The notes: generated from the sequence alone by a model not told the origin. A stretch of 64,000 bases of DNA from Propionimicrobium lymphophilum DSM 4903 (GCF_000423485.1 NZ_AUIB01000001.1:1-64000); one strand, 5' to 3'; positions 1-64,000 are shown, counted from the first letter of the stretch. Made by a program: numbers and translations.

Positions 1-49
1 ATGGTACTGCAGGCGGGAGCCTGTGGGAGACTAGGTAGTTGCCGGACTT
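1..49 (+). rRNA. rrf: 5S ribosomal RNA, 3' end (cut by window edge)
   Basis: The first ~49 bases match the conserved 3' part of actinobacterial 5S rRNA: the ATGGTACTGC stretch, the GTGGGAGACTAGGTAG helix segment and the closing GCCGGAC. The 5' part lies outside the window, so this would be the last gene of an rRNA operon read on the plus strand. It is followed at once by a strong hairpin. The call rests on recognition of the conserved 5S segment only. Confidence 0.85.
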
Positions 50-51
50 TT

Positions 52-85
52 TAATGCCCTCCAGGCTTTTGTTTGGAGGGCATTA
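52..85 (+). terminator. rRNA operon terminator hairpin
   Basis: A perfect 12-bp stem (52-63 paired with 74-85) with a 10-base loop lies directly after the 5S end and is followed by ACTTTTC. This is the expected Rho-independent terminator of the rRNA operon. Confidence 0.8.
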
Positions 86-139
86 ACTTTTCACAGATTA
101 AAAATGCAGAGCGTTGATAAAAAGACATAAGACTTATAA

Positions 140-180
140 ATGATTTGAGGGCGGCCATATTTTGGCCGCCCTCAAATCAT
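140..180 (-). terminator. 18-bp hairpin, probable terminator of the TetR gene
   Basis: Perfect 18-bp inverted repeat (140-157 with 163-180) and a 5-base loop, sitting 27 bases beyond the stop of the minus-strand TetR gene. A+T-rich sequence flanks it on both sides, so it could also stop leftover plus-strand rRNA transcripts. Confidence 0.65.
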
Positions 181-207
181 CTAAGGATAAATTTTTAACG
201 CACAGTA

Positions 208-807
208 TTAATTTCCTGAGAAAGCCCTGTTCAAAACATCGGCTAGCTCAGCAGCGATCTCATCACGGCTGGTATGTGCATCTACTGTCAGCCACTCTTT
301 AATTCGCCACACCAATCCAGCAGCGACCATCTTCACGTAGTTGCTATTGAGCAGATCTTTACGGTTATCTATAGCGGCTTGGATGGCAGGAACACTGCTT
401 AGGCGATCAGCTACACCGTCTATGAGTAACTCCAAAGTTTTTATTGAGTTGGAGCCTGATAACACAGAGGCCGCGAATTTTTCGTGCGGAATAAGAGCCT
501 CAATAATTGGGCGAATGATAAACTTCTCATAACCTGGCCAAGGGTTATCGCTCTCAGCGATGGGAGCAGCCTTGAAGATAGCATTAAGGCGATACGCAGT
601 TGTTGCCCTAACTGCCTCAGAAACATTCGAAAAATACTGATAGAAGGTGGGCCTGGTGACGTGAGCTTCTCTAGTGATCTGAGTGATGTTTAGATCGTCC
701 ACTCCGATATCAGAGTCGATAAGTTTCTCGACCGCCTTGATAATTGAACGGACAGAGCGTCTAGCCCTTGGATCTTTAACCAGATCCTTCAGGAAATCAA
801 TATTCAC
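208..807 (-). CDS. TetR/AcrR family transcriptional regulator
   Basis: A 199-residue protein with a GTG start at 805-807. Residues about 12-70 form the TetR DNA-binding domain: the helix-turn-helix reads ITQITREAHVTRPTFYQYF, with the TFYQYF motif typical of the recognition helix and its follow-on. The rest is a helical ligand/dimer domain with no recognisable effector signature. No obvious target operon is adjacent: the neighbour upstream is the TrhP-like gene read in the same direction across a short A+T-rich gap, so it may be autoregulated or act elsewhere. The gene is more A+T-rich than most of the window. No strong Shine-Dalgarno sequence precedes the GTG. Confidence 0.85.
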   Translation of the reverse strand: MNIDFLKDLVKDPRARRSVRSIIKAVEKLIDSDIGVDDLNITQITREAHVTRPTFYQYFSNVSEAVRATTAYRLNAIFKAAPIAESDNPWPGYEKFIIRPIIEALIPHEKFAASVLSGSNSIKTLELLIDGVADRLSSVPAIQAAIDNRKDLLNSNYVKMVAAGLVWRIKEWLTVDAHTSRDEIAAELADVLNRAFSGN

Positions 808-868
808 TATTCAAAATTAGTTGTGTCTGATTAAAACGTCAAAAATATGCAGCTAATTGTTTAGGCAA

Positions 869-2215
869 TCAAATTCGCTGCTGTCTAGGCCTTCTATTCA
901 TTTTAATGCGGATCATCGCACCCGAAGGAATATCGTCATGACATGGAATAGAAAACGTCTTGGCATGATTATTAATTTCAGTAACTGCGTTCCCATTTTC
1001 GTCAAGAATTCCTTCGAAAGGCACTTTTAGCTTTAATGGCTGGCTGCCAGGAAACAGGAACTCCACCTCGTCGCCGGGGCAGATCTTGTTCTTGGAATGA
1101 AGGTAGAGCCTTCCGAGCGTCTCGTCGTATTTCTCGACGACGCCCACCCATCGCCAATCGTTGATGCTGCCACCAGACTTCACGTATTCGCTGGCGGGGT
1201 TCTCGGGATAGTAGAAGCCCGTGCAGTAGTCGCGGTGTGCAACCTTGTATGGCTCGGCTAGCAGCCAATCATCGAAGTTCACTTGCTTCACATTTTCCTG
1301 GACGTCTCCGATGAATCGTTTCAGCTCCATGCCTTCTTCGTCTTCGTATCCGCGCTGAAGCAAGTACGAACCGACAGCAGTTTTATACGCGTTAGTCGTT
1401 GCTGCAACGTAATAGGCGCCCTTCGCCCTGCCCTCGATCTTTAGGCTTGTGACGCCGGCGTCCAGGACGTCGTCGATGTGGGCAAGCATGTTCATATCCT
1501 GGGAGTTGAATAAGAACGTGCCTTCATCGGTGGTCTCAATAGGGAAGAACTGTCCAGGACGCTTTTCCTCGACGACGTGGTACTGCCAGCGACAAGACTG
1601 CGCGCAGTCGCCGTGGTTGGCGTCCCTGCCTGTGGTGTGCTGCGAGATCAAGCAGCGCCCAGAGAAAGCCATACACATTGCGCCGTGTACGAACGCCTCG
1701 ATCTCGAGGCTAGGGCTGACGTTACGTCTGATATCGCGGATCGCCTCCAGCGGCAGCTCGCGGGCCAGAACGACCCTCGATGCGCCCAGCTCCGCGAACG
1801 CGTTCGCCGCCTGATAGTTAGTGACCCCGGCCTGAGTTGAGACGTGTAGCTCTATGTTAGGCGCCACCTGCCTGGCGGACATCAGCACACCAATGTCGGA
1901 AACGATCAGGGCGTCCACGTCCATTTCAGCAAGATGTGCCATGTAGGCGTTGAGGTCTTTAACTTCCGAATTAGTCGGTAGCACATTGCAGGTGACAAAC
2001 ACCCGAGCACCACGATCATGAGCGTAGCTGACGCCCTCAGCCAGATCCGCCATCGAAAAATTCTTGGCTCGTGCCCTCATCCCGAATTCGCGGCCACCGC
2101 AGTAGACGGCGTCGGCTCCGAAGTCCACCGCCGTTTTTAACGTGTTCAGGTTGCCCGCCGGAGCGAGCACCTCGGGGCGGTTTCTTCTGGGAATCTTCGG
2201 GAAAGTCGTAGCCAC
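869..2215 (-). CDS. trhP: U32 peptidase-family protein, TrhP (YegQ)-like tRNA hydroxylation factor
   Basis: A 448-residue protein starting with the U32 N-terminal signature (EVLAPAGNLNTLKTAVDFGADAVY split over residues 15-38) and carrying the family signature around residues 175-210 (EAFVHGAMCMAFSGRC, then HGDCAQSCRW), whose cysteines are thought to bind an Fe-S cluster. The length fits TrhP/YegQ (~450) and not the longer RlhA. TrhP works in prephenate-dependent 5-hydroxyuridine formation in tRNA; that role is family knowledge, and the older label is collagenase-like protease. The C-terminal ~80 residues form the U32 C-terminal beta domain. The start is a GTG; an overlapping ATG four bases upstream is out of frame. 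Monocistronic, divergent from the histidine kinase. Confidence 0.8.
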   Translation of the reverse strand: MATTFPKIPRRNRPEVLAPAGNLNTLKTAVDFGADAVYCGGREFGMRARAKNFSMADLAEGVSYAHDRGARVFVTCNVLPTNSEVKDLNAYMAHLAEMDVDALIVSDIGVLMSARQVAPNIELHVSTQAGVTNYQAANAFAELGASRVVLARELPLEAIRDIRRNVSPSLEIEAFVHGAMCMAFSGRCLISQHTTGRDANHGDCAQSCRWQYHVVEEKRPGQFFPIETTDEGTFLFNSQDMNMLAHIDDVLDAGVTSLKIEGRAKGAYYVAATTNAYKTAVGSYLLQRGYEDEEGMELKRFIGDVQENVKQVNFDDWLLAEPYKVAHRDYCTGFYYPENPASEYVKSGGSINDWRWVGVVEKYDETLGRLYLHSKNKICPGDEVEFLFPGSQPLKLKVPFEGILDENGNAVTEINNHAKTFSIPCHDDIPSGAMIRIKMNRRPRQQRI

Positions 2216-2425
2216 CCATCGAGCATAAACTGCAGGCAGAAATAGCCAAAAAATTTCTGTGAGCGGTTTTGGCTACCGCCAAATTTAAATTGCTTGAAAT
2301 ATATGTGAAGCGCAGCAACTTAAAAAGCTGATTTCTGGTGGGATAGTCGCATTTTGCTTATTAGCTGAAGCGACTGCTTCTCAAACAGCTTTCTGTGTGG
2401 CAGAGAAGTCTAATAAGTTGTATTC

Positions 2426-3196
2426 ATGTGGTTTGGATGGGTTGTCGCGGGCGTATTGGCGGTTGTACTGGCGGTTGTCGTCGCCAAGAGAAATAAAGAC
2501 GACAGCGAAAGCGTCGACCCCTCGGCCGGAGAACCGGCGATCATCGCCCACGAGATGCGCACCCCACTGATCCTGATCAAGGGAGCGGCCGAACTGCTCG
2601 CAGAAGAGACACCAGGCCCGTTGAACGAAACGCAGCGCAACTTCGTCGCCACCATCCAAGACAATTCATCGCAGGCAATTGATATTGCTGAGAACTTCAT
2701 TGCTAACCTCAAGCTGAACTCGCCCTCGGGCAAGCTCGTCGTCGAAGAAGTGGACGTGCGAGCTGTGGTTGCAGACGCCGCAAAACAGCTGCGTAAGATA
2801 ACAGACCTGCCGATCTACGTGGACGCTCGAGGCGGAATCCTGCCGATCTGGGCAGATAAAGGAATGATCCGCCAGGTGGTGTGGAACCTGATCAACAACT
2901 CCGCGCGACACGCAGGCAAAGACGCAGCCATCACCGTACGCATCGAGAACGCGGAGGGTGGCGGGGCAATTCTGTCCGTCAGCGACGACGGTGCGGGCAT
3001 CGCGCTGGATGAACAAGAGCGTCTATTCAAACCCTTCGCGGCCGGAACATCGCGGAGACCGGGATCGGGCATCGGAATGATGGTCACAAAGCAAATCGTC
3101 GAACGCCATGGCGGACGCATCATGGTTGACTCCCTACCAGGCCTAGGAACCGTGATTGTCATCGCGCTACCCAAAGGCACACCCGACAAAGCGTAA
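2426..3196 (+). CDS. Minimal sensor histidine kinase
   Basis: Only 256 residues. One hydrophobic segment (residues 3-20) is followed almost at once by the phosphoacceptor H-box HEMRTPL (His42), then the N-box NLINNSARHAG (~residue 155), G1 SDDGAGI and G2 GSGIGMM, so the kinase core is complete. There is no extracytoplasmic loop, PAS, GAF or HAMP domain, so the signal must come from the membrane segment or a partner protein. It lies 29 bp upstream of an OmpR-type regulator preceded by a GGAGGAG site, a standard two-component pair. The downstream G3P antiporter and ABC transporter suggest phosphate-ester sensing. The ATG start lacks a clear ribosome binding site. Confidence 0.9.
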   Translation: MWFGWVVAGVLAVVLAVVVAKRNKDDSESVDPSAGEPAIIAHEMRTPLILIKGAAELLAEETPGPLNETQRNFVATIQDNSSQAIDIAENFIANLKLNSPSGKLVVEEVDVRAVVADAAKQLRKITDLPIYVDARGGILPIWADKGMIRQVVWNLINNSARHAGKDAAITVRIENAEGGGAILSVSDDGAGIALDEQERLFKPFAAGTSRRPGSGIGMMVTKQIVERHGGRIMVDSLPGLGTVIVIALPKGTPDKA

Positions 3197-3225
3197 ACTC
3201 TAAAGATCAACCGGCAAGGAGGAGC

Positions 3226-3909
3226 ATGGACAAGCCCACCGCACTCGTCGTCGACGACGAGGAACAGATGCTCATGATCGTCTCCTTCGCGCTGCAAACC
3301 CAAGGATTCGAATGCGTCACAGCTCAGAGCGCTCAAGAGGCCCAGGACGAGCTGAAGAAGCGGGATTTTGACCTCGCGGTAGTCGACATAATGCTGCCGG
3401 GCGGATCCGGCATTGAGCTAACCCGAACCATTCGTCAAACTAGCGCCCTACCTATCATTCTGTTGACCGCGCTCAGCGACGAAAGCGACCGGATCGCCGG
3501 CCTAGAAGCGGGTGCCGACGATTACGTTGTTAAGCCGTTCAGCCCGCGCGAACTCGCGCTGCGCGCCCAAGCCATCGTGCGCAGAACAATGCCCGAGAAA
3601 AAACGCGAATCGCTCAAGGCAGGGCCGTTCGTCATCAACCGAAGGACCCTCGAGACCACCTATGACGGCCAGATAATAGAACTGTCCGATACCGAGGCGA
3701 AACTGTTGCTTGCGCTCGCTGTAGAACCAGGGGCGGTCGTTCACACCCGAGAGCTTCTGGAGGAAGTCTGGCATTCCAAGAGCCCGATCGGGGGCCGCGA
3801 CATGGCTAAGACTGCCGTCTACCGGCTGCGAAAGAGCCTCGAAAAGTGGGGCATCACTGACGTCGTTGAATCGGTTCGCGGGGTCGGATATCGTCTCAAT
3901 ATCGAATAA
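3226..3909 (+). CDS. OmpR/PhoB-family response regulator
   Basis: A 227-residue protein. The receiver domain (1-120) has the acidic pair Asp10-Asp11, phosphoacceptor Asp54 in VVDIMLPGGSG, Thr81 and Lys103 in VVKPF. The C-terminal winged helix (130-227) ends with ESVRGVGYRLN, diagnostic of the OmpR/PhoB class. It is preceded by a strong GGAGGAG ribosome binding site and translated with the histidine kinase. Repeated GTTACC motifs in the gap before the antiporter gene are its most likely binding site. Confidence 0.93.
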   Translation: MDKPTALVVDDEEQMLMIVSFALQTQGFECVTAQSAQEAQDELKKRDFDLAVVDIMLPGGSGIELTRTIRQTSALPIILLTALSDESDRIAGLEAGADDYVVKPFSPRELALRAQAIVRRTMPEKKRESLKAGPFVINRRTLETTYDGQIIELSDTEAKLLLALAVEPGAVVHTRELLEEVWHSKSPIGGRDMAKTAVYRLRKSLEKWGITDVVESVRGVGYRLNIE

Positions 3910-3938
3910 ATAACGTCCAGCTAAGTTTGGTGACAGCT

Positions 3939-3977
3939 TTGTTACCAATTGTTACCCCAGTTGATGGCAGCGTTACC
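3939..3977 (+). promoter_or_regulatory. Direct repeats, candidate response-regulator operator
   Basis: GTTACC occurs at 3941, 3951 and 3972. The first two form TTGTTACC-AA-TTGTTACC with a 10-bp period, and the third lies 21 bp (two helical turns) further on. Same-face direct repeats of this type are typical OmpR-class binding sites. The repeats lie between the regulator gene and the antiporter gene. Confidence 0.5.
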
Positions 3978-4000
3978 TGCATTTTGGCATCGTCAATTTA

Positions 4001-4022
4001 GGCGTATCGCCGGTGATACGCC
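4001..4022 (+). promoter_or_regulatory. Leader hairpin next to the antiporter ribosome binding site
   Basis: GGCGTATC-GCCGGT-GATACGCC forms an 8-bp perfect stem that ends directly before the AAGAAAGG ribosome binding site of the GlpT-like gene. It could modulate mRNA stability or translation. Confidence 0.4.
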
Positions 4023-4035
4023 AAGAAAGGTAACA

Positions 4036-5445
4036 ATGGCTGAGAAAGCAAAAAGCAGCCTGGGTTGGCTGTCCGCCCCCGCAGCAAAAGAACCAATTGC
4101 CGCATCCAAAGTCGATAGCCTATACAGGCGCATGCGCTTCCAGGTCTTCATTGGCATTTTCCTTGGTTACGCAGGTTTCTACCTGATTCGTAACAACGTG
4201 TCCCTGGTGGCCGCCGTGCTTAAGCAGCACGACATCATGGACGCCGTTGGCATCGGCATCGTCGCGAACGCAGTACTGATCTCCTATGGCCTGTCCAAGT
4301 TCTTCATGGCGATGCTCTCCGACCGCGCAAACGCTCGGTTCTTCCTGCCGCTGGGCCTCGCGCTTTCCGCGGTAGTTAACCTGTGCATAGCGGCATTCCC
4401 CGGCATCGCGGCCTCCATCGGCCTGTTCGCAACCGTCATGTTCATCAACGGCTGGTTCCAAGGCATGGGCTGGCCTCCCTCGGGCCGCATCCTGGTGCAC
4501 TGGTTCTCCACCCGAGAACGCGGCACCATGACCTCGGTCTGGAACACCGCCCACAACGTTGGTGGCGCCGGCGTCGGCATCCTCGCTGCCTGGGGCCTGC
4601 AGCACATGGCTACCAACGAGGCCGACTGGACTCCTGCTTTCTATGTGCCGGCGATTGTCGCCCTGGTCGTTGCGCTGATTGCCTTCCTGCTCATCCGTGA
4701 CCGTCCCGAGGCCCTCGGACTTCCGGCCATCGAGGAATACCGCAACGATCCGGCAAAGGTCGCCCCAGCAGAGATCGAGGGTTCCTGGCTGTCGATCGTC
4801 GTCAAGCACGTGCTGACCAACCGCATCGTCGTGCTGCTGGCCATCACCAACGTGTTCGTCTACGCCCTGCGTTACGGCGTCCTGAACTGGATCCCGGTTT
4901 ACTTGACCGAGCAGATCCACGGCGCAAATGTTAAGGACGGCATCCTCGGCTTCGCTCTTTACGAAGGCGCCGGCATCCTTGGTACCCTGCTTTGCGGCTG
5001 GCTGTCCGACCGCGTGTTCAAGGGGTGGCGCAGTGGCGCTGGCATCGTGTTCCTGATCGGCGTTGGCATCGCGCTCGGCTTCTATTGGCTGCTTCCCCCG
5101 ACTGCTCCGCTGTGGATCTTCTACGTGCTGATCGCCTGCATCGGTGGCCTCATCTATGGCCCGGTCATGCTGATCGGTCTGCAGGCAATCGACCTGTCGC
5201 CGCGTAACGTGGCGGGTACCGCGGCAGGCTTCACCGGTCTGTTCGGTTACCTGCTTGGTGCGTCCATGGCGTCCACCGGTGTCGGCCTGCTGATCAAGTA
5301 CGCGGGCTGGGACATCACCTACGGCACCCTGATGGTTATCGTTGTGCTGGCAGTCATTCTGATGGCCATCGTCGGCAAGGATGAGCGCAAGCTGATGGCT
5401 CGCCGCGCCGCCAGCAACGGCCAGTCGGCGGAGTCGACTAAGTAG
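4036..5445 (+). CDS. glpT: GlpT-type glycerol-3-phosphate:phosphate antiporter (MFS)
   Basis: A 469-residue, 12-helix organophosphate:Pi antiporter. It shares with GlpT the stretches SLYRRMRFQVFIGIF, GWFQGMGWPPSGRILVHW, WNTAHNVGG, RYGVLNWIPVYL and IYGPVMLIGLQAIDLSPR, including the conserved arginines near the substrate site. The family imports G3P (or hexose phosphate) in exchange for phosphate. The reading frame is open further upstream, but the ATG at 4036 follows AAGAAAGG and matches the family N-terminus, so it is chosen. Its place after a two-component system parallels UhpT and HptRS arrangements; the nearby glp genes favour G3P as substrate. UhpT-like substrates cannot be excluded. Confidence 0.88.
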   Translation: MAEKAKSSLGWLSAPAAKEPIAASKVDSLYRRMRFQVFIGIFLGYAGFYLIRNNVSLVAAVLKQHDIMDAVGIGIVANAVLISYGLSKFFMAMLSDRANARFFLPLGLALSAVVNLCIAAFPGIAASIGLFATVMFINGWFQGMGWPPSGRILVHWFSTRERGTMTSVWNTAHNVGGAGVGILAAWGLQHMATNEADWTPAFYVPAIVALVVALIAFLLIRDRPEALGLPAIEEYRNDPAKVAPAEIEGSWLSIVVKHVLTNRIVVLLAITNVFVYALRYGVLNWIPVYLTEQIHGANVKDGILGFALYEGAGILGTLLCGWLSDRVFKGWRSGAGIVFLIGVGIALGFYWLLPPTAPLWIFYVLIACIGGLIYGPVMLIGLQAIDLSPRNVAGTAAGFTGLFGYLLGASMASTGVGLLIKYAGWDITYGTLMVIVVLAVILMAIVGKDERKLMARRAASNGQSAESTK

Positions 5446-5459
5446 CTAACCTAAAAATG

Positions 5460-5486
5460 ATGGCGGGGCACTTATTGCCCCGCCAT
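5460..5486 (+). terminator. Terminator after glpT
   Basis: Perfect 11-bp stem (5460-5470 with 5476-5486), loop CTTAT, followed by TATTATTG. It separates the antiporter from the ABC transporter operon. Confidence 0.75.
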
Positions 5487-5499
5487 TATTATTGTGTAG

Positions 5500-6498
5500 A
5501 TGAAGTCAAAGTGGCTGCGGCGTTTCGCAGTGAAATGCGCGGTTGCGGCGGTTGTGGTTGCCGCGCTCGCGGTGTCGCTTTCGCTGCGCCCCTCGCCAGG
5601 TCTTCGGCTACTTTGTTCTAACAACGAAGAATCCTGCAGAAGCGTTGCCGACGCGTACAGCAAGGAGAGTGGCGTCAGTGTGGCCGTCACTAGAATGCCG
5701 ACGTCTCAGGCCCTAGCTCGAATCGAATCCGCGCCGGGCGAATTCGACGCCTGGCTGGGCGGACCTGCAGAGGCCTACATGCTCGCGGAGCATCGAGGTC
5801 TGCTAGAAGCCAGCCGGCCGGATCTGAGTAACATTCCGTCACGTTTCGTGGACCCCCGTGGCTATTGGCACGGGGTCTACGCAGGTGTCTTAGCTTTTTG
5901 TGTTCGTGACGAATCCCTCACTTCATGGGCGGACCTTGCCTCGCTCGAGTGGCGCGGCAGGTACGTTCTCCCAGACCCGCTGACGTCCGGCACGGCTGCG
6001 TCGATGCTTCAGGTGTTGGCAGAAGTGAGCGGAGAAAACCGCGCGAAGCTCGTCGAATTTCTAAAGAACCTTGACGCGGGCGCCTTGACCTACACGATGT
6101 CCGGCACTTCCGTGGCTCACCTGGTGGCCGTCGGGGCCGCCGACTCCGCGGTTACCTTCGCGCCCTACTGCCAGGTCGAGAAGAACAAAGGCGCGCCGGT
6201 CAACGTGGTCTATCCGTCCGAGGGGACCGGATACGAAATCGGCGCGGTGGCGGTGCTATCGGGAGCCAGGTCGCTGGCTCACGACTTTGTCTCATTCGCC
6301 GTCAGCGATGCTGGCCAACGAGCGGGAATAGTCGGCTCAGGGCAGCAAGCCACCAGCTTGAATATCGAAAACAACATTGAGGTCGCACTCGACGATCCGA
6401 ACGTGAAGATCATTCAGTCGGCCTCCGCCGTCTCAGGCGCCCAACGCGAAAAGATGACCGAGATCTGGGTTGACGAGGTGCGACGTGGTTCGGTCTAG
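5500..6498 (+). CDS. AfuA/FbpA-like extracellular substrate-binding protein
   Basis: A 332-residue protein with an N-terminal hydrophobic segment (residues ~13-30) that looks like a signal anchor or signal peptide; no clear lipobox cysteine follows. The body resembles class II binding proteins of the FbpA/AfuA/HptA group: LRLLCSNN, a hinge region, WADLASLEWRGRYVLPDPLTSGT, and VNVVYPSEGTGYEIGAVAVLSGA. Annotation pipelines tend to call these iron(III)-binding. However, AfuA binds sugar phosphates and HptA acts as a G6P sensor, and the neighbouring two-component system and GlpT antiporter point to phosphate esters here. The ATG has only a weak ribosome binding site. The gene overlaps the permease gene. 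Confidence 0.75.
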   Translation: MKSKWLRRFAVKCAVAAVVVAALAVSLSLRPSPGLRLLCSNNEESCRSVADAYSKESGVSVAVTRMPTSQALARIESAPGEFDAWLGGPAEAYMLAEHRGLLEASRPDLSNIPSRFVDPRGYWHGVYAGVLAFCVRDESLTSWADLASLEWRGRYVLPDPLTSGTAASMLQVLAEVSGENRAKLVEFLKNLDAGALTYTMSGTSVAHLVAVGAADSAVTFAPYCQVEKNKGAPVNVVYPSEGTGYEIGAVAVLSGARSLAHDFVSFAVSDAGQRAGIVGSGQQATSLNIENNIEVALDDPNVKIIQSASAVSGAQREKMTEIWVDEVRRGSV

Positions 6499-8038
6499 GT
6501 TGATGCGAGCGGTCGCGCTCCTCGCGGCCGTCATACTGTTCTGCGTCGGCTTCCTGATGCTGAAACACCACGTGCTCGACGCCGAAGGAATGGTTTTAAG
6601 GAGCCTATCGATCGCTCTGCTGGGCGGGGCGATCGCATCATTATCGGGCGGGCTGGCAGCGCTGGCAGCTAAGTGTTCGGGAAGGCCATTCTGGCTGGTC
6701 GCCGCCAGCTTCCCACTGCTCGTGCCTCCCGAAACCATCGGGCTTGCCCTGACGTGCTGGCCGATCGGGATGGAACCGTATTCGCGGCAAGTGATCGTGC
6801 TGGGCCACGGCATATCGCAGGCCCCGATCGCCGCGCTATTTACCGCCGTCATGCTCTCGCGAGTCGACCGAGCGCAGATCCAGATGGCCGCGATTAGCGC
6901 GTCCAGCAACAGGGTTTTCTGGCGTATTCTTTTCCCGCTCTGGGTTCAAGGGGTGGCCACGTCGACGCTAATTTGCGCGATGCTAGCGTTGGCAGATCCG
7001 TCGCTGACCCTGGTATTCGGTTCGACTGAAAGCTATCTGGCGTCGCATGCGCTGCGCTCGGCCATCGCTGGATTGGGCGGCAATCTGGCGGTCGCTTTCC
7101 TAATGATCTCGCTGGCAATAGCTCTGACGATCCTAGTGCTGCACCAGCTCGGCATATCGGGCCTGGCGCCGGCGGTTGAGCGAGACGCGCCTCGCCGTCA
7201 GCCCGCGTCCGCCCTCGTAGGAAGCCTGCCCGCGAACGACGATCTGACGATAAGGTCATTTCCATTTTTCCTCAGCCTCGCGGGAAAAGCGTCCGCCGTT
7301 TTGCTGGCGTCAGCGGTAGTGATCTGCCTAATAAACGGGTTGACTCGATTCGAGGTCGTACGTGGCGATTTTTTGATCGGGCTGCTAGTTATTTTCTTGG
7401 CCGTGGTTGCCAGCGCAGCCGTCTCGCTGCTGATCGTCGCCTTCGTCCAGAGCAGGACGGTGATCAAACTGTGTGCTGCGGCGTCGATTTGCCTGCTGTG
7501 CGTTTGCCAGACTCTGGGCGGGCTATACCTTTCGGAAAACCACAGGGAACCGATCAGAATGTTCGGGCGAACCGTTTTCCCATCGCTGGTGGGATCCGGG
7601 TCGCCTGGCGGCGGAGTGCTTGGCATCGGGCTGGCCTACGCGTCGATCGCGCTGCCGCTATCGCCGCTTTCTGCCACGTATCTTTTCGCCCAAGCTGGCA
7701 GAATTCGCATGGCCGCCAGCGCCTCGGGAGCCGGCGTTCTTCGCTCTGCCGCCACGGTTGTCCGAGAACTTGCCGGTGGCTTCTTCGCCGTGGTTCTGCT
7801 CATCGCGCAGCTCCTATTGACGCGTTCTGCCCCGGCAATCTTCGTCGGTACCGTCGACGTTTCGTTCATTCACTCGAACCTGTTGAGCGCCATCGAGAGT
7901 AGGGACTTGCAGGCGGCATTTTCGACTTCTCTTGTGGTCACTGCCGTCGCGGCCGGGGTGCTGGTCTGCTCCGTGACGCTGTGGCAGGCTGGAAAAACTG
8001 CCTGGGGATCTTTAACTAGAAGGGTAAGAACAAGGTGA
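6485..8038 (+). CDS. ABC transporter permease, fused two-module (FbpB/AfuB-like)
   Basis: About 517 residues with roughly twelve membrane helices, arranged as two tandem permease modules in one chain as in FbpB/AfuB. Each half carries an EAA-like cytoplasmic loop (around AAISASSNRVFWRILFPLW in the first half and AASASGAGVLRSAATVVREL in the second). The GTG at 6485 has GAGG six bases upstream and is preferred; a TTG at 6470 and an ATG at 6503 are alternatives. It overlaps the binding-protein gene and ends in a GTGA overlap with the ATPase gene, so the three genes are translationally coupled. Substrate is inferred from context only. Confidence 0.83.
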   Translation: MVRSRLMRAVALLAAVILFCVGFLMLKHHVLDAEGMVLRSLSIALLGGAIASLSGGLAALAAKCSGRPFWLVAASFPLLVPPETIGLALTCWPIGMEPYSRQVIVLGHGISQAPIAALFTAVMLSRVDRAQIQMAAISASSNRVFWRILFPLWVQGVATSTLICAMLALADPSLTLVFGSTESYLASHALRSAIAGLGGNLAVAFLMISLAIALTILVLHQLGISGLAPAVERDAPRRQPASALVGSLPANDDLTIRSFPFFLSLAGKASAVLLASAVVICLINGLTRFEVVRGDFLIGLLVIFLAVVASAAVSLLIVAFVQSRTVIKLCAAASICLLCVCQTLGGLYLSENHREPIRMFGRTVFPSLVGSGSPGGGVLGIGLAYASIALPLSPLSATYLFAQAGRIRMAASASGAGVLRSAATVVRELAGGFFAVVLLIAQLLLTRSAPAIFVGTVDVSFIHSNLLSAIESRDLQAAFSTSLVVTAVAAGVLVCSVTLWQAGKTAWGSLTRRVRTR

Positions 8039-9084
8039 AAGGTCTTGAAGTTTCGGGCGTTCGGGTGCCCAGGCCCGAGGGCGGCGCAGACATCGTGTCC
8101 GACATCTCGTTTTCCGTTGAGCCAGGGCAGCTTTTGTGTGTAGTTGGCCCATCCGGCAGTGGCAAAACCACACTGCTTCGCGCGATCGCGGGGCTTATTC
8201 GGGCGGAAGGTTCGGTTCGTGTGGATGGCCGAGAAGTCTCTGGGCTACGGCCTAACGAGAGGAATATCGGCCTCTCCAGCCAAGACCCCGTCCTCTTCGA
8301 CACCCTTACGGTTGAGGAGAACGTCGGGTTCGTGCTGGACGACCCCGACACGCCCAAACGGGTGCGTGACGGGCAGATCGCCGTGTCGCTGGCAAGGATG
8401 AACCTGCTGAGCCTGGCAAACAGCTACCCGAACTCGCTTTCTGGCGGGCAGGCCAGCCGGGTTTCGCTGGCCAGGCTATTCGCGCAACGCCCGTCCGTAA
8501 TGCTGTTAGACGAATCCTTCGCACACGTCGAAGCCACCCTGAAGCACAACGTGCAGCGAACCTTTTTAGAGCTGATCGAGCGCCTGCAGATACCCGCCGT
8601 GCTGGTGACTCACGACCTGGACGAGGCTTGCGAGATGAGCAGCCGGATGCTCGTGCTGACCGAAAATGGGCAGATCGGTCAGCTGGGCAGCGCCCGGCAC
8701 ATCTACGCGCGCCCTGCCTCCGCGCAGGTGGCCGCCTTCATGGGCATCGAAAATATCTTCGCCTGCAAGGCGCTAGGTTCAGCGTCGGCAGCTGGACGGA
8801 TGTGTGTGCAGCTCGGGCGCTGGCAGGTGGAGCTATTCGCCGATTCAGCCATCTCTGACGCAACCGCGTACATTCCCGCCGAAGAAATCCTGCTCGAACC
8901 GGCAGGGGAGGATGAGTCGATCATTACGGGGCAGGTCATATACTGCGCATTTTCGCGAGCCCGCACCCGCTACGACGTCGAAACCGAGATCGGCACCTTT
9001 ACAGTTAGCGCGCCCAGCCGCGCCCGCGAATATCCAGTCGGCTCGAAGGTTGGGTTGAGAGTTCTTAGCGGTTGGGTTTCCTAG
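8035..9084 (+). CDS. ABC transporter ATPase (FbpC/AfuC-like)
   Basis: A 349-residue ATPase. Walker A GPSGSGKTT (~residue 38), Q-loop in SSQDPVLFDTL, signature LSGGQASRVSLARL, Walker B VMLLDESFAHVE and switch histidine VTHD are all present. Residues ~235-349 form a TOBE-like regulatory domain as in FbpC/PotA. It starts with a GTG overlapping the permease stop. Its own stop shares the sequence CTAG with the stop of the convergent yaaA gene, so the operon ends tail to tail with no spacer or hairpin. Confidence 0.88.
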   Translation: MKGLEVSGVRVPRPEGGADIVSDISFSVEPGQLLCVVGPSGSGKTTLLRAIAGLIRAEGSVRVDGREVSGLRPNERNIGLSSQDPVLFDTLTVEENVGFVLDDPDTPKRVRDGQIAVSLARMNLLSLANSYPNSLSGGQASRVSLARLFAQRPSVMLLDESFAHVEATLKHNVQRTFLELIERLQIPAVLVTHDLDEACEMSSRMLVLTENGQIGQLGSARHIYARPASAQVAAFMGIENIFACKALGSASAAGRMCVQLGRWQVELFADSAISDATAYIPAEEILLEPAGEDESIITGQVIYCAFSRARTRYDVETEIGTFTVSAPSRAREYPVGSKVGLRVLSGWVS

Positions 9085-9830
9085 CGCCAGAAGACTGGCG
9101 TGGTTGGCGTCGACTTGTCTTCATCGAACTCGTAGCCGTCGACGTCGAAGTCGGCCAACTGGGAAACCTTGTTGACGCCGTTCTTGATCACCCAGGCGGT
9201 CATGGCTCCGCGTGCCCGCTTGGCGTGATAGGCGATGACTCGACGCTTGCCGGCCTTGGTGGTGTCTTCGAAACGTGGTGAAACCATCTCGGATTCTGGG
9301 TCCGTTAACATGCTCGAGTATTCCTTGCTGGCCAGGTTCAAAAATACGTGGTCACCGTCGGTCTGCGCCAGGTCGGCCTCGGCCTGCTTCGAGACGCGCT
9401 CGCCCCAAAACTCGTACAGGTCATCGGCGTCTCCGACTGCGAGCTTGGTGTGCTGCTCGAGGCGGTGCGGCACGATTTCATCTGCGGGACGCAGCATTCC
9501 GTATACCCCACACATGATGCGCAGAATCTCTTGGGCACGGTTCAGGTCTGCAGCGCTGAAGTCTTCAACGCGGAGAGTCTGGTAGGCGTCGCCGTCAAAC
9601 GCGCTGATCGCGGACTTGGGGTCGGCCTCGTAGAATTTTGCGAATCGGTTGTAGTTGAGCACGGCCAGCTCCTCAGATATGCCCATCAGTTTTCCGAGGC
9701 TGGGCATCGAATAGCCGCGCAGCGCATCTACGAGCTGGTCGGTTTGTTCCTCGAAGCGGGGCTTGGTGGGCGAGATCTCGACGTCACGATCGAAATTTAG
9801 CCGTTTGGATTCTGAGAGCAGGATCAGCAT
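9081..9830 (-). CDS. yaaA: YaaA-family peroxide stress protein
   Basis: A 249-residue member of the YaaA/DUF328 family, close to the usual ~258. It begins MLILLSESKRLNFDR, carries the YNRFAKFYEADPKSAISAFDGDAYQ-type core (residues ~58-85), and ends with AFxHxKRARGAM-like and DGYEFDEDKS elements. In E. coli YaaA limits free intracellular iron and protects DNA during peroxide stress and contains a helix-hairpin-helix fold. It is divergent from the FGGY kinase operon and convergent with the ABC ATPase, with no functional link visible. Confidence 0.85.
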   Translation of the reverse strand: MLILLSESKRLNFDRDVEISPTKPRFEEQTDQLVDALRGYSMPSLGKLMGISEELAVLNYNRFAKFYEADPKSAISAFDGDAYQTLRVEDFSAADLNRAQEILRIMCGVYGMLRPADEIVPHRLEQHTKLAVGDADDLYEFWGERVSKQAEADLAQTDGDHVFLNLASKEYSSMLTDPESEMVSPRFEDTTKAGKRRVIAYHAKRARGAMTAWVIKNGVNKVSQLADFDVDGYEFDEDKSTPTTPVFWR

Positions 9831-9877
9831 GACCTCAATGTTATGTCAGGGTTTGTAACGCCTAGTCAAAGTGCGGT

Positions 9878-9915
9878 TAACAAAAAATATGTTAGAAGTA
9901 ACAAGAACATTGTTA
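9878..9915 (+). promoter_or_regulatory. Two 17-bp palindromes, candidate DeoR-family operators
   Basis: Two sites of identical form TAACA-N7-TGTTA lie at 9878-9894 and 9899-9915, centres 21 bp apart, i.e. on one face of the helix. The second extends to TAACAA-N5-TTGTTA. They lie ahead of an operon that encodes its own DeoR-family regulator, the natural candidate for binding. Confidence 0.6.
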
Positions 9916-10028
9916 AAAGCCGTTATTTTCGTGTATTCTTTGTAATTATTCGGCACGGGAAAAGAACGACCTTCTCCCGCGTCCCCTTAAAACAGTTGTC
10001 ATTCAAAGATGAAGACAGAAGAGGAAAC

Positions 10029-11600
10029 ATGACTGAAAACAAGCGTTTGGCCGATGGGCCTCTGGTAGTCGCTATCGACTCGTCAACCACGTCCACCAAG
10101 GCCATCATCGTAGACGCCGAGGGCAATATCTGGCACACGGCGAAAGAGAACATCCAGCTGCACACGCCAGCCATGGACCAGTACGAGCACAACCCGGCCC
10201 GCTGGTGGGAAACCAGCCGAGCAACCATCGGCAAGGTGCTCAGCGAACTTTCGCCGGCAGACCGCGACCGCGTCGAAGCTATCGGGATTACGCACCAGCG
10301 CGAGTCGTTCGCGCCGTTTGACAAGGACGGCAACCCGCTTCGCAACGGTATTCTCTGGCTCGACGGCCGCGCCACCGAACAGATCCGTCGCTACGGTAAC
10401 GACCACATCCACGAACTTTCCGGCAAGCCCGCCGGTGTCACTCCCGGCATCTACAAGATGGCTTGGGTGAAGGAAAACGAGCCTGAGGTCTTCGAGAAGG
10501 CCTACAAGGTGATGGACGTCCACGGCTACATCGCTTGGATGCTCACCGGTCGTCCCGTCAGCTCGCAGGCTGCCGCCGACTCCCTGGGCCTGTTCGACAT
10601 TCAGAAGCGCGACTGGGCGGACGAACTTCTCGACATCGCTGGCGTCAAGCGCGAGCAGATGGCCGAACTGGTTGAGCCGTCATACGAGATGGGCACGCTG
10701 CGCAAGGAACTCGCCGACGAGTGGGGCATCAAGGAGGTTCCGGTTATCGCGGGCCTCGGCGACGGCCAGGCAGCAGGCATCGGTGCCGCTGCGGTCGACC
10801 CAGAGATAGGGTTCCTGAACTTGGGTACCGCGGTGAACGCCGGTGTCGATTCACCCGTCTACAAGTACGACAAGGTGTTCCGCACCCACGTCTCCGGCAT
10901 CCCCGGCAACTACGTGTTCGAGGTGCTGCAGTCGTCCGGCTCCTACCTGGCAGGCTGGTTCCGTGAGACCCTGGGCGACCCGAAGCTGCTGGGCGAGCCC
11001 GACCCGGCGCTCGACGAGGCAGCCAGCCACATCCCGCCGGGCTGCGAAGGCCTGGTGACCCTGCCGTACTGGAACGCCGTGCAGTCGCCCTACTGGGATT
11101 CGGTTGCCCGCGGCGCCGTCGTCGGCTGGAGGGGCACGCACTCCCGCGCCCACATGTACCGCTCCATCCTGGAGTCCATCGGCTTCGAGATGCGTCTCAA
11201 CCTCGACTCAGTCGAGGCCGGCACGGGCGTCAAGCTCACCGGCCTGCGCGCGATGGGCGGCGGCACCCGTTCGATGCTGTGGCGCCAGATCATGGCTGAC
11301 ACCACCGCGCTGCCGATCACCGTTTGTGCCCAGGACGAGATCTCCGCACTCGGTGCAGCAGTTCTGGCAATGGCATCGACCGGTATCTACGGCGAGCACG
11401 ACGTCGCAGCCACCGCAAAGAAGATGGCGCAGTACGGTGAAACTGTCGAGCCGGACATGGACAAGCACGCCCAGTACAAGGACGTAGCGCACGTTCAGCG
11501 CCAGCTCTACCCGAAGCTGAAGGACGTCTTCGAGGAGCTCTACGACCTGACTCTCAAGTACCCATCGACTCGACCGGAATCACCCAAGGCCGAGCTTTAA
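10029..11600 (+). CDS. FGGY-family sugar/polyol kinase, substrate unknown
   Basis: A 523-residue carbohydrate kinase with the FGGY phosphate-binding start VVAIDSSTTSTKAIIVD, the ITHQRESFAPFDKDGNPLRN segment, and the C-terminal GLRAMGGGTRSMLWRQIMAD motif. The frame is open for 62 codons upstream, but GAGGAAAC before the ATG at 10029 and the family N-terminus fix the start. It looks more like the xylulokinase/erythritol kinase side of the family than GlpK, and a true GlpK is encoded at 18055. It is followed after 21 bp by a GpsA-like dehydrogenase and then a DeoR regulator, suggesting kinase-then-dehydrogenase breakdown of a polyol. The substrate cannot be read from the sequence. Confidence 0.82.
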   Translation: MTENKRLADGPLVVAIDSSTTSTKAIIVDAEGNIWHTAKENIQLHTPAMDQYEHNPARWWETSRATIGKVLSELSPADRDRVEAIGITHQRESFAPFDKDGNPLRNGILWLDGRATEQIRRYGNDHIHELSGKPAGVTPGIYKMAWVKENEPEVFEKAYKVMDVHGYIAWMLTGRPVSSQAAADSLGLFDIQKRDWADELLDIAGVKREQMAELVEPSYEMGTLRKELADEWGIKEVPVIAGLGDGQAAGIGAAAVDPEIGFLNLGTAVNAGVDSPVYKYDKVFRTHVSGIPGNYVFEVLQSSGSYLAGWFRETLGDPKLLGEPDPALDEAASHIPPGCEGLVTLPYWNAVQSPYWDSVARGAVVGWRGTHSRAHMYRSILESIGFEMRLNLDSVEAGTGVKLTGLRAMGGGTRSMLWRQIMADTTALPITVCAQDEISALGAAVLAMASTGIYGEHDVAATAKKMAQYGETVEPDMDKHAQYKDVAHVQRQLYPKLKDVFEELYDLTLKYPSTRPESPKAEL

Positions 11601-11621
11601 AAACAACTGGAAGAAGGAAAT

Positions 11622-12671
11622 ATGTCTGTAATCACAGTTCTAGGCGCGGGGGCCATGGGCTCCGCCATCTGCACCCCGCTGGCCGACGCCGGCTGGGAGG
11701 TCCGACTCTGGGGAACCTGGCTCGACGACCACCTACTTGATGCCGTCGAGAAGGGCGAGAACCACCCACGCACCAATGAGCCGCTGGCCGAGGGCGTCAA
11801 GCTTTACCGTTCTGATCAGCTGGAAGAGGCTCTCGACGGAGCCGACACCGTCATCCTTTCGGTGGCGTCTGTTGGTGTTGAGAAGGTCACCAAGATGGCG
11901 CTGCCAGGCATCGTCAAGGCCGAAGCCCTCATGGTCACCTCGAAGGGCTTCCTCGAGTTCGACAACGGCGATGTTCTGCTGCTGCCCGACTCCATCCGTC
12001 GCATCGCGAAGGAGGAGGGCTACGACAACCTGCCTCCGATCGTTGCAGTTGCCGGCCCGGTTAAGGCCAACGAGTGCGCCGCACGCGAACCAACCGCAAC
12101 TATCTTCGGCTGCAAGGACAAGGACGTCGCCATCAAGTATGCGCGTTCCATCCGCACCGACAACTACGCCATCGAAGCCACCGACGACGAGATCGGCGTC
12201 GAGATCTGCGCTCCGATGAAGAACGTTTTCGCTATTGCCCTCGGCATCGCCGACGGCCTGCAGGAGAAGACCGGCGTTCCCCACCACAACCTGAAGGCCG
12301 CAACCTTCAACGAGGCGGTTCGCGAGATGTCGATCCTCGGCAAGTCTCAGGGCGCTGCTGAAGCCACCGCCTTCGGCCTGCCAGGAGTTGGCGACCTCGA
12401 GGTCACTGGCCTTTCCGGCCGCAACAAGTTCTACGGTGTTCGTCTCGGCCGTGGCGAGAAGCCGCAGGAGGCTCTGGAAGAAATGGCTCGTTTGGAGCAG
12501 ACCGTCGAGGGTGTTCCAGCTGCGGGGTTGGCAAAGAAATTTGTCGATCAGCATGCCTCTGACATCGCCGATCAGCTACCGTTAATGAACGCTGTTATTG
12601 AGATTCTGGCGGGTGGGGTCGACGACCTGAAGAGCGTAGTCGGCAATGCTGTGCTGCCTGCTCGCCCCTAA
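11622..12671 (+). CDS. GpsA-like NAD(P)-dependent polyol-phosphate dehydrogenase (divergent)
   Basis: A 349-residue protein with a nucleotide-binding start VITVLGAGAMGSAIC and a 6-phosphogluconate/G3P dehydrogenase fold. It shares with GpsA the segment EICAPMKNVFAIALGIADGL (including the catalytic-type lysine) and GLPGVGDLEVTGLSGRNKFYG. It differs in having GAMGSA in place of the usual GxWGTA, and VAGPVKANECA where GpsA has a GPSFAxE motif. Because it sits inside a kinase/DeoR operon and not with lipid genes, it probably oxidises the kinase product and not DHAP for lipid synthesis; that is inference. Strong ribosome binding site GAAGAAGG. Confidence 0.72.
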   Translation: MSVITVLGAGAMGSAICTPLADAGWEVRLWGTWLDDHLLDAVEKGENHPRTNEPLAEGVKLYRSDQLEEALDGADTVILSVASVGVEKVTKMALPGIVKAEALMVTSKGFLEFDNGDVLLLPDSIRRIAKEEGYDNLPPIVAVAGPVKANECAAREPTATIFGCKDKDVAIKYARSIRTDNYAIEATDDEIGVEICAPMKNVFAIALGIADGLQEKTGVPHHNLKAATFNEAVREMSILGKSQGAAEATAFGLPGVGDLEVTGLSGRNKFYGVRLGRGEKPQEALEEMARLEQTVEGVPAAGLAKKFVDQHASDIADQLPLMNAVIEILAGGVDDLKSVVGNAVLPARP

Positions 12672-12688
12672 ATTAACGAATTGAGTAA

Positions 12689-13468
12689 ATGATGCCAGGT
12701 ATGAACCTAGACCCTGAAGGTCGACGCAGGAAGATTGTCTCCGTCGTCACGCAGGAGGGTTCATGCCACATCGACGAGTTGGCTAATCTTCTCGAGGTTT
12801 CGGCGATGACTGTTTATCGTGACGTCGCCGACCTCGAGAAGCTCCAGCTCGTCAATCTCAAGCGCGGCGAGGTGTTTGCCGCGGAATCCTCGCTAAACGA
12901 AGCCGCGTCCAAGGTGCGCATAGGCACCCATAGCAAGACCAAAGAGAAGATGGCTGCCGCCGCAAAGAAATACCTTAATCGCGGACAATCCATCATGGTC
13001 GACGATTCTTCTTCGACGATTCCCGTGGTCGAGGACCTTATAGATTTCGAGCCGATCACCGTCGCAACAAACGCCGAATTTGTGGCGACGAAGCTACGTC
13101 ACCAGCCTGGCGTGCGGCTGCTCATGTTGGGAGGCCAGTACGAGGCGTGGGCGAACGCCTACTTCGGTGAACTTACTGAGGCGGCTATCTCAAGGCTGAG
13201 CGTCGACTGGGTGATCATGTCTTCGACGGCAATCACGAACGGTTTTTGCTATCACCCGCAAGAAAACGTCGCCCGCACAAAGCGCGCAATGATCGATTCC
13301 GCGCGCAAAAAGCTGCTTCTGGTGGACTCGACCAAGTTCCAGAAGGCGGCCCTCTACAAGGTGTGCCCGGTAACCGAATTCGACGTGATTATCACCGACT
13401 CCAAGACGCCAAAAGAAATCGTGGCTGACCTGAGAGACCAAGGCATAGAGGTCAAAGTCGTTTCTTAA
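12689..13468 (+). CDS. DeoR/GlpR-family transcriptional repressor
   Basis: About 259 residues. The N-terminal DeoR helix-turn-helix (residues ~10-60; IDELANLLEVSAMTVYRDVADLEK) is followed by the sugar-phosphate-sensing DeoRC domain with the hallmark VDDSSSTIPVVEDL and VDSTKFQKAAL segments. It is the third gene of the kinase/dehydrogenase operon, 17 bp after the dehydrogenase, so autoregulation through the palindromes at 9878-9915 is likely. Control of the adjacent glpACB and glpK genes is also possible. The precise start is uncertain: ATGs occur at 12689, 12692 and 12701. Confidence 0.88.
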   Translation: MMPGMNLDPEGRRRKIVSVVTQEGSCHIDELANLLEVSAMTVYRDVADLEKLQLVNLKRGEVFAAESSLNEAASKVRIGTHSKTKEKMAAAAKKYLNRGQSIMVDDSSSTIPVVEDLIDFEPITVATNAEFVATKLRHQPGVRLLMLGGQYEAWANAYFGELTEAAISRLSVDWVIMSSTAITNGFCYHPQENVARTKRAMIDSARKKLLLVDSTKFQKAALYKVCPVTEFDVIITDSKTPKEIVADLRDQGIEVKVVS

Positions 13469-13476
13469 CTTAGCGT

Positions 13477-13510
13477 GGTGCTTTTCATCCGTAGTCGGAT
13501 AAAAAGCACC
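13477..13510 (+). terminator. Terminator of the FGGY kinase operon
   Basis: A 15-bp stem with one mismatch (13477-13491 with 13496-13510) lies directly after the DeoR gene. It is followed on the same side by a second, separate hairpin that serves the convergent glpC. Confidence 0.65.
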
Positions 13511-13517
13511 GCCAAAG

Positions 13518-13557
13518 ATAAATGCGGTGAGATCCAAGTGGATCTCACCGCATTTAT
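13518..13557 (-). terminator. Terminator of the glpACB operon
   Basis: Perfect 18-bp stem (13518-13535 with 13540-13557), loop AAGT, located 11 bases past the glpC stop on the minus strand. As a perfect hairpin it can act in both directions. Confidence 0.75.
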
Positions 13558-13568
13558 CTATCTAATGC

Positions 13569-14867
13569 TTATTTGTTCTCGTCGGCTGTCCAGCCAAGGC
13601 CGAGAGCCTTGTGCACCAGGACGATCGGGTGAACCGTCTTAACGCCGGAGCCCTTCTGGATTTGCCAGCGGCAGGTTTCGGTGTCACAGACGGCAATCTT
13701 GGAGTCGACAGCGGTCTCCTGGACCATGTCAAACAGCGGCTTACCGACCTTCTGGGCCACCTCGAACTTTTCCTTCTTCAGGCCGTAGGTGCCGGCGATG
13801 CCACAGCAGGAGCGTCCCGACTCGACGACCTCGAGGCCCGGAATCAGGCGCATCAGGTCGGCCGCGGGGGAGCCCATGCCCTGGCTGCGAACCTGGCACG
13901 GCTGGTGGTAGGGAACCTTCATATTCAGCGGCTCGAAGTCGAATTCGACCTCGCCTGCGTCGTAGAGCTCCATCAGGAACTCGCTGACGTCGCGGACGCG
14001 CTCGCGAACGTTGTTGACGGCCTCGTCATCGCGAATGCCAAGGTAGTTACGAGCCTCGTGCTTGAGCATTCCGCCACAGCTACCCGCGGTGGAGATGATC
14101 GGCACGTCGCCGTCGTCAGGAGTGATGCCTGCTGCGTCGCGCAGCTGGCGGGCCAGCTTCTTGACCGACTTCTCGGCGTCCTCGTAAAGACCGTTAGACT
14201 GCTGAGCAAGGCCACAGCAACCCTGCTTCGGAACGATGACCTCGTAGCCGATGTACTCCAGAACCTGGATCGCGCACTTGACGGCCTCGGTCTCGAAATA
14301 GCCACCGGCACAGCCGTGGAAGAACACGACCTTGCCACGCGAACCCTTAACAGCCGGGCCCTTGCGTTTCTTCAACCAGCCCTGCAGGCTCTGGGTCTGA
14401 GCGGTGGGCATCGGGGCATCCTCGTGAATGCCAACGACGGCCTCCATGATCTTACGCAGCGGCTTGAACTTCAGCGCGGCGTTAGCGATCGGGGCGACCG
14501 GGGTCATGACCTGACCCATCAGGACGGTATTGGTGATCAGACGGTCGCGGACAGGAACACCGTTCTGCGCCTTCTGAACAGCCTTGGCCAGCGAGATGAT
14601 CTCGGAGACCTGCACGCCCTGCGGGCAAACCACCGAGCAGGTGCCACAGCTGGAGCAGTAATCGATGGAGTCGTCCACCGAAATGCCGTCGCGGTAGCGC
14701 TCTGCCTGCGGGCCGGAGTACTTCGGGCCGCCGAACAGCGGGGTGGCCTCGAGCACCGGACAAGTGGCCTCACAGATGTTGCACTTGACGCAGTTATCCA
14801 GGCTGGCACGCCTGATCTCGTTGTTTAGCCTCTCGCGCATCTTCTGCGCGGTCTCAGCTCTGCTCAT
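13569..14867 (-). CDS. glpC: Anaerobic glycerol-3-phosphate dehydrogenase subunit C
   Basis: A 432-residue iron-sulfur membrane-anchor subunit. Two CxxCxxCxxxCP ferredoxin motifs (CVKCNICEATCP near residue 26, CSSCGTCSVVCP near residue 71) are followed by two CCG domains (GCCGLAQQ and SCCGIAG), as in GlpC and heterodisulfide reductase subunits. GlpC passes electrons from GlpA/GlpB to the quinone pool. The start overlaps the glpB stop by four bases, giving the coupled order glpA-glpB-glpC. All expected cysteines are present. Confidence 0.93.
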   Translation of the reverse strand: MSRAETAQKMRERLNNEIRRASLDNCVKCNICEATCPVLEATPLFGGPKYSGPQAERYRDGISVDDSIDYCSSCGTCSVVCPQGVQVSEIISLAKAVQKAQNGVPVRDRLITNTVLMGQVMTPVAPIANAALKFKPLRKIMEAVVGIHEDAPMPTAQTQSLQGWLKKRKGPAVKGSRGKVVFFHGCAGGYFETEAVKCAIQVLEYIGYEVIVPKQGCCGLAQQSNGLYEDAEKSVKKLARQLRDAAGITPDDGDVPIISTAGSCGGMLKHEARNYLGIRDDEAVNNVRERVRDVSEFLMELYDAGEVEFDFEPLNMKVPYHQPCQVRSQGMGSPAADLMRLIPGLEVVESGRSCCGIAGTYGLKKEKFEVAQKVGKPLFDMVQETAVDSKIAVCDTETCRWQIQKGSGVKTVHPIVLVHKALGLGWTADENK

Positions 14868-16099
14868 TTGCTCTCTCCTACCTGCTCAGCGGCGCGCTTT
14901 CCGGAAGCAACGGCGATGCCGTCGCCGGACTTCTCGTCCCACCGCTGTGCGCCGGCAAGCAAACCGCCTGCGGCGTAGAAATTGTCGTAAACGGCCTTGC
15001 CGGATTCGTCCAGCACGCGCATCGTCTCGTCGACGCGCACACCAACTTCGAACAGCGGCTGCGGCTCGTCTTGCTTGTGGGTGATCAGGCCTTCGCCATT
15101 GTGCTCGCTCAGCGGCAGGCCGAACACGGTCTCGGTGATGTTTCGGTGCGAATCCATGTTCAGCGCGCCCGACTCGAAACCGCCCGGTGCGTAAATGACA
15201 GCGTCGGCCTCGATGACCCGCTCGTGACCGGCCAGCTCGACATTCACGCTCTTGACGCGGCCGCCCTCGGCGTTCAGGCCGGTGACCTTGGCGTCGAGCA
15301 TGTAACGAACACCGTGCGACTTGGCATATGCAACCAGGTGCTCCTGCATCAGGCGACCAGGCGCAGCCGGGGGCTGCATGACCGACTCGGCAACCGGACG
15401 GCCAACCAGCTCAGAAACCTGCTTGGCGACTCCGGCGTAAGAAAGGACCGGGGGAACCAGGACGACGTCACCCTCGCCCGCCACGCGCTTCAACTCTGCG
15501 GCGAATGCGCTAACCAGCTGCGGGTCCTTCATGGCCCTGGCGTAGGTGTAGGACGTGGGATCCTTCTCGCCCGGACGGGGCTCAAGGCTCATCAAGGCTT
15601 CGGAGGTGACGTACTTGCCGCCATCCGGGGTTTCGGTGCGGGCGATGTTGCCGGCAACCATCGAGGTCTGGAAGTCCTTAATCTGCTTGATGCCGACAAC
15701 CGCGTAGCTGCGCACCTTGCGGGCGTCACCGGCAGCCATGCTGGGCATGACGTAGGCGGACGGGCGAAGAGCGCCGATCGCGGTAGGAACCAAGTAGTTG
15801 CTGTGCGGGTCGCCCTCGATCAGCTCCGGGCCGAAGATGTTGGCAATCCACTTGGTGGATTCCTCGACGGCCTGCGCGCCCAGGATTCGGTACGGGTGCT
15901 TCTCCGGAAGTGAATCGATCGCGGCGATCGGATCGTCGACGCGCTCGGGTGCGTAACCCAGAATATCGATGGTGCCCTGCGAAAGCTGCAGGCCACCGTT
16001 GCCGAACGTGACGAGCGTGGTCGGCACGCCCTGCTCCGCCAGACGAATCGCTGCGGAAAGTCCGGCGAGCCCGGAACCAATAACAATTGTGCGGCTCAT
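14864..16099 (-). CDS. glpB: Anaerobic glycerol-3-phosphate dehydrogenase subunit B
   Basis: A 411-residue flavoprotein with a dinucleotide-binding start TIVIGSGLAGLSAAIRLAEQG and the GlpB-specific stretch GNGGLQLSQGTIDILGYAP. Near the C-terminus, YAPGGFESGALNMD and NFYAAGGLLAGAQRWDEKSGDGIAVASG close the FAD domain. GlpB forms the soluble catalytic part of the enzyme with GlpA. Four-base overlaps on both sides mark a tightly coupled operon. Confidence 0.92.
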   Translation of the reverse strand: MSRTIVIGSGLAGLSAAIRLAEQGVPTTLVTFGNGGLQLSQGTIDILGYAPERVDDPIAAIDSLPEKHPYRILGAQAVEESTKWIANIFGPELIEGDPHSNYLVPTAIGALRPSAYVMPSMAAGDARKVRSYAVVGIKQIKDFQTSMVAGNIARTETPDGGKYVTSEALMSLEPRPGEKDPTSYTYARAMKDPQLVSAFAAELKRVAGEGDVVLVPPVLSYAGVAKQVSELVGRPVAESVMQPPAAPGRLMQEHLVAYAKSHGVRYMLDAKVTGLNAEGGRVKSVNVELAGHERVIEADAVIYAPGGFESGALNMDSHRNITETVFGLPLSEHNGEGLITHKQDEPQPLFEVGVRVDETMRVLDESGKAVYDNFYAAGGLLAGAQRWDEKSGDGIAVASGKRAAEQVGESK

Positions 16100-17676
16100 A
16101 ACACCACCTTCTCAGGGGCAGGAAGATGGTTAACATCCAGCGTGCCCGAAGTCATCCAGTAATCGAGTGCGGTTTGGCGGACCTGCTGTCCGTAAATAAG
16201 TGGCCACAGACCAATCCAGCGGTTACGCAGGAAACGCTGCAGCAGCGCGGTGGCCCCGTCGGCGTCCGCGTAACCCTTATTGCAAATTGCGCCTGCGAAG
16301 CGGTTGGCGCAGATGCCACCCTGGCAGGGGCCCATGCCGATGCGCAGCCTGCGACGCAGGTCGTCCATCGACGGGTTTTCCGGGCCCTCCTGAATCTCGC
16401 GCTCGAGATCAGAGGTGGAAATCTGCTCGCATTCACAGAGCACCTGGTCTGCCTGCCAGTTTTCCTCGCGGTGCTCCAGGCGGTGGCGCACCGAGTACAG
16501 CCTCTTGTCTTCGCTGCCCGGCACCGGCTCTTCAGCGGTGCGGCAGGGGTGCTGGTTTCCGGTGACGCGCTCCATGGCGTCGACGATGTGCTCGGCCATC
16601 AGGCGGTAGGTGGTTAGCTTTCCGCCGCCGATGGTCATGAGGCCCTTGATGCCGTCACGCTGCTCGTGGTCGAGGACGGCCATGCCGCGGCTCATGTGGC
16701 GGGTGTCGGAGGAGTCGACTCGGTCGTCCTTGATCAGCGGGCGAGCGCCAACCCAGGCGTGGACCGCGCGGGCCTGACGGAAGCCGGGGACGAGTTCCTC
16801 GCCGGCGTCCAGCATCTGCTGAACCTCGTTCTCGGGAATCTCGAGCTTGTCCGGGTCGTCCACTTTGACGTCGGTGGTGCCGATGATCGAAACGGTGTGC
16901 GCCGGAACCAGGATATCGCCGTCTGCAGGGGTGATGCAGCGGTTGATGACGGTGTTCACCAGGCGGTGGTTCATGGCGATCATGATGCCGCGACCGGGAA
17001 TCACCTCAACGGGGTGGCAGCCAGCCATGTCGGCGATCTGGCCGGCCCATGGGCCTGCACAGTTGAGCACGAAGTCGGTTTCGATGCTGATGGTTTCGCC
17101 GGTCTTGCGGTCCTCGGCGATGACGGCCGAAACGCGGTCGCCTTCCTTCTCCAGCCCGGTGACCTTGGTGTAAGTCAAGATCTTTGCGCCGTACATTTCT
17201 GCGGATCTGGCCGCCGTCCAAACGAGCTGCCAGCCGTCAACCGAGCCATCTTCAACTTCGAAGACGCGGTTCAGGTTGGGGTTCAGGCGGGGCTCGCGAC
17301 GCAGCGCCTCTTCGGGAGAGATCTCCTGGCAAGGCATGTTTGCTTCCGCGGCGCCAGCGACGAACTTGTCGGGGAATTCGGGGTCGTCGCCTTTCAGCGA
17401 GACGAAGAAACCACCGGTGGGTTCTACTGCGTGGGCCTGGATCTTGCGCAAAATCGCATTTTCTTCGGCGCATTCGCGTGCGGAGATTGGGTCGGAGACG
17501 ACGTAGCGTCCGCCGGAGTGCAGAAGACCGTGGAATCGTGACGTCGTGCCCTGGCCAAGGTCGGCACGTTCGACCAGGATTGTGGAGTAACCGCGCATGG
17601 CTACGTCGCGCACAACTCCAACTCCGGTAGAACCGCCGCCGATAACCACAACGTCGGCTTGCAGTTTTTTCATCAC
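16096..17676 (-). CDS. glpA: Anaerobic glycerol-3-phosphate dehydrogenase subunit A
   Basis: A 526-residue FAD enzyme that oxidises sn-glycerol-3-phosphate to DHAP. FAD motif VVVIGGGSTGVGVVRDVAMRG lies at residues ~9-29, the substrate-site stretch GLLHSGGRYVVSDP at ~50, and a C-terminal BFD-like [2Fe-2S] domain (CECEQIS then GMGPCQGGIC) separates it from aerobic GlpD. The translated start may be GTG 17676 or ATG 17673; GAGGAAG upstream suits either. A 16-bp palindrome sits about 20 bp before the start. The operon is divergent from glpK. A fermentative or anaerobic-respiratory use of glycerol is implied. Confidence 0.94.
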   Translation of the reverse strand: MMKKLQADVVVIGGGSTGVGVVRDVAMRGYSTILVERADLGQGTTSRFHGLLHSGGRYVVSDPISARECAEENAILRKIQAHAVEPTGGFFVSLKGDDPEFPDKFVAGAAEANMPCQEISPEEALRREPRLNPNLNRVFEVEDGSVDGWQLVWTAARSAEMYGAKILTYTKVTGLEKEGDRVSAVIAEDRKTGETISIETDFVLNCAGPWAGQIADMAGCHPVEVIPGRGIMIAMNHRLVNTVINRCITPADGDILVPAHTVSIIGTTDVKVDDPDKLEIPENEVQQMLDAGEELVPGFRQARAVHAWVGARPLIKDDRVDSSDTRHMSRGMAVLDHEQRDGIKGLMTIGGGKLTTYRLMAEHIVDAMERVTGNQHPCRTAEEPVPGSEDKRLYSVRHRLEHREENWQADQVLCECEQISTSDLEREIQEGPENPSMDDLRRRLRIGMGPCQGGICANRFAGAICNKGYADADGATALLQRFLRNRWIGLWPLIYGQQVRQTALDYWMTSGTLDVNHLPAPEKVVL

Positions 17677-17694
17677 ACTTCCTCGTATTTTTTG

Positions 17695-17710
17695 TATTTG
17701 TTAACAAATA
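17695..17710. promoter_or_regulatory. 16-bp palindrome upstream of glpA
   Basis: TATTTGTTAACAAATA is a perfect palindrome 19 bp from the glpA start. Its core TGTTAACA brings together the TGTTA and TAACA half-sites seen in the two operators before the FGGY kinase gene, but with no spacer. Confidence 0.5.
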
Positions 17711-18054
17711 GTGTCACCCATAAAAAGGGGATGGCTGGTGCTAAATCCAAAAAAGGGGTAAAGGGTATAATTCACGCGTAAAACTGCACATTGTTTCACC
17801 AATTTAGTGCCACCTAAGTAATGACAAACGGGTCGAAATGAAAAGCGATTTCGAATATTCGCTACCTAATTAGGTAGCCCTAATTAAATAAGAAAATAAT
17901 TATTTATTTTAATTCCCTTAAATCCGTTAAGCCTGGTTCGTTTGTTCGTACGTACAGAACTTGCTTTGTAAGGTAGGCTATTTTTGCCCGCACGGCAGCG
18001 GGTGAGTTTTCCCCTTGGGGCCAAAACTTGAAAGATACCTTGCAAGGAGGCACG
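17711..18054 (+). other. glpA-glpK intergenic region, A+T-rich
   Basis: About 340 bp between divergent glpA and glpK. It holds a perfect 18-bp palindrome (17861-17878), A+T-rich tracts at 17880-17925, and short inverted repeats CCCCTTGGGG (18011-18020) and CCTTGCAAGG (18039-18048), the last running into the glpK ribosome binding site. No gene is supported here. Promoters for both directions must lie in this stretch. Confidence 0.5.
17861..17878. promoter_or_regulatory. 18-bp perfect palindrome between glpA and glpK
   Basis: GCTACCTAATTAGGTAGC is perfectly symmetrical and lies roughly midway between the two divergent starts. The ACCTAATTAGGT core is reminiscent of metal-regulator (DtxR-type) half-sites but does not fit the 19-bp consensus, so the binding protein is unknown. 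Confidence 0.4.
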
Positions 18055-19578
18055 GTGACTGAAAAGAAGTATGTTCTGGCTATTGACCAGGGCACGACAA
18101 GCTCTCGAGCAATAGTTTTTGACCACAGTGGACGCATCGTTTCGGTTGGACAGAAGGAACACGAGCAGATCTACCCGCACGCTGGCTGGGTGGAACACGA
18201 TCCGGTGGAAATCTGGCACAACACCCGCGAGGTGGTTGGTGAGGCTCTCGGTAAGGCCGACATCAACCGTCACGTGCTGGCTGGCGTCGGCATCACCAAC
18301 CAGCGCGAGACCACCATCGTTTGGGATAAGAACACTGGTGAGCCGGTCTACAACGCGATCGTCTGGCAGGATGCCCGTGCAACCAGGCGCTGCCAGGAGC
18401 TCATCGATGATGGTGGGCAGGACCAGTTCCGTGAGATCACCGGTGAGCCGATTTCGGTTTACCCGTCCGCAACCAAGATCGAGTGGATCCTCAACAACGT
18501 CGAGGGCGCACGCGAGAAGGCCGAAGCCGGCGACCTGCTATTCGGCACTCCGGATACCTGGCTGGTCTGGAACCTGACCGGCGGCGTCAATGGCGGCGTG
18601 CACGTCACCGATGTGACCAACGCGTCCCGAACCATGTTGATGGACCTGAAGACCCTGCAGTGGGACGAAGGAATGTGCAAGTTCTTCGACATTCCAATGC
18701 AGATGCTTCCGGAGATTCGTTCTTCCTCTGAGATTTATGGCTACGGCATGCGCTCTAGCCTGCTGATCGACACTCCGATCGCGGGCATCTTGGGTGACCA
18801 GCAGGCGGCTACCTTCGGCCAGGCCTGTTTCACTCCTGGCATGGCGAAGAACACCTATGGCACCGGCTGCTTCACGCTGATCAATACCGGCAACGAACCG
18901 ACCCCGTCGGAGAACGGCTTGATCACCACCGTCCTGTACAAGATTGGTGACCAGAAGCCGGTCTACGCGCTCGAAGGTTCGATTGCCGTTACCGGTTCGC
19001 TGGTTCAGTGGCTGCGCGACAACCTGCGCATGTTCGATTCGGCCCCCGAGGTTGAGAAGTTGGCAAGCACTGTGGAGGACAACGGTGGCTGTTACTTCGT
19101 GCCGGCGTTCTCCGGCCTGTTTGCGCCGTACTGGCGTTCCGACGCTCGCGGCGTGATTGCTGGCCTGACCCGTTACGTCAACCGCGGTCACATCGCCCGC
19201 GCAGTTCTGGAGGCCACCGCCTACCAGACCCGCGAGGTGTTGGAGGCCATGGAGGCCGACTCTGGTAAGAAGCTGAAGGAGCTTCGCGTCGACGGCGGCA
19301 TGACCAACAACGATCTGCTCATGCAGTTCCAGGCCGACCAACTCGATGTGGACGTTGTTTGCCCCGTCGTTGCAGAGACCACCGCGCTCGGTGCTGCGTA
19401 CGCGGCTGGCATCGCCACCGGATTCTGGAACGGCGAGCAGGACGTCATCGACAACTGGCAGGAGGCCAAGCGCTGGACCCCGAAGGCTGACCACGAAGAA
19501 AATGAGCGCCTGTTCCGTAACTGGAAGAAGGCCGTCACAAAGACCTTTGACTGGGTTGATGACGACGTCGAAAACTAG
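18055..19578 (+). CDS. glpK: Glycerol kinase
   Basis: A 507-residue FGGY kinase with canonical GlpK features: [18 protein letters not shown] at the N-terminus, [23 protein letters not shown], the [15 protein letters not shown] stretch, and [20 protein letters not shown] near residue 410. It converts glycerol to G3P for GlpABC. The chosen GTG has AAGGAGG four bases upstream and gives the family length; an in-frame ATG at 18028 lacks a site. No glpF facilitator is adjacent. A strong terminator follows. Confidence 0.95.
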
Positions 19579-19593
19579 GATTAACTAAATAGC

Positions 19594-19636
19594 CGCCCCG
19601 ACCGGCCGAGACGCGTATCCTCGGCAGGTCGGGGCG
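19594..19636 (+). terminator. Terminator of glpK
   Basis: Ten-base arms CGCCCCGACC (19594-19603) and GGTCGGGGCG (19627-19636), with an inner GCCGAG/CTCGGC pairing, followed by TTCTTTTT. Confidence 0.85.
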
Positions 19637-19666
19637 TTCTTTTTATCTACTAAAACCTTGCATGAA

Positions 19667-19685
19667 TTAGGGTAGCCTTATTAAA
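19667..19685 (+). promoter_or_regulatory. DtxR/IdeR-like iron box (candidate)
   Basis: TTAGGGTAGCCTTATTAAA matches the degenerate 19-bp consensus TWAGGTWAGSCTWACCTWA at 15 positions, with the left half nearly complete. It lies ~38 bp upstream of the DUF4418 gene. A second symmetrical site, TAACGC-GA-GCGTTA, follows at 19687-19700. Iron-dependent repression would fit the iron-uptake-associated cassette downstream. Confidence 0.45.
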
Positions 19686-19722
19686 CTAACGCGAGCGTTA
19701 CTAATACGGGAAAGGTTTACCG

Positions 19723-20139
19723 ATGAAAAGCAGATTGTTTTCGGCTCTGCCGTCAATCATTTTTGGGCTGCTGATCGCTATTGGCCCGCAGACTTTCGTC
19801 AAGGTTTGCGAAGTGATGGACAAACCGATGAAGTGCCACTGGATGGCACAGGCCTCGCTCGGCGTGGGCATCGTCATCGCACTGCTCGGAATCTTCGCGT
19901 TGGTGCTGAATGCGAGCGCGCGCATCGGCCTGACTATCGCCGCATTCCTGCTCGGTGGCCTCGAGATCGGCATCGCTACCTTCCTGATCGGCCCGTGCAA
20001 GATGCCCGAAATGCACTGCCACTCAACCACCCAGCCGTTCCTGATCGTGGTTAGCGTGCTGCTCATGATCTTTGCGCTGATCTCGGTGGGCTCGGACATC
20101 CGCACTAACGGGCTGAACAAGACCGAGGCGAGCAACTAG
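19723..20139 (+). CDS. DUF4418 family membrane protein
   Basis: A 138-residue protein with four predicted membrane helices (about 7-22, 43-62, 68-90, 104-122) and paired cysteine/methionine/histidine motifs in the outer loops: KVCEVMDKPMKCHWMAQA and GPCKMPEMHCHSTTQP. These look suited to soft-metal binding. The family is typically encoded beside FtsX-like permeases and an ATPase in putative metal uptake loci, as it is here (stop and next GTG are 2 bp apart). Function is not experimentally assigned; a metal-handling role is inference. Confidence 0.75.
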   Translation: MKSRLFSALPSIIFGLLIAIGPQTFVKVCEVMDKPMKCHWMAQASLGVGIVIALLGIFALVLNASARIGLTIAAFLLGGLEIGIATFLIGPCKMPEMHCHSTTQPFLIVVSVLLMIFALISVGSDIRTNGLNKTEASN

Positions 20140-20141
20140 CC

Positions 20142-21359
20142 GTGCCTCACACACCACACATCACAGTCGGCGCCTTGCCGTCGCGGAACCTGAAACGCAA
20201 CCCGTTCCGCACCGCCATGCTCGTCGTTGTCGTCGCGATCCTTTCTTTCGGCACTTTCGCCGGCTCTCTGCTGCTGACGAACCTGAATTCCGGTCTGGAG
20301 AGCGTGCGGCAACGACTCGGTGCCGACCTGATGTTGGTGCCCGCTCAGTCTCTTCACCAGGCGGAAGCTGTTATCTCGGCAGGGGAGCCGAGCACTTTCT
20401 ATTTCTCGCACGACGTCTTCAGCACCGTGCAGAAGATGCCAGGCGTGAAGCGAGCAACTCAGCAGTTTTATATCTCTTCGCTGGAGGCAAGCTGCTGCGA
20501 TTCTAAGCTGCAGATTGTCGGGTTTGATCCGAAGACCGACTTCATCATCGAGCCTTGGATCAAGACACAGTACGACGGCAATCTGCCTGACGGAAAGATC
20601 ATCGTCGGTTCGAACGTCATGGCTTTCGAGGACGAGACGCTGAAACTTTTCAACCATGAATGGCCGGTAGCGGCCAAACTGGCCAGCACCGGAACCGACA
20701 AGGATAACTCGGTCTTCGTGAACCCCAACACGGCCAAGCTGATCACCTCTTACGCGGCACAGATGGGCGAGAAGGAAGCTCAAGAAGCGCCGGAGGGTGC
20801 CGCGTCGACGGTGTTCGCAGACGTTCAGGACGGCTACAGCCTTGATGAGGTGGCCCGGCAGGTCACCGAGCATAAGGACCTTCAAGACGTGTCCGTGATA
20901 TCGGGCGTCTCGCTGACGTCCAAGCTGAAGTCAAGCATCAACTCGATCGCCAACTACGTGCTGATCTTCCTGATTCTCTTCTGGGTTATCGGGCTGATTG
21001 TGCAGATCGCCGTGTTCGCCTCGTCGGCGAACTCCCGAAAGGCTGAATTCGCCACGCTGAGGATTCTGGGCGCAACGCGTCGAAACCTGGTCTCCATGGT
21101 CACAGAGGAGTCCTCGCTGATCGGGCTTCTCGGCGGTGTGATCGGAGTCGGTTTGGGTGCGTTGACCACCGTCTCGTTCTCCACGCTAATCGGGCGCAGC
21201 TTCGGCATGCCCTACGCCCAAGTTGGCGCGGCGCAAGTGATAGTGCTTGCGCTCGGCGTGCTCGCGTTCGCGATGGTGACGTGCATGATTTCGTCCGCGG
21301 TTAGCACCGCCAGAATGATGCTCGGCGAGACCTATCTGACGCTGCGAGCGGGGGCCTGA
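20142..21359 (+). CDS. FtsX/MacB-like ABC transporter permease
   Basis: A 405-residue permease. One membrane helix near residues 23-45, a large extracytoplasmic domain (~46-265) containing a vicinal Cys pair (EASCCDSKLQIVGFD), then three helices near residues 270-300, 325-350 and 362-390, the FtsX arrangement. The GTG start lies two bases after the DUF4418 stop and its own stop is followed after two bases by the ATPase. The three genes form one unit. Such cassettes resemble the energised part of FTR1/p19-type iron systems; no FTR1 or p19 gene is visible nearby. Confidence 0.82.
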   Translation: MPHTPHITVGALPSRNLKRNPFRTAMLVVVVAILSFGTFAGSLLLTNLNSGLESVRQRLGADLMLVPAQSLHQAEAVISAGEPSTFYFSHDVFSTVQKMPGVKRATQQFYISSLEASCCDSKLQIVGFDPKTDFIIEPWIKTQYDGNLPDGKIIVGSNVMAFEDETLKLFNHEWPVAAKLASTGTDKDNSVFVNPNTAKLITSYAAQMGEKEAQEAPEGAASTVFADVQDGYSLDEVARQVTEHKDLQDVSVISGVSLTSKLKSSINSIANYVLIFLILFWVIGLIVQIAVFASSANSRKAEFATLRILGATRRNLVSMVTEESSLIGLLGGVIGVGLGALTTVSFSTLIGRSFGMPYAQVGAAQVIVLALGVLAFAMVTCMISSAVSTARMMLGETYLTLRAGA

Positions 21360-21361
21360 TC

Positions 21362-22042
21362 GTGCTTTTAGAAACAAGGAATCTGACCAAGAAATTCGTT
21401 CGCAGGGCGATACCGTTCGCTGCCGTCGACGACGTCAACTTCACCCTAGGCGAGGGCGATTTCACTGCGATTGTCGGGCGAAGTGGTAACGGTAAAACGA
21501 CGTTCTTGAACCTCGTCACCGGGCTGCTCAAACCCACCAGCGGGACGGTCACGGTAGAGGGCAAAAACGTTCACGAATTGAAGGACGCGCATCTCTCGAA
21601 GCTGCGCAACCGGACCCTCGGCTTCGTGCCGCAGCGCATGACGCTCATTGGCAGCCTGAACGTGCTTGATAACGTCATCCTGCCGGCGGTCATGGACAAA
21701 GACTGGCGAAAGCGCGATGAAAAACTCTTCGATCGTGCTCTTCAGCTGCTCGAGAAAGTGGACGTCGCGGAGCTTTCTCAGGCGTTCCCTAGGGAACTGT
21801 CCGGCGGTGAAATGCGCAGGATCGGGCTGGCCCGCGCGCTGATGAACCATCCCGAGGCGCTCATCTGCGACGAGCCCACCGGAGACCTGGACGCCGAAAG
21901 CACCGAGATCGTCTTGGGCGTTCTAAAGGAGCAGGCCGAACAGGGCACGGGCGTGCTGGTCGTCACACACGACGATGCGGCTGTTCGCGCAGCCGACAAC
22001 GTCTGGCGGATGGACAAGGGGCGCCTGGCTCCAGACCAGTAA
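21362..22042 (+). CDS. LolD/MacB-type ABC ATPase
   Basis: A 226-residue ATPase. Walker A is GRSGNGKTT (asparagine where serine is usual), signature LSGGEMRRIGLARAL, Walker B ALICDEPTGDLD, switch VTHDD. The size and DEPTGDLD box are typical of ATPases that partner FtsX-like permeases. It is last in the DUF4418 cassette and is followed by a perfect hairpin. Confidence 0.88.
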   Translation: MLLETRNLTKKFVRRAIPFAAVDDVNFTLGEGDFTAIVGRSGNGKTTFLNLVTGLLKPTSGTVTVEGKNVHELKDAHLSKLRNRTLGFVPQRMTLIGSLNVLDNVILPAVMDKDWRKRDEKLFDRALQLLEKVDVAELSQAFPRELSGGEMRRIGLARALMNHPEALICDEPTGDLDAESTEIVLGVLKEQAEQGTGVLVVTHDDAAVRAADNVWRMDKGRLAPDQ

Positions 22043-22061
22043 CCAGCCTGAAGATAGACAA

Positions 22062-22088
22062 AAAATTGGGGCCCTGGGCCCCAATTTT
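22062..22088. terminator. Bidirectional terminator
   Basis: AAAATTGGGGCC-CTG-GGCCCCAATTTT: a perfect 12-bp stem with flanking A and T runs, placed between two convergent genes so that it can serve both. Confidence 0.8.
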
Positions 22089-22096
22089 GTTTTCGG

Positions 22097-23245
22097 CTAA
22101 TTGATCGCGCTGAGAATCAGAGAGAGCAGCGGGTTGGTTTGGTATCCCAGAATCGCGAAGACCCCGAGGCCGACCGAGCCCAGGAATGCGGCGTAGCCCA
22201 GCAGCTTCATGATCTTCGAAAGCTTGGGCAGGGCCAGCGCCAAACCGACCGAAATTATCGCAAGTACCATTACGGCGGAGGGCAGAAGCGTCGAATTTTG
22301 GCCCCACGGCGTCAGGTAGACGCCGATCTGGGTGCCGAAGGCGCAGAACGCCGTCACGCCAGCAAAGATGGCGACGATTCCAGAGACGATCGACAGCGTG
22401 CGGAGGACGAAGCCCACCTTGCTGTTCGGGTCCGTGTCGAGAAGATCTAGGAGTTTGTCCAGGGTGCCACCGATTAGCCCGCAGACGGTCAGCCCGATGG
22501 GCAGCATGGCAGTCAGCTGTTCGTCGAACGGGAAGGAACCGAAGCCCTGGGTCTGGATGATCTTGAGCCACTGCTCGAGCACATAAAGCAGCCCGATGAA
22601 CGAGATGAACGAGCGCATGTTGCCGTTCACGTTGAGCAGCAGGTTCAGCAGGCTAGCAACGATCGTGCACACGACACCTGTCAGCGCGCCGACAACGATC
22701 GAACTCGAGGTGGTGTCTAGGTTGCCGTTGTGGGATGCCGCCAGGAACAGGCAAAGCGCGTAAATTGCGCTGAGCGCGATGCCTACGCCCATATTCCGAA
22801 GGAAACGTCGCCACAAGTTCTTTCGGGGTGGTTCAGACTCGACCTCGTAGTCTTCGCCGTATGCGTCCGGTTGAGTCTGCCGAGGAGCCGGATTCTCATC
22901 GCCGAACCTCTCTGCTACGTAGTCCTCGAACGGCTCGCGCTGGGGCTGAGGAGTGGGGTAGTAGTCAACATTCGGCGTCTCGTAGGTCGCTTCTTGGAAG
23001 TCCTGCACGGGCATTACCCTGGTGGGCTCGTGCGGCGGTTCGAATGCCTGGGTGGGCTCGTCGCTGTAGATGGCGCGGGTGGCTTCGTTGTTGCCGACTA
23101 CCTGAGTTGGCTCGTTGCCCGAGTCGACCACGCGGGTGGGCTCGTCGTCCAATCGGTAGGCCGAGGTCTTGTCGTCGTCCGGCCAAATATGGCGGGTCTC
23201 CTCGTTGTCCCAGTTGTTATACCCTGTGGATCTGTTGGTAGACAT
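22097..23245 (-). CDS. Membrane protein with N-terminal E-P-T repeat tail, unknown function
   Basis: A 382-residue protein in two parts. Residues 1-140 are hydrophilic and acidic and hold about seven degenerate repeats of roughly ten residues centred on a threonine: EETRHI, DKTSAY, DEPTRVV, NEPTQVV, NEATRAI, DEPTQAF, HEPTRVM (residues 15-78). Residues ~145-382 contain about six membrane helices. The repeated acidic-Pro-Thr-Arg/Gln pattern could be phosphorylation sites for actinobacterial Ser/Thr kinases read by FHA domains; this is a guess from pattern. No known family is recognised. The gene is divergent from pntA. Confidence 0.7.
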   Translation of the reverse strand: MSTNRSTGYNNWDNEETRHIWPDDDKTSAYRLDDEPTRVVDSGNEPTQVVGNNEATRAIYSDEPTQAFEPPHEPTRVMPVQDFQEATYETPNVDYYPTPQPQREPFEDYVAERFGDENPAPRQTQPDAYGEDYEVESEPPRKNLWRRFLRNMGVGIALSAIYALCLFLAASHNGNLDTTSSSIVVGALTGVVCTIVASLLNLLLNVNGNMRSFISFIGLLYVLEQWLKIIQTQGFGSFPFDEQLTAMLPIGLTVCGLIGGTLDKLLDLLDTDPNSKVGFVLRTLSIVSGIVAIFAGVTAFCAFGTQIGVYLTPWGQNSTLLPSAVMVLAIISVGLALALPKLSKIMKLLGYAAFLGSVGLGVFAILGYQTNPLLSLILSAIN

Positions 23246-23416
23246 GGCGGCTCCTGAATATCAGCAAAAAGCGTCATTCACAGCGTAGTATCTAGAGTCA
23301 ATTGACCGCAGATCGCGACGCGCTGGTTTCATCTCGCAGGCCTATGAGAAGGCAAGTTACGGAATACCGGCGGACCTCGCGGCCTAACCTTGCACAAATG
23401 CAATAGGCTAATGGGC

Positions 23417-24964
23417 ATGAGAATTGGCGTGCCCCGGGAATCATTGCCCGGCGAAAATAGAGTTGCCGCCACCCCTAAAACCGTTACTCAACTGGTCAAG
23501 CTTGGCTACGAGGTTCTCGTAGAGGCAGGCGCCGGAGAGCGTGCTGCGCTGCCGGACCACGCCTACGAAGAAGCAGGCGCATTGATCGGTGACGGACGGC
23601 AGGCGTGGTCGAGCGACATTGTAATTGCAGTTAACCAGCCCAGCCTCGAGGAGCTGAACGCGATGACCGCGGGCTCCATCCTCGTGACGTTCCTGTCCCC
23701 GCGGCAAAATCCGAAGCTGCTGGAGGCGCTAAACGAGCGCAAAATCACGGGCCTCGCCATGGACATGGTGCCGCGAATTTCGCGCGCCCAGTCGATGGAC
23801 GCGCTCAGCTCCACGGCGAATATTTCGGGTTACCGCGCGATCGTCGAGGCGTCCTACGAATTTGGCCGCACTTTCGGCGGCCAGGTGACGGCAGCCGGCA
23901 AGGTGCCGCCTGCCAAGGTTTTCGTCATCGGAACTGGCGTGGCGGGTCTAGCCGCGATTGGCGCCGCCAACTCGATGGGCGCCGACGTCTACGCCACTGA
24001 CGTTCGCCCCGAGACCGCCGAGCAGGTGGAATCGATGGGTGCGACATTCCTCAAGGTTCGTTCCGGCGAGGACGACCAGTCGGTCAGCACCGACGGATAC
24101 GCAAAGGAAACCAGCGACGACTACAACACCCGCGCTGCGGAACTGTACATGTCGCAGGCCCCGGACACCGACGTCATCGTCACCACGGCAGCCATCCCCG
24201 GCAAGCCCAGCCCGAAGCTGATCACCGCCGAGATGGTCGAGGCCATGAAGCCGGGATCGGTTATCGTCGACCTGGCGGCCCTCGGCGGCGGCAACTGCGA
24301 GCTGACTCGCCCGGGCGAAAAATACGTCACCGATAACGGCGTGACGATCATCGGCTACACCGACATGCCCAGCCGTCTGCCCGGCCAGTCTAGCCAGCTG
24401 TACGGCACCAACATCGTTAATCTGTTCAAGCTGACCACGCCCGAGAAGGACGGCCAGTTCGTCATCGATTTCTCCGACGAGGTCATCCGCAACATGACGG
24501 TGACCCGCGACGGAGAAATTACCTTCCCGCCGCCCCCGATTCAGGTTTCCGCGGCGCCCGTCGCCCCGGTGAAGGAACCGGAGCACAGCACCGAGGTTGA
24601 GGAAATCAAACAGCCGAAACCGTGGTGGTTCTCCGTGGTGATCGTCGGTGTGCTCAGCGTGCTGGCCATCGCTGCGTTGACGTTCGCGCCCGGCTCGTTC
24701 GTCTCGCTGTTCAGTATTTTCGTGCTGGCCCTGGTCTGCGGCTACTACGTGGTCTGGAACGTGACGAGCGCGCTGCACACTCCGCTGATGAGCGTGACGA
24801 ACGCTATTTCGGGCATCATCATCGTCGGTGCGATCGCCCAGCTGGCAAACGATAACTGGGTCGTCAAGATCCTGGCCGCATTCGCAGTGTTGATTGCTTC
24901 GATCAACATTTTCGGTGGCTTCACCGTCACCCAGCGCATGCTCAAGATGTTCAAGAGGGGCTGA
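23417..24964 (+). CDS. pntA: NAD(P) transhydrogenase subunit alpha
   Basis: A 515-residue subunit of the proton-translocating transhydrogenase. It starts [20 protein letters not shown], has the NAD-binding motif [22 protein letters not shown] near residue 175, and ends with four membrane helices (~405-500), as in E. coli PntA (510). The frame runs a few codons further upstream (ATGs at 23390, 23411), but the ATG at 23417 gives the family N-terminus. The enzyme uses the proton gradient to reduce NADP+ with NADH. It is followed one base after its stop by pntB. Confidence 0.95.
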
Positions 24965-24965
24965 C

Positions 24966-26456
24966 ATGTTAGCTAATTTCGTAAACGCAACATTTATTGT
25001 TTCCGGCCTGCTATTCATTTTCGCGCTGGCCGGCTTAAGCAAGTTCGAGACCTCCAAGCGCGGCAACGCGTTCGGCGTTCTCGGTATGCTTTTGGCTTGC
25101 ATCGCGACGATCGTCGCTGCCGCAGCGCCCGAGCGCTGGCACAGCGAAAACTGGCACGAGACCATGCCCGCCTTCATGGGACGTCTTGGTTTAGCCCCGA
25201 TCATCATGCTGCTGATCGCCGTTATCGCTGGCGCGGTCATCGGCGTCATCAAGGCAATGAAGGTCGAGATGACGGGCATGCCGCAGTTGATCGCTCAGCT
25301 GCACTCGTTCGTCGGCCTGGCCGCCGTGCTGATCGGCTTCAACGTCTTCATCGAGCACCGCGACATGCTCAACGCCGGTGTGGCAATCGATAACTTCGGC
25401 TTCCACATGGCCGAGGTTTGGATCGGCGTCTTCATCGGCGCTGTTACGTTCACAGGTTCGATCGTGGCGTGGGGCAAGCTTGCCGAGAAGCTGCCTAGCA
25501 AGCCATTGACGCTGCCGGGTCGTAATCTGATTAACCTGGCTCTGCTGGTGGGTATTATCGGCTGCGGTGTCTGGTTCCAGAACACCACTACGGGCCTGGC
25601 TTGGCTGCCGCTAATTCTGCTGACCCTCATGAGCCTGTTCCTCGGCTTCCACCTGGTAGCTGCTATCGGCGGCGCGGACATGCCGGTCGTCATCTCGATG
25701 CTGAACAGCTACTCCGGTTTCGCGGCCGCGTTCAGCGGTTTCAGCCTGGGTATTCCGGTGCTGATCGTCACCGGCGCGCTGGTTGGTGCTTCCGGTGCCA
25801 TCCTCAGCTACATCATGTGCAAGGCAATGAACCGTTCGTTCGTTTCCGTCATTCTTGGTGGTTTCGGGCAGGCTGCGGCCAAGAAGGCTGACGGTGAACA
25901 GGGCGAGATCCAGGAGATCACCGTCGACGAGTTGGCCAGTCAGCTCGAGGATGCCTCCACCGTCACCATTGCTCCCGGGTACGGTATGGCGGTTGCCCAG
26001 GCACAGTACCCGGTTGCTGAACTGGCCAAGAAGCTCACCGACAAGGGCGTGGACGTGAAGTTCGCGATTCACCCCGTCGCGGGTCGCCTTCCCGGCCACA
26101 TGAACGTGCTCCTCGCCGAGGCCCACGTGCCCTACGACATCGTGTTCGAGATGGACGAGGTAAACGACGACTTCGACCAGACCGACGTGGCACTGGTGAT
26201 CGGCGCTAACGACACCGTCAACCCCGCAGCCATGGAGCCAGGCTCGCCGATCTCCGGCATGCCTGTGCTGAAGGTTTGGGACGCCAAGAAGGTCATTGTC
26301 TTCAAGCGTTCCATGAAGCCGGGTTACGCCGGCGTTGAGAACCCGCTGTTCTTCAACGACAACACCTACATGTTGTTCGGGGACGCGAAGGATTCGGTCA
26401 GCGCGATTAACGCCGCGCTGCCGGCCGGGGAATCGGTGAAGGCGATTACTGGCTAG
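24966..26456 (+). CDS. pntB: NAD(P) transhydrogenase subunit beta
   Basis: A 496-residue subunit with about nine N-terminal membrane helices and a C-terminal NADP(H)-binding domain [51 protein letters not shown], and [15 protein letters not shown]. It is slightly longer than E. coli PntB (462), mostly in a loop before domain III. The ATG at 24966 has AGAGGGG upstream; the open frame before it overlaps pntA and is not used. It is followed 10 bp later by cobK. Confidence 0.95.
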
Positions 26457-26466
26457 TATTCGGTTC

Positions 26467-27195
26467 ATGAAGATTCTGTTGCTGGGCGGCACCGCGGACT
26501 CACGTTCGCTTGCCGCTCAGCTTCGTTTATTGCCAGAAACCGAGGTCATCGAGTCCGTAGCCGGCCGCACGAAGGCGGCAAAGGGCGACCGCGTCGGCGG
26601 TTTCGGTGGTGCAGAGGGCCTGGCTGATTATCTGCGCGACGAGCACATTTCCGTCATCGTCGACGCCACCCACCCCTTCGCCGAGACGATGACCAAGAAT
26701 GCCGCTGCCGCAGGCGCCGCAACTGGCGTGCCCGTGATTAGGTATTCGCGGCCTGGCTGGTTAGCGCGCCCAGATGCCATGGGGTGGACGTGGGTTTCGA
26801 GTCACGAGGAAGCCGCACGCGAAGCGGCGAAGATCGACGGGGTGGTGCTGCTCACCGTCGGCCGCCAGCCCGTTAAGTTCTATCACGACGTGCCGCGCGC
26901 GCTGGCCAGAGTTGCTGAGTGGCGCGGCGACCCGATCCCGGATGGCTGGCGGGTGCTCGCTAGGCGCGGCCCGTTCAGCCTCGACGACGAGCTCGAGCTG
27001 ATGAAGACCGAAAATGTGCGAGCGATTGTCAGCAAGGATTCCGGCGGCGACGCCACTGCTGCCAAACTCGACGCCGCTGCCAAGCTGAACATTCCGGTGA
27101 TCATGGTCGCCCGTCCGGCCCCGCCCGACGGCGTGACGGTGTGCGACAACTTCGACGAAATCCAAAAACTTATTTTGCTGGCCAAACGCGTCTAG
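26467..27195 (+). CDS. cobK: Precorrin-6A reductase
   Basis: A 242-residue CobK/CbiJ family enzyme of corrin ring synthesis, which reduces (cobalt-)precorrin-6A with a pyridine nucleotide. It starts KILLLGGTADSRSLAAQL, and carries the family motifs VDATHPFAE (~residue 60) and VSKDSGG (~residue 190). It follows pntB by 10 bp; as the reductase family uses NADPH, co-transcription with the transhydrogenase may be meaningful. It is separated from the other cob genes by 4.5 kb of inserted genes. A decayed second copy of its last 92 bp lies at 31617-31708. Confidence 0.92.
   Translation: MKILLLGGTADSRSLAAQLRLLPETEVIESVAGRTKAAKGDRVGGFGGAEGLADYLRDEHISVIVDATHPFAETMTKNAAAAGAATGVPVIRYSRPGWLARPDAMGWTWVSSHEEAAREAAKIDGVVLLTVGRQPVKFYHDVPRALARVAEWRGDPIPDGWRVLARRGPFSLDDELELMKTENVRAIVSKDSGGDATAAKLDAAAKLNIPVIMVARPAPPDGVTVCDNFDEIQKLILLAKRV
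27083..27174 (+). repeat. Direct repeat, copy 1 (inside cobK)
   Basis: This 92-bp stretch encoding the end of CobK aligns without gaps to 31617-31708 at 77 of 92 positions by hand count. The two copies bracket the GatD-SorC-DeoC-FGGY block. Confidence 0.85.
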
Positions 27196-27333
27196 CGGCA
27201 GGCCAAATTTTTCTATAAATCTTTTTGCACCATCGGTGCAGATTACGCATATTCGACGCGGACAACGATTCGCTGAGCCTAACGTGTTACGAACAAGCAA
27301 TGAAGCTTGCAGAAACGTTTAGGAGGACAAAAC

Positions 27334-28380
27334 GTGTCGAAAATGAACGCAGTTGTTATGCATGGTGTCGACGACATCAGGCTAGAAGAAGTCGAAGCCC
27401 CGAAGCCCGGTCCCGGTGAGGCACTACTGAAGGTCGCTGCTTGTGGCGTTTGTGGTTCAGACCTTGACCGTATGTACAAGAAGGGCCCACACAAGCTTCC
27501 GCTAATTACTGGCCACGAATTTTCCGCTGTCGTAGAGGAGGTTGGCGAAGGAGTCACTTCCGTTAAAGCAGGAGATCATGTGACCGTCCCACCGATGCTT
27601 CCGTGCTTCAAGTGTGGGCCTTGCCAGCAGGGCCACTTCTCGCTTTGTGAAGACTACGATTACTATGGCTCGCGCCGTGACGGTGCCTATGCAGATTACG
27701 TCTGTGGGCCGGCAGATCTATTGCTGAAGGTGCCTGAAGATCTGGACCTGCGAGCGGCAGCCATGGTTGATCCCGCAGCTATCGCGCTGCACGCTATTCT
27801 TCGCACGAAGCTTACTATTGGATCTCGTGTTGCTGTTTCTGGTGGTGGCGGCCCGATCGGTCTGTTTGCTATCCAATGGGCTCGTCTGATGGGTGCTTCA
27901 GAGGTAGTGTCTATCGACGTTACGAAGGAAAAGATTCCGCTAGCTCTGGAAGCAGGCGCTGACAAGGCTGTTAGCGATTGGAAGGAGCTAGGTGACATCG
28001 GCGGTGGCTATGACGTCATCATCGAAACCTCTGGAGCGCGAGTTGTGCCCGACCTGGCAGTTTCTGTCATGGCGCGCCATGGTGAAGTAGTCCTAATCGG
28101 TATCCCGAACGCAGACATCACTATTTCCGATGCAAGCTGGGCGCGCTTGATGAGACTTGAAGGCGGAATCTTAGGATCCTGGAACTCCTTCTCTGCTCCG
28201 TTCCCTGGCCACGAATGGCGAACTACGGTGCAGAAGCTTCACTCTGGAGACCTCAAGTGGGAATTCATGATTACGCACGAATTGGGACTTGATGCTGTGG
28301 CGGAAACCATCAAGAAGATGTACAACCGTGAAATTCACAGCTCCAAGGTGATCTTCATGCCCGAAAAGACTCGTAAATAA
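27334..28380 (+). CDS. Zinc-dependent polyol-phosphate dehydrogenase (GatD-like)
   Basis: A 348-residue medium-chain dehydrogenase. Catalytic zinc ligands: Cys in GVCGSD, then GHEFS; structural zinc cysteines appear in MLPCFKCGPCQQGHFSLC; the nucleotide-binding motif is SGGGGPIGLFAIQWA (~residue 165). The late stretch LGSWNSFSAPFPGHEWRTT closely resembles galactitol-1-phosphate 5-dehydrogenase (GatD), so a sugar-alcohol phosphate is the probable substrate. GTG at 27334 is chosen because AGGAGG lies seven bases upstream; ATG 27343 is too far. It is the first gene of a four-gene, more A+T-rich cluster lacking its own transporter. Confidence 0.83.
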   Translation: MSKMNAVVMHGVDDIRLEEVEAPKPGPGEALLKVAACGVCGSDLDRMYKKGPHKLPLITGHEFSAVVEEVGEGVTSVKAGDHVTVPPMLPCFKCGPCQQGHFSLCEDYDYYGSRRDGAYADYVCGPADLLLKVPEDLDLRAAAMVDPAAIALHAILRTKLTIGSRVAVSGGGGPIGLFAIQWARLMGASEVVSIDVTKEKIPLALEAGADKAVSDWKELGDIGGGYDVIIETSGARVVPDLAVSVMARHGEVVLIGIPNADITISDASWARLMRLEGGILGSWNSFSAPFPGHEWRTTVQKLHSGDLKWEFMITHELGLDAVAETIKKMYNREIHSSKVIFMPEKTRK

Positions 28381-28385
28381 TAGTT

Positions 28386-29336
28386 ATGAAGCTTCCCAGC
28401 GAATTTCGCCGAGAGCAGGTCTTGAAGGCTGGAAGGCTTTATTTTCTTGAGCGAGAATCAACATCCCGCATTGCAGAGACGTTGGGCTGTTCAAGGTGGA
28501 CAGTCCGGCGTCTACTGCAAGAAGCCTATGAAGAGGGCTACGTGTCTATAGAGATCATTGATCCTTACGCACGTGTTGAAGAGCTTGAGAAAGAATTCGC
28601 TAAGCGGTTTTCACTTACTGAAACAATAGTCGTGAGAAATCGTCTTAAGCTCGACGACACCGTAACTGCCGTAGCCAACCAGACTGCAAAGTATCTAGCT
28701 AATTTACGCCCGATGCCTCAATTAGTTGGAGTCTCATGGGGCAGAACCTTGTGGAGAGTAGCAAAGCAACTCGAAGAAGGTTGGGCCGTAGACCCTATGA
28801 TCGTTCAACTAAATGGAGGGGTCGCCACCTTATCGGCCGCTCAATCGGTGCAGGAGACGATACTGGGCTTTGCGCAAAAATCAAACGGGAAAGCTAGAGG
28901 GCTGCCCAGCCCTGCAGTAGTTTCAAAACCTTCACTTGCATCAGCTCTTCGCGCTGATCCTGTGGTTGCTGATGTTCTAGGAATGGGGCGTCAAGCAGAC
29001 GTAGCTATTTTTTCTCTTGGTGCGCTGAGGTTCGATTCGGTTTTAGTCGAATCAGGGTGCATTACTAAAAATGAAGTGACTCGGCTAAGAGCAAAAGGCG
29101 GAGTCGGGGATATCCTCGGTCGTTTCATTAACGGTGTCGGGGAAATAGTTAGCGAAGAACTCGAATCCAGGACGATAGGCGTCGATTTGGAGGCGCTGAA
29201 GAAAATAAAAAAATCAATTGCTGTAGCCGTTGGTGAGAATAAAGCTTCAATAACTCGTGCAGCTTTAAAGGGTGGTTTTATGACCACTTTAATCACAGAC
29301 GAAAATACGGCTAAACAAGTTTTATCTGAGAGGTAA
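28386..29336 (+). CDS. SorC-family sugar-binding transcriptional regulator
   Basis: A 316-residue regulator with an N-terminal helix-turn-helix ([21 protein letters not shown], residues ~27-48) and a SorC/DeoR-type effector domain ([17 protein letters not shown], then [15 protein letters not shown]). SorC regulators respond to phosphorylated sugars and usually control the adjacent catabolic genes. It starts 5 bp after the dehydrogenase stop and ends 2 bp before deoC. The gene is clearly A+T-richer than the flanking glp and cob genes, supporting acquisition. Confidence 0.88.
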
Positions 29337-29338
29337 TA

Positions 29339-29980
29339 ATGTCCGGAGTACCCGCAAATTTAATTGACCACACTCTGTTGGCGCCAGAAGCCACCGCAGA
29401 AGATGTAAAAAAAATTATCGATGAGGCCGTCGAACTTGGAACTTATTCGGTATGTGTTTCGCCCAGTATGCTTCCAATTACCGTACCGGAAACGCTAAAA
29501 GTCGCTGCTGTATGTGGCTTCCCCAGCGGAGCGCATATCAGCGAGGTGAAGGCTCTTGAGGCTAAAAAAGCGGCCGAAAATGGCGCAAATGAAATCGACA
29601 TGGTGATCAATGTCGGAAAAGCCAAGGAACACGATTGGGAATACGTCACTTCCGACATTAAGGCGGTGCGTGATGCTTTGCCCAACGATGTAGTTCTCAA
29701 AGTCATTATTGAATCCGCTGTATTAACAGATGAGGAAATTGTTGAAGTTTGTGAATGCGCTAAGAAAGCAAATGCGGATTTTGTAAAAACTTCTACAGGT
29801 TTCCACAAAGCCGGTGGCGCAAGCGTAGAAGCTGTGAAATTAATGCGCGAAACGGTCGGCAAAGAAATGGGTGTGAAAGCATCGGGTGGAATTAGAGATG
29901 CAGAAACAGCCGAAAAGATGATTAATGCTGGCGCCAATAGGCTCGGCCTGTCTAGCTCTCGCGCGGTTCTAGGAAAATAA
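29339..29980 (+). CDS. deoC: Deoxyribose-phosphate aldolase family protein
   Basis: A 213-residue class I aldolase. Schiff-base Lys150 lies in FVKTSTGF, the second active-site lysine (Lys180) in VKASGGIR, and Asp87 in [10 protein letters not shown]. The family cleaves 2-deoxyribose-5-phosphate to glyceraldehyde-3-phosphate and acetaldehyde. Here it sits between a SorC regulator and a kinase with a polyol-phosphate dehydrogenase in place of nucleoside-salvage genes, so the physiological substrate may be a sugar phosphate made from a polyol. The gene is A+T-rich. Confidence 0.9.
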
Positions 29981-30011
29981 ACCAATTATCTATTAACAAC
30001 GAGGTTAAAAA

Positions 30012-31547
30012 ATGACTGATCAATTATTACTAGGCATAGACGTAGGAACGGGTGGAGTAAGGGTTGCTGCTGTTACCCCAGAGGGCGAAATGATCGCTAC
30101 GGCTTCAGTTGCCGTAGAGACATACACACCAAGGCCGGCTTGGGCTGAACAAAACCCTCAAGACTGGTGGGGTGGCTTGAAAGGCTCGTTGGCCGAATTG
30201 CTTGAAACTGTCTCGGCTGAACAAATCTGCGGTATCGCCGTCGATGGTACTTCCGCCACTGTTGTCGCCTGCGATAAGGACGGCGAACCCTTAAGGCCTG
30301 CATTGCTTTGGATGGATGTTAGGGCAGCTGACGAGGCAGAGAGGCTAACGAATACTGGCGATCCTGCACTTAAGTACGCTGGTATGCAGACTGTCTCCGC
30401 TGAATGGGGCATCCCGAAGCTGATGTGGCTCTCCAAGAATGAGCCAGAGGTATACGAGAAGGCTGAGGTATTCGCCGACTGTATTGACTGGATGAACTTC
30501 AAGCTCACCGGAGAGTGGGCGATGTCGATTTGTACGGCTACCTGTAAGTATTTCTACGATTCCAACTGGTCGGGTTGGCCTACTAACCTTTATGCAAAGG
30601 CAGGAATCCCTGACGCGTTAAGGAAACTTCCTCCGTCTGTTTTGAAGATGGGCGAGGTAGTTGGCGAGCTTAGCTCCAAGGCAGCTAGTGAACTAGGCCT
30701 TAAAGCTGGAATACCAGTCACTATGGGCGGCATCGATGCGCACGTTGGGGCTATTGGTCTAGGCGTTGTGGATGAAGGATCTTTGGCTCTGATCACAGGA
30801 TCCTCACACGTTATGCTTGGCCAGACCGATCAGGCAATCTATTCCCAGGGGATTTGGGGAGCGTACTTTGATGCGATTATCCCTGGACAGTACACGGTCG
30901 AGGCAGGCCAGATTTCTTCCGGTTCTGTGAATAACTGGTTTACGCATAAGTTCACCGTTGAGGCCCACAAGCACGGTGACGACTCTGCCAGTTTGTATAA
31001 CTACCTGAATGAGTTGGCAAAAGAAATCCCTATCGGATGTGATGGTGTAATCGCGCTCGATCACTTCCAAGGCAACCGTTCGCCATTCTCTAACCCCTAC
31101 TCTCGTGGCGCGTTTACAGGGTTGACTCTTTCTCACGGAGAAGGTCATTTGTATCGGGCAGTCTTAGAGTCTGTTTGTTACGGAACTAAGACAATTTTCG
31201 ACACATTCCGGGAAAAAGGATTCGACCCGGTAAAGGTCGTCGTATCTGGTGGCCCGACGAAATCAAGATTCTGGATGCAAATGCATGCCGACGTGACGGG
31301 CGTTCCAATGTTGTTCCCGAAGAACACTGAGGGCCCGCTTATGGGATGTTCGATTCTTGCGTCAATAGGTGCCGGCTTGCACGATGATATTGGCAGTGCT
31401 GCAAAGGCGATGGTGACTATGGCCGATTCGATCGAGCCAAACCCTGAAGCCACAAGCGAGTACGAGTTCTACCACAAACGCTATCTAGAGATATATGAAG
31501 CTTTAGCTCCTGTTAGCCGCAAGACGGCGCAGCATATTTCTGGGTAA
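30012..31547 (+). CDS. FGGY-family carbohydrate kinase, substrate unknown
   Basis: A 511-residue kinase with LLGIDVGTGGVRVAAV at the N-terminus, AVDGTSATVVACDKDG near residue 75, and VVVSGGPTKSRFWMQMHADVTG near residue 405. It is not GlpK-like and not close to the FGGY kinase at 10029; the pattern is nearest to ribulokinase/xylulokinase relatives. It is the last gene of the inserted cluster and follows deoC by 31 bp. Together with the GatD-like dehydrogenase and DeoC it suggests phosphorylation, oxidation and aldol cleavage of a polyol or deoxy-sugar. A terminator hairpin follows directly. Confidence 0.83.
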   Translation: MTDQLLLGIDVGTGGVRVAAVTPEGEMIATASVAVETYTPRPAWAEQNPQDWWGGLKGSLAELLETVSAEQICGIAVDGTSATVVACDKDGEPLRPALLWMDVRAADEAERLTNTGDPALKYAGMQTVSAEWGIPKLMWLSKNEPEVYEKAEVFADCIDWMNFKLTGEWAMSICTATCKYFYDSNWSGWPTNLYAKAGIPDALRKLPPSVLKMGEVVGELSSKAASELGLKAGIPVTMGGIDAHVGAIGLGVVDEGSLALITGSSHVMLGQTDQAIYSQGIWGAYFDAIIPGQYTVEAGQISSGSVNNWFTHKFTVEAHKHGDDSASLYNYLNELAKEIPIGCDGVIALDHFQGNRSPFSNPYSRGAFTGLTLSHGEGHLYRAVLESVCYGTKTIFDTFREKGFDPVKVVVSGGPTKSRFWMQMHADVTGVPMLFPKNTEGPLMGCSILASIGAGLHDDIGSAAKAMVTMADSIEPNPEATSEYEFYHKRYLEIYEALAPVSRKTAQHISG

Positions 31548-31567
31548 CCATTTTATTTGCTGAAAAG

Positions 31568-31605
31568 ACGAGGGCGCTACCGGATGATTCCTGTGGCGCC
31601 CTCGT
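31568..31605 (+). terminator. Terminator of the inserted cluster
   Basis: ACGAGGGCGC (31568-31577) pairs with GCGCCCTCGT (31596-31605), followed by TTCATCTT. It lies 11 bases before the decayed cobK end. Confidence 0.75.
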
Positions 31606-31616
31606 TTCATCTTCGC

Positions 31617-31714
31617 AGCTGAACATTCTGGTGATAATGGTCGCCCGTCTTGCCCCGCCCTAGGGCCTGACGGTGTGTGAAACCTTTGCAGAAGTCGAAA
31701 AACTTATTTATTGA
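31617..31714 (+). pseudogene. cobK: Decayed 3' end of a second cobK
   Basis: In the cobK reading frame this segment translates as LNILVIMVARLAPP, stop (TAG 31661-31663), then GLTVCETFAEVEKLIY and a final stop at 31712. It parallels the genuine CobK end (LNIPVIMVARPAPPDGVTVCDNFDEIQKLI) at nearly every residue. It has no start or upstream part, so it is a gene remnant, presumably the original cobK terminus left behind when the upstream block arrived. Confidence 0.85.
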
Positions 31715-31752
31715 GTCAACTTTGGCTCGTCTACGAGCCAAAAATGACACAA
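31711..31752. repeat. 42-bp imperfect palindrome, copy 1
   Basis: Left arm 31711-31731 and right arm 31732-31752 match at about 17 of 21 positions, with the core TTGGCTCGT-CT-ACGAGCCAA. An element of the same length and core lies at 49195-49236. It abuts the decayed cobK end and lies upstream of the cobalamin riboswitch. Confidence 0.65.
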
Positions 31753-31854
31753 TGGCACTTTTCGTCCTAAATCCTTGGGCAAAACAATGCCAAAACATGG
31801 ATTTGCTTGCCGTCCCACTACGGAAGTGTTACTTTGCTAGCAAGCGAATTGAGT

Positions 31855-31990
31855 ATCACCTAATTAATTGGTGGCAGGGAACATCGGTGAGAATCCGAGA
31901 CTGACGCGCAGCGGTGATGGAGACGATTCGGCACGAAGCCACTGGGAAACCGGGAAGGCGCCGAAATTGATGGATCCTGAGTCCGAAAAC
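31855..31990 (+). promoter_or_regulatory. Cobalamin riboswitch controlling the btuCDF-like operon
   Basis: The segment contains GGCAGGGAA, CGGTGAGAATCCGAGACTG, the B12-box-like ACGCGCAGCGGTGA, and AAGCCACTGGGAAACCGGGA, in the order and spacing of the cobalamin aptamer. The B12 box departs somewhat from the usual GACTGNCCCGCAACGGT. A hairpin GCCCTCGCGAAAAGGGC near 32012-32030 may be part of the expression platform. It lies upstream of the corrinoid importer, which would be shut off when cobalamin is plentiful. Ends are approximate. Confidence 0.85.
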
Positions 31991-32116
31991 CTTTCAATTC
32001 GTTCTTGGTTAACGCCCTCGCGAAAAGGGCCAGAAACTTGGAAGGAAAATGGGTCATAACTCTTTTGGTGACCGTAAATCTTTGTTCCTGCGCACAACCT
32101 TGAATTGCGGGTAGCG

Positions 32117-33163
32117 ATGGCGAAAAAATTTCGTAGGCTGCCGGTCGCGCCAATCGTCGTTGCTTTAGTGATAGTAGCCATAGTCAGTGCGCTCTTCTCG
32201 CTGACGCTTGGGGCAGAAAAAGTTCCCGTCGAAGACGTCTTCGAAATCGTCAAGGCACGATTAACCGGTACAGCCACAACATCGCCGTTCGACACGATCA
32301 TTTGGGAACTGCGTCTACCCAGGGCTTTGCTTTCGCTGTTGGTGGGGGCGGGGCTAGCGATCGCGGGCGCGGCAATGCAGACGCTCGTCCAAAATCCGCT
32401 CGCAGACCCGTACCTGCTGGGCATCTCGTCGGGTGCTTCCGTCGGTGCCACCGCGGTAATCGTACTCGGCGTGTTCAGCAGCTTCGGTGTCTACGCTCTT
32501 TCGCTAGGCGCGATGGTGGGTGCGATCACGGCTAGCGCCGCGGTTTATTTCATCGCCCAAGCCCAAGGCGGCCTGACGCCGCTGAGGATGGTGCTCGCGG
32601 GTGTCGTGATGTCGTCGGCATTTAGCGCGCTTGCCTCCTTCATGGTCTTTCTTTCCGACGACAATCGCGCGGCTAACTCCGTGATGTTCTGGATGCTCGG
32701 TTCGGTTGCTGGCGCCACCTGGGAAAAGCTGATCGTGCCGGTCGTCGCCGTAGCGATTTCTTTGGTAGCGCTGATGCTAATTTCTTCTTGGATGGACGCC
32801 CTGATGACCGGTCCTTCAACTGCGGCAGCCCTGGGCATACGGGTTGGCGCTATGCGCAACGGCCTGTTCATCGGGTCCAGCGTGCTGATTGGTGTGCTGG
32901 TTGCTGTTGCAGGTGGTATCGGTTTCGTCGGCCTCATCATCCCGCACGCATCCAGGATGATCGTCGGCGCTCTCCATAAACGGATGTTGCCGGTGTGCGC
33001 GGCTGGTGGCGCGGTCTTCCTGCTTTGGGTTGACGTCATTTCGCGAGTCGTCGCCAGGCCTCAGGAAATGCCACTCGGCGTGGTTACTGGTGTTGTCGGA
33101 GCTCCGCTGTTCCTGTTCTTGATGGGCCGGCGCAGCTACGCGTTCGGAAGTAGGGACGCATGA
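32117..33163 (+). CDS. btuC: BtuC/FecD-like ABC permease for corrinoids
   Basis: A ~348-residue permease of the FecCD family with about ten membrane helices. Family hallmarks are RLPRALLSLLVGAGLAIAGAAMQ, NPLADPYLLGISSGASVG, and GGIGFVGLIIPHASR (the ATPase-contacting loop). The riboswitch upstream makes cobalamin or cobinamide the likely cargo and not a siderophore. ATG 32117 is preferred; a TTG at 32105 is an alternative. It overlaps the ATPase gene by four bases. Confidence 0.85.
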   Translation: MAKKFRRLPVAPIVVALVIVAIVSALFSLTLGAEKVPVEDVFEIVKARLTGTATTSPFDTIIWELRLPRALLSLLVGAGLAIAGAAMQTLVQNPLADPYLLGISSGASVGATAVIVLGVFSSFGVYALSLGAMVGAITASAAVYFIAQAQGGLTPLRMVLAGVVMSSAFSALASFMVFLSDDNRAANSVMFWMLGSVAGATWEKLIVPVVAVAISLVALMLISSWMDALMTGPSTAAALGIRVGAMRNGLFIGSSVLIGVLVAVAGGIGFVGLIIPHASRMIVGALHKRMLPVCAAGGAVFLLWVDVISRVVARPQEMPLGVVTGVVGAPLFLFLMGRRSYAFGSRDA

Positions 33164-33990
33164 GCAAGGTAGACCTGGAAAAGATCCAAGACGAAGATTA
33201 TCTGAGGAGACGCTGCTTCATTAGCGTCCGTGGCGTGGCTGCCGCGGTCGGCGGTTACGTCGCCGTCAAGCACGTCAGCTTCGACGTGCCCTACGGCACG
33301 AAGCTGGCGCTGGTGGGCACGAACGGTGCTGGCAAGTCGACGCTGCTTCGTGCGCTCGCGGGCATCAACCCGGCAGTGGAGGGCATAGTCCGGATCGGCG
33401 AGCGGGACGTCACCGCGTACGCCCCGAAGACGCGCGCCCGAATTATCTCTTTCGTCGGTCAGGAGGAAAGCCCGCCGGCAGCCCTAACCCTAGGCGAGAT
33501 GGTCAACCTGGGCAGGATTCCGCACCGCGCGCCCTGGTCGGTGGACGTCCACAGGGATAGGGACATCGTGGTCAGCGCGCTCGCTCAGGTGGGCCTGGAT
33601 GACCGTATCGATTCTGCCTGCGATCAGCTGTCTGGCGGTGAACGTCGTAGAGCAATGATCGCGCGTGGTCTGGCGCAGGGTTCCCCGATCTTCATGCTCG
33701 ACGAGCCGACTAACCACTTGGATATCGCTTGGCAGCTGAAGCTCCTGAAACTGCTGACTACCCTCGAATGCACTGTCGTCGCAGCTATCCACGACCTCGA
33801 TCTAGTGCTGCGCAACTTCGACATGGTTGCAGTCATGCACGCCGGCTCGATGATCGCGTTTGGCGAGCCGAAAGACGTCATCAACACCCAACTTATGGAC
33901 GAAGCTTTCAGGGTTGAGGCCATTCAGGCGCCCAACCCTGTGACGCATGAAACACATCTGCTAATTAGCAAAGGAAAGGAAGAAAAATGA
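33160..33990 (+). CDS. btuD: BtuD/FecE-like ABC ATPase
   Basis: A 276-residue ATPase with Walker A GTNGAGKST (~residue 50), signature LSGGERRRAMIARGL, Walker B IFMLDEPTNHLD and switch AAIHDLDL. It carries a ~22-residue N-terminal extension rich in charged residues before the domain starts. It overlaps the permease upstream and the binding-protein gene downstream by four bases each, so all three are translated together under the riboswitch. Confidence 0.87.
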   Translation: MSKVDLEKIQDEDYLRRRCFISVRGVAAAVGGYVAVKHVSFDVPYGTKLALVGTNGAGKSTLLRALAGINPAVEGIVRIGERDVTAYAPKTRARIISFVGQEESPPAALTLGEMVNLGRIPHRAPWSVDVHRDRDIVVSALAQVGLDDRIDSACDQLSGGERRRAMIARGLAQGSPIFMLDEPTNHLDIAWQLKLLKLLTTLECTVVAAIHDLDLVLRNFDMVAVMHAGSMIAFGEPKDVINTQLMDEAFRVEAIQAPNPVTHETHLLISKGKEEK

Positions 33991-35075
33991 AAATGCGGAA
34001 GGGACTCCCGGCGCTGGCGCTGGGCCTAACGCTGCTCGCCACCGGCTGTGGCGGAGCTAGCACCTCCGGTAGCGGCGACTCTAGCGCCGAGGCCGGCAAG
34101 CTCACCTTGGAAAACTGTGGCAAAAAGGTGGAGTACACGGTTCCGGTCACCAAGCTGATGGCTAACGACGGCAACATCATCTCCATCGCTCTGGCTGCTG
34201 GCGCCAAGGACCAGCTCACAGCGGTCACTAGCTTGCAGCGTGACGAGGGCGTCTTGAAGCTCAAGTACGGTGAGGACGTCATCAATGGCCTAAACCAGGT
34301 TTCGCCCGAGTACATGAACCTTGAGAACATCGTTGCTGCCGACCCGCAGGTGGTTTTCGCCGGCTATGGCTACGGCTTCAGTGATGAAAAGGGCACCGAC
34401 CCCGATTCTCTGGCGAAGCGGGGCTACCTCACCTACACGCTCAGCGAGGCTTGCCGCACTGGTGAAGGCAGCAAGCGTGGCACCATGAGCCCGTGGGAAG
34501 CTCTGGATGCTGATATTCGCAATATCGGTGCGATGACCGGCAACAAGGCCAAGGCCGACAAGGTTGCCGACGAGATCACCAAGCGTCGCGAAGAGATCGA
34601 GAAGCTGCCGCAGCCGGACAAGAAGCCGACTGCTTTCCTCTTCGACTCCGCTTCCGACACCGTTTTCTCTAGCGGCAAGTTCGGCGCCCCGCAGGCAATG
34701 ATGGATTCTGCGGGCATTAAGAACGTCCTTGAAGACGTCGATGACACCTGGACGAAGGTCAGCTGGGAGCGTCTAGCTTCCGCTGATCCTGACATCATCT
34801 TCTTCGTCGACTACCCGCCGCAGACCATCGAGGAAAAGATTCAGGCTCTCGAATCCAACCCGGCCTCCAAGAACCTGAAGGCGGTGAAGGAGAAGCGCTA
34901 CGTCAACCTGCCGTACGCAATGTGGTGCTCTGGGCCGCTAAACGTGGAGGGCGCGGAGTACATTCGCATGGCGATGGAGCACTTCGGCCTGGCTCCCAAG
35001 ACCGACATCAAGTCGGACCTGGACCTGACCAAGCTAGATTCGCTGGCCGGGAACGAGTGGCTGAAGCAAAAGTAA
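33987..35075 (+). CDS. btuF: BtuF-like corrinoid-binding lipoprotein
   Basis: A 362-residue binding protein. The signal peptide ends in the lipobox LATGC (Cys24), followed by a Ser/Gly linker, so it is a lipid-anchored extracytoplasmic protein. The body has the class III two-lobe pattern (NIVAADPQVVFAGYGYG; SWERLASADPDIIFFVDYP) of BtuF/FhuD proteins. It is last in the riboswitch operon; a strong hairpin follows. Confidence 0.85.
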   Translation: MKMRKGLPALALGLTLLATGCGGASTSGSGDSSAEAGKLTLENCGKKVEYTVPVTKLMANDGNIISIALAAGAKDQLTAVTSLQRDEGVLKLKYGEDVINGLNQVSPEYMNLENIVAADPQVVFAGYGYGFSDEKGTDPDSLAKRGYLTYTLSEACRTGEGSKRGTMSPWEALDADIRNIGAMTGNKAKADKVADEITKRREEIEKLPQPDKKPTAFLFDSASDTVFSSGKFGAPQAMMDSAGIKNVLEDVDDTWTKVSWERLASADPDIIFFVDYPPQTIEEKIQALESNPASKNLKAVKEKRYVNLPYAMWCSGPLNVEGAEYIRMAMEHFGLAPKTDIKSDLDLTKLDSLAGNEWLKQK

Positions 35076-35088
35076 GCACATCTTGATT

Positions 35089-35115
35089 AACGCGCCCCAC
35101 ATTGTGGGGCGCGTT
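35089..35115 (+). terminator. Terminator of the btu operon
   Basis: AACGCGCCCCAC (35089-35100) pairs with GTGGGGCGCGTT (35104-35115), loop ATT, then TTATTTTTC. Confidence 0.88.
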
Positions 35116-35397
35116 TTATTTTTCAAAAATGCTATCTAGTTGAGCATGAACCGCGCTAAAAACCGACGATTTGGGATTGGGAAAGAAAGAACCGGCAACA
35201 AAGAGATTAACGATCTGTAATTGGGTATTTTTCTAGCATTAATCGGAAGAGCGCCGTAAATATGTGCCGAGTGATTGTGTTTACAAACATTGCTGAAAGC
35301 TGTTTCAGGATTTGGGTAAATCGTTACAACTTCGGATTAAAGCCAGACAAAATTCGAATAAAAAAATCGCCATTTTCTGTTTGCAAGGGAACAAACA
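35116..35397 (+). other. A+T-rich intergenic region before the GPH symporter
   Basis: About 280 bp with no supportable gene. It is A+T-rich, includes short TTTGTTT/TTTGCAA tracts near 35280 and 35380, and must carry the promoter of the sugar symporter operon. No clear operator palindrome was found. Confidence 0.4.
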
Positions 35398-36876
35398 ATG
35401 ACACAAACGTCCCATCCGACCTTAAACAATAAGCGGCCATTCTCGCTTAGAGACTGCTTCGGCTACATGTTCGGTGACTTCGGAAACGACTTCACCTTCA
35501 TCTTGCAGTCCTCGTTCTTCATGATTTTCTACACCAACGTGGTGGGTATCAATCCGGCGCACGTCGGCTTCCTGCTGCTTGGCGCCCGAATCCTCGACGC
35601 CTTCACCGACGTCGGTATGGGAATCATTGTAGACCGTCTGCCGGTGAAGAAACCCGGCTACAAGTTCAAGCGCTGGATTCTATACATGGCGGTTCCGGTG
35701 ACGATCGCTTCGGCGCTGATGTATATGTCTTTCGTCGGCAATTGGGATAGCTACACGGCGAAGCTCTTGTGGATGTGCGTGACCTACTTCTTGTGGGGCT
35801 CGATCTGCTACACGGCCATCAATATTCCCTACGGCTCGATGGCTTCGGTCATCTCTCCTGACCCAGACGACCGCTCGAAACTATCCGTGTTCCGTTCCAC
35901 CGGCGGCCAGCTCGCCTCGCTCGTGATTCAGGCGGTTCTGCCGGTTGTCGTCTACACCAAAACCGCGGAGAGTATCTCGGTTATGGTCGGCGAGAAGATG
36001 ATGCTGGCGGCTATCGTCTGCTCCATCCTCGGTGTGGTCTGCTATGCACTCTGCTTCATCAACGTTGAAGAGCGTGTCGTATCCGAGCAGAAGGCTAAGG
36101 ACGAGGGTGGCCAGGGCGTCGGCCAGATGCTTGCTTCCCTGACCCACAACCGTGGGCTGTTGACGCTGGTTTTGGCGGCACTCCTGTTGCTGGTCTCCAT
36201 GATGTTCCTGATGGGCATCGTCGGCTATATCTGCCTGGCGTACTTCAATGACGGTCAACTGCAGTCGCCCGCGTCGATCCTGGCTATCGTTCCTGCCTTC
36301 ACACTGATCGTTCTAGCCCCGATTCTCGGTAAGAAATTCGGCAAGGCCGAGGTCTGCTCGATTGCCATGCTCATCGGTGGCGGCACGCTGCTGACGGCAT
36401 ATTTCCTGAAGATCGATGTCGGCAACCCTTGGCTGTGGATCACGCTCTACGCCGTCGCGATGTTCTGCATCAACGTGTTCAACTACCTGGTTTGGGCCTT
36501 CATCACCGACGTGATCGACTTGCAGGATGTGCAGACAGGCTCCCGCGACGATGGCACCGTTTACGCCGTCTACTCTTGGGCGCGAAAACTCGGTCAGGCC
36601 CTCGCAGGATGGTTGCTCGGAATGGCGCTTAGCTGGGTTGGTTTCGATGCCGTCGCGGCGAAGGACGGCATCGCGCAGAGTCAGGAAGCCCTGGACGGCA
36701 TCTACGCCTTGGCGAATGTTCTGCCCGGCATTGGCTGCGTTCTGGTTGCGGTAGTTCTGCTGTTCCTGTACCCGCTGAAGAAGAAGCGCGTGACGAAGAA
36801 CGTGGAGATCCTCGAGGCTCGTCGTCGAGGTGAGAGGCACGTGGATGACCCGGTGGCCCGCGCAACGAACAACTAA
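35398..36876 (+). CDS. GPH-family sugar:cation symporter
   Basis: A 492-residue, 12-helix transporter of the glycoside-pentoside-hexuronide family (MelB type). It shows FSLRDCFGYMFGDFGNDF at the N-terminus, the LLGARILDAFTDVGMGIIVDR motif carrying the cation-site aspartates, and YNIPYGSMASVIS-like and VFNYLVWAFITDVIDLQDVQTG stretches. It heads a cluster of two TIM-barrel and two Gfo/Idh/MocA proteins and probably imports the substrate of that pathway. There is a gap of ~115 bp before the next gene. Confidence 0.88.
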   Translation: MTQTSHPTLNNKRPFSLRDCFGYMFGDFGNDFTFILQSSFFMIFYTNVVGINPAHVGFLLLGARILDAFTDVGMGIIVDRLPVKKPGYKFKRWILYMAVPVTIASALMYMSFVGNWDSYTAKLLWMCVTYFLWGSICYTAINIPYGSMASVISPDPDDRSKLSVFRSTGGQLASLVIQAVLPVVVYTKTAESISVMVGEKMMLAAIVCSILGVVCYALCFINVEERVVSEQKAKDEGGQGVGQMLASLTHNRGLLTLVLAALLLLVSMMFLMGIVGYICLAYFNDGQLQSPASILAIVPAFTLIVLAPILGKKFGKAEVCSIAMLIGGGTLLTAYFLKIDVGNPWLWITLYAVAMFCINVFNYLVWAFITDVIDLQDVQTGSRDDGTVYAVYSWARKLGQALAGWLLGMALSWVGFDAVAAKDGIAQSQEALDGIYALANVLPGIGCVLVAVVLLFLYPLKKKRVTKNVEILEARRRGERHVDDPVARATNN

Positions 36877-36903
36877 AACACAGAATAGATAATTAACATG
36901 AAA

Positions 36904-36939
36904 AGTGCCCGCTAGTTTTCACATGAATTGGTGGGCACT
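36904..36939 (+). other. Weak hairpin between symporter and isomerase genes
   Basis: AGTGCCCGC (36904-36912) pairs with GTGGGCACT (36931-36939) with one G-U pair. No T run follows, so it is more likely a processing or partial attenuation site than a terminator. Confidence 0.35.
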
Positions 36940-36992
36940 GTCTATCGAAAATCATTTTTCTAAAGTTTAGAAGATGATCAGAGGAGATGAGT

Positions 36993-37838
36993 ATGGCCTT
37001 CACGTTAACCGGTTTCGCAGATGAAATCGCTCACGATCTTGGTGAACAAATTGAGCTGTTAAACAAGCTCGATATCAAACACGTGGAATTTAGAAGCGCA
37101 TGGGGAACAAAGGTTCTTGACCTTGACGATGAGGAATTAAAAAAAGCCAAGAAAATGCTTGACGAAAATGGCATCAAGCTCTCTTCAGTCGGCTCCGATA
37201 TCGGCAAAATCAAGATCACCGACCCATTCGAAGATCACCTAAAGCGTGCTGCACATTCGGTCGAGGTTGCAAAGTTTTTCGGCGCGCCCTACATCCGCAT
37301 GTTCTCGTTCTTCATGCCCGAGGGCGAAGACCCGGATAGTTACCGCGATGAGGTGCTTTCGCGAACTCGCGAGATGGTAAAGCTCGCCGAGGCCGGCGGC
37401 GTAACCATGCTGCATGAAAACGAGAAAGACATTTATGGTGACATTCCGCGTCGGGTCATCGACCTGATCACCAGCATAGATTCGCCCAACTACCGCGCAA
37501 TCTTCGACCCAGCCAACTACGTGCAGTGTCACGTAAAGCCGTTCGACGAGGCCTTCGAACAAGTTCGCCCCTACACCGACTATATCCACTGCAAAGACGC
37601 CAAGGCCGACACAATGAAGCTCGGTGTCGAAGAGGTCGTACCCTGCGGGGAGGGTGACGGCCAAGTGTGCGAAGTCGTTGCCGCGCTGAACGAGGACGGC
37701 TACAACGGTTTCTTCTCCATCGAGCCGCACCTCGGCCAGTTCGACGCGTTCGGTGGCTTGTGCGGCCCCGAGCTGTGGACGAAGGCATACGAAGCCCTGA
37801 CCGGCATCTTTAAGGAGCAGGGAATCGAATGGAACTAA
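36993..37838 (+). CDS. Xylose-isomerase-like TIM-barrel protein (sugar isomerase/epimerase family)
   Basis: A 281-residue AP-endonuclease-2/xylose-isomerase-like barrel. Putative metal ligands appear in order: Glu in TMLHENEKD, Asp in IFDPANY, His in YIHCKDAK, and Glu in FFSIEPH. Members act on keto-sugars, inososes, or as beta-eliminating or hydrating enzymes in 3-keto-glycoside pathways. The ATG at 36993 has GAGGAG six bases before it and is preferred over ATG 36987. It overlaps the following oxidoreductase gene by ten bases. Confidence 0.82.
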   Translation: MAFTLTGFADEIAHDLGEQIELLNKLDIKHVEFRSAWGTKVLDLDDEELKKAKKMLDENGIKLSSVGSDIGKIKITDPFEDHLKRAAHSVEVAKFFGAPYIRMFSFFMPEGEDPDSYRDEVLSRTREMVKLAEAGGVTMLHENEKDIYGDIPRRVIDLITSIDSPNYRAIFDPANYVQCHVKPFDEAFEQVRPYTDYIHCKDAKADTMKLGVEEVVPCGEGDGQVCEVVAALNEDGYNGFFSIEPHLGQFDAFGGLCGPELWTKAYEALTGIFKEQGIEWN

Positions 37839-38836
37839 GAGCCGCACTAATCGGTTGCGGCGACGTCTCCACAATCCATTTCGAGGCGTTCGACGCCATC
37901 GACTACATCAAACTGGTGGCCGTGTGCGACACCGACCCTAATCGGCTTGCTGCGGCCGTCGAAAGGACTGGCGCCAAAGGCTATTCGAGCGTCGAGGAGT
38001 TGCTTTCTGACAAGCAAAACTTCGACGTGGTTCACGTTACGACCCCGCACTTCGACCACGCCGACACGGTGGTTGCCTGCCTAGAAGCGGGCGTGAACGT
38101 CATCATGGAAAAGCCGCTCGCCCACACGCTCGCCGACGGCCAGCGCATCATCGACGCGGCTGACAATTCCAGCGCGAAGATTGGCGTCTGCTTGCAAAAC
38201 CGCTATAACGTTTCTAGTCAGCAGATGCGCCGGGTGCTCGACGAGGGTCTTCTGGGCGACATCACAGGCGGGTTCGCGCAGGTGGTCTGGACCCGCTCGC
38301 TGGCCTACTACGAGCGCAGGTTATGGCGTGGCACCTGGCAGGGGTCTGGTGGTGGCGTCCTCATCAATCAGGCGCTGCACACTCTCGACTTGCTGCAGTG
38401 GTTCCTGGGACCCGTCACCAAGCTGAGGGGGCGCGCCCAGACCCTGAAATTTGCCGACGTCATCGAGGTGGAGGACACCGCGAGCGCGTTCTTGACGCAC
38501 GAAAGCGGCGTGCAGAGCTCGTTCTACGCCACTCTGACCCCGCCAATTGATCATCCCGTCGAGATCGAGATCATCGGTACGAAAGGCCGTGCGGTCATTC
38601 GGGACGGGCTGACCGTCTACGGCGACGACGGTTCTTTGACCACGTGTCCAGAACGCAAAGCACCCAGCAGCGGGCGGGCGTATTGGGGAGTTTCCCACGA
38701 AGTCTTCATCAGAGACTTCTACGAAAGCCTGGACGACCCGGAACCATTCTGGATTGGCCCACGCGAGGCAATGGAATCACTGCGGATTCTCAAAGAAATC
38801 TATGCGCAATCGCCAGAGATGGCCGCGCACAACTAA
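37829..38836 (+). CDS. Gfo/Idh/MocA-family NAD(P)-dependent oxidoreductase (1)
   Basis: A 335-residue sugar dehydrogenase/reductase with an N-terminal Rossmann domain (LRAALIGCGDVSTIHFEAF), the EKP motif (IMEKPLAHT, ~residue 93) that holds the catalytic lysine, and LINQALHTLDLLQW carrying the histidine of the active site. Such enzymes oxidise or reduce C3 of sugars or inositol. It overlaps the TIM-barrel gene upstream and is followed 19 bp later by a second member of the same family, suggesting an oxidising and a reducing step in one pathway. Confidence 0.85.
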   Translation: MELRAALIGCGDVSTIHFEAFDAIDYIKLVAVCDTDPNRLAAAVERTGAKGYSSVEELLSDKQNFDVVHVTTPHFDHADTVVACLEAGVNVIMEKPLAHTLADGQRIIDAADNSSAKIGVCLQNRYNVSSQQMRRVLDEGLLGDITGGFAQVVWTRSLAYYERRLWRGTWQGSGGGVLINQALHTLDLLQWFLGPVTKLRGRAQTLKFADVIEVEDTASAFLTHESGVQSSFYATLTPPIDHPVEIEIIGTKGRAVIRDGLTVYGDDGSLTTCPERKAPSSGRAYWGVSHEVFIRDFYESLDDPEPFWIGPREAMESLRILKEIYAQSPEMAAHN

Positions 38837-38855
38837 AAGCGAACAAGGAGAAAAT

Positions 38856-40019
38856 ATGGCTGAAAAGGTTCGCCTAGGAATCATCGGCGTTGGAGCCGAA
38901 GGCGGAATGTACGCGCAGTTCATCGACGACGGTCGCGTCCCCAACATGGAGATCGCTGGCATCTGCGATGTCGACGAGTCGAAGAAGACACTCGCTGACA
39001 AGTACGGCGTGCCCTTCTACACCGACTATAAAGAAATGGTGGATTCGGGCGAGGTCGATGCGGTCGTCACCACGGTTCCGCATTACCTGCACCCGGAGAT
39101 GGGCATCTACGCGCTCTACCATGGCGTGCACGCGCTGCTGGAGAAGCCGCTGGGCGTCTACACCAAGCAGGCCAGAGAGGTCATCGACTTCGCCAAAACC
39201 AAGCCCGATTTGGTGTTCGGCGTGTTCTTCAATCAGCGCACCAATCAGCTCTACAAGGACATCAAGGCCATCCTTGATTCTGGTGAGCTCGGCGCGCTGC
39301 GTCACACCTCGTGGCTGATCACAAACTGGTGGCGTCCGCAGGGTTACTACAACCAATCCGAGTGGCGGGCTACCTGGGGTGGCGAGGGCGGCGGCGTCCT
39401 TGTCAATCAGGCTCCCCATCAGCTTGATCTGTGGCAGTGGATCTGCGGCATCCCGAAGAGCGTCTTCGCGAAGTGTCAGTACGGTTTCAAGCGCGACATT
39501 GCGGTTGAGGACGAGGTCAACGCGCTCGTCGATTTCGGCAACGGCGCAACCGGCACGTTCATCACCTGCACCCACGACATGTTCGGCACCGACCGCCTGG
39601 AGATCCTCTGCGACAAGGGCCGCATCCTCGTCGAGGACTCTCACAAACTCACCATCACCCGCCTGGCCGAGCCCGAGCAGGAGTGGAGCAAGAGCCTCGG
39701 CATGGAGGAGGTAGGCAAGCTGTTCAAGGGCGAGCTGGACGTCTCCGAGGTGCAGACGGTCGAGGAGCGCGACTACGGCTCGGTTTGGGGCGAGCAGCAC
39801 TGCGACGTCATGAAGAACTTCGCAGACGCAGTTCTCAACGGTGCCGAGCTTTTGGCGCCAGGCTCTGACGGCATCAACGGCGTGCGCCTGGCCAACGCGA
39901 TTCACCTGTCCTCTTGGACCGGCAAGGAAGTGGACATGGTCAACTTCGACGAGGAGGCCTATCTGGCCGAGCTGAACAAGCGCATCGAGCAAGAGGGCAA
40001 GTTCGATACCCGCTCCTAG
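38856..40019 (+). CDS. Gfo/Idh/MocA-family NAD(P)-dependent oxidoreductase (2)
   Basis: A 387-residue paralogue of the preceding protein, with the Rossmann start VRLGIIGVGAEGGMYAQF, EKP motif LLEKPLGVYT, and active-site stretch VNQAPHQLDLWQW. It is longer at the C-terminus. The frame is open upstream through the previous gene, but AAGGAG precedes the ATG at 38856. The two oxidoreductases are clearly different in sequence, which fits separate substrates and not a recent duplication. The stop is followed after 26 bp by the second TIM-barrel gene with a GGAGG site. Confidence 0.85.
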   Translation: MAEKVRLGIIGVGAEGGMYAQFIDDGRVPNMEIAGICDVDESKKTLADKYGVPFYTDYKEMVDSGEVDAVVTTVPHYLHPEMGIYALYHGVHALLEKPLGVYTKQAREVIDFAKTKPDLVFGVFFNQRTNQLYKDIKAILDSGELGALRHTSWLITNWWRPQGYYNQSEWRATWGGEGGGVLVNQAPHQLDLWQWICGIPKSVFAKCQYGFKRDIAVEDEVNALVDFGNGATGTFITCTHDMFGTDRLEILCDKGRILVEDSHKLTITRLAEPEQEWSKSLGMEEVGKLFKGELDVSEVQTVEERDYGSVWGEQHCDVMKNFADAVLNGAELLAPGSDGINGVRLANAIHLSSWTGKEVDMVNFDEEAYLAELNKRIEQEGKFDTRS

Positions 40020-40045
40020 AGCGGCTGGAGCTAGGAGGTTAGGAA

Positions 40046-40894
40046 ATGGCTGTACTTGGCGTTCAAATGATGATGCTCAAGGACGAGGTTGCCGAAAAGG
40101 GCATGTTCGCCGTCCTGCAGAAGATTGCCGAGATGGATCTGCACGCCGTCGAGGTTTCGCAGATCCCGATGGACGAGAAGAACACTGCAGATCTGGAGCG
40201 CGGCATCAAGGAGCTAGGCGTTCAGGTCGGTGCCTTATCGGTCGGCTTGAAGGCGGGCCCAACCACCACCGGCGATGCGCTGGATCCGGATTACGACAAG
40301 ATCGTCGCCGACTGCCGTCGCCTGGGTTGCCGCTACCTGCGCATAGGCATGATGCCGTTCACCGCGATGGTTTCCAAGGAGGCCTGCGAGGCTTGGGCCG
40401 CGGAGGTGGAGCCGTGGGCGAAAAAGCTCAAGGAAGACGGCATCACGCTGTGCTATCACAACCACCACGTCGATCTGGTTAAGTTCGACGGCGAACGCAT
40501 CTTCGACATCGTGCGACGCGTCGCACCGAGCCTGGAGTTCGAGGTGGATTTGCACTGGGTGCACCGCGGTGGCATGGCTCCGCTGGACATGCTCAAGGAG
40601 TATTCGGGCGTGTGCAGGCTGATCCACGTCAAGGACTACCGCGTGGTGCCGTTGCCGCAGGAGGCTGTCGACCTGATGAGTAATGGCGATATCGAGCGCG
40701 GTTTTGAGATGTTCCTGAATATCGTGCAGTTTGCTGAGGTTGGCCAGGGCAACATGAACTGGCCGGAGCTGCTGCCGGCTGCCGAGAAGGCAGGGGCTGA
40801 CTTCCTGTTCATCGAGCAAGACATGCTCTATGGACGTGACGTCTACGACTGCCTGAGGGATTCCCGCGAATACCTGAAGTCGATCGGCTACTAA
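40046..40894 (+). CDS. Xylose-isomerase-like TIM-barrel protein (2)
   Basis: A 282-residue TIM barrel of the sugar phosphate isomerase/epimerase group. Likely metal or substrate ligands: CYHNHHVDL (~residue 133), EVDLHWVHRGG (~170), HVKDYR (~193), and FLFIEQD (~253). It is only distantly similar to the barrel at 36993. As the last gene of the cluster it could supply the hydration/hydrolysis counterpart to an eliminating partner. A very strong hairpin follows. Confidence 0.82.
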   Translation: MAVLGVQMMMLKDEVAEKGMFAVLQKIAEMDLHAVEVSQIPMDEKNTADLERGIKELGVQVGALSVGLKAGPTTTGDALDPDYDKIVADCRRLGCRYLRIGMMPFTAMVSKEACEAWAAEVEPWAKKLKEDGITLCYHNHHVDLVKFDGERIFDIVRRVAPSLEFEVDLHWVHRGGMAPLDMLKEYSGVCRLIHVKDYRVVPLPQEAVDLMSNGDIERGFEMFLNIVQFAEVGQGNMNWPELLPAAEKAGADFLFIEQDMLYGRDVYDCLRDSREYLKSIGY

Positions 40895-40934
40895 ACAACA
40901 AAGATGCGTCCCTCGGGGCGCATCTTTGTTGTTT
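40893..40934 (+). terminator. Terminator of the GPH/Gfo/TIM-barrel cluster
   Basis: Perfect 16-bp stem (40893-40908 with 40919-40934) ending in TTGTTGTTT. The remnant antitoxin coding sequence begins directly at its downstream edge. Confidence 0.85.
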
Positions 40935-41142
40935 AGCTGAGCCAAGATCGCTGGAGCGGCAGGCCGATGAAGAGATACGCTCTATTAACGCCCAGGCTAT
41001 ACCTCTCATTGATATAGCTACGCATCCTAGAAAAATTAACGCCGACGTCTTTTATCAGCGAGTGAAGGATTTAAGGGTTGAGATCGGTGGTTCGTTCGAA
41101 ACCGAAGAAATCGATCAGCTGAAGAGGGCCGGGCGGTCATGA
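40935..41142 (+). pseudogene. 5'-truncated antitoxin remnant (VapB/FitA-like)
   Basis: An open frame without a start reads ...EPRSLERQADEEIRSINA... and ends EEIDQLKRAGRS, stop at 41140-41142. The first part resembles the RSLExxxREIL helix of ribbon-helix-helix antitoxins and the tail resembles antitoxin C-termini. The DNA-binding N-terminus is missing, replaced by the terminator hairpin of the upstream operon. The stop overlaps the toxin start (ATGA). Confidence 0.6.
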
Positions 41143-41530
41143 TAGTCGTCGATACGAATATTCTTGCCTACCTATTTCTTCCGGGCGAGTTTAGTGAGTC
41201 GGCAGGGAATTTGTTGCTGGAAGATAGCGAGTGGGCAGCTCCCGTGCTGTGGAAGAGCGAGTTCAGGAACATTCTTGTGGGTTAGTTCCGTAAAGGGCTT
41301 TTGTCTTCTGCACAATCTCGGCGGGTGCAGAAAATGGCGGAAGAATTGCTCCACGAAAATGAATTTTGGTTCCCAGCGACGATGTTCTTGAGTTGGCTGA
41401 GAGCAGTACGTGCAGCGCTTACGACTGCGAATTTGTTGCAGTGGCAAAAAGTTTAGGTGTTCGTTTGGTGACGATGAATAAACAAATACTTAGAGAATTC
41501 CCGAAGGTGGCTAGTCCGTTATTGGCGTAA
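41139..41530 (+). pseudogene. VapC-like PIN-domain toxin, disrupted by a stop and a frameshift
   Basis: Begins MIVVDTNILAYLFLPGEFSESA with the first PIN-domain acidic residue Asp5 and the Glu of WKSEFRNIL, then hits an in-frame TAG at 41283-41285. Reading resumes in the same frame (FRKGLLSSAQSRR...ENEFWFPA) and then needs a +1 shift near 41380 to continue as DVLELAES...SAYDCEFVAVAKSLGVRLVTMNKQILREFP, which holds the remaining PIN acidic residues, and ends at TAA 41528. Two independent lesions show that the toxin is dead. Confidence 0.85.
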
Positions 41531-41537
41531 TTTAAAT

Positions 41538-41584
41538 TATCGGGTGCGTGAAACCGTCGTCTGCTCGGTTTCACGCACCCGATA
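41538..41584 (-). terminator. Terminator of cbiC (and of the pseudogene side)
   Basis: Perfect 18-bp stem (41538-41555 with 41567-41584) with an 11-base loop and flanking AAATT/AATTT, four bases beyond the cbiC stop. Confidence 0.8.
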
Positions 41585-41587
41585 AAT

Positions 41588-42247
41588 TTAGCGCTTGACC
41601 TGGTTGGTGCGCTCGTCGGTGGAGGCGATCGCGTTCACCGCGGAAACCGCCATCGCGGATCCGCCCCTGCGTCCACTAACCACCAGGTATTCCAGACCGT
41701 ACGGGTTGTCGACCAGCGCCTGCTTGGACTCAGCGGCACCTACGAAACCAACCGGAATTCCGATGACGCCCGCAGGTTTCACACCGGTGTCCCGGACGAT
41801 CTCCAACAGACGGAACAGTGCGGTGGGGGCGTTGCCGATGGCGACGACCGCACCCTCCAGGCGTTCGGCCCAAAGATCGACGGCGGCCGCCGTCTTGGTA
41901 GTGCCCAGCTTCTTCGCCAGTTCGGGCAGGCGGGGATCCTTGAGGTAGCAGATCACCTCGTTGTTCTTGGGCAGGCGCGAGCGGATGATGCCGGTTGCGG
42001 TCATGGTTGAGTCACAGAATATTGGTGCACCGCTCCAAAGGGCGTCTCTGCATGCCTGGACGACACCGGGCGTGAAATCGATGAGCTCGGGCAGGTTGGT
42101 GTCGGCGGCGGCGTGGATCATTCGCACGGCGACGTTGGCCACATCTTTTGGAAAACGGCTCAAATCCGCCTCCTCGCGAATAATTGAGAACGATTTCTCA
42201 TAAATCTCTGCGCCGTCAATTATGTATTCGTATTTGGTGGTTTCCAT
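41588..42247 (-). CDS. cbiC: (Cobalt-)precorrin-8X methylmutase
   Basis: A 219-residue CobH/CbiC enzyme that shifts a methyl from C11 to C12 to give hydrogenobyrinate or cobyrinate. Signatures: FPKDVANVAVRMIHAAAD with the catalytic-type histidine, PIFCDSTMTATGI, AIGNAPTALFRLLEIV, and GIPVGFVGAAESK. The frame extends 31 codons upstream, but AGGAG before ATG 42247 and the METTKYEYI start fit the family. It is transcribed away from cbiM; the shared ~180-bp upstream region holds the cbiM riboswitch on the other strand. Confidence 0.93.
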   Translation of the reverse strand: METTKYEYIIDGAEIYEKSFSIIREEADLSRFPKDVANVAVRMIHAAADTNLPELIDFTPGVVQACRDALWSGAPIFCDSTMTATGIIRSRLPKNNEVICYLKDPRLPELAKKLGTTKTAAAVDLWAERLEGAVVAIGNAPTALFRLLEIVRDTGVKPAGVIGIPVGFVGAAESKQALVDNPYGLEYLVVSGRRGGSAMAVSAVNAIASTDERTNQVKR

Positions 42248-42277
42248 TGGGTACTCCTGTCCAAAAGAATTCTCTTG

Positions 42278-42410
42278 GTATAGGCTTTCATATGTTGTAA
42301 GGCACGAGGAAGCCGGGTAATTCCGGCACGGTCGCGCCACTGTGTACGAAGGTTCGCCTTCGAGAGTCAGATACTCGCCCTTGCAGCACCTATTGTAAAT
42401 GGGACGCGAT
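42278..42410 (+). promoter_or_regulatory. Cobalamin riboswitch controlling cbiMNQO
   Basis: A textbook cobalamin aptamer core: GAGGAAGCCGGGTAATTCCGG, then CACGGTCGCGCCACTGTG (the B12 box with its cytosine-rich variant), a stem around AAGGTTCGCCTT, and GAGTCAGATACTC. It ends ~20-30 bp before the cbiM start and its GAAGGAGAG site. Control of a cobalt importer by cobalamin is a common pattern. Ends are approximate. Confidence 0.92.
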
Positions 42411-42429
42411 ATCTCATGAAGGAGAGATT

Positions 42430-43110
42430 ATGCATATCGCCGAAGGATTTTTACCGGCGAGTCACTGCGTAGCCTGGTATGTGGCTGCTGCACCATTCGT
42501 TATTTACGGGGCGAGGGCCTGCATTAAGGAAGCCCGCAAGTCCACCACCAACAAGCTTCTGCTGGCAGTTGCTGGCGCTTTCACTTTCGTGTTGAGCGCG
42601 ATCAAACTGCCGTCGGTGACGGGCTCTAGCTCGCACCCGACGGGCACCGGCGTTGGCGCGGTGCTGTTCCGCCCGCCGGTCATGGCGTTCTTGGGTGCGG
42701 TCGTTCTGCTGTTCCAGGCTCTGCTCCTGGCGCACGGCGGCATCACGACGCTTGGCGCTAACACATTCAGCATGGCTATCGCCGGCCCGTGGATTGGCTA
42801 CGCCTTCTACAAGCTTCTTCGTCCGCTGGGCACCTCGGTTGGCATCTTCGCCGCCATGGTGATGGCAGACTTCTCCACGTACTGCGTCACTTCGATTCAG
42901 CTGGCCATCGCCCATCCGGACCCGGTCTCCGGTTTCGGTGGCGCACTGACCAAGTTCCTGGCGACGTTTGCCGTCACCCAGATTCCGCTCGCACTAGCAG
43001 AGGGCTTCATCGGCGTTCTGCTGTTCCGCTTCCTGGTTAACGTCGCACGCCCGGAGTTGGAAAAGCGTGGTCTGATCAAGCCGCAGGTTAAGGAGGCAGC
43101 AAATGTCTAA
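42430..43110 (+). CDS. cbiM: Cobalt ECF transporter S component CbiM
   Basis: A 226-residue membrane protein starting MHIAEGFLP; the His2-containing N-terminus coordinates cobalt in this family. It has the [16 protein letters not shown] loop and [28 protein letters not shown], both diagnostic of CbiM. It forms the substrate-binding unit of CbiMNQO under a cobalamin riboswitch and overlaps cbiN. Confidence 0.96.
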
Positions 43111-43507
43111 GAAGTCGAAGAACATTTGGATCAACCTTGGCCTGATTGCCGCAGTCATCGTTATTTTCGTTATCTCATTCTCGGTCGCCCCGAAGGAAGG
43201 TTCCGAGGAGGGCGAGGCCTTCGGTGGCACCGACTCCGTCGTAACCGAGCAGATCGAGGAATCGGGCTACGAGCCCTGGTTCTCCCCGATCTTCGAGCCG
43301 GGTTCCGGCGAGATCGAGTCTGGTCTGTTTGCTCTGCAGGCCGCTCTCGGTGCTGGCATTGCCGGTTTCGCGCTGGGTAACCTGCGCGGCCGTAAGAAGG
43401 CCGCCGAGGAGCTGACCCTCGCGTCAGCCACGAAGGGTGCTGCTACTAACGGCGGCGCCAGGGGACTGCTCACCCCAGGCGCTGACACTGCGAGTTCCGA
43501 AGAGTAG
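43103..43507 (+). CDS. cbiN: Cobalt transport protein CbiN
   Basis: A 134-residue protein with two membrane helices (~9-27 and ~79-96) separated by an extracytoplasmic segment ending in [25 protein letters not shown], the CbiN signature. It is longer than the usual ~100 residues because of a ~35-residue Ala/Gly-rich cytoplasmic tail after the RGRKKAAEE stretch. AAGGAGG site inside the cbiM end. Confidence 0.93.
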
Positions 43508-43510
43508 CAA

Positions 43511-44290
43511 ATGATAGCCCTTGACGACGCTGCCTGGGCTGCTCCCTGGCGCGGAGTCTCGGTCGGTCAGAAAGTTCTGCTCAGCTTAGGGCTCGTGGCC
43601 ACCGCACTGACCGCACCCGTCTGGCCGACCACAATTATCGTGGCTATTTCAGCGGTAACGCTGGCGCTGGGGTTCGCAAAAATACCTCCCCGTACCCTGG
43701 CGCTGGCGTTCACCGCACCATTCGCTTTCATCCTGATCGGTTCGATCTCCGTCGGAATCCAGTTGGGCTCTTCGCCCGATAATGCGATCTGGCATTGGTG
43801 GATTTTGTCGATCAGTCATGAATCTATTGCAGCCGGGCTGACGGTTTTCGCCCGCTCGGTTTCCGCCACGTTGAGCGTCCTGCTGCTTGCGACGACCACA
43901 CCGATGGTCGATCTTCTTGCTTGGTTCAGAAAACTTGGCTTGCCAGCCGTGCTTGTAGAAGTTGCGTCCCTAACCTACAGGCTGCTTTTTGTGCTGCTCG
44001 ACTCGTTTCTGACTTTGCATCAGGCGCAGGCCGCTCGGCTTGGCGATGCACCCATGGGTAAGGGTGCACGTAGGCGTCAGATCCAAAACTATTCCACGCT
44101 CGTCGGCTCGCTTATGACGCGGTCCTGGAGCAGGGCCGAACGTCTCTCGGAGGGCCTCGAGGCGCGCGGTATTGATGGCGATCTAGTGACGCTCGTTCAT
44201 CAGCCTCCGCTTTCTAAGAAATGGGTGTTCGGCACCCTCGGTTTGATTGCCGGAATCTGGCTGGTGGCGATATGTTTTACGCTGGTTTGA
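43511..44290 (+). CDS. cbiQ: Cobalt ECF transporter T component CbiQ
   Basis: A 259-residue membrane protein with about five to six helices. The coupling region includes [22 protein letters not shown] and [13 protein letters not shown], the last being the second Ala-Arg-Gly signature helix of T components that contacts the ATPase. It starts four bases after cbiN. A 73-bp spacer separates it from cbiO, the only sizeable gap in the operon. Confidence 0.93.
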
Positions 44291-44363
44291 TCTCCTGGAT
44301 TGGTCTGACTCGTCATGCTGCGGGCGCCATTCCAGGCGATTGATCTGCTCTAGGAGAAGTAAC

Positions 44364-45173
44364 GTGTTAGCGGCAGAGAATTTGATCGCTTCATACCTGA
44401 ACGGACGTCGCGTTTTGGACGAGGCGAACGTTCACTTCGAGTCCGGCTGCCGGGTCGCGCTGCTCGGCGCCAACGGCTGCGGAAAGACGACCCTGATGCG
44501 TTGCCTGACCGGCGCTCACAAGCCAGATTCTGGCGCGGTCAAGCTCGACGGTCAGGTGTTGAAGTACGGCAAGAACGCGCTGCGCGACCACCGTCGCAAG
44601 GTGCAGATGGTGCTTCAAGACCCGGACGATCAACTTTTCTCTGCGGACGTCACCCAGGACATCGCTTTCGGCCCCCTCAACCTCGGGCTAAGCGAGGATG
44701 AGGCGCTGGCCAGGGTGAACGAGGTGGTTGAGGAGCTCGGCATCGAGCACCTTGCCAAGCGTCCCACGCATCAGCTCAGCTACGGCGAGCGAAAGCGCGT
44801 CACTATTGCGGGCGCAGTGGCGATGCGCCCGGACGTCCTGCTTTTGGACGAGCCAACCGCGGGTCTAGACCGTGTGGGTATCGAGCAGATCCGCGACCTG
44901 TTGAGCAGGCTGCACGCCCTCGGCACGTCCATTGTTCTGGCTACACATGAGGTGGATTTTGCGCTTGCCTGGGCCGACGAGGCAGCAATCGTTTGTGAAG
45001 GCAAGATCCATCAGGGGCCGATCGTCGACATGCTCTCCGATCACGAATTGCTAAACCGCGCGCATCTGCTGCAGCCCTGGCAACTTCAACTATCTCGCCG
45101 TCTAGAGCTTGGCAGCAGGCCAGTCGACATGGACGAGATGGTCGCTGCGCTAGAAGCCTGGCGACGTAGCTAG
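44364..45173 (+). CDS. cbiO: Cobalt ECF transporter ATPase CbiO
   Basis: A 269-residue ATPase with Walker [10 protein letters not shown] (~residue 34), Q-loop [28 protein letters not shown] (the ECF-type Q helix), signature [17 protein letters not shown], Walker [13 protein letters not shown] and switch ATHEVD. The GTG at 44364 follows AGGAGAAG. The upstream open frame into cbiQ is not used. Its stop shares CTAG with the convergent S66 peptidase gene. Confidence 0.94.
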
Positions 45174-46246
45174 TCGTAGCTAGCGAACAATTTTTCTGAA
45201 GCGCGGTCCAAGCGCATCTTTCCGCCGTACGGCACGATCCACTGCGGACGGGTATGCCCGAAGGGTGGGCCGACGCAGACCACGGCCTGCGGGCCGTACT
45301 TTTCCATGACGCCGTGGCTGATGTCGCGAATGGAGCGGCGGTATGCCGCCTGATCTTCCTCGCTGGGGTTGAAGGTGAAGCTCGTCGCGGGGAAACGGGA
45401 AACCACCAGGCCGGCGATCCGGGACAGCAATCCGCGTTCGCCAAGCGCCCTCATGAAGTCGGCGTATGCGATGGGTTCGATGATGTCTTCCGAACCCTCC
45501 AAAATCAGGATCTTGCCGTCTAGCAGGTCAAAATTCGTGAAGCGCCCGGCCCAGATGATCTCTTGAATAACCTGGACGCAACCGCCCCAAGTCTGCGCCG
45601 CAACGGTTTTGGTGGGACCGGACCAAGTCCACGGCTCCGCAGGCCTGCGCACGCCCGTTTCGGTCAACGAGCGCCCTTCCTTCCAGTCGAATCCGTAGTC
45701 TTCGCTAAGCGGGGGATTGGTGAGTTCTAGCTCGCTGCCGTCGCGCACGGCCGCGAGTAGGCTAGCCGCGTGCACATCGTCGATGGCTGGGCCGGCGCCG
45801 ATATGCACCTGGGTCGAGCCGCCGTAAAAGCTGCAAACGCCCAGATTCCACAACAGGTTGTGCAGGTGGGTGTTGTCGGAATAACCGATGAAGGGTTTCG
45901 GGCTGGACGCGATCAGGCTTTGGTCTACGTGAGGTATCACCGTGATCTGGTCGCTGCCGCCGATGGTTGCCATGACCGCACCGATCTCGGGGTCGGCGAA
46001 TGCGTCGTTCAGGTCGCGGGCTCGATCTTGCGGCGACGACCCGATGACTCGGGTAGTCGGGTATTCCTTAACCTCCAAGCCCGTCAGCTCGACCAGGCGA
46101 TGCATGGCTTGTTCGTGGACCTCGGGGCCGTAGCCGGGGGCCGCAAAAGACGGCGAAACCACCGCGATCTTCTGGCCGGGCTGGGCCTTCGGTGCCGGTT
46201 TCGGTAGTCCCTTTGCGCGCGGAGCCGCAGCTGTGTAGTCGATCAC
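45170..46246 (-). CDS. S66-family serine peptidase (LD-carboxypeptidase/MccF-like)
   Basis: About 358 residues. The S66 catalytic residues appear as Ser in [11 protein letters not shown], Glu in [11 protein letters not shown], and His in PPFGHTRPQ. The arrangement and the GYSDxT box lean to the MccF (microcin C immunity) branch over murein LD-carboxypeptidase LdcA. It is translated downstream of cbiT: a GTG at 46246 overlaps the cbiT stop as GTGA, and a GTG at 46261 is the alternative. The first ~25 residues (Pro/Lys/Ala-rich) are outside the fold. A link to cobalamin is not evident; the substrate may be a peptidoglycan peptide or a peptide antibiotic. Confidence 0.82.
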
Positions 46247-46842
46247 TTCTGCACTGCCCACTGCGTCACAGGACGATACGGCACGAAGCCCCTAAACGAA
46301 CCCAGCGGGTTGGAGATTTCGACGCTGATGCGCGACAGCTGGCCGCCGTGGGCCTTGTTCATGTTGGCGAGCACAACCTCGGTTTCGACGGTGACGGCGT
46401 GCACAACGAGACGCCCGCCCTGTGCAAGCGCATTCCAGCAGCCTTCGACCACCTTCTGGCTGGCGCCGCCGCCGATGAAGATGGCGTCCGGAGCTGGCAG
46501 CGTTTCAATGACCTCGTCAGCCGGGCCCTCCACGACCTCGAAGTGGCCGGGAGCCAAGCGTTCGCCGTTGCGCCTTGCCCTGGCGGCCCGCTCGGGCTTC
46601 TGCTCGACGCCGATAGCGCGGGCATCCTTGGCCGCACGGCACCACTCGATAGCCATGGCTCCGGAGCCCGTGCCGACGTCCCACATCAACTTGCCGGACG
46701 CAGGACGCAGGAACGCGAACGCGGTGGCGCGCTGGTGCCGTTTGGTGATCAGGCCGTCGTGCTCGAACGCCTCATCGGGCAAGCCGGGGACGATGCCCAA
46801 GGCATCTATCTCTTCGATCGAAAGCTGCGGTTCGTGAATCAC
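46243..46842 (-). CDS. cbiT: (Cobalt-)precorrin-6B C15-methyltransferase (decarboxylating)
   Basis: A 199-residue class I SAM methyltransferase. It begins with the CbiT-type GIVPGLPDEAFEHDGLITKRHQR, has the SAM motif MWDVGTGSGAMAIEW (~residue 52) and FIGGGASQKVVE. It methylates C15 and decarboxylates the C12 acetate side chain. The partner CbiE is encoded separately at 53559, so the CobL fusion is split here. It is divergent from cobA across 80 bp. Confidence 0.92.
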   Translation of the reverse strand: MIHEPQLSIEEIDALGIVPGLPDEAFEHDGLITKRHQRATAFAFLRPASGKLMWDVGTGSGAMAIEWCRAAKDARAIGVEQKPERAARARRNGERLAPGHFEVVEGPADEVIETLPAPDAIFIGGGASQKVVEGCWNALAQGGRLVVHAVTVETEVVLANMNKAHGGQLSRISVEISNPLGSFRGFVPYRPVTQWAVQK

Positions 46843-46922
46843 AAAAAACAGGATACTTCAAAGTTCATAATTGCAAGCTATTCGGCAATAATGGAGGCTC
46901 AAGGTTTTTAAGGAGAGAACTA

Positions 46923-47678
46923 ATGTCGAGTGCCATTGAACCCGCTGTTATCGAACCCGGCACCGTAGTGCTAGTTGGGGGCGGCCCCGGCGACCCAGAG
47001 CTGATCACCGTCGCTGGCATGCGCGCGCTGCTGGGTGCCGACGTGATCCTCTACGACAGGCTCGCGCCCACTTCTCTGCTGGATGGCCTCGACGCCGAAT
47101 GCGTCAACGTTGGCAAGATTCCGCGCGGCGCCCACACCCCGCAGGAAACCACCAATCAGATGCTCATCGACTACGCCCGCGACGGCAAGCGCGTCGTGAG
47201 GTTCAAGGGTGGCGACTCGTTCGTGTTCGGACGCGGCGGCGAGGAGGCTATTGCGCTCGCCGAGGCCGGTGTGCCGGTTAAGGTCATTCCGGGCGTCACC
47301 TCGTCCGTGGCGGCCCCCGAGCTGGCGGGCATCCCCGTCACGCACCGCGGGCTTTCGCAGGGCGTCACCATCGTTGCCGGCCACGTGCGTCCCGACGACG
47401 AGCGCTGCACGGTCAACTGGGAGTCGCTGGCCAAAACCAACACCACTATCGTCATTTTGATGGGCGTCAAGTACCTGCCGAACATCGTCAAAAAGTTGTT
47501 GGACAGCGGCCTGGCTCCGGATACCCCCGCCGCCGTGGTTTCGTCGGCCGCCACCGATAAGCAGCACACGCTGCGCGCCCGCGTCGACGAGATCGTAAAC
47601 GTGGCAACCCGTGAGGCCGTCACCCCGCCGTCCATCACCATCATTGGTGCCGTGGCTGGGCTGGATCTGAAGATCTAG
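46923..47678 (+). CDS. cobA: Uroporphyrinogen-III C-methyltransferase
   Basis: A 251-residue SAM-dependent methyltransferase that makes precorrin-2, the branch-point to cobalamin and siroheme. Signatures are VVLVGGGPGDPELITVAGMRAL, VILYDRLAP, VRFKGGDSFVFGRGGEE and VIPGVTSSVAAPELAGIPVTHRG. It is a stand-alone enzyme, not a CysG fusion; the precorrin-2 dehydrogenase domain is found fused to CbiX at 50542. AAGGAGAG site upstream; a palindromic repeat after the stop probably ends transcription. Confidence 0.95.
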   Translation: MSSAIEPAVIEPGTVVLVGGGPGDPELITVAGMRALLGADVILYDRLAPTSLLDGLDAECVNVGKIPRGAHTPQETTNQMLIDYARDGKRVVRFKGGDSFVFGRGGEEAIALAEAGVPVKVIPGVTSSVAAPELAGIPVTHRGLSQGVTIVAGHVRPDDERCTVNWESLAKTNTTIVILMGVKYLPNIVKKLLDSGLAPDTPAAVVSSAATDKQHTLRARVDEIVNVATREAVTPPSITIIGAVAGLDLKI

Positions 47679-47743
47679 CGATACCGGGCACGAAATGGTT
47701 CGATGTCGAACCATTTGGTTCCGGATAACCGAAAACGAATTAA

Positions 47744-47783
47744 CGGGAACGGAAAAGCTCGACTACGGACTTTTCCGTTCCCG
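47744..47783. repeat. REP-like hairpin element, copy A (also terminator)
   Basis: CGGGAACGGAAAAG (47744-47757) pairs perfectly with CTTTTCCGTTCCCG (47770-47783) around the loop CTCGACTACGGA. It belongs to the same family as three elements at 49485-49643. It sits between convergent cobA and the flavin-barrel gene, where it can terminate both. Immediately before it, AAATGGTTCGATGTCGAACCATTT (split at its centre) at 47694-47717 forms another symmetrical element. Confidence 0.7.
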
Positions 47784-47787
47784 CTGT

Positions 47788-48198
47788 TTATTCCTTCGGC
47801 GAGAGCTCGTGGGGCCTGTGCAGCATGGCGGACTCCACCTCGATCGCCAGATAGCCAGGCTGGGCATCGACGTGCACCGTCTCCGGGCGGTGCGGCCCCG
47901 CAATCTGCCAATCTTCGGCGGGCTGCGGGTCTTCGATCATCGTGGCCAGGCCGTCAATCAGCAGCGTGTAGCCGCGCGGATTGTACGGCGAAAACACCAG
48001 CGTCACACGGCGGTCTGCGTCCAAAACCTTGGCCGCATTCCTGGCCATCGAGGCCGGCACGATCACCCGGTCGCCGTCCATCCGTGCGACGACGGTGTGC
48101 ACCCTGACGTAATCCGTCAGCTTCGCGGGGATCAGCGTGCCAATGCCGTACTTGGCCAGCTGATAGCCCAACTCTTCAACCGGAACCCGAATCGTCAT
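47788..48198 (-). CDS. Pyridoxamine 5'-phosphate oxidase-like (flavin split-barrel) protein
   Basis: A 136-residue protein with the split-barrel pattern: VRVHTVVARMDGDRVIVPASMARNAAKVL, then RRVTLVFSPYNPRGYTLLIDGLATM, and a C-terminal beta strand. Such proteins bind FMN, F420 or heme; the cofactor cannot be decided from sequence. Its start overlaps the DUF364 gene stop by four bases, so the two are one unit inside the cobalamin region. Function unknown. Confidence 0.65.
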   Translation of the reverse strand: MTIRVPVEELGYQLAKYGIGTLIPAKLTDYVRVHTVVARMDGDRVIVPASMARNAAKVLDADRRVTLVFSPYNPRGYTLLIDGLATMIEDPQPAEDWQIAGPHRPETVHVDAQPGYLAIEVESAMLHRPHELSPKE

Positions 48199-48950
48199 TT
48201 CTTTCTCCTCAAATTGATCATCGTGGCCTCGCCGAATCTTTTGGCCGCGCCGACCCCACGCATCGAAAGCTGCGTGCTTTTCGGATCCGTCGAGACGAAT
48301 CCGCTCAGCCCGAAAACCCCGTGGCCGAACAAACAGCTCGCCAGCGGAGTAGACGGACCCACGAACACGAACTTGGCATTCCTGCCTAACTCGAGCAGCC
48401 TGGTCGCCGTCCTATTGGCGAAAGTGCTGCCCGTAGCGAACACGTAATCCGCCTCCGGCAGCAGGTATTCGCACGCCGAATCGGGGTAATCGCCACGCCT
48501 AGGCTGACGCTCGATGACCGCCAACTCGCAGTTATCCAGGCGCTCCTCGATGCCGGGGAAGCGCCCGATTACCGCCACCTTCTTGCCAGCCAATTCCGGG
48601 CGGTACAGCTCGAAAGAATCGACGTCGGCCACCGTCTCCACCCGAGAACCCACAGCTATTTCTTGACTCTGGGCTGGGCTGTTGTAGAACGCGTTAATCG
48701 CTGCCATCCCGAACGCGGCCTCGCGGCTATGCCAGCTCTTCACCAGCTCTGCCGCCTCACCGAGAGGCATCCCGACGAGGTCGGACTTCTCGCAGACCCC
48801 AGGCCTGGTGGGGCGGTCTTGCGTCATCGCAAGACCAATACTCGACTCTGTTCTCACATACGTCCAGCTAGGCCCGACCGAATATTCCCGGACCGTTTCG
48901 TCCGTAGCGATTCCTGCGATCAACTCGTCGTAAAGGTACCAGCGGTTCAC
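48195..48950 (-). CDS. DUF364/DUF4213 protein, putative heavy-metal chelation family
   Basis: A 251-residue protein. The N-terminal ~90 residues match the DUF4213 type (SWTYVRTESSIGLAMT; LVKSWHSREAAFGMAAINAFYN) and the C-terminal part is DUF364 (KKVAVIGRFPGIEERL; LPEADYVFATGSTFANRT; FVFVGPSTPLASCLFGHGV). The family is suggested to handle metals or corrin-like ligands and is often found near metal or cobalamin genes. Translationally coupled to the flavin-barrel gene. A role in cobalt or corrin handling is inference from location. Confidence 0.75.
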   Translation of the reverse strand: MNRWYLYDELIAGIATDETVREYSVGPSWTYVRTESSIGLAMTQDRPTRPGVCEKSDLVGMPLGEAAELVKSWHSREAAFGMAAINAFYNSPAQSQEIAVGSRVETVADVDSFELYRPELAGKKVAVIGRFPGIEERLDNCELAVIERQPRRGDYPDSACEYLLPEADYVFATGSTFANRTATRLLELGRNAKFVFVGPSTPLASCLFGHGVFGLSGFVSTDPKSTQLSMRGVGAAKRFGEATMINLRRKK

Positions 48951-49194
48951 GAGACCAACCTATCCCACCTGAAGCTCATGTTCGACGGTTACAGAATTCG
49001 GGTCTTTACGTCGCCCGCGTTGCTCTCGGTGACTAGCTTGATTGCTTAGGGTCGGCTGCTGGCCTGGGTTGGGTTGTCGAGCCGTTCGCCGTGTCTTCGC
49101 GACGAATACGTTGCATTCGTCTGGCTCTCGCCCCGCCTCCAATGCTCGCCAACACAGCTCCACCAGCCTCGCTTATTAAGTGGTCGCGGCATTG

Positions 49195-49236
49195 TTGCGC
49201 CAGATTTGGCTCGTAGACGAGCCTTTTTTGACGCAA
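49195..49236. repeat. 42-bp imperfect palindrome, copy 2
   Basis: Same length and core as the element at 31711-31752: outer TTGCG/CGCAA, inner TTTGGCTCGT-AG-ACGAGCC. Arms match at about 16 of 21 positions. Confidence 0.6.
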
Positions 49237-49264
49237 TAATTCGGATGACCACCTAAAGGCATGA

Positions 49265-49391
49265 GGTTGTGGGAGTTCGGGTCTTTGAAGGAACATAAAG
49301 GCGTGGCGGGAGCGAAGCGATCTATCGCGAAAGCGATAGAAGCGCAGCGGAGACACGTAGCCAGTGACGCAAAGACCCGAATCCCACAACC
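49265..49391. repeat. Long inverted repeat with tetraloop-capped central hairpin
   Basis: Outer arms 49265-49287 and 49370-49391 are complementary over ~22 bp with one bulged base. The centre holds CTATCGC-GAAA-GCGATAG (49322-49339), a 7-bp stem closed by a GNRA tetraloop. It could be a miniature mobile element or a structured RNA. No terminal duplication was identified. Confidence 0.55.
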
Positions 49392-49484
49392 GCCGAGAAG
49401 CTACCAGACCAACCACCGCGTCACACCGGGTTTGGGTAGCCATCAGGAACCATCCAGGTAAACCATCACGTCACCAGAAACAGC

Positions 49485-49643
49485 AGGGACGGAAAAGTCC
49501 GTACTCGAGCTTTTATGCACCCGCTAAATCTTCTCAAGTTAGCGGGAACCAAAAGATCCGACTACGAGCTTTTCTGTTCTCTCTAATGCGTCGGAAATTA
49601 AAAGGAACCAAAAGGTCCGAGTACGAATTTTTTGGTTCCCGCT
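49485..49643. repeat. Three tandem REP-like hairpin elements (copies B, C, D)
   Basis: Copies at 49485-49524, 49541-49584 and 49601-49643 share the plan GGGAAC(C/G)AAAAG - TCCGAxTACGAxC - CTTTTxGGTTCCCGC, each forming an imperfect hairpin, with start-to-start steps of 56 and 60 bp. Copy A lies 1.7 kb away at 47744. Differences between copies show partial compensation in the stems. Confidence 0.7.
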
Positions 49644-49768
49644 ATTTTTCGACGGCGTAAGGGGTAGCCAGGCCAGCCATTAAACTACGGTACCCAGCCA
49701 GGCCGGTTACCGCGAAACTAAAAAACCGGGACCAGATTTACAGGTCCCGGTTGATTGAAAACTTGCGG

Positions 49769-50524
49769 CTATCGACGTCGAAGAAGGTAGGTGTCGAACA
49801 TCCAGCCTTTGCGTTCGGCGGCGGCTTTGCGGGTGGCGAGGATCTCGTCGCGCACGGTCGCCAGGTCGCCGGAGATCAGGATCTGGTCGGGCGTGCCGAG
49901 GTAGGCGGCCCAATAAATGTCGAAACCTTCGGGGTCGATCAGGCTGAACGTCTGTTTGCCGTCGAGCATTACTACGACGTCGTTGATGTAATCGGGGATG
50001 CCCTTGGCAAGAGGGCGAGCAGGGGAGATCGAAACCGACTTGCCCTGTCTGTTCAGCGGAATCTGGAACGCGGCCGCCAACGCCAGGACGCAACTGATGC
50101 CGGGAATGACGTTCAGCTCGAAGTCATCATCGGAGGCCGCGATCATGCGCTTGACGATGGCCAGCGTCGACTCGTAGAGGCTCGGGTCGCCCCACACCAG
50201 GAAGCCGCCAACCTGACCGTCGGGGAGGTTCTCGTCGACGGCCTTCGACCAGCTTTCCAAGCGCTGCGCTCGCCAATTGGCCACGGCCTTTTTGTAGTCG
50301 GGCGTGGTCTGCCATGGGCGCGGTGGGTCTTGTAGCTCAACCAGTTTGATCGGCGTCGTCCGGTGCTCGGCAAGGATGTGCTTGCGGATGTCCACCAGCT
50401 CGTCCAGATTGTTCTCCTTGATGACGACGAAGAGCACGTCCAGCTCCTCGATGGCCTTCACGGCTGCCTGCGTCACCCAGTCCGGGTCGCCGGAGCCGAT
50501 GCCGATCAAACTGATTTTCTTCAC
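49769..50524 (-). CDS. cobF: Precorrin-6A synthase (deacetylating), CobF-type
   Basis: A 251-residue SAM-dependent tetrapyrrole methyltransferase. Its pattern matches CobF and not CobI, CobJ or CobM: KISLIGIGSGDPDWVTQAAVKAI, FLVWGDPSLYESTLAIVKRM, VIPGISCVLALAAAFQIPLN, VVMLDG, IYWAAYLGTPDQIL, and a GWMFDTYLLRRR end. In the aerobic pathway CobF methylates C1 and releases acetate. Its presence with early-cobalt enzymes such as CbiG is noteworthy. Last gene of the minus-strand cobalamin operon, 17 bp after the CbiX/SirC fusion. Confidence 0.9.
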   Translation of the reverse strand: MKKISLIGIGSGDPDWVTQAAVKAIEELDVLFVVIKENNLDELVDIRKHILAEHRTTPIKLVELQDPPRPWQTTPDYKKAVANWRAQRLESWSKAVDENLPDGQVGGFLVWGDPSLYESTLAIVKRMIAASDDDFELNVIPGISCVLALAAAFQIPLNRQGKSVSISPARPLAKGIPDYINDVVVMLDGKQTFSLIDPEGFDIYWAAYLGTPDQILISGDLATVRDEILATRKAAAERKGWMFDTYLLRRR

Positions 50525-50541
50525 TACCGCTCCAATTTTTT

Positions 50542-51756
50542 TTAGAACTCGCGACGAATTGTCGCCACGGATGCCGTGCGGGCGTGCGCGGTGCGGTGCG
50601 GATCCTGGCCGCCCACGACACCCACCAGCAGGCCGTTAGCGGCGCCGGTGGCCGGGGTCCAGGCGGTGCCGCCGCTGGCGTCGTCGCCGCGGACGCAGAA
50701 CACGCGTCGAGCCTCCGCCCAGGCCGCAACCTGCTCGTTTACCTCGGGCTTGTTTGTGAGCGCCATGGCGTACCAGGCGTCGTCCAGATCCGCCTCGGTT
50801 ACCTCGCGTTCGACGAGCTTCAGCTTGCCCAGCTCGCCGAGAGACTTGATTCGCTCGTCGAAAGATGGTGCGACGACGGTGATGTCAGCGCCGGAATCAA
50901 TCAGCTTCTCGATGCGGCGGGCGGCGACGTGGCCGCCACCGGCCAGAACCACCTTGCGTCCGGCAAGAACCAGGCCGGCCAGGTAGACCTGTGGGGCGCC
51001 GTGGTCGGAGAGCTTGCCGGATGCGTCGCGGAACCGATCGACGACAACCTGGGCCAGCTCATCACAATCGCCGATGACGTCGGCAACGCGAACCTCGGCG
51101 TCGGGGTGAGCGGCGACCCACTCGTTAGCCTGCTTGTGGGTCCAGTTTTCTAGCCGGCCGTGGAACAGGAAGTGCGGCATGACGACGATCTTGCGTCCGC
51201 CCTTGTCGTAGGCCTGCTGCAGGCCCTCGGTCAGGTTCGGGTGCGTCACCTGAATATAGGCGTTAGTCAGGTCGGCGTAGCCGCCCTTTTCCAGCAGGAC
51301 GCGGCCAAGGCGCGCGTGATCGGCGTTCGGCGTAGTCAGACTGGTGCCGCGGCCAAGGAACACGACGCTGATCTCGTCGTCAGACCAGTCGCCTGCGGCA
51401 GCGGAAATGCGCTGGCAAACAGCGGAGATCATCCTCGGATCCGGCCCAAGATGCGGCGCATAAGTGACGCGCGAACCGGCCACGGTCTCGATGCCAGCAC
51501 CGAAGCCCTCGGGAATGTCCTCCTCGACGTGGCTGCCGGTGCCGATCATCAGCGGAACGACGACAGCGGACTTGTCGGCGTCGGTTTCGAGCGCATCGGT
51601 AACGGCGTCGGCGATGGTCGGCTCGTCCAGCTCGACGTAGCAATCAAGAACGCGGACGTCCGGCAGCATCCTGCGGACGCGGTCGATCAGCGCGCGGCAC
51701 TGCTGCTGGCCCTCTTCGATTCGAGTTCCGTGAGCTGCAATTACTAGTGCAGTCAT
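50542..51756 (-). CDS. cbiX: CbiX sirohydrochlorin cobaltochelatase fused to precorrin-2 dehydrogenase
   Basis: A 404-residue two-domain protein. Residues ~1-240 are a CbiX-type chelatase (ALVIAAHGTR with the metal-site His; VVPLMIGTGSHVEEDIP; VVMPHFLFHGRL with the second His pair). Residues ~252-404 are the NAD-dependent precorrin-2 dehydrogenase domain of CysG/Met8p/SirC (YLAGLVLAGRKVVLAGGGHVA, ADITVVAPSF). One chain would oxidise precorrin-2 to sirohydrochlorin and then insert cobalt, consecutive reactions. CobA, which makes precorrin-2, is separate. Confidence 0.9.
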   Translation of the reverse strand: MTALVIAAHGTRIEEGQQQCRALIDRVRRMLPDVRVLDCYVELDEPTIADAVTDALETDADKSAVVVPLMIGTGSHVEEDIPEGFGAGIETVAGSRVTYAPHLGPDPRMISAVCQRISAAAGDWSDDEISVVFLGRGTSLTTPNADHARLGRVLLEKGGYADLTNAYIQVTHPNLTEGLQQAYDKGGRKIVVMPHFLFHGRLENWTHKQANEWVAAHPDAEVRVADVIGDCDELAQVVVDRFRDASGKLSDHGAPQVYLAGLVLAGRKVVLAGGGHVAARRIEKLIDSGADITVVAPSFDERIKSLGELGKLKLVEREVTEADLDDAWYAMALTNKPEVNEQVAAWAEARRVFCVRGDDASGGTAWTPATGAANGLLVGVVGGQDPHRTAHARTASVATIRREF

Positions 51757-51771
51757 AGTTCTTCCCTTCGG

Positions 51772-53550
51772 TTATTTGGTTTCTTCTTCGAGCCACTTGT
51801 AATCGCGTGGCGTGACAACAACTTCCTTGTTTCGTCCCGTCTTGACCAGTCGGGTGGTTGACGACCCGACGAGCACGATGGAGCGCATGTCCACCCACTC
51901 GGGGTCGAAGTCTGCCAGCGTCGCCACGCGGTAGTTTTCGCCGGGCCGGGTTGCGTTCTGCACGACGGCGACGGGCGTGGTTTCGGGCCGGTTCCAGCCC
52001 AGGATTTCGAGCGCGCGCGGCAGGTGCTCGACTCGCTTATGGCTGCGGGGGTTATACAGCGCGACGACGAAGTCGCCCTCGGAGGCCGCCTTGAGTCGCT
52101 TCTCGATGTTGTCCCACGACGTGTGCAGGTCGGAAAGCGAGAGGGTGACGTGGTCGTGGCCGAGGAACGCGCCCAGAATCGACGATGCCGCCAGCTCAGC
52201 GGTTACGCCGGGCACGACGCTAACGTCGATGCCCTCGGTGCCCAACTCGAGGGTGGGGGAGGCCATAGCGTAGATCGCCGGGTCGCCGGAGCAGACGATG
52301 GAAACTTCGCGTCCCTCGCGTGCTTTCTCGATGGCCATAGCGATGCGTGCTTCTTCACTGCCCATGCCGGTTGAGATGACGTCGGTGCCGGGGCGAAGCA
52401 TGTGGCGGATCTGCGCGACGTAAGGACGGTAACCCACGACGACCGCGCTGGCGCGAAGCGTGTTCTTGGCCCGCGGGGTCAGCAGGTCGTCTGCACCGGG
52501 GCCGAGGCCGACGACGCTCAGGCGTCCCATCGGCTTGAGCCTGGCCACCGCGACGGTGACGTTCGGGGTCTTCTGTTTGTCGATTATCAGCTCGGAGCCG
52601 GCGACGTGGCTGGGCAGGTAGGACAGCGCGGAGGCCTCCGAAACCGAGCCGGTGCCGACCGCCTCGAGCGCGTGCTGCGACTGATTCGGCGTCTCGACCT
52701 TGGCTAGTTCGTCGGCGCTAAACGTGACGAACGGCACGCCCAGCTCGGCCGCGAAATCGATGAAGCCCTGCTCGTTGTCTTTGGCGTCGACGCTGGTCAG
52801 CGCGGTGACTGAAGACAGCGAAAGGTTGTTTTCTTCAAGAACTCGGGTGGCTAGCTCGCGGATCTCGGCGACGTCGGTGCCTCGGTTGCAGCCCATGCCA
52901 AGCACCAGCGACTTCGGGTGGATCGCTACGGTCGGCAGATCGTCGGGGACCTGGTTGGAATCGGTGACCAAAATGCGGAACTTGGCCGGTGCAACGGGCA
53001 GCTCCTTCACGTGGGTGCCGCGACGCTCGACGCGTGGAACGCCTGGCTCGTTGACGTTCTCGGGCAGTGCGGGCAGCGGCCAGCCGCCCCGAACCAACTC
53101 GACCGGCTCACCGTCCAACATGCCACGGGTGACGCCGGCGAGATCGCCGGTGGTGGCCCAGCCGAGCGTGTCCAGTCCGGGGATGTCCCTGCCATCGGTC
53201 GCGGTGGTGACGGTTGCGACCGCGCCGATGCCCTCGGCGATCTTGCGGGCCAGCTCGTTCGCCCCGCCCACGTGTCCGCCGACCAGCGGAATAGCGAATT
53301 TGCCGGCCTCGTCAACCACGACGACGGCCGGATCGGTCTTCTTGCTCTTCAGCAGATCGGCGATCAGCCTGGTGGTCGCGCCGAGCGCCAGGTGGCTGAT
53401 GATCAGATCGCATTCTTCCCAAGCAGTGCGCAGACCTTCGCCGGACTTGCCGAAGTAGTGCTTGGTTCCGCCGAGTACCTCGTCGAGTTGGGCAGCCCGG
53501 GCCTGTGCTGCGGGCGAGGTGGCTACCTGGCCAATGATTTTGTCGCTCAA
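51772..53550 (-). CDS. cbiGH: CbiG-CbiH fusion: cobalt-precorrin-5A hydrolase / precorrin-3B C17-methyltransferase
   Basis: A 592-residue fusion. The N-terminal ~335 residues are CbiG: LIISHLALGATTRLIA, VVVVDEAGKFAIPLVGGHVGGANELA, and the C-terminal CbiG domain SLVLGMGCNRGTDVAEI. Residues ~341-592 are CbiH/CobJ: GRLSVVGLGPGADDLLTPRAKNTL, VGYRPYVAQI, CSGDPAIYAMASPTLE, VVPGVTAELAASSILGAFLGHD and the end WVDMRSIVLVGSS. CbiG opens the ring lactone and releases acetaldehyde, a step special to the early-cobalt pathway; CbiH contracts the ring. Similar fusions are known in propionibacteria. Confidence 0.93.
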   Translation of the reverse strand: MSDKIIGQVATSPAAQARAAQLDEVLGGTKHYFGKSGEGLRTAWEECDLIISHLALGATTRLIADLLKSKKTDPAVVVVDEAGKFAIPLVGGHVGGANELARKIAEGIGAVATVTTATDGRDIPGLDTLGWATTGDLAGVTRGMLDGEPVELVRGGWPLPALPENVNEPGVPRVERRGTHVKELPVAPAKFRILVTDSNQVPDDLPTVAIHPKSLVLGMGCNRGTDVAEIRELATRVLEENNLSLSSVTALTSVDAKDNEQGFIDFAAELGVPFVTFSADELAKVETPNQSQHALEAVGTGSVSEASALSYLPSHVAGSELIIDKQKTPNVTVAVARLKPMGRLSVVGLGPGADDLLTPRAKNTLRASAVVVGYRPYVAQIRHMLRPGTDVISTGMGSEEARIAMAIEKAREGREVSIVCSGDPAIYAMASPTLELGTEGIDVSVVPGVTAELAASSILGAFLGHDHVTLSLSDLHTSWDNIEKRLKAASEGDFVVALYNPRSHKRVEHLPRALEILGWNRPETTPVAVVQNATRPGENYRVATLADFDPEWVDMRSIVLVGSSTTRLVKTGRNKEVVVTPRDYKWLEEETK

Positions 53551-53558
53551 TTGTTCTC

Positions 53559-54218
53559 CTAGATCTGCGGTACGGCGTCGAAGCCACCGACTATGGGGTG
53601 CTGTTCGCCGAGAGCTTCTGGCTCGTCGGGGTGGTGGTCGAGCACCAGGACGACGTTCGGTGAGGTGATTTCAGTGACCATTCGGGCCTCCGCCTCGTTC
53701 ATGACGCGGATTTGTTCATCGGCGCTGCCAAGTTTCTCGGCCAGCACGTAGGTCTTGCCCAAGCCCGCGGTGGCCTCGACGATCTGTGGCAGTGTGTTCT
53801 TCGGGTCGGTCAAAATGCCGACCTTCGGGTGCCGCCGGCAGGCGTCGAAGGCGGGCACCGGGTCGTTGCCGTGTGCAGAAACCAGCAAGGCGTCGTCCCA
53901 CGGCAGCCCGACGGCAGCGAAAGCCAGCTGCAGGCTGGTGACGACCGGCACAACCCGGACCTTTAGGCCGGCGGCACGGATGCGTCGCACGACTCCGTAA
54001 AACAGTGGGTCGCCGGAAGCAACCACGACGATCTTTCGGTTGAGGTTCTTCTTCATCTCGTCGATCGCCGGGGCGATGCGCCCGAGCACGACGCGCTTGT
54101 CCTCTTCGACGCCTAGCGCGTCCAGGTGACGCCTACCGCCCACCACCAGGTCGGCGTCTGCGGCGTCCCTACGAAGCTCTTCGGAGGGCTCGGCGATGAA
54201 TCCGTAAACGGTAATCAT
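53559..54218 (-). CDS. cbiE: (Cobalt-)precorrin-7 C5-methyltransferase
   Basis: A 219-residue tetrapyrrole methyltransferase of the CbiE type: VVGGRRHLDALG, IVVVASGDPLFYGVVRRI, VVTSLQLAFAAVGLPWDDALLVSAHG, VGILTDPKNTLPQI. The N-terminal glycine motif is weaker than in the other methyltransferases, typical for CbiE. Its partner CbiT is at 46243. It lies nine bases upstream of cbiGH. Confidence 0.9.
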   Translation of the reverse strand: MITVYGFIAEPSEELRRDAADADLVVGGRRHLDALGVEEDKRVVLGRIAPAIDEMKKNLNRKIVVVASGDPLFYGVVRRIRAAGLKVRVVPVVTSLQLAFAAVGLPWDDALLVSAHGNDPVPAFDACRRHPKVGILTDPKNTLPQIVEATAGLGKTYVLAEKLGSADEQIRVMNEAEARMVTEITSPNVVLVLDHHPDEPEALGEQHPIVGGFDAVPQI

Positions 54219-54242
54219 GTGTTGTCCTTTCGCGCGGCGGGC

Positions 54243-55058
54243 TCAGAGCGCCTCTGCGCCCTTATCGCGCAGATCCGCTGCGGCCTTCGGGTCCGCAGGG
54301 CGGTATTCGTGCCTGAAACCGGGGTGGTAGAGGTGCGATCGTTTAACCATGCGCTCCTCACTGAGGGCGGGGCCAACCAAAATGACCGTGTGCTTCCACA
54401 GCTTGTGGGCCTTCATCGTCGACTCGAGCTCGGAAAGCTTGCAGCGAACCATGAACTGGTCGGGCCAGGTGACCTGGTAGCCGATAATCACCGGGGTATC
54501 CTCGGGGTAGCCGCCGGCCAGTAACTCCTCCTGGAGCTGTTTCGAACGTGCTGCCGAAAGGTAAAGCGCCATCGTCGTGCCGTGCGAGGCGAAGTCGCGG
54601 ACATTTTCCTTCGGCGGCATCGGGGTGCGGCCACCCTCCAGACGGGTCAGGATAAGCGACTGCGAAACCTCGGGCAGGGTGATCTCGACGTCGCTCATCG
54701 CCGCAGCAGCAGAAAAAGCGGATACGCCCGGGATCGTCTCGTAGGGCACGCCCAGCTCGTCGAGAACCTGGCGCTGCTCTGCGGTTGCGCCATATATGGA
54801 GGGGTCTCCGGTGTGAACGCGAGCAACCAGAATACCCTCGTCGCGAGCGCGCTCGTAGTAGGGGAGGATGTCCTCCAGGGACGCGGAGGCCGAATCAATC
54901 AGCTCTGCGCCCTCCTTGTGGCGGGCGACGACCTCGGGGTTAACCAGCGACGATGCCCAAATGATGATGTCCGCGTTCGCGATGGTCTCGGCGCCGCGCA
55001 CCGTGATCAAGTCGGGGGCACCCGGGCCCGCACCTACGAAAACTACCTTGCCAGTCAC
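54243..55058 (-). CDS. cbiF: (Cobalt-)precorrin-4 C11-methyltransferase
   Basis: A 271-residue CbiF/CobM enzyme: VVFVGAGPGAPDLITVRGAETI, IIWASSLVNPEV, VARVHTGDPSIYGATAEQ, TIPGVSAFSAAAAMSDVEITLPEVSQSLILTR. The GTG at 55058 overlaps the cobI stop (GTGA) and has AGGAG upstream, so it is preferred over the open frame further back. It ends with ~25 extra residues after the fold. Confidence 0.94.
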   Translation of the reverse strand: MTGKVVFVGAGPGAPDLITVRGAETIANADIIIWASSLVNPEVVARHKEGAELIDSASASLEDILPYYERARDEGILVARVHTGDPSIYGATAEQRQVLDELGVPYETIPGVSAFSAAAAMSDVEITLPEVSQSLILTRLEGGRTPMPPKENVRDFASHGTTMALYLSAARSKQLQEELLAGGYPEDTPVIIGYQVTWPDQFMVRCKLSELESTMKAHKLWKHTVILVGPALSEERMVKRSHLYHPGFRHEYRPADPKAAADLRDKGAEAL

Positions 55059-55789
55059 AGTCGTTCTCCTAGTCCGTTGCGCTTCGGCGGCCACAAAACG
55101 CTGGTGAAGTACGGCGCCTCATCCAGCTCGCTGACCAATGAAATTTCTTCCTCGGGCAGCCCAACATTGCTGCCGACGACGGCGTCCTCGCCCACCTCGT
55201 TCAGGTGCTCTTTCAGCGCGGCGAAGTGGCGTCCGGCCTTGTAAACCACGCAGGTGTCGGCCACCTCGGAAACCTCGACGAGCTGGTCGATGCCTTTCTT
55301 CAGCGGCACGAGCGCCAGCACTTCGTCGCCCTCGCAAAGTGGGGTCTTCGAGGCGGCCGCGAGCGCCTGCATCGCCGTGATGCCGGGGATGACCTCCACC
55401 TCAACCTCTATCTTCTCGCGCACGCTGGCAACAAGATAGCTGAACGTGGAATACACAGAAGGGTCGCCGATGGTCGCGAAACCGATCTGCTTGGCGCCCG
55501 CCTCGAACTGTTCGATGGCCACGGCCGCGGACGTCTGCCAGTTGGTCATTCTGCGGGTGGTGACGCCTGTTGGGTCTTTCATCGTGAACGGCACGCGCAC
55601 GATCTTCTCGGCCATCTCGGGGGAAGCAGCCGTGATGATGGTCTCCGCACGCCCGGCATTGCTGCCGCTAGCTTCGGTGGATGGCACAAGAATGACGTCG
55701 CAATTGCGCAGCACCTTCAATGCTTTGACAGTAATTAAATCGGGATCCCCCGGGCCGACGCCAATGCCAAGTAGCCGTGGAAAATTCAC
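55055..55789 (-). CDS. cobI: (Cobalt-)precorrin-2 C20-methyltransferase
   Basis: A 244-residue CobI/CbiL enzyme: RLLGIGVGPGDPDLITVKALKVLRNCDVILVP, IGFATIGDPSVYSTFSYLV, VIPGITAMQALAAASKTPLCEGDE. GTG start with AGGAG five bases upstream. First gene of the riboswitch-led minus-strand operon cobI-cbiF-cbiE-cbiGH-cbiX-cobF. Confidence 0.94.
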   Translation of the reverse strand: MNFPRLLGIGVGPGDPDLITVKALKVLRNCDVILVPSTEASGSNAGRAETIITAASPEMAEKIVRVPFTMKDPTGVTTRRMTNWQTSAAVAIEQFEAGAKQIGFATIGDPSVYSTFSYLVASVREKIEVEVEVIPGITAMQALAAASKTPLCEGDEVLALVPLKKGIDQLVEVSEVADTCVVYKAGRHFAALKEHLNEVGEDAVVGSNVGLPEEEISLVSELDEAPYFTSVLWPPKRNGLGERL

Positions 55790-55799
55790 TAAATCTCCT

Positions 55800-55965
55800 A
55801 GCCACCCTAACCTCGAGGGTGTTTCGCTGTGGGGACGATCGGCCTGGCGACCGGGCTAACTGCGCGCCGCGCGCAGATACCGTTGCGGGACAGCGCCGGG
55901 TTCTCACCGGCTTCGCAAGCGTCTCGTCGTCGACTCGTGTCGACTCTGTCAAGCCTAGCGCGATA
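55800..55965 (-). promoter_or_regulatory. Cobalamin riboswitch controlling the cobI operon
   Basis: Read on the minus strand: AAGCCGGTGAGAACCCGG, the B12 box GCTGTCCCGCAACGGT (about 55880-55898), then GCCCGGTCGCCAGGCC (55842-55857), the standard aptamer order. A hairpin ACCCT-CGAGGTT-AGGGT near 55803-55820 ends just before the cobI ribosome binding site and is a good expression-platform candidate. Ends are approximate. Confidence 0.92.
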
Positions 55966-56005
55966 TCCCAACCACTCCCAACCTTATGAAGATGCAATTT
56001 GGGTC

Positions 56006-56048
56006 AAAAAGTATCGGGCCGCAAGAATCTTGCGGCCCGATACTTTTT
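56006..56048. terminator. Bidirectional terminator (malQ and riboswitch leader side)
   Basis: A 21-bp nearly continuous inverted repeat (56006-56026 with 56028-56048) with A and T runs at its ends lies five bases beyond the malQ stop. In practice the innermost bases form the loop. Confidence 0.82.
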
Positions 56049-56053
56049 CTAAC

Positions 56054-57985
56054 TTATTTATCTAGCTTGCGCCCCTGTTCGATGACGCTGACCAGCTCGT
56101 CGGCAAGCGACGACGTCATGATGTCGTCCACCGGGCGGGGCAGCGCGATGCGCCAGTTCGGGTACTGGTCGATGGTGCCGGGCATGTTCGGGCGCTCCTT
56201 GACGCTGGCGGCATCGTCCAGGTTGAGCAGGACGACTCGGCTCGGTGCGTCGCGCAGCATCCGGTAGCGCTCGATGATCATCGACTGGACGTCGTCGCGG
56301 GTGATCTGGTTGAGCGGCTTCGCCGGGTCGACGTGAGCCATTTCGCATAGCACCTGGCGAGTGCTTTCGACCTGTGCCCAGTCTGCACTCTTGCCGATGC
56401 GCTTCAGCTCGGAGACGTCGAAACCGGTTGCTAGGCCGGCGACCGTCACTTGGTCGTGCGTGGAGCTGGTGCCCACTCCCAGGGTCGGGAACTCGCGAAC
56501 CGGGGTGCGCATTGCGGAGCGGTTACCCAGCATGCCGATTTCTTCCATCGTCTCGCGCACGCCGCCTGCTACGGTGCCCATGTCCTCGCCAACAACCCAG
56601 CTGTTCTGGCGGTAGCATTCCAGCCTGATGATGGCAAGCATGGCGTCCACCGGGTAGTGGATGTAGACGCCGTCGGCCGCGCTGCCGGAAACCGGCACCC
56701 AGTAGAGGCGCCAGAGCTGCATGACGTGGTCGATGCGCATCGCGCCGGCGTCGCGCAGGGTGGCGCGAACCATATCGATGAACGGCTTGAAATCCACCTC
56801 CGCGAGCTTCTGCGGGTTGAACGGCGGCAAGCCCCAGCGCTGACCCTCGATGTTGTGGCTATCCGGGGGAGCGCCGATCTCGAAGTCGAACTCGAGGATG
56901 TCCTGATTGATCCAGGCGTCTTGGGAGGCCGAGTCGGAACCAACGGCCAGGTCCGCGATGACGTCTACACCCTCGCGGCAAGCTGCAGCGTACTGGACGT
57001 GGGCAACCCACTGCATCCAGCTGTGGAAATCGATGAGGTCGGAGTTCTCGTTGACGAATTCGGCAACCGCGTCGGAGGAAATGTTCTGGTATTCCTTCGG
57101 CCATTTGCGCCAGTCGGTGCCGTACTTTTCGGCGATGGCGGACCAGGTGGAGAAGTCGGAAAGCTTCTTACCCCACTGCTCGAACCAGGCGTCTCGCTCG
57201 ATGTTCGGGTCGTTTCGGACGGCCTTCCAGATGCGCAGCAGCGCCTCGCGCTTCAGCTTCCAGACGGCTGCACGGTCGATCATGCGTTCCTTGTTTAGCT
57301 TGCAGCCTGCCTCCGCGAGGTCGGTCAGGTCTACGTGCTCGGCGCCGAGGACGTCGCCCGGTGCGATGTGTAGGACGTTCAGGAAGATCCTGGACGCGGG
57401 CGAGTATGGCGATGCCTGCGGGTGCTCGGTCGGGCCGATGGCGTGGACCGGCGAGACCTGCACGCAGCTCGCGCCCTGCATGGCGGCGATGCGGCAGATC
57501 AGCGCGAGGTCGCGGAAATCGCCGATGCCCCAAGACGAGCGGGAGCGTGCCGAATAAAGCTGAATCTGCCAACCCCAACTACGCTGTGGGGTCTGAATTT
57601 TTTCAGGCGTGCAGATGACGAAGCGGCGGACGCCAGCGTCGTTGTAAAGAATGTGGTATCCGGGCATGTCCACCAGGCCTTCGGCGCGGTAGTGATGCCC
57701 GTTCTCTAGGATTAGCGTTCCATAGAGTTCTGGGTGGTAGCGACCCGGGCTGCATACCAGCGGGCCGTTTTCGTTGTCTAGCGGTACGGAAGTATCAAAC
57801 CTGTTTGCGACTAGCTCTAGCGTCTTTGTTGGTGTCTTGACCCAATCGCCTTTGGTATTCACGTAACCGCTGGTCACTCCATATCGGCCTACGCGAGACA
57901 TTATTTCGCCGCGGTGCGCGTCGTCTGTGCTGGTAGCGCTATGCGATATGCCGCGGGTTTCGTGGTCTGATGAAATGTTATTCAC
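56054..57985 (-). CDS. malQ: 4-alpha-glucanotransferase (amylomaltase)
   Basis: A 643-residue GH77 enzyme that transfers glucan chains in maltodextrin/glycogen metabolism. Key stretches: WGIGDFRDLALICRIAAMQGAS, SPYSPASRIFLNVLHI, VIADLAVGSDSASQDAW, MRIDHVMQLWRLYWVP (nucleophile region), and SWVVGEDMGTV (acid/base Glu). An N-terminal ~120-residue extension precedes the catalytic domain, common in actinobacterial MalQ. GTG start at 57985 with an AGGA element; a downstream in-frame ATG (Met29) is possible. Monocistronic. Confidence 0.92.
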   Translation of the reverse strand: MNNISSDHETRGISHSATSTDDAHRGEIMSRVGRYGVTSGYVNTKGDWVKTPTKTLELVANRFDTSVPLDNENGPLVCSPGRYHPELYGTLILENGHHYRAEGLVDMPGYHILYNDAGVRRFVICTPEKIQTPQRSWGWQIQLYSARSRSSWGIGDFRDLALICRIAAMQGASCVQVSPVHAIGPTEHPQASPYSPASRIFLNVLHIAPGDVLGAEHVDLTDLAEAGCKLNKERMIDRAAVWKLKREALLRIWKAVRNDPNIERDAWFEQWGKKLSDFSTWSAIAEKYGTDWRKWPKEYQNISSDAVAEFVNENSDLIDFHSWMQWVAHVQYAAACREGVDVIADLAVGSDSASQDAWINQDILEFDFEIGAPPDSHNIEGQRWGLPPFNPQKLAEVDFKPFIDMVRATLRDAGAMRIDHVMQLWRLYWVPVSGSAADGVYIHYPVDAMLAIIRLECYRQNSWVVGEDMGTVAGGVRETMEEIGMLGNRSAMRTPVREFPTLGVGTSSTHDQVTVAGLATGFDVSELKRIGKSADWAQVESTRQVLCEMAHVDPAKPLNQITRDDVQSMIIERYRMLRDAPSRVVLLNLDDAASVKERPNMPGTIDQYPNWRIALPRPVDDIMTSSLADELVSVIEQGRKLDK

Positions 57986-58334
57986 GTGGCGATCCTACAT
58001 GAATACTCTTTTGAGCTTGGACATAGTTCAGATCAGTTTTGGCAACTTAATCTATATCTGCGCAAGTCATCGGCGGAATTGTTGCCTATGGCGAATGAAT
58101 GATTGCAGACAATTGCTTGTTAGATGATTACATAACCGAACTATAGGAAATGAATCCGTTTTGTTTATAGGTTCACTAGACCTAAGTAATAGTTTTCCCT
58201 TGCTGCAACTGGTACTCAAGTTATATTTTCTGTCTGTCTAGCGGTGTACTCTGAATCTGCTGGATGACCCTCGCATCGCACCTGCAAAAGTGCCTAACAA
58301 GGGGGTTTCAGAAGAAGTTTTAGAGCGGAGCAAA
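57986..58334 (+). other. Intergenic region between malQ and the GltD-like gene
   Basis: About 350 bp, A+T-rich in the middle, carrying the divergent promoters. I see no convincing palindrome, RNA gene or small gene. Confidence 0.4.
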
Positions 58335-59978
58335 ATGAGTGAACTTGCAAACGAGGTGACGCAGCGCACAGACGTGACTGCGGTTCCAGACCTGGCTTTG
58401 GGCACGTCGAAAATCGGCCCAGTTCGCACGCAGATCCCGATTTACGTAGACCTGCTGCCACCTTGTAACAATGCCTGCCCCGCCGGCGAGAACATCCAAG
58501 AGTGGCTGCGCCTTATTAAAGAGGGCAAAGAAGAGGCCGCGTGGCGCCAGCTGGTGCGCGACAACCCCTTCCCGGCCATTCACGGACGCGTTTGCTACCA
58601 CCCCTGCGAAACCGCGTGCAACCGTGCAGACCTCGATTCTTCGGTCTCTATCCATTCCGTCGAGCGCTATCTGGGAGACCTGGCCATCGAGCGTGGCTGG
58701 ACGTTCCAGAAGCCTGTGACGCACACGGGTAAGCGAGTGATGGTCGTCGGTGCCGGCCCATCCGGTCTTTCGGCCGCCTACCACCTGGCCAGGCTCGGAC
58801 ACGAGGTCGAGATTTTCGACTCCGGTGAGAAGGTCGGTGGCATGATGCGTTACGGCATCCCGGCCTACCGTCTGCCTCGCGAGATTGTCGACGCCGAAGT
58901 CGAGCGCCTCAAGAACCTGGGCATCAAGATCCACCTGAACCACACCGTAACGGACCTGCAGGCCGAGCAGAGCGCGGGCGACTTCGACGCGTCGTTTATC
59001 GCGGTAGGTGCTCACCTGTCCAAGCGCGTCGATATTCCGAGCATGGATGCGGAAAAGATGGTGGACGCCGTCGACTTCCTGCGTGATGTGGCCAGTGGCG
59101 AGAAGCCCAGGATCGGTCGCCGGGTCGCCGTTTATGGTGGCGGTAACACCGCAATGGACGCCGCCCGCACCGCACGTCGCATGGGCGCTGAAGAGGCCGT
59201 CATCATCTACCGACGCAACGAAGAGCACATGCCCGCTCACCGCGAGGAGCTCGAGGAGGCCGAACGCGAGGGCGTCCAGGTGCACTGGTTACGAACCATC
59301 AGCGAGGTGGCCGACGACGTCATGGTCGAGGTCATGGAGCTCGACGAGGACGGCCGCCCGCACGGCACCGGCAAATTTGAGAAGCTGCCCGCGGACACCG
59401 TCATCATGGCGCTCGGACAGGTTTCCGACACTGCGTTCCTGCACAACATCGACGGCCTCGACTTCGACGGCGACACCCTAAAGGTGAACCCCGTCACACT
59501 TATGACCTCCGTGCCCGGCATCTTCGCCGGTGGCGACGCCGTCCCAAGTCAGCGAACCGTCACTGTTGGCACCGGCCACGGCAAGAAGGCCGCCAAGATG
59601 ATTGACGCCTGGCTGAAGAACGAAGACCGCTACGTCAAAGTGAAGCACCCCGTCGTCGAATTCGATGACCTGCACCTGTGGTATTTCGGTGACCACCCGC
59701 GCACCATTCAGCCCGAGCTTGGCACTAAAGAACGCATGGGCTTCGGTGAGGTCGTCGGCAGCCTGACCGAGGAGCAGGCGCACTTCGAGGCCCGCCGCTG
59801 CCTTTCTTGCGGTAACTGCTTCGAGTGTGACGGCTGCCTCGGTTCCTGCCCCGAAGACGCCGTCATCAAGCTCGGCAAGGGTCACCGTTACCGCTTTGAC
59901 TACGACAAATGTACTGGCTGCGCAACCTGCTACGAGCAGTGCCCGGTGCACGCCATCGAGATGATTCCGGAGAATTAA
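58335..59978 (+). CDS. GltD-like NAD(P)-FAD oxidoreductase with C-terminal ferredoxin domain
   Basis: A 547-residue flavoprotein. Order of parts: an N-terminal Fe-S domain (CNNACPAG near residue 44; GRVCYHPCETACNR near 85), FAD motif VMVVGAGPSGLSAAYHLARLG (~136), NAD(P) motif VAVYGGGNTAMDAARTARRMG (~264), GIFAGGD, and a C-terminal 2[4Fe-4S] ferredoxin (CLSCGNCFECDGCLGSCP ~490; CTGCATCYEQCP ~526). It resembles the glutamate synthase small subunit but has no large subunit nearby. Directly followed by NifJ (stop and ATG adjacent), so it probably moves electrons between ferredoxin and NAD(P)H for that enzyme. ATG 58335 is chosen over an upstream in-frame ATG. Confidence 0.87.
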   Translation: MSELANEVTQRTDVTAVPDLALGTSKIGPVRTQIPIYVDLLPPCNNACPAGENIQEWLRLIKEGKEEAAWRQLVRDNPFPAIHGRVCYHPCETACNRADLDSSVSIHSVERYLGDLAIERGWTFQKPVTHTGKRVMVVGAGPSGLSAAYHLARLGHEVEIFDSGEKVGGMMRYGIPAYRLPREIVDAEVERLKNLGIKIHLNHTVTDLQAEQSAGDFDASFIAVGAHLSKRVDIPSMDAEKMVDAVDFLRDVASGEKPRIGRRVAVYGGGNTAMDAARTARRMGAEEAVIIYRRNEEHMPAHREELEEAEREGVQVHWLRTISEVADDVMVEVMELDEDGRPHGTGKFEKLPADTVIMALGQVSDTAFLHNIDGLDFDGDTLKVNPVTLMTSVPGIFAGGDAVPSQRTVTVGTGHGKKAAKMIDAWLKNEDRYVKVKHPVVEFDDLHLWYFGDHPRTIQPELGTKERMGFGEVVGSLTEEQAHFEARRCLSCGNCFECDGCLGSCPEDAVIKLGKGHRYRFDYDKCTGCATCYEQCPVHAIEMIPEN

Positions 59979-63656
<3,678 letters not shown>

Positions 63657-63670
63657 TTAAGGAGACGATG

Positions 63671-64000
63671 ATGGCATTCGATCCAGAGGCGCTAAAGGCC
63701 GCAATGGAATCTGCCAGGCGCAAGTCTGAACTGGGCGACAACACCACCGACCAGGTGCTGCCGGCTGAGCAGGTGCGGGAGCAGGCAGTCAAGCCGGACG
63801 TCGATCTGGCAACCAATTACATGGGCCTGGAGCTACCGGCACCGTTGGTAGCTTCGGCCGGCCCGCTGGGCCAGCACGTCGAGGACATCCAGGCGATGGC
63901 TGATGCGGGCGTCGGGGCAGTGGTGCTGTTCTCGCTGTTCGAGGAACAGGTCAAACTCGAGCAGGCTCGTGCGACTGCCGAGATGGAGGTGCACGCAGAG
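63671..64000 (+). CDS. Dihydroorotate dehydrogenase-like protein, 5' part (cut by window edge)
   Basis: The first 110 codons are visible. After a ~47-residue hydrophilic N-terminal extension, the start of the FMN barrel appears (LATNYMGLELPAPLVASAGPL, then AGVGAVVLFSLFEEQVKLEQ). This subfamily is often encoded next to NifJ and is annotated as dihydroorotate dehydrogenase-like; the true substrate is not established. AAGGAG six bases upstream fixes ATG 63671 (63668 is an alternative). It is 14 bp after nifJ. The C-terminal part is outside the window. Confidence 0.8.
   Translation, partial: MAFDPEALKAAMESARRKSELGDNTTDQVLPAEQVREQAVKPDVDLATNYMGLELPAPLVASAGPLGQHVEDIQAMADAGVGAVVLFSLFEEQVKLEQARATAEMEVHAE

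What the first reader, a model, noticed from the sequence alone, without database searches (positions are those of the whole stretch)
35398..40894. Candidate oxidation-elimination-hydration-reduction pathway for an unusual sugar
A GPH symporter followed by TIM barrel, Gfo/Idh/MocA, Gfo/Idh/MocA, TIM barrel gives precisely two oxidoreductases and two xylose-isomerase-like lyase/hydratase candidates. This is the enzyme composition described for levoglucosan breakdown (LgdA, LgdB1, LgdB2, LgdC) and related to 3-keto C-glycoside cleavage (Dgp). The members are well diverged from each other, as expected for separate steps. No kinase or isomerase for ordinary sugars is included.
Basis: partly seen in the sequence, partly recalled or inferred. 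Interest (0 to 1): 0.66.

Follow-up and report, generated by a model that had tools for sequence, protein, structure and literature searches.

The report
Glucuronide-cleaving oxidation–elimination gene cassette
A five-gene bacterial operon very probably imports sugar-acid conjugates (glucuronides) and cuts them without a classical hydrolase, by oxidising, eliminating, adding water and reducing; it is a new member of a recently described kind of pathway and may stand in for beta-glucuronidase in a genome where none of the usual type was found.

Summary
Window 35398-40894 carries a GPH symporter, a TIM barrel (TIM1), two Gfo/Idh/MocA oxidoreductases (OX1, OX2) and a second TIM barrel (TIM2), all on the + strand, with terminators on both sides. 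The oxidation-elimination-hydration-reduction reading is well supported, but the proposed substrates (levoglucosan, C-glycosides) are not. OX2 is 58% identical to the solved P2B11 glucuronide-3-dehydrogenase (8TDI). TIM2 is nearest to the 3-keto-beta-glucopyranoside-1,2-lyases AL1/BT1 and the O-glycoside beta-eliminase AtOGE, and keeps AtOGE's metal ligands and catalytic histidine. In relatives, glucuronate isomerase (uxaC) lies near OX2 in 61 of 100 loci, spanning two phyla, against 0 of 80 loci for most control genes. The Arthrobacter loci checked also encode a glucuronide transporter and beta-glucuronidase above curated cut-offs. The window's genome has uxaC and a fructuronate-reductase-like gene elsewhere, no GH2 enzyme, no UxuA or KDPG aldolase, and a LarA-type hexonate-epimerase homologue. 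Best reading: a non-hydrolytic glucuronide-cleaving cassette feeding glucuronate catabolism. The roles of TIM1 (hydratase) and OX1 (3-ketoglucuronate reductase) are inferred. No activity was tested. It is a new member of a known kind.

The parts
35089..35115 (+). terminator-like hairpin (12 pairs, then T-rich tail) that separates the cassette from the upstream ABC transporter operon
   Evidence: sequence
35398..36876 (+). GPH-family cation symporter, probable glucuronide importer
   Evidence: Pfam MFS_2 E 3e-71; TIGR00792 above cut-off, next best model glucuronide transporter at 214.6 of 528 bits; 64-66% identical GPH next to the cassette in L009, L123, L139, L140
36987..37838 (+). TIM1, AP_endonuc_2 barrel; [quoted passage not shown]
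   Evidence: Pfam; AlphaFold2 model pLDDT 93.4; fold nearest to sugar epimerases, AtHYD hydratase 8RO4 at rank 38; conserved E144/E146, D174, E246
37829..38836 (+). OX1, Gfo/Idh/MocA oxidoreductase; inferred 3-keto-glucuronate reductase
   Evidence: best PDB match 3Q2I E 5e-51; EKP at 94-96 and NQ..H..D motif at 180-187 conserved in 74 sequences
38856..40019 (+). OX2, Gfo/Idh/MocA oxidoreductase; glucuronide 3-dehydrogenase
   Evidence: 8TDI P2B11 glucuronide-3-dehydrogenase, 470.9 bits, 57.7% over 383 aligned residues
40046..40894 (+). TIM2, AP_endonuc_2 barrel; 3-keto-glycoside 1,2-lyase (beta-eliminase)
   Evidence: nearest PDB: 8BVK AtOGE and 8TCD/8TCR/8TCT lyases AL1/BT1; H138, H140, E166, D168, H194, E257 = AtOGE H132, H134, E161, D163, H189, E233
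40891..40936 (+). hairpin of 21 pairs directly behind TIM2, probable terminator
   Evidence: -35.9 kcal/mol, z -9.7

Best explanation
The cassette imports O-glucuronides (GPH symporter) and cleaves them in four steps without a classical glycosidase. OX2 oxidises C3 of the glucuronosyl group with NAD+. TIM2, a Mn-type lyase, takes the C2 proton and expels the aglycone, leaving a 2-hydroxy-3-keto-glycal uronate. TIM1 adds water to give 3-ketoglucuronate. OX1 reduces this to glucuronate and regenerates NAD+. Glucuronate then goes to UxaC and a fructuronate-reductase-like enzyme encoded elsewhere in the genome (contig C2). Since UxuA and KDPG aldolase were not found, mannonate probably passes through a LarA-type 2-epimerase to gluconate and, after phosphorylation, through Gnd into the pentose phosphate pathway. 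Shown here: gene order, homology, catalytic residues, neighbourhood. Inferred: all activities, the division of labour between OX1/OX2 and TIM1/TIM2, and the lower route.
For: OX2 is 57.7% identical over 383 residues to 8TDI, named P2B11 glucuronide-3-dehydrogenase. TIM2's best structural matches are the 3-keto-beta-glucopyranoside-1,2-lyases AL1 and BT1 and AtOGE; every AtOGE metal ligand and catalytic His134 is conserved (residues from PMC10628242). uxaC lies in 61 of 100 loci, median 2.5 kb from OX2, in 21 named genera of Bacillota and Actinomycetota; nine of eleven control proteins hit 0 of 80 loci. In 198 family genomes 44 of 49 with OX2 have uxaC against 59 of 149 without (Fisher 2e-10, phylogeny not corrected). 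Arthrobacter loci with OX2 carry a GPH that passes the glucuronide transporter cut-off (645 and 596 of 528 bits); one of them was tested for beta-glucuronidase and passes that cut-off too (873 of 544). Own genome: UxaC above cut-off, fructuronate-reductase-like gene beside it, no UxuA, no KDPG aldolase, LarA homologue, LarC, Gnd next to uxaC. OX1's closest solved relative 3Q2I is, from own knowledge, WlbA, which oxidises C3 of a UDP-linked uronic acid.
Against: No enzyme was assayed. In the window's own genome uxaC is on another contig, not in the cassette. The window's GPH is below the glucuronide-transporter cut-off (214.6 of 528). TIM1's role rests on exclusion: its fold matches generic sugar epimerases, and its third metal ligand is His in the near relatives but Gln in most others. 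The LarA homologue is far below the curated hexonate-epimerase cut-off (150 of 500) and no gluconokinase was sought. Some relatives keep OX2 without TIM2 (L133, L134, L137, L142).
Confidence: 0.78

Rival explanations
1. Same stepwise mechanism but for a neutral sugar conjugate (levoglucosan, an O-glucoside or a C-glucoside).
For: Gene composition equals that of the lgd operon and of the A. tumefaciens operon. TIM2 is related to glucoside lyases.
Against: Levoglucosan dehydrogenase model 63 and 53 of 650 bits; DgpA is far weaker than 8TDI (51 against 471 bits for OX2); TIM2 has His, not the Glu of C-glycoside lyases, at the first metal ligand; neighbours in relatives are glucuronate genes.
Confidence: 0.1
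2. Inositol or inosose catabolism (IolG/IolE-like enzymes).
For: IolG is among the top NCBIfam models for both oxidoreductases and IolE the only one for TIM2.
Against: All are far below cut-off (85-109 of 355; 24 of 290); much better characterised matches exist; no iolB/C/D/J in the cassette.
Confidence: 0.04
3. The cassette acts on glucuronides, but OX1 and TIM1 are not the reductase and hydratase: OX2 runs both redox steps, and OX1 with TIM1 form a second oxidase/lyase or epimerase pair for other anomers or uronides.
For: Some loci have OX2 and TIM2 without a TIM1 homologue in the fetched stretch. OX1's nearest solved relative acts as an oxidase on a uronic acid (3Q2I; function from own knowledge). 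TIM1's fold also matches epimerases, including a 3-keto-glucoside 4-epimerase, 6WN6.
Against: The lgd and A. tumefaciens systems use a separate hydratase and reductase, and the four genes travel together in both phyla.
Confidence: 0.25

Closest known systems
P2B11 glucuronide-3-dehydrogenase (PDB 8TDI) and the stepwise glycosidase pathway (Nasseri et al., Nature 2024, doi 10.1038/s41586-024-07574-y; text not available here, content from own knowledge)
   Same: OX2 is 57.7% identical over 383 residues; TIM2 is nearest in fold to its lyases AL1 and BT1.
   Different: Different lineage (Propionibacteriaceae); TIM1 and OX1 have no close solved counterpart; whether P2B11 has the same four genes could not be read here.
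Agrobacterium tumefaciens AtOGE/AtHYD operon (PMC10628242)
   Same: Elimination by a TIM barrel with identical metal ligands and catalytic His; two barrels and a Gfo oxidoreductase.
   Different: First oxidation there is by a flavoenzyme (GlycDH); substrate is a glucoside; TIM1 is not clearly AtHYD.
Levoglucosan pathway LgdA-LgdB1-LgdB2-LgdC (PMC7676230)
   Same: Same four-step chemistry and family composition.
   Different: OX1 and OX2 fail the levoglucosan dehydrogenase model by a wide margin; neighbours are uronate genes; symporter instead of ABC transporter.
C-glycoside deglycosidases DgpA-C / DfgA-B
   Same: Gfo/Idh/MocA 3-oxidation followed by Mn lyase.
   Different: His instead of Glu at the first metal ligand; small subunit not found, though that control was uninformative.
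Thermotoga-type hexuronate to gluconate route with GntE (PMC7583248; discussed in PMC6978723)
   Same: UxaC and a fructuronate-reductase-like gene, a LarA-type epimerase homologue, Gnd beside uxaC, no KDPG branch found.
   Different: The LarA homologue belongs near group 18 (putative hexonate epimerase), not tested; genes are scattered.

Membership tests
Stepwise 3-keto (oxidation-elimination) glucuronide cleavage, P2B11 type | Glucuronide 3-dehydrogenase orthologue | tested here: met
   8TDI 470.9 bits, 57.7% identity over 383 residues; next best PDB match 93.5 bits
Stepwise 3-keto (oxidation-elimination) glucuronide cleavage, P2B11 type | 3-keto-glycoside 1,2-lyase with AtOGE-type metal site and catalytic His | tested here: met
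[quoted passage not shown]
   TIM1 is a second barrel; AtHYD is only one of many similar folds
Stepwise 3-keto (oxidation-elimination) glucuronide cleavage, P2B11 type | Reductase for the 3-keto sugar acid | tested here: inconclusive
   OX1 keeps the catalytic motifs; nearest solved 3Q2I
Stepwise 3-keto (oxidation-elimination) glucuronide cleavage, P2B11 type | Cleavage of glucuronides in vitro | not testable with these tools
   needs purified enzymes
Levoglucosan pathway (Lgd) | LgdA above the curated levoglucosan dehydrogenase cut-off | tested here: not met
   63.1 and 53.1 of 650 bits
C-glycoside deglycosidase (Dgp/Dfg) | Glu at the first metal ligand of the lyase | tested here: not met
   TIM2 His138 aligns with AtOGE His132, which is Glu in C-glycoside lyases
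C-glycoside deglycosidase (Dgp/Dfg) | Small subunit (PF19906) | tested here: inconclusive
   no match in the genome, but no control genome rang either
Inositol catabolism (Iol) | IolG and IolE above curated cut-offs | tested here: not met
   IolG 85.5 and 109.2 of 355; IolE 24.4 of 290
GPH glucuronide transporter (UidB) | Score above NF007353 cut-off | tested here: not met
   214.6 of 528 bits; relatives' GPH in Arthrobacter loci do pass

The most novel reading that the evidence does not exclude
This organism degrades glucuronides by a wholly non-classical route: no hydrolytic beta-glucuronidase, cleavage by the 3-keto elimination cassette, and catabolism of the released glucuronate through UxaC, a fructuronate reductase and a LarA-type nickel epimerase to gluconate and the pentose phosphate pathway, with no KDPG branch.
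Probability: 0.4. Interest if true: 0.6.

Novelty: new member of a known kind. Interest (0 to 1): 0.42.

Why it matters
Glucuronides are the main form in which animals excrete drugs, hormones and bilirubin, and their cleavage by bacteria is usually predicted from beta-glucuronidase (GH2) genes alone. A widespread cassette that does the same job by oxidation and elimination would be missed by such surveys. The link to uxaC found here in two phyla gives an independent, testable argument for the substrate and a gene-context rule for finding further members.

Tried and rejected
Levoglucosan, C-glycoside and inositol assignments were tested against curated models and rejected. The C-glycoside small-subunit search was uninformative because no control rang. 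The Nature 2024 paper on the stepwise pathway is not held and searches for P2B11 or 8TDI found no usable text, so its content is from own knowledge apart from PDB titles. Fold search did not single out a hydratase for TIM1. A search for an operator shared by the cassette and the uxaC region gave only 9-base matches, not above what I would expect by chance. ManD as a substitute for UxuA: the two MR_MLE_C hits look like MenC (L091 lies beside a menD-like ORF; own reading) and, not examined, an enolase.

Full report
What is there. OX2 should be read from ATG 38856. TIM1 and OX1 overlap by 10 bp; OX1-OX2 and OX2-TIM2 gaps are 19 and 26 bp. The block is closed off by a terminator-like hairpin at 35089-35115 and a 21-pair hairpin at 40891-40936. 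The two oxidoreductases are the only Gfo/Idh/MocA genes found in the 2.04 Mb genome.

What the enzymes are. OX2 matches the solved P2B11 glucuronide-3-dehydrogenase (8TDI) with 470.9 bits; the next best solved protein scores 93.5. Identity is 57.7% over 383 aligned residues. TIM2 is nearest in sequence to AtOGE (8BVK) and to 8TCD, 8TCS and 8TCT. A confident AlphaFold2 model (pLDDT 96.3) has the 3-keto-beta-glucopyranoside-1,2-lyases AL1 and BT1 as its top matches and AtOGE close behind. AtOGE's metal ligands His132, Asp163, His189 and Glu233 and its catalytic His134 (PMC10628242) correspond to TIM2 His138, Asp168, His194, Glu257 and His140. All are invariant in 27 aligned relatives and at least 97% conserved in 83. 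C-glycoside lyases have Glu in place of His132, so TIM2 is of the O-glycoside type. OX1's nearest solved relative is 3Q2I; from own knowledge this is WlbA, a 3-dehydrogenase of a nucleotide-linked uronic acid. OX1 and OX2 both keep the EKP and NQ..H..D motifs. TIM1 is a different barrel subfamily whose conserved Glu, Asp and Glu resemble a sugar-epimerase metal site; its role is assigned by exclusion.

What the neighbours say. OX2 homologues were fetched from 80 genome contigs without regard to context and 20 stretches came from same-family genomes. Glucuronate isomerase lies in 61 of the 100 stretches, a median of 2.5 kb from OX2, and in 21 named genera of Bacillota and Actinomycetota. Nine of eleven unrelated control proteins from the same genome hit none of the 80; the two exceptions are FGGY sugar kinases (8 and 6 loci). 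A fructuronate-reductase-like gene is in 40 of the 100. Two Arthrobacter loci carry a GPH symporter above the glucuronide transporter cut-off, and one of these, examined further (L054), has TIM1-OX1, an ABC transporter, TIM2-OX2, LacI, UxaC, the fructuronate-reductase-like gene, beta-glucuronidase (872.8 of 544 bits) and that symporter in a row. Across 198 family genomes, 44 of 49 with OX2 have uxaC against 59 of 149 without; relatedness was not corrected for. In the closest relative, L123, the whole five-gene cassette stands next to uxaC, the fructuronate-reductase-like gene and a LarA homologue. These facts point to glucuronides as substrate, independently of the PDB name.

The rest of the route in this genome. 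UxaC is above its curated cut-off, with a LacI regulator and a fructuronate-reductase-like gene, and Gnd next door. UxuA and KDPG aldolase were not found although control genomes rang. A LarA homologue, best matched by the putative hexonate epimerase model but below its cut-off (150 of 500), and LarC are present. LarA-type enzymes interconvert D-mannonate and D-gluconate (PMC7583248, PMC11770544), and such a link to the pentose phosphate pathway was proposed for Thermotoga (PMC6978723). The lower route is therefore inferred as UxaC, fructuronate reductase, LarA-type epimerase, a kinase not identified, and Gnd. No GH2 enzyme was found (control rang), so the usual beta-glucuronidase is missing; other glucuronidase families were not searched.

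How it most likely works. Uptake by the symporter; C3 oxidation by OX2; beta-elimination of the aglycone by TIM2; hydration by TIM1; reduction by OX1, which makes the sum redox-neutral and equal to a hydrolysis. Steps 1 to 3 rest on orthology or residues; the hydration and reduction steps are inferred by analogy with the Lgd and A. tumefaciens systems.

Verdict. The kind of system is known; this is a further member, with a gene-context argument for its physiological role and a genome in which it may be the main glucuronide-cleaving route.

Noticed in passing
window 40940-41530 (+): Remnant of a VapBC-like toxin-antitoxin pair directly behind the cassette terminator: a PIN-type reading frame starting at 41140 carries an in-frame TAG (own reading of the sequence).
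   Followed up: no
window 32105-35075: FecCD/BtuCD-type ABC importer (permease, ATPase, binding protein) whose best models for all three parts are the putative F420-0 transporter, below cut-off; it sits close to cobalamin genes (CbiC, CbiJ).
   Followed up: partly
window 27307-31547: Cluster of a polyol-dehydrogenase-like enzyme, SorC/DeoR-type regulator, deoxyribose-phosphate aldolase and an FGGY kinase that fits no curated kinase cut-off.
   Followed up: no
own genome, C1:469187-469684 (L143:772-2094) and C1:82488-83756: LarA homologue nearest to a putative nickel-dependent hexonate epimerase, and LarC whose two halves match as separate pieces; with UxuA and KDPG aldolase missing this suggests a mannonate-to-gluconate bypass.
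   Followed up: partly
L133, L134, L137, L142: Loci with an OX2 homologue of 61-67% identity but no TIM2 in the fetched stretch, so OX2 also occurs in other settings.
   Followed up: no
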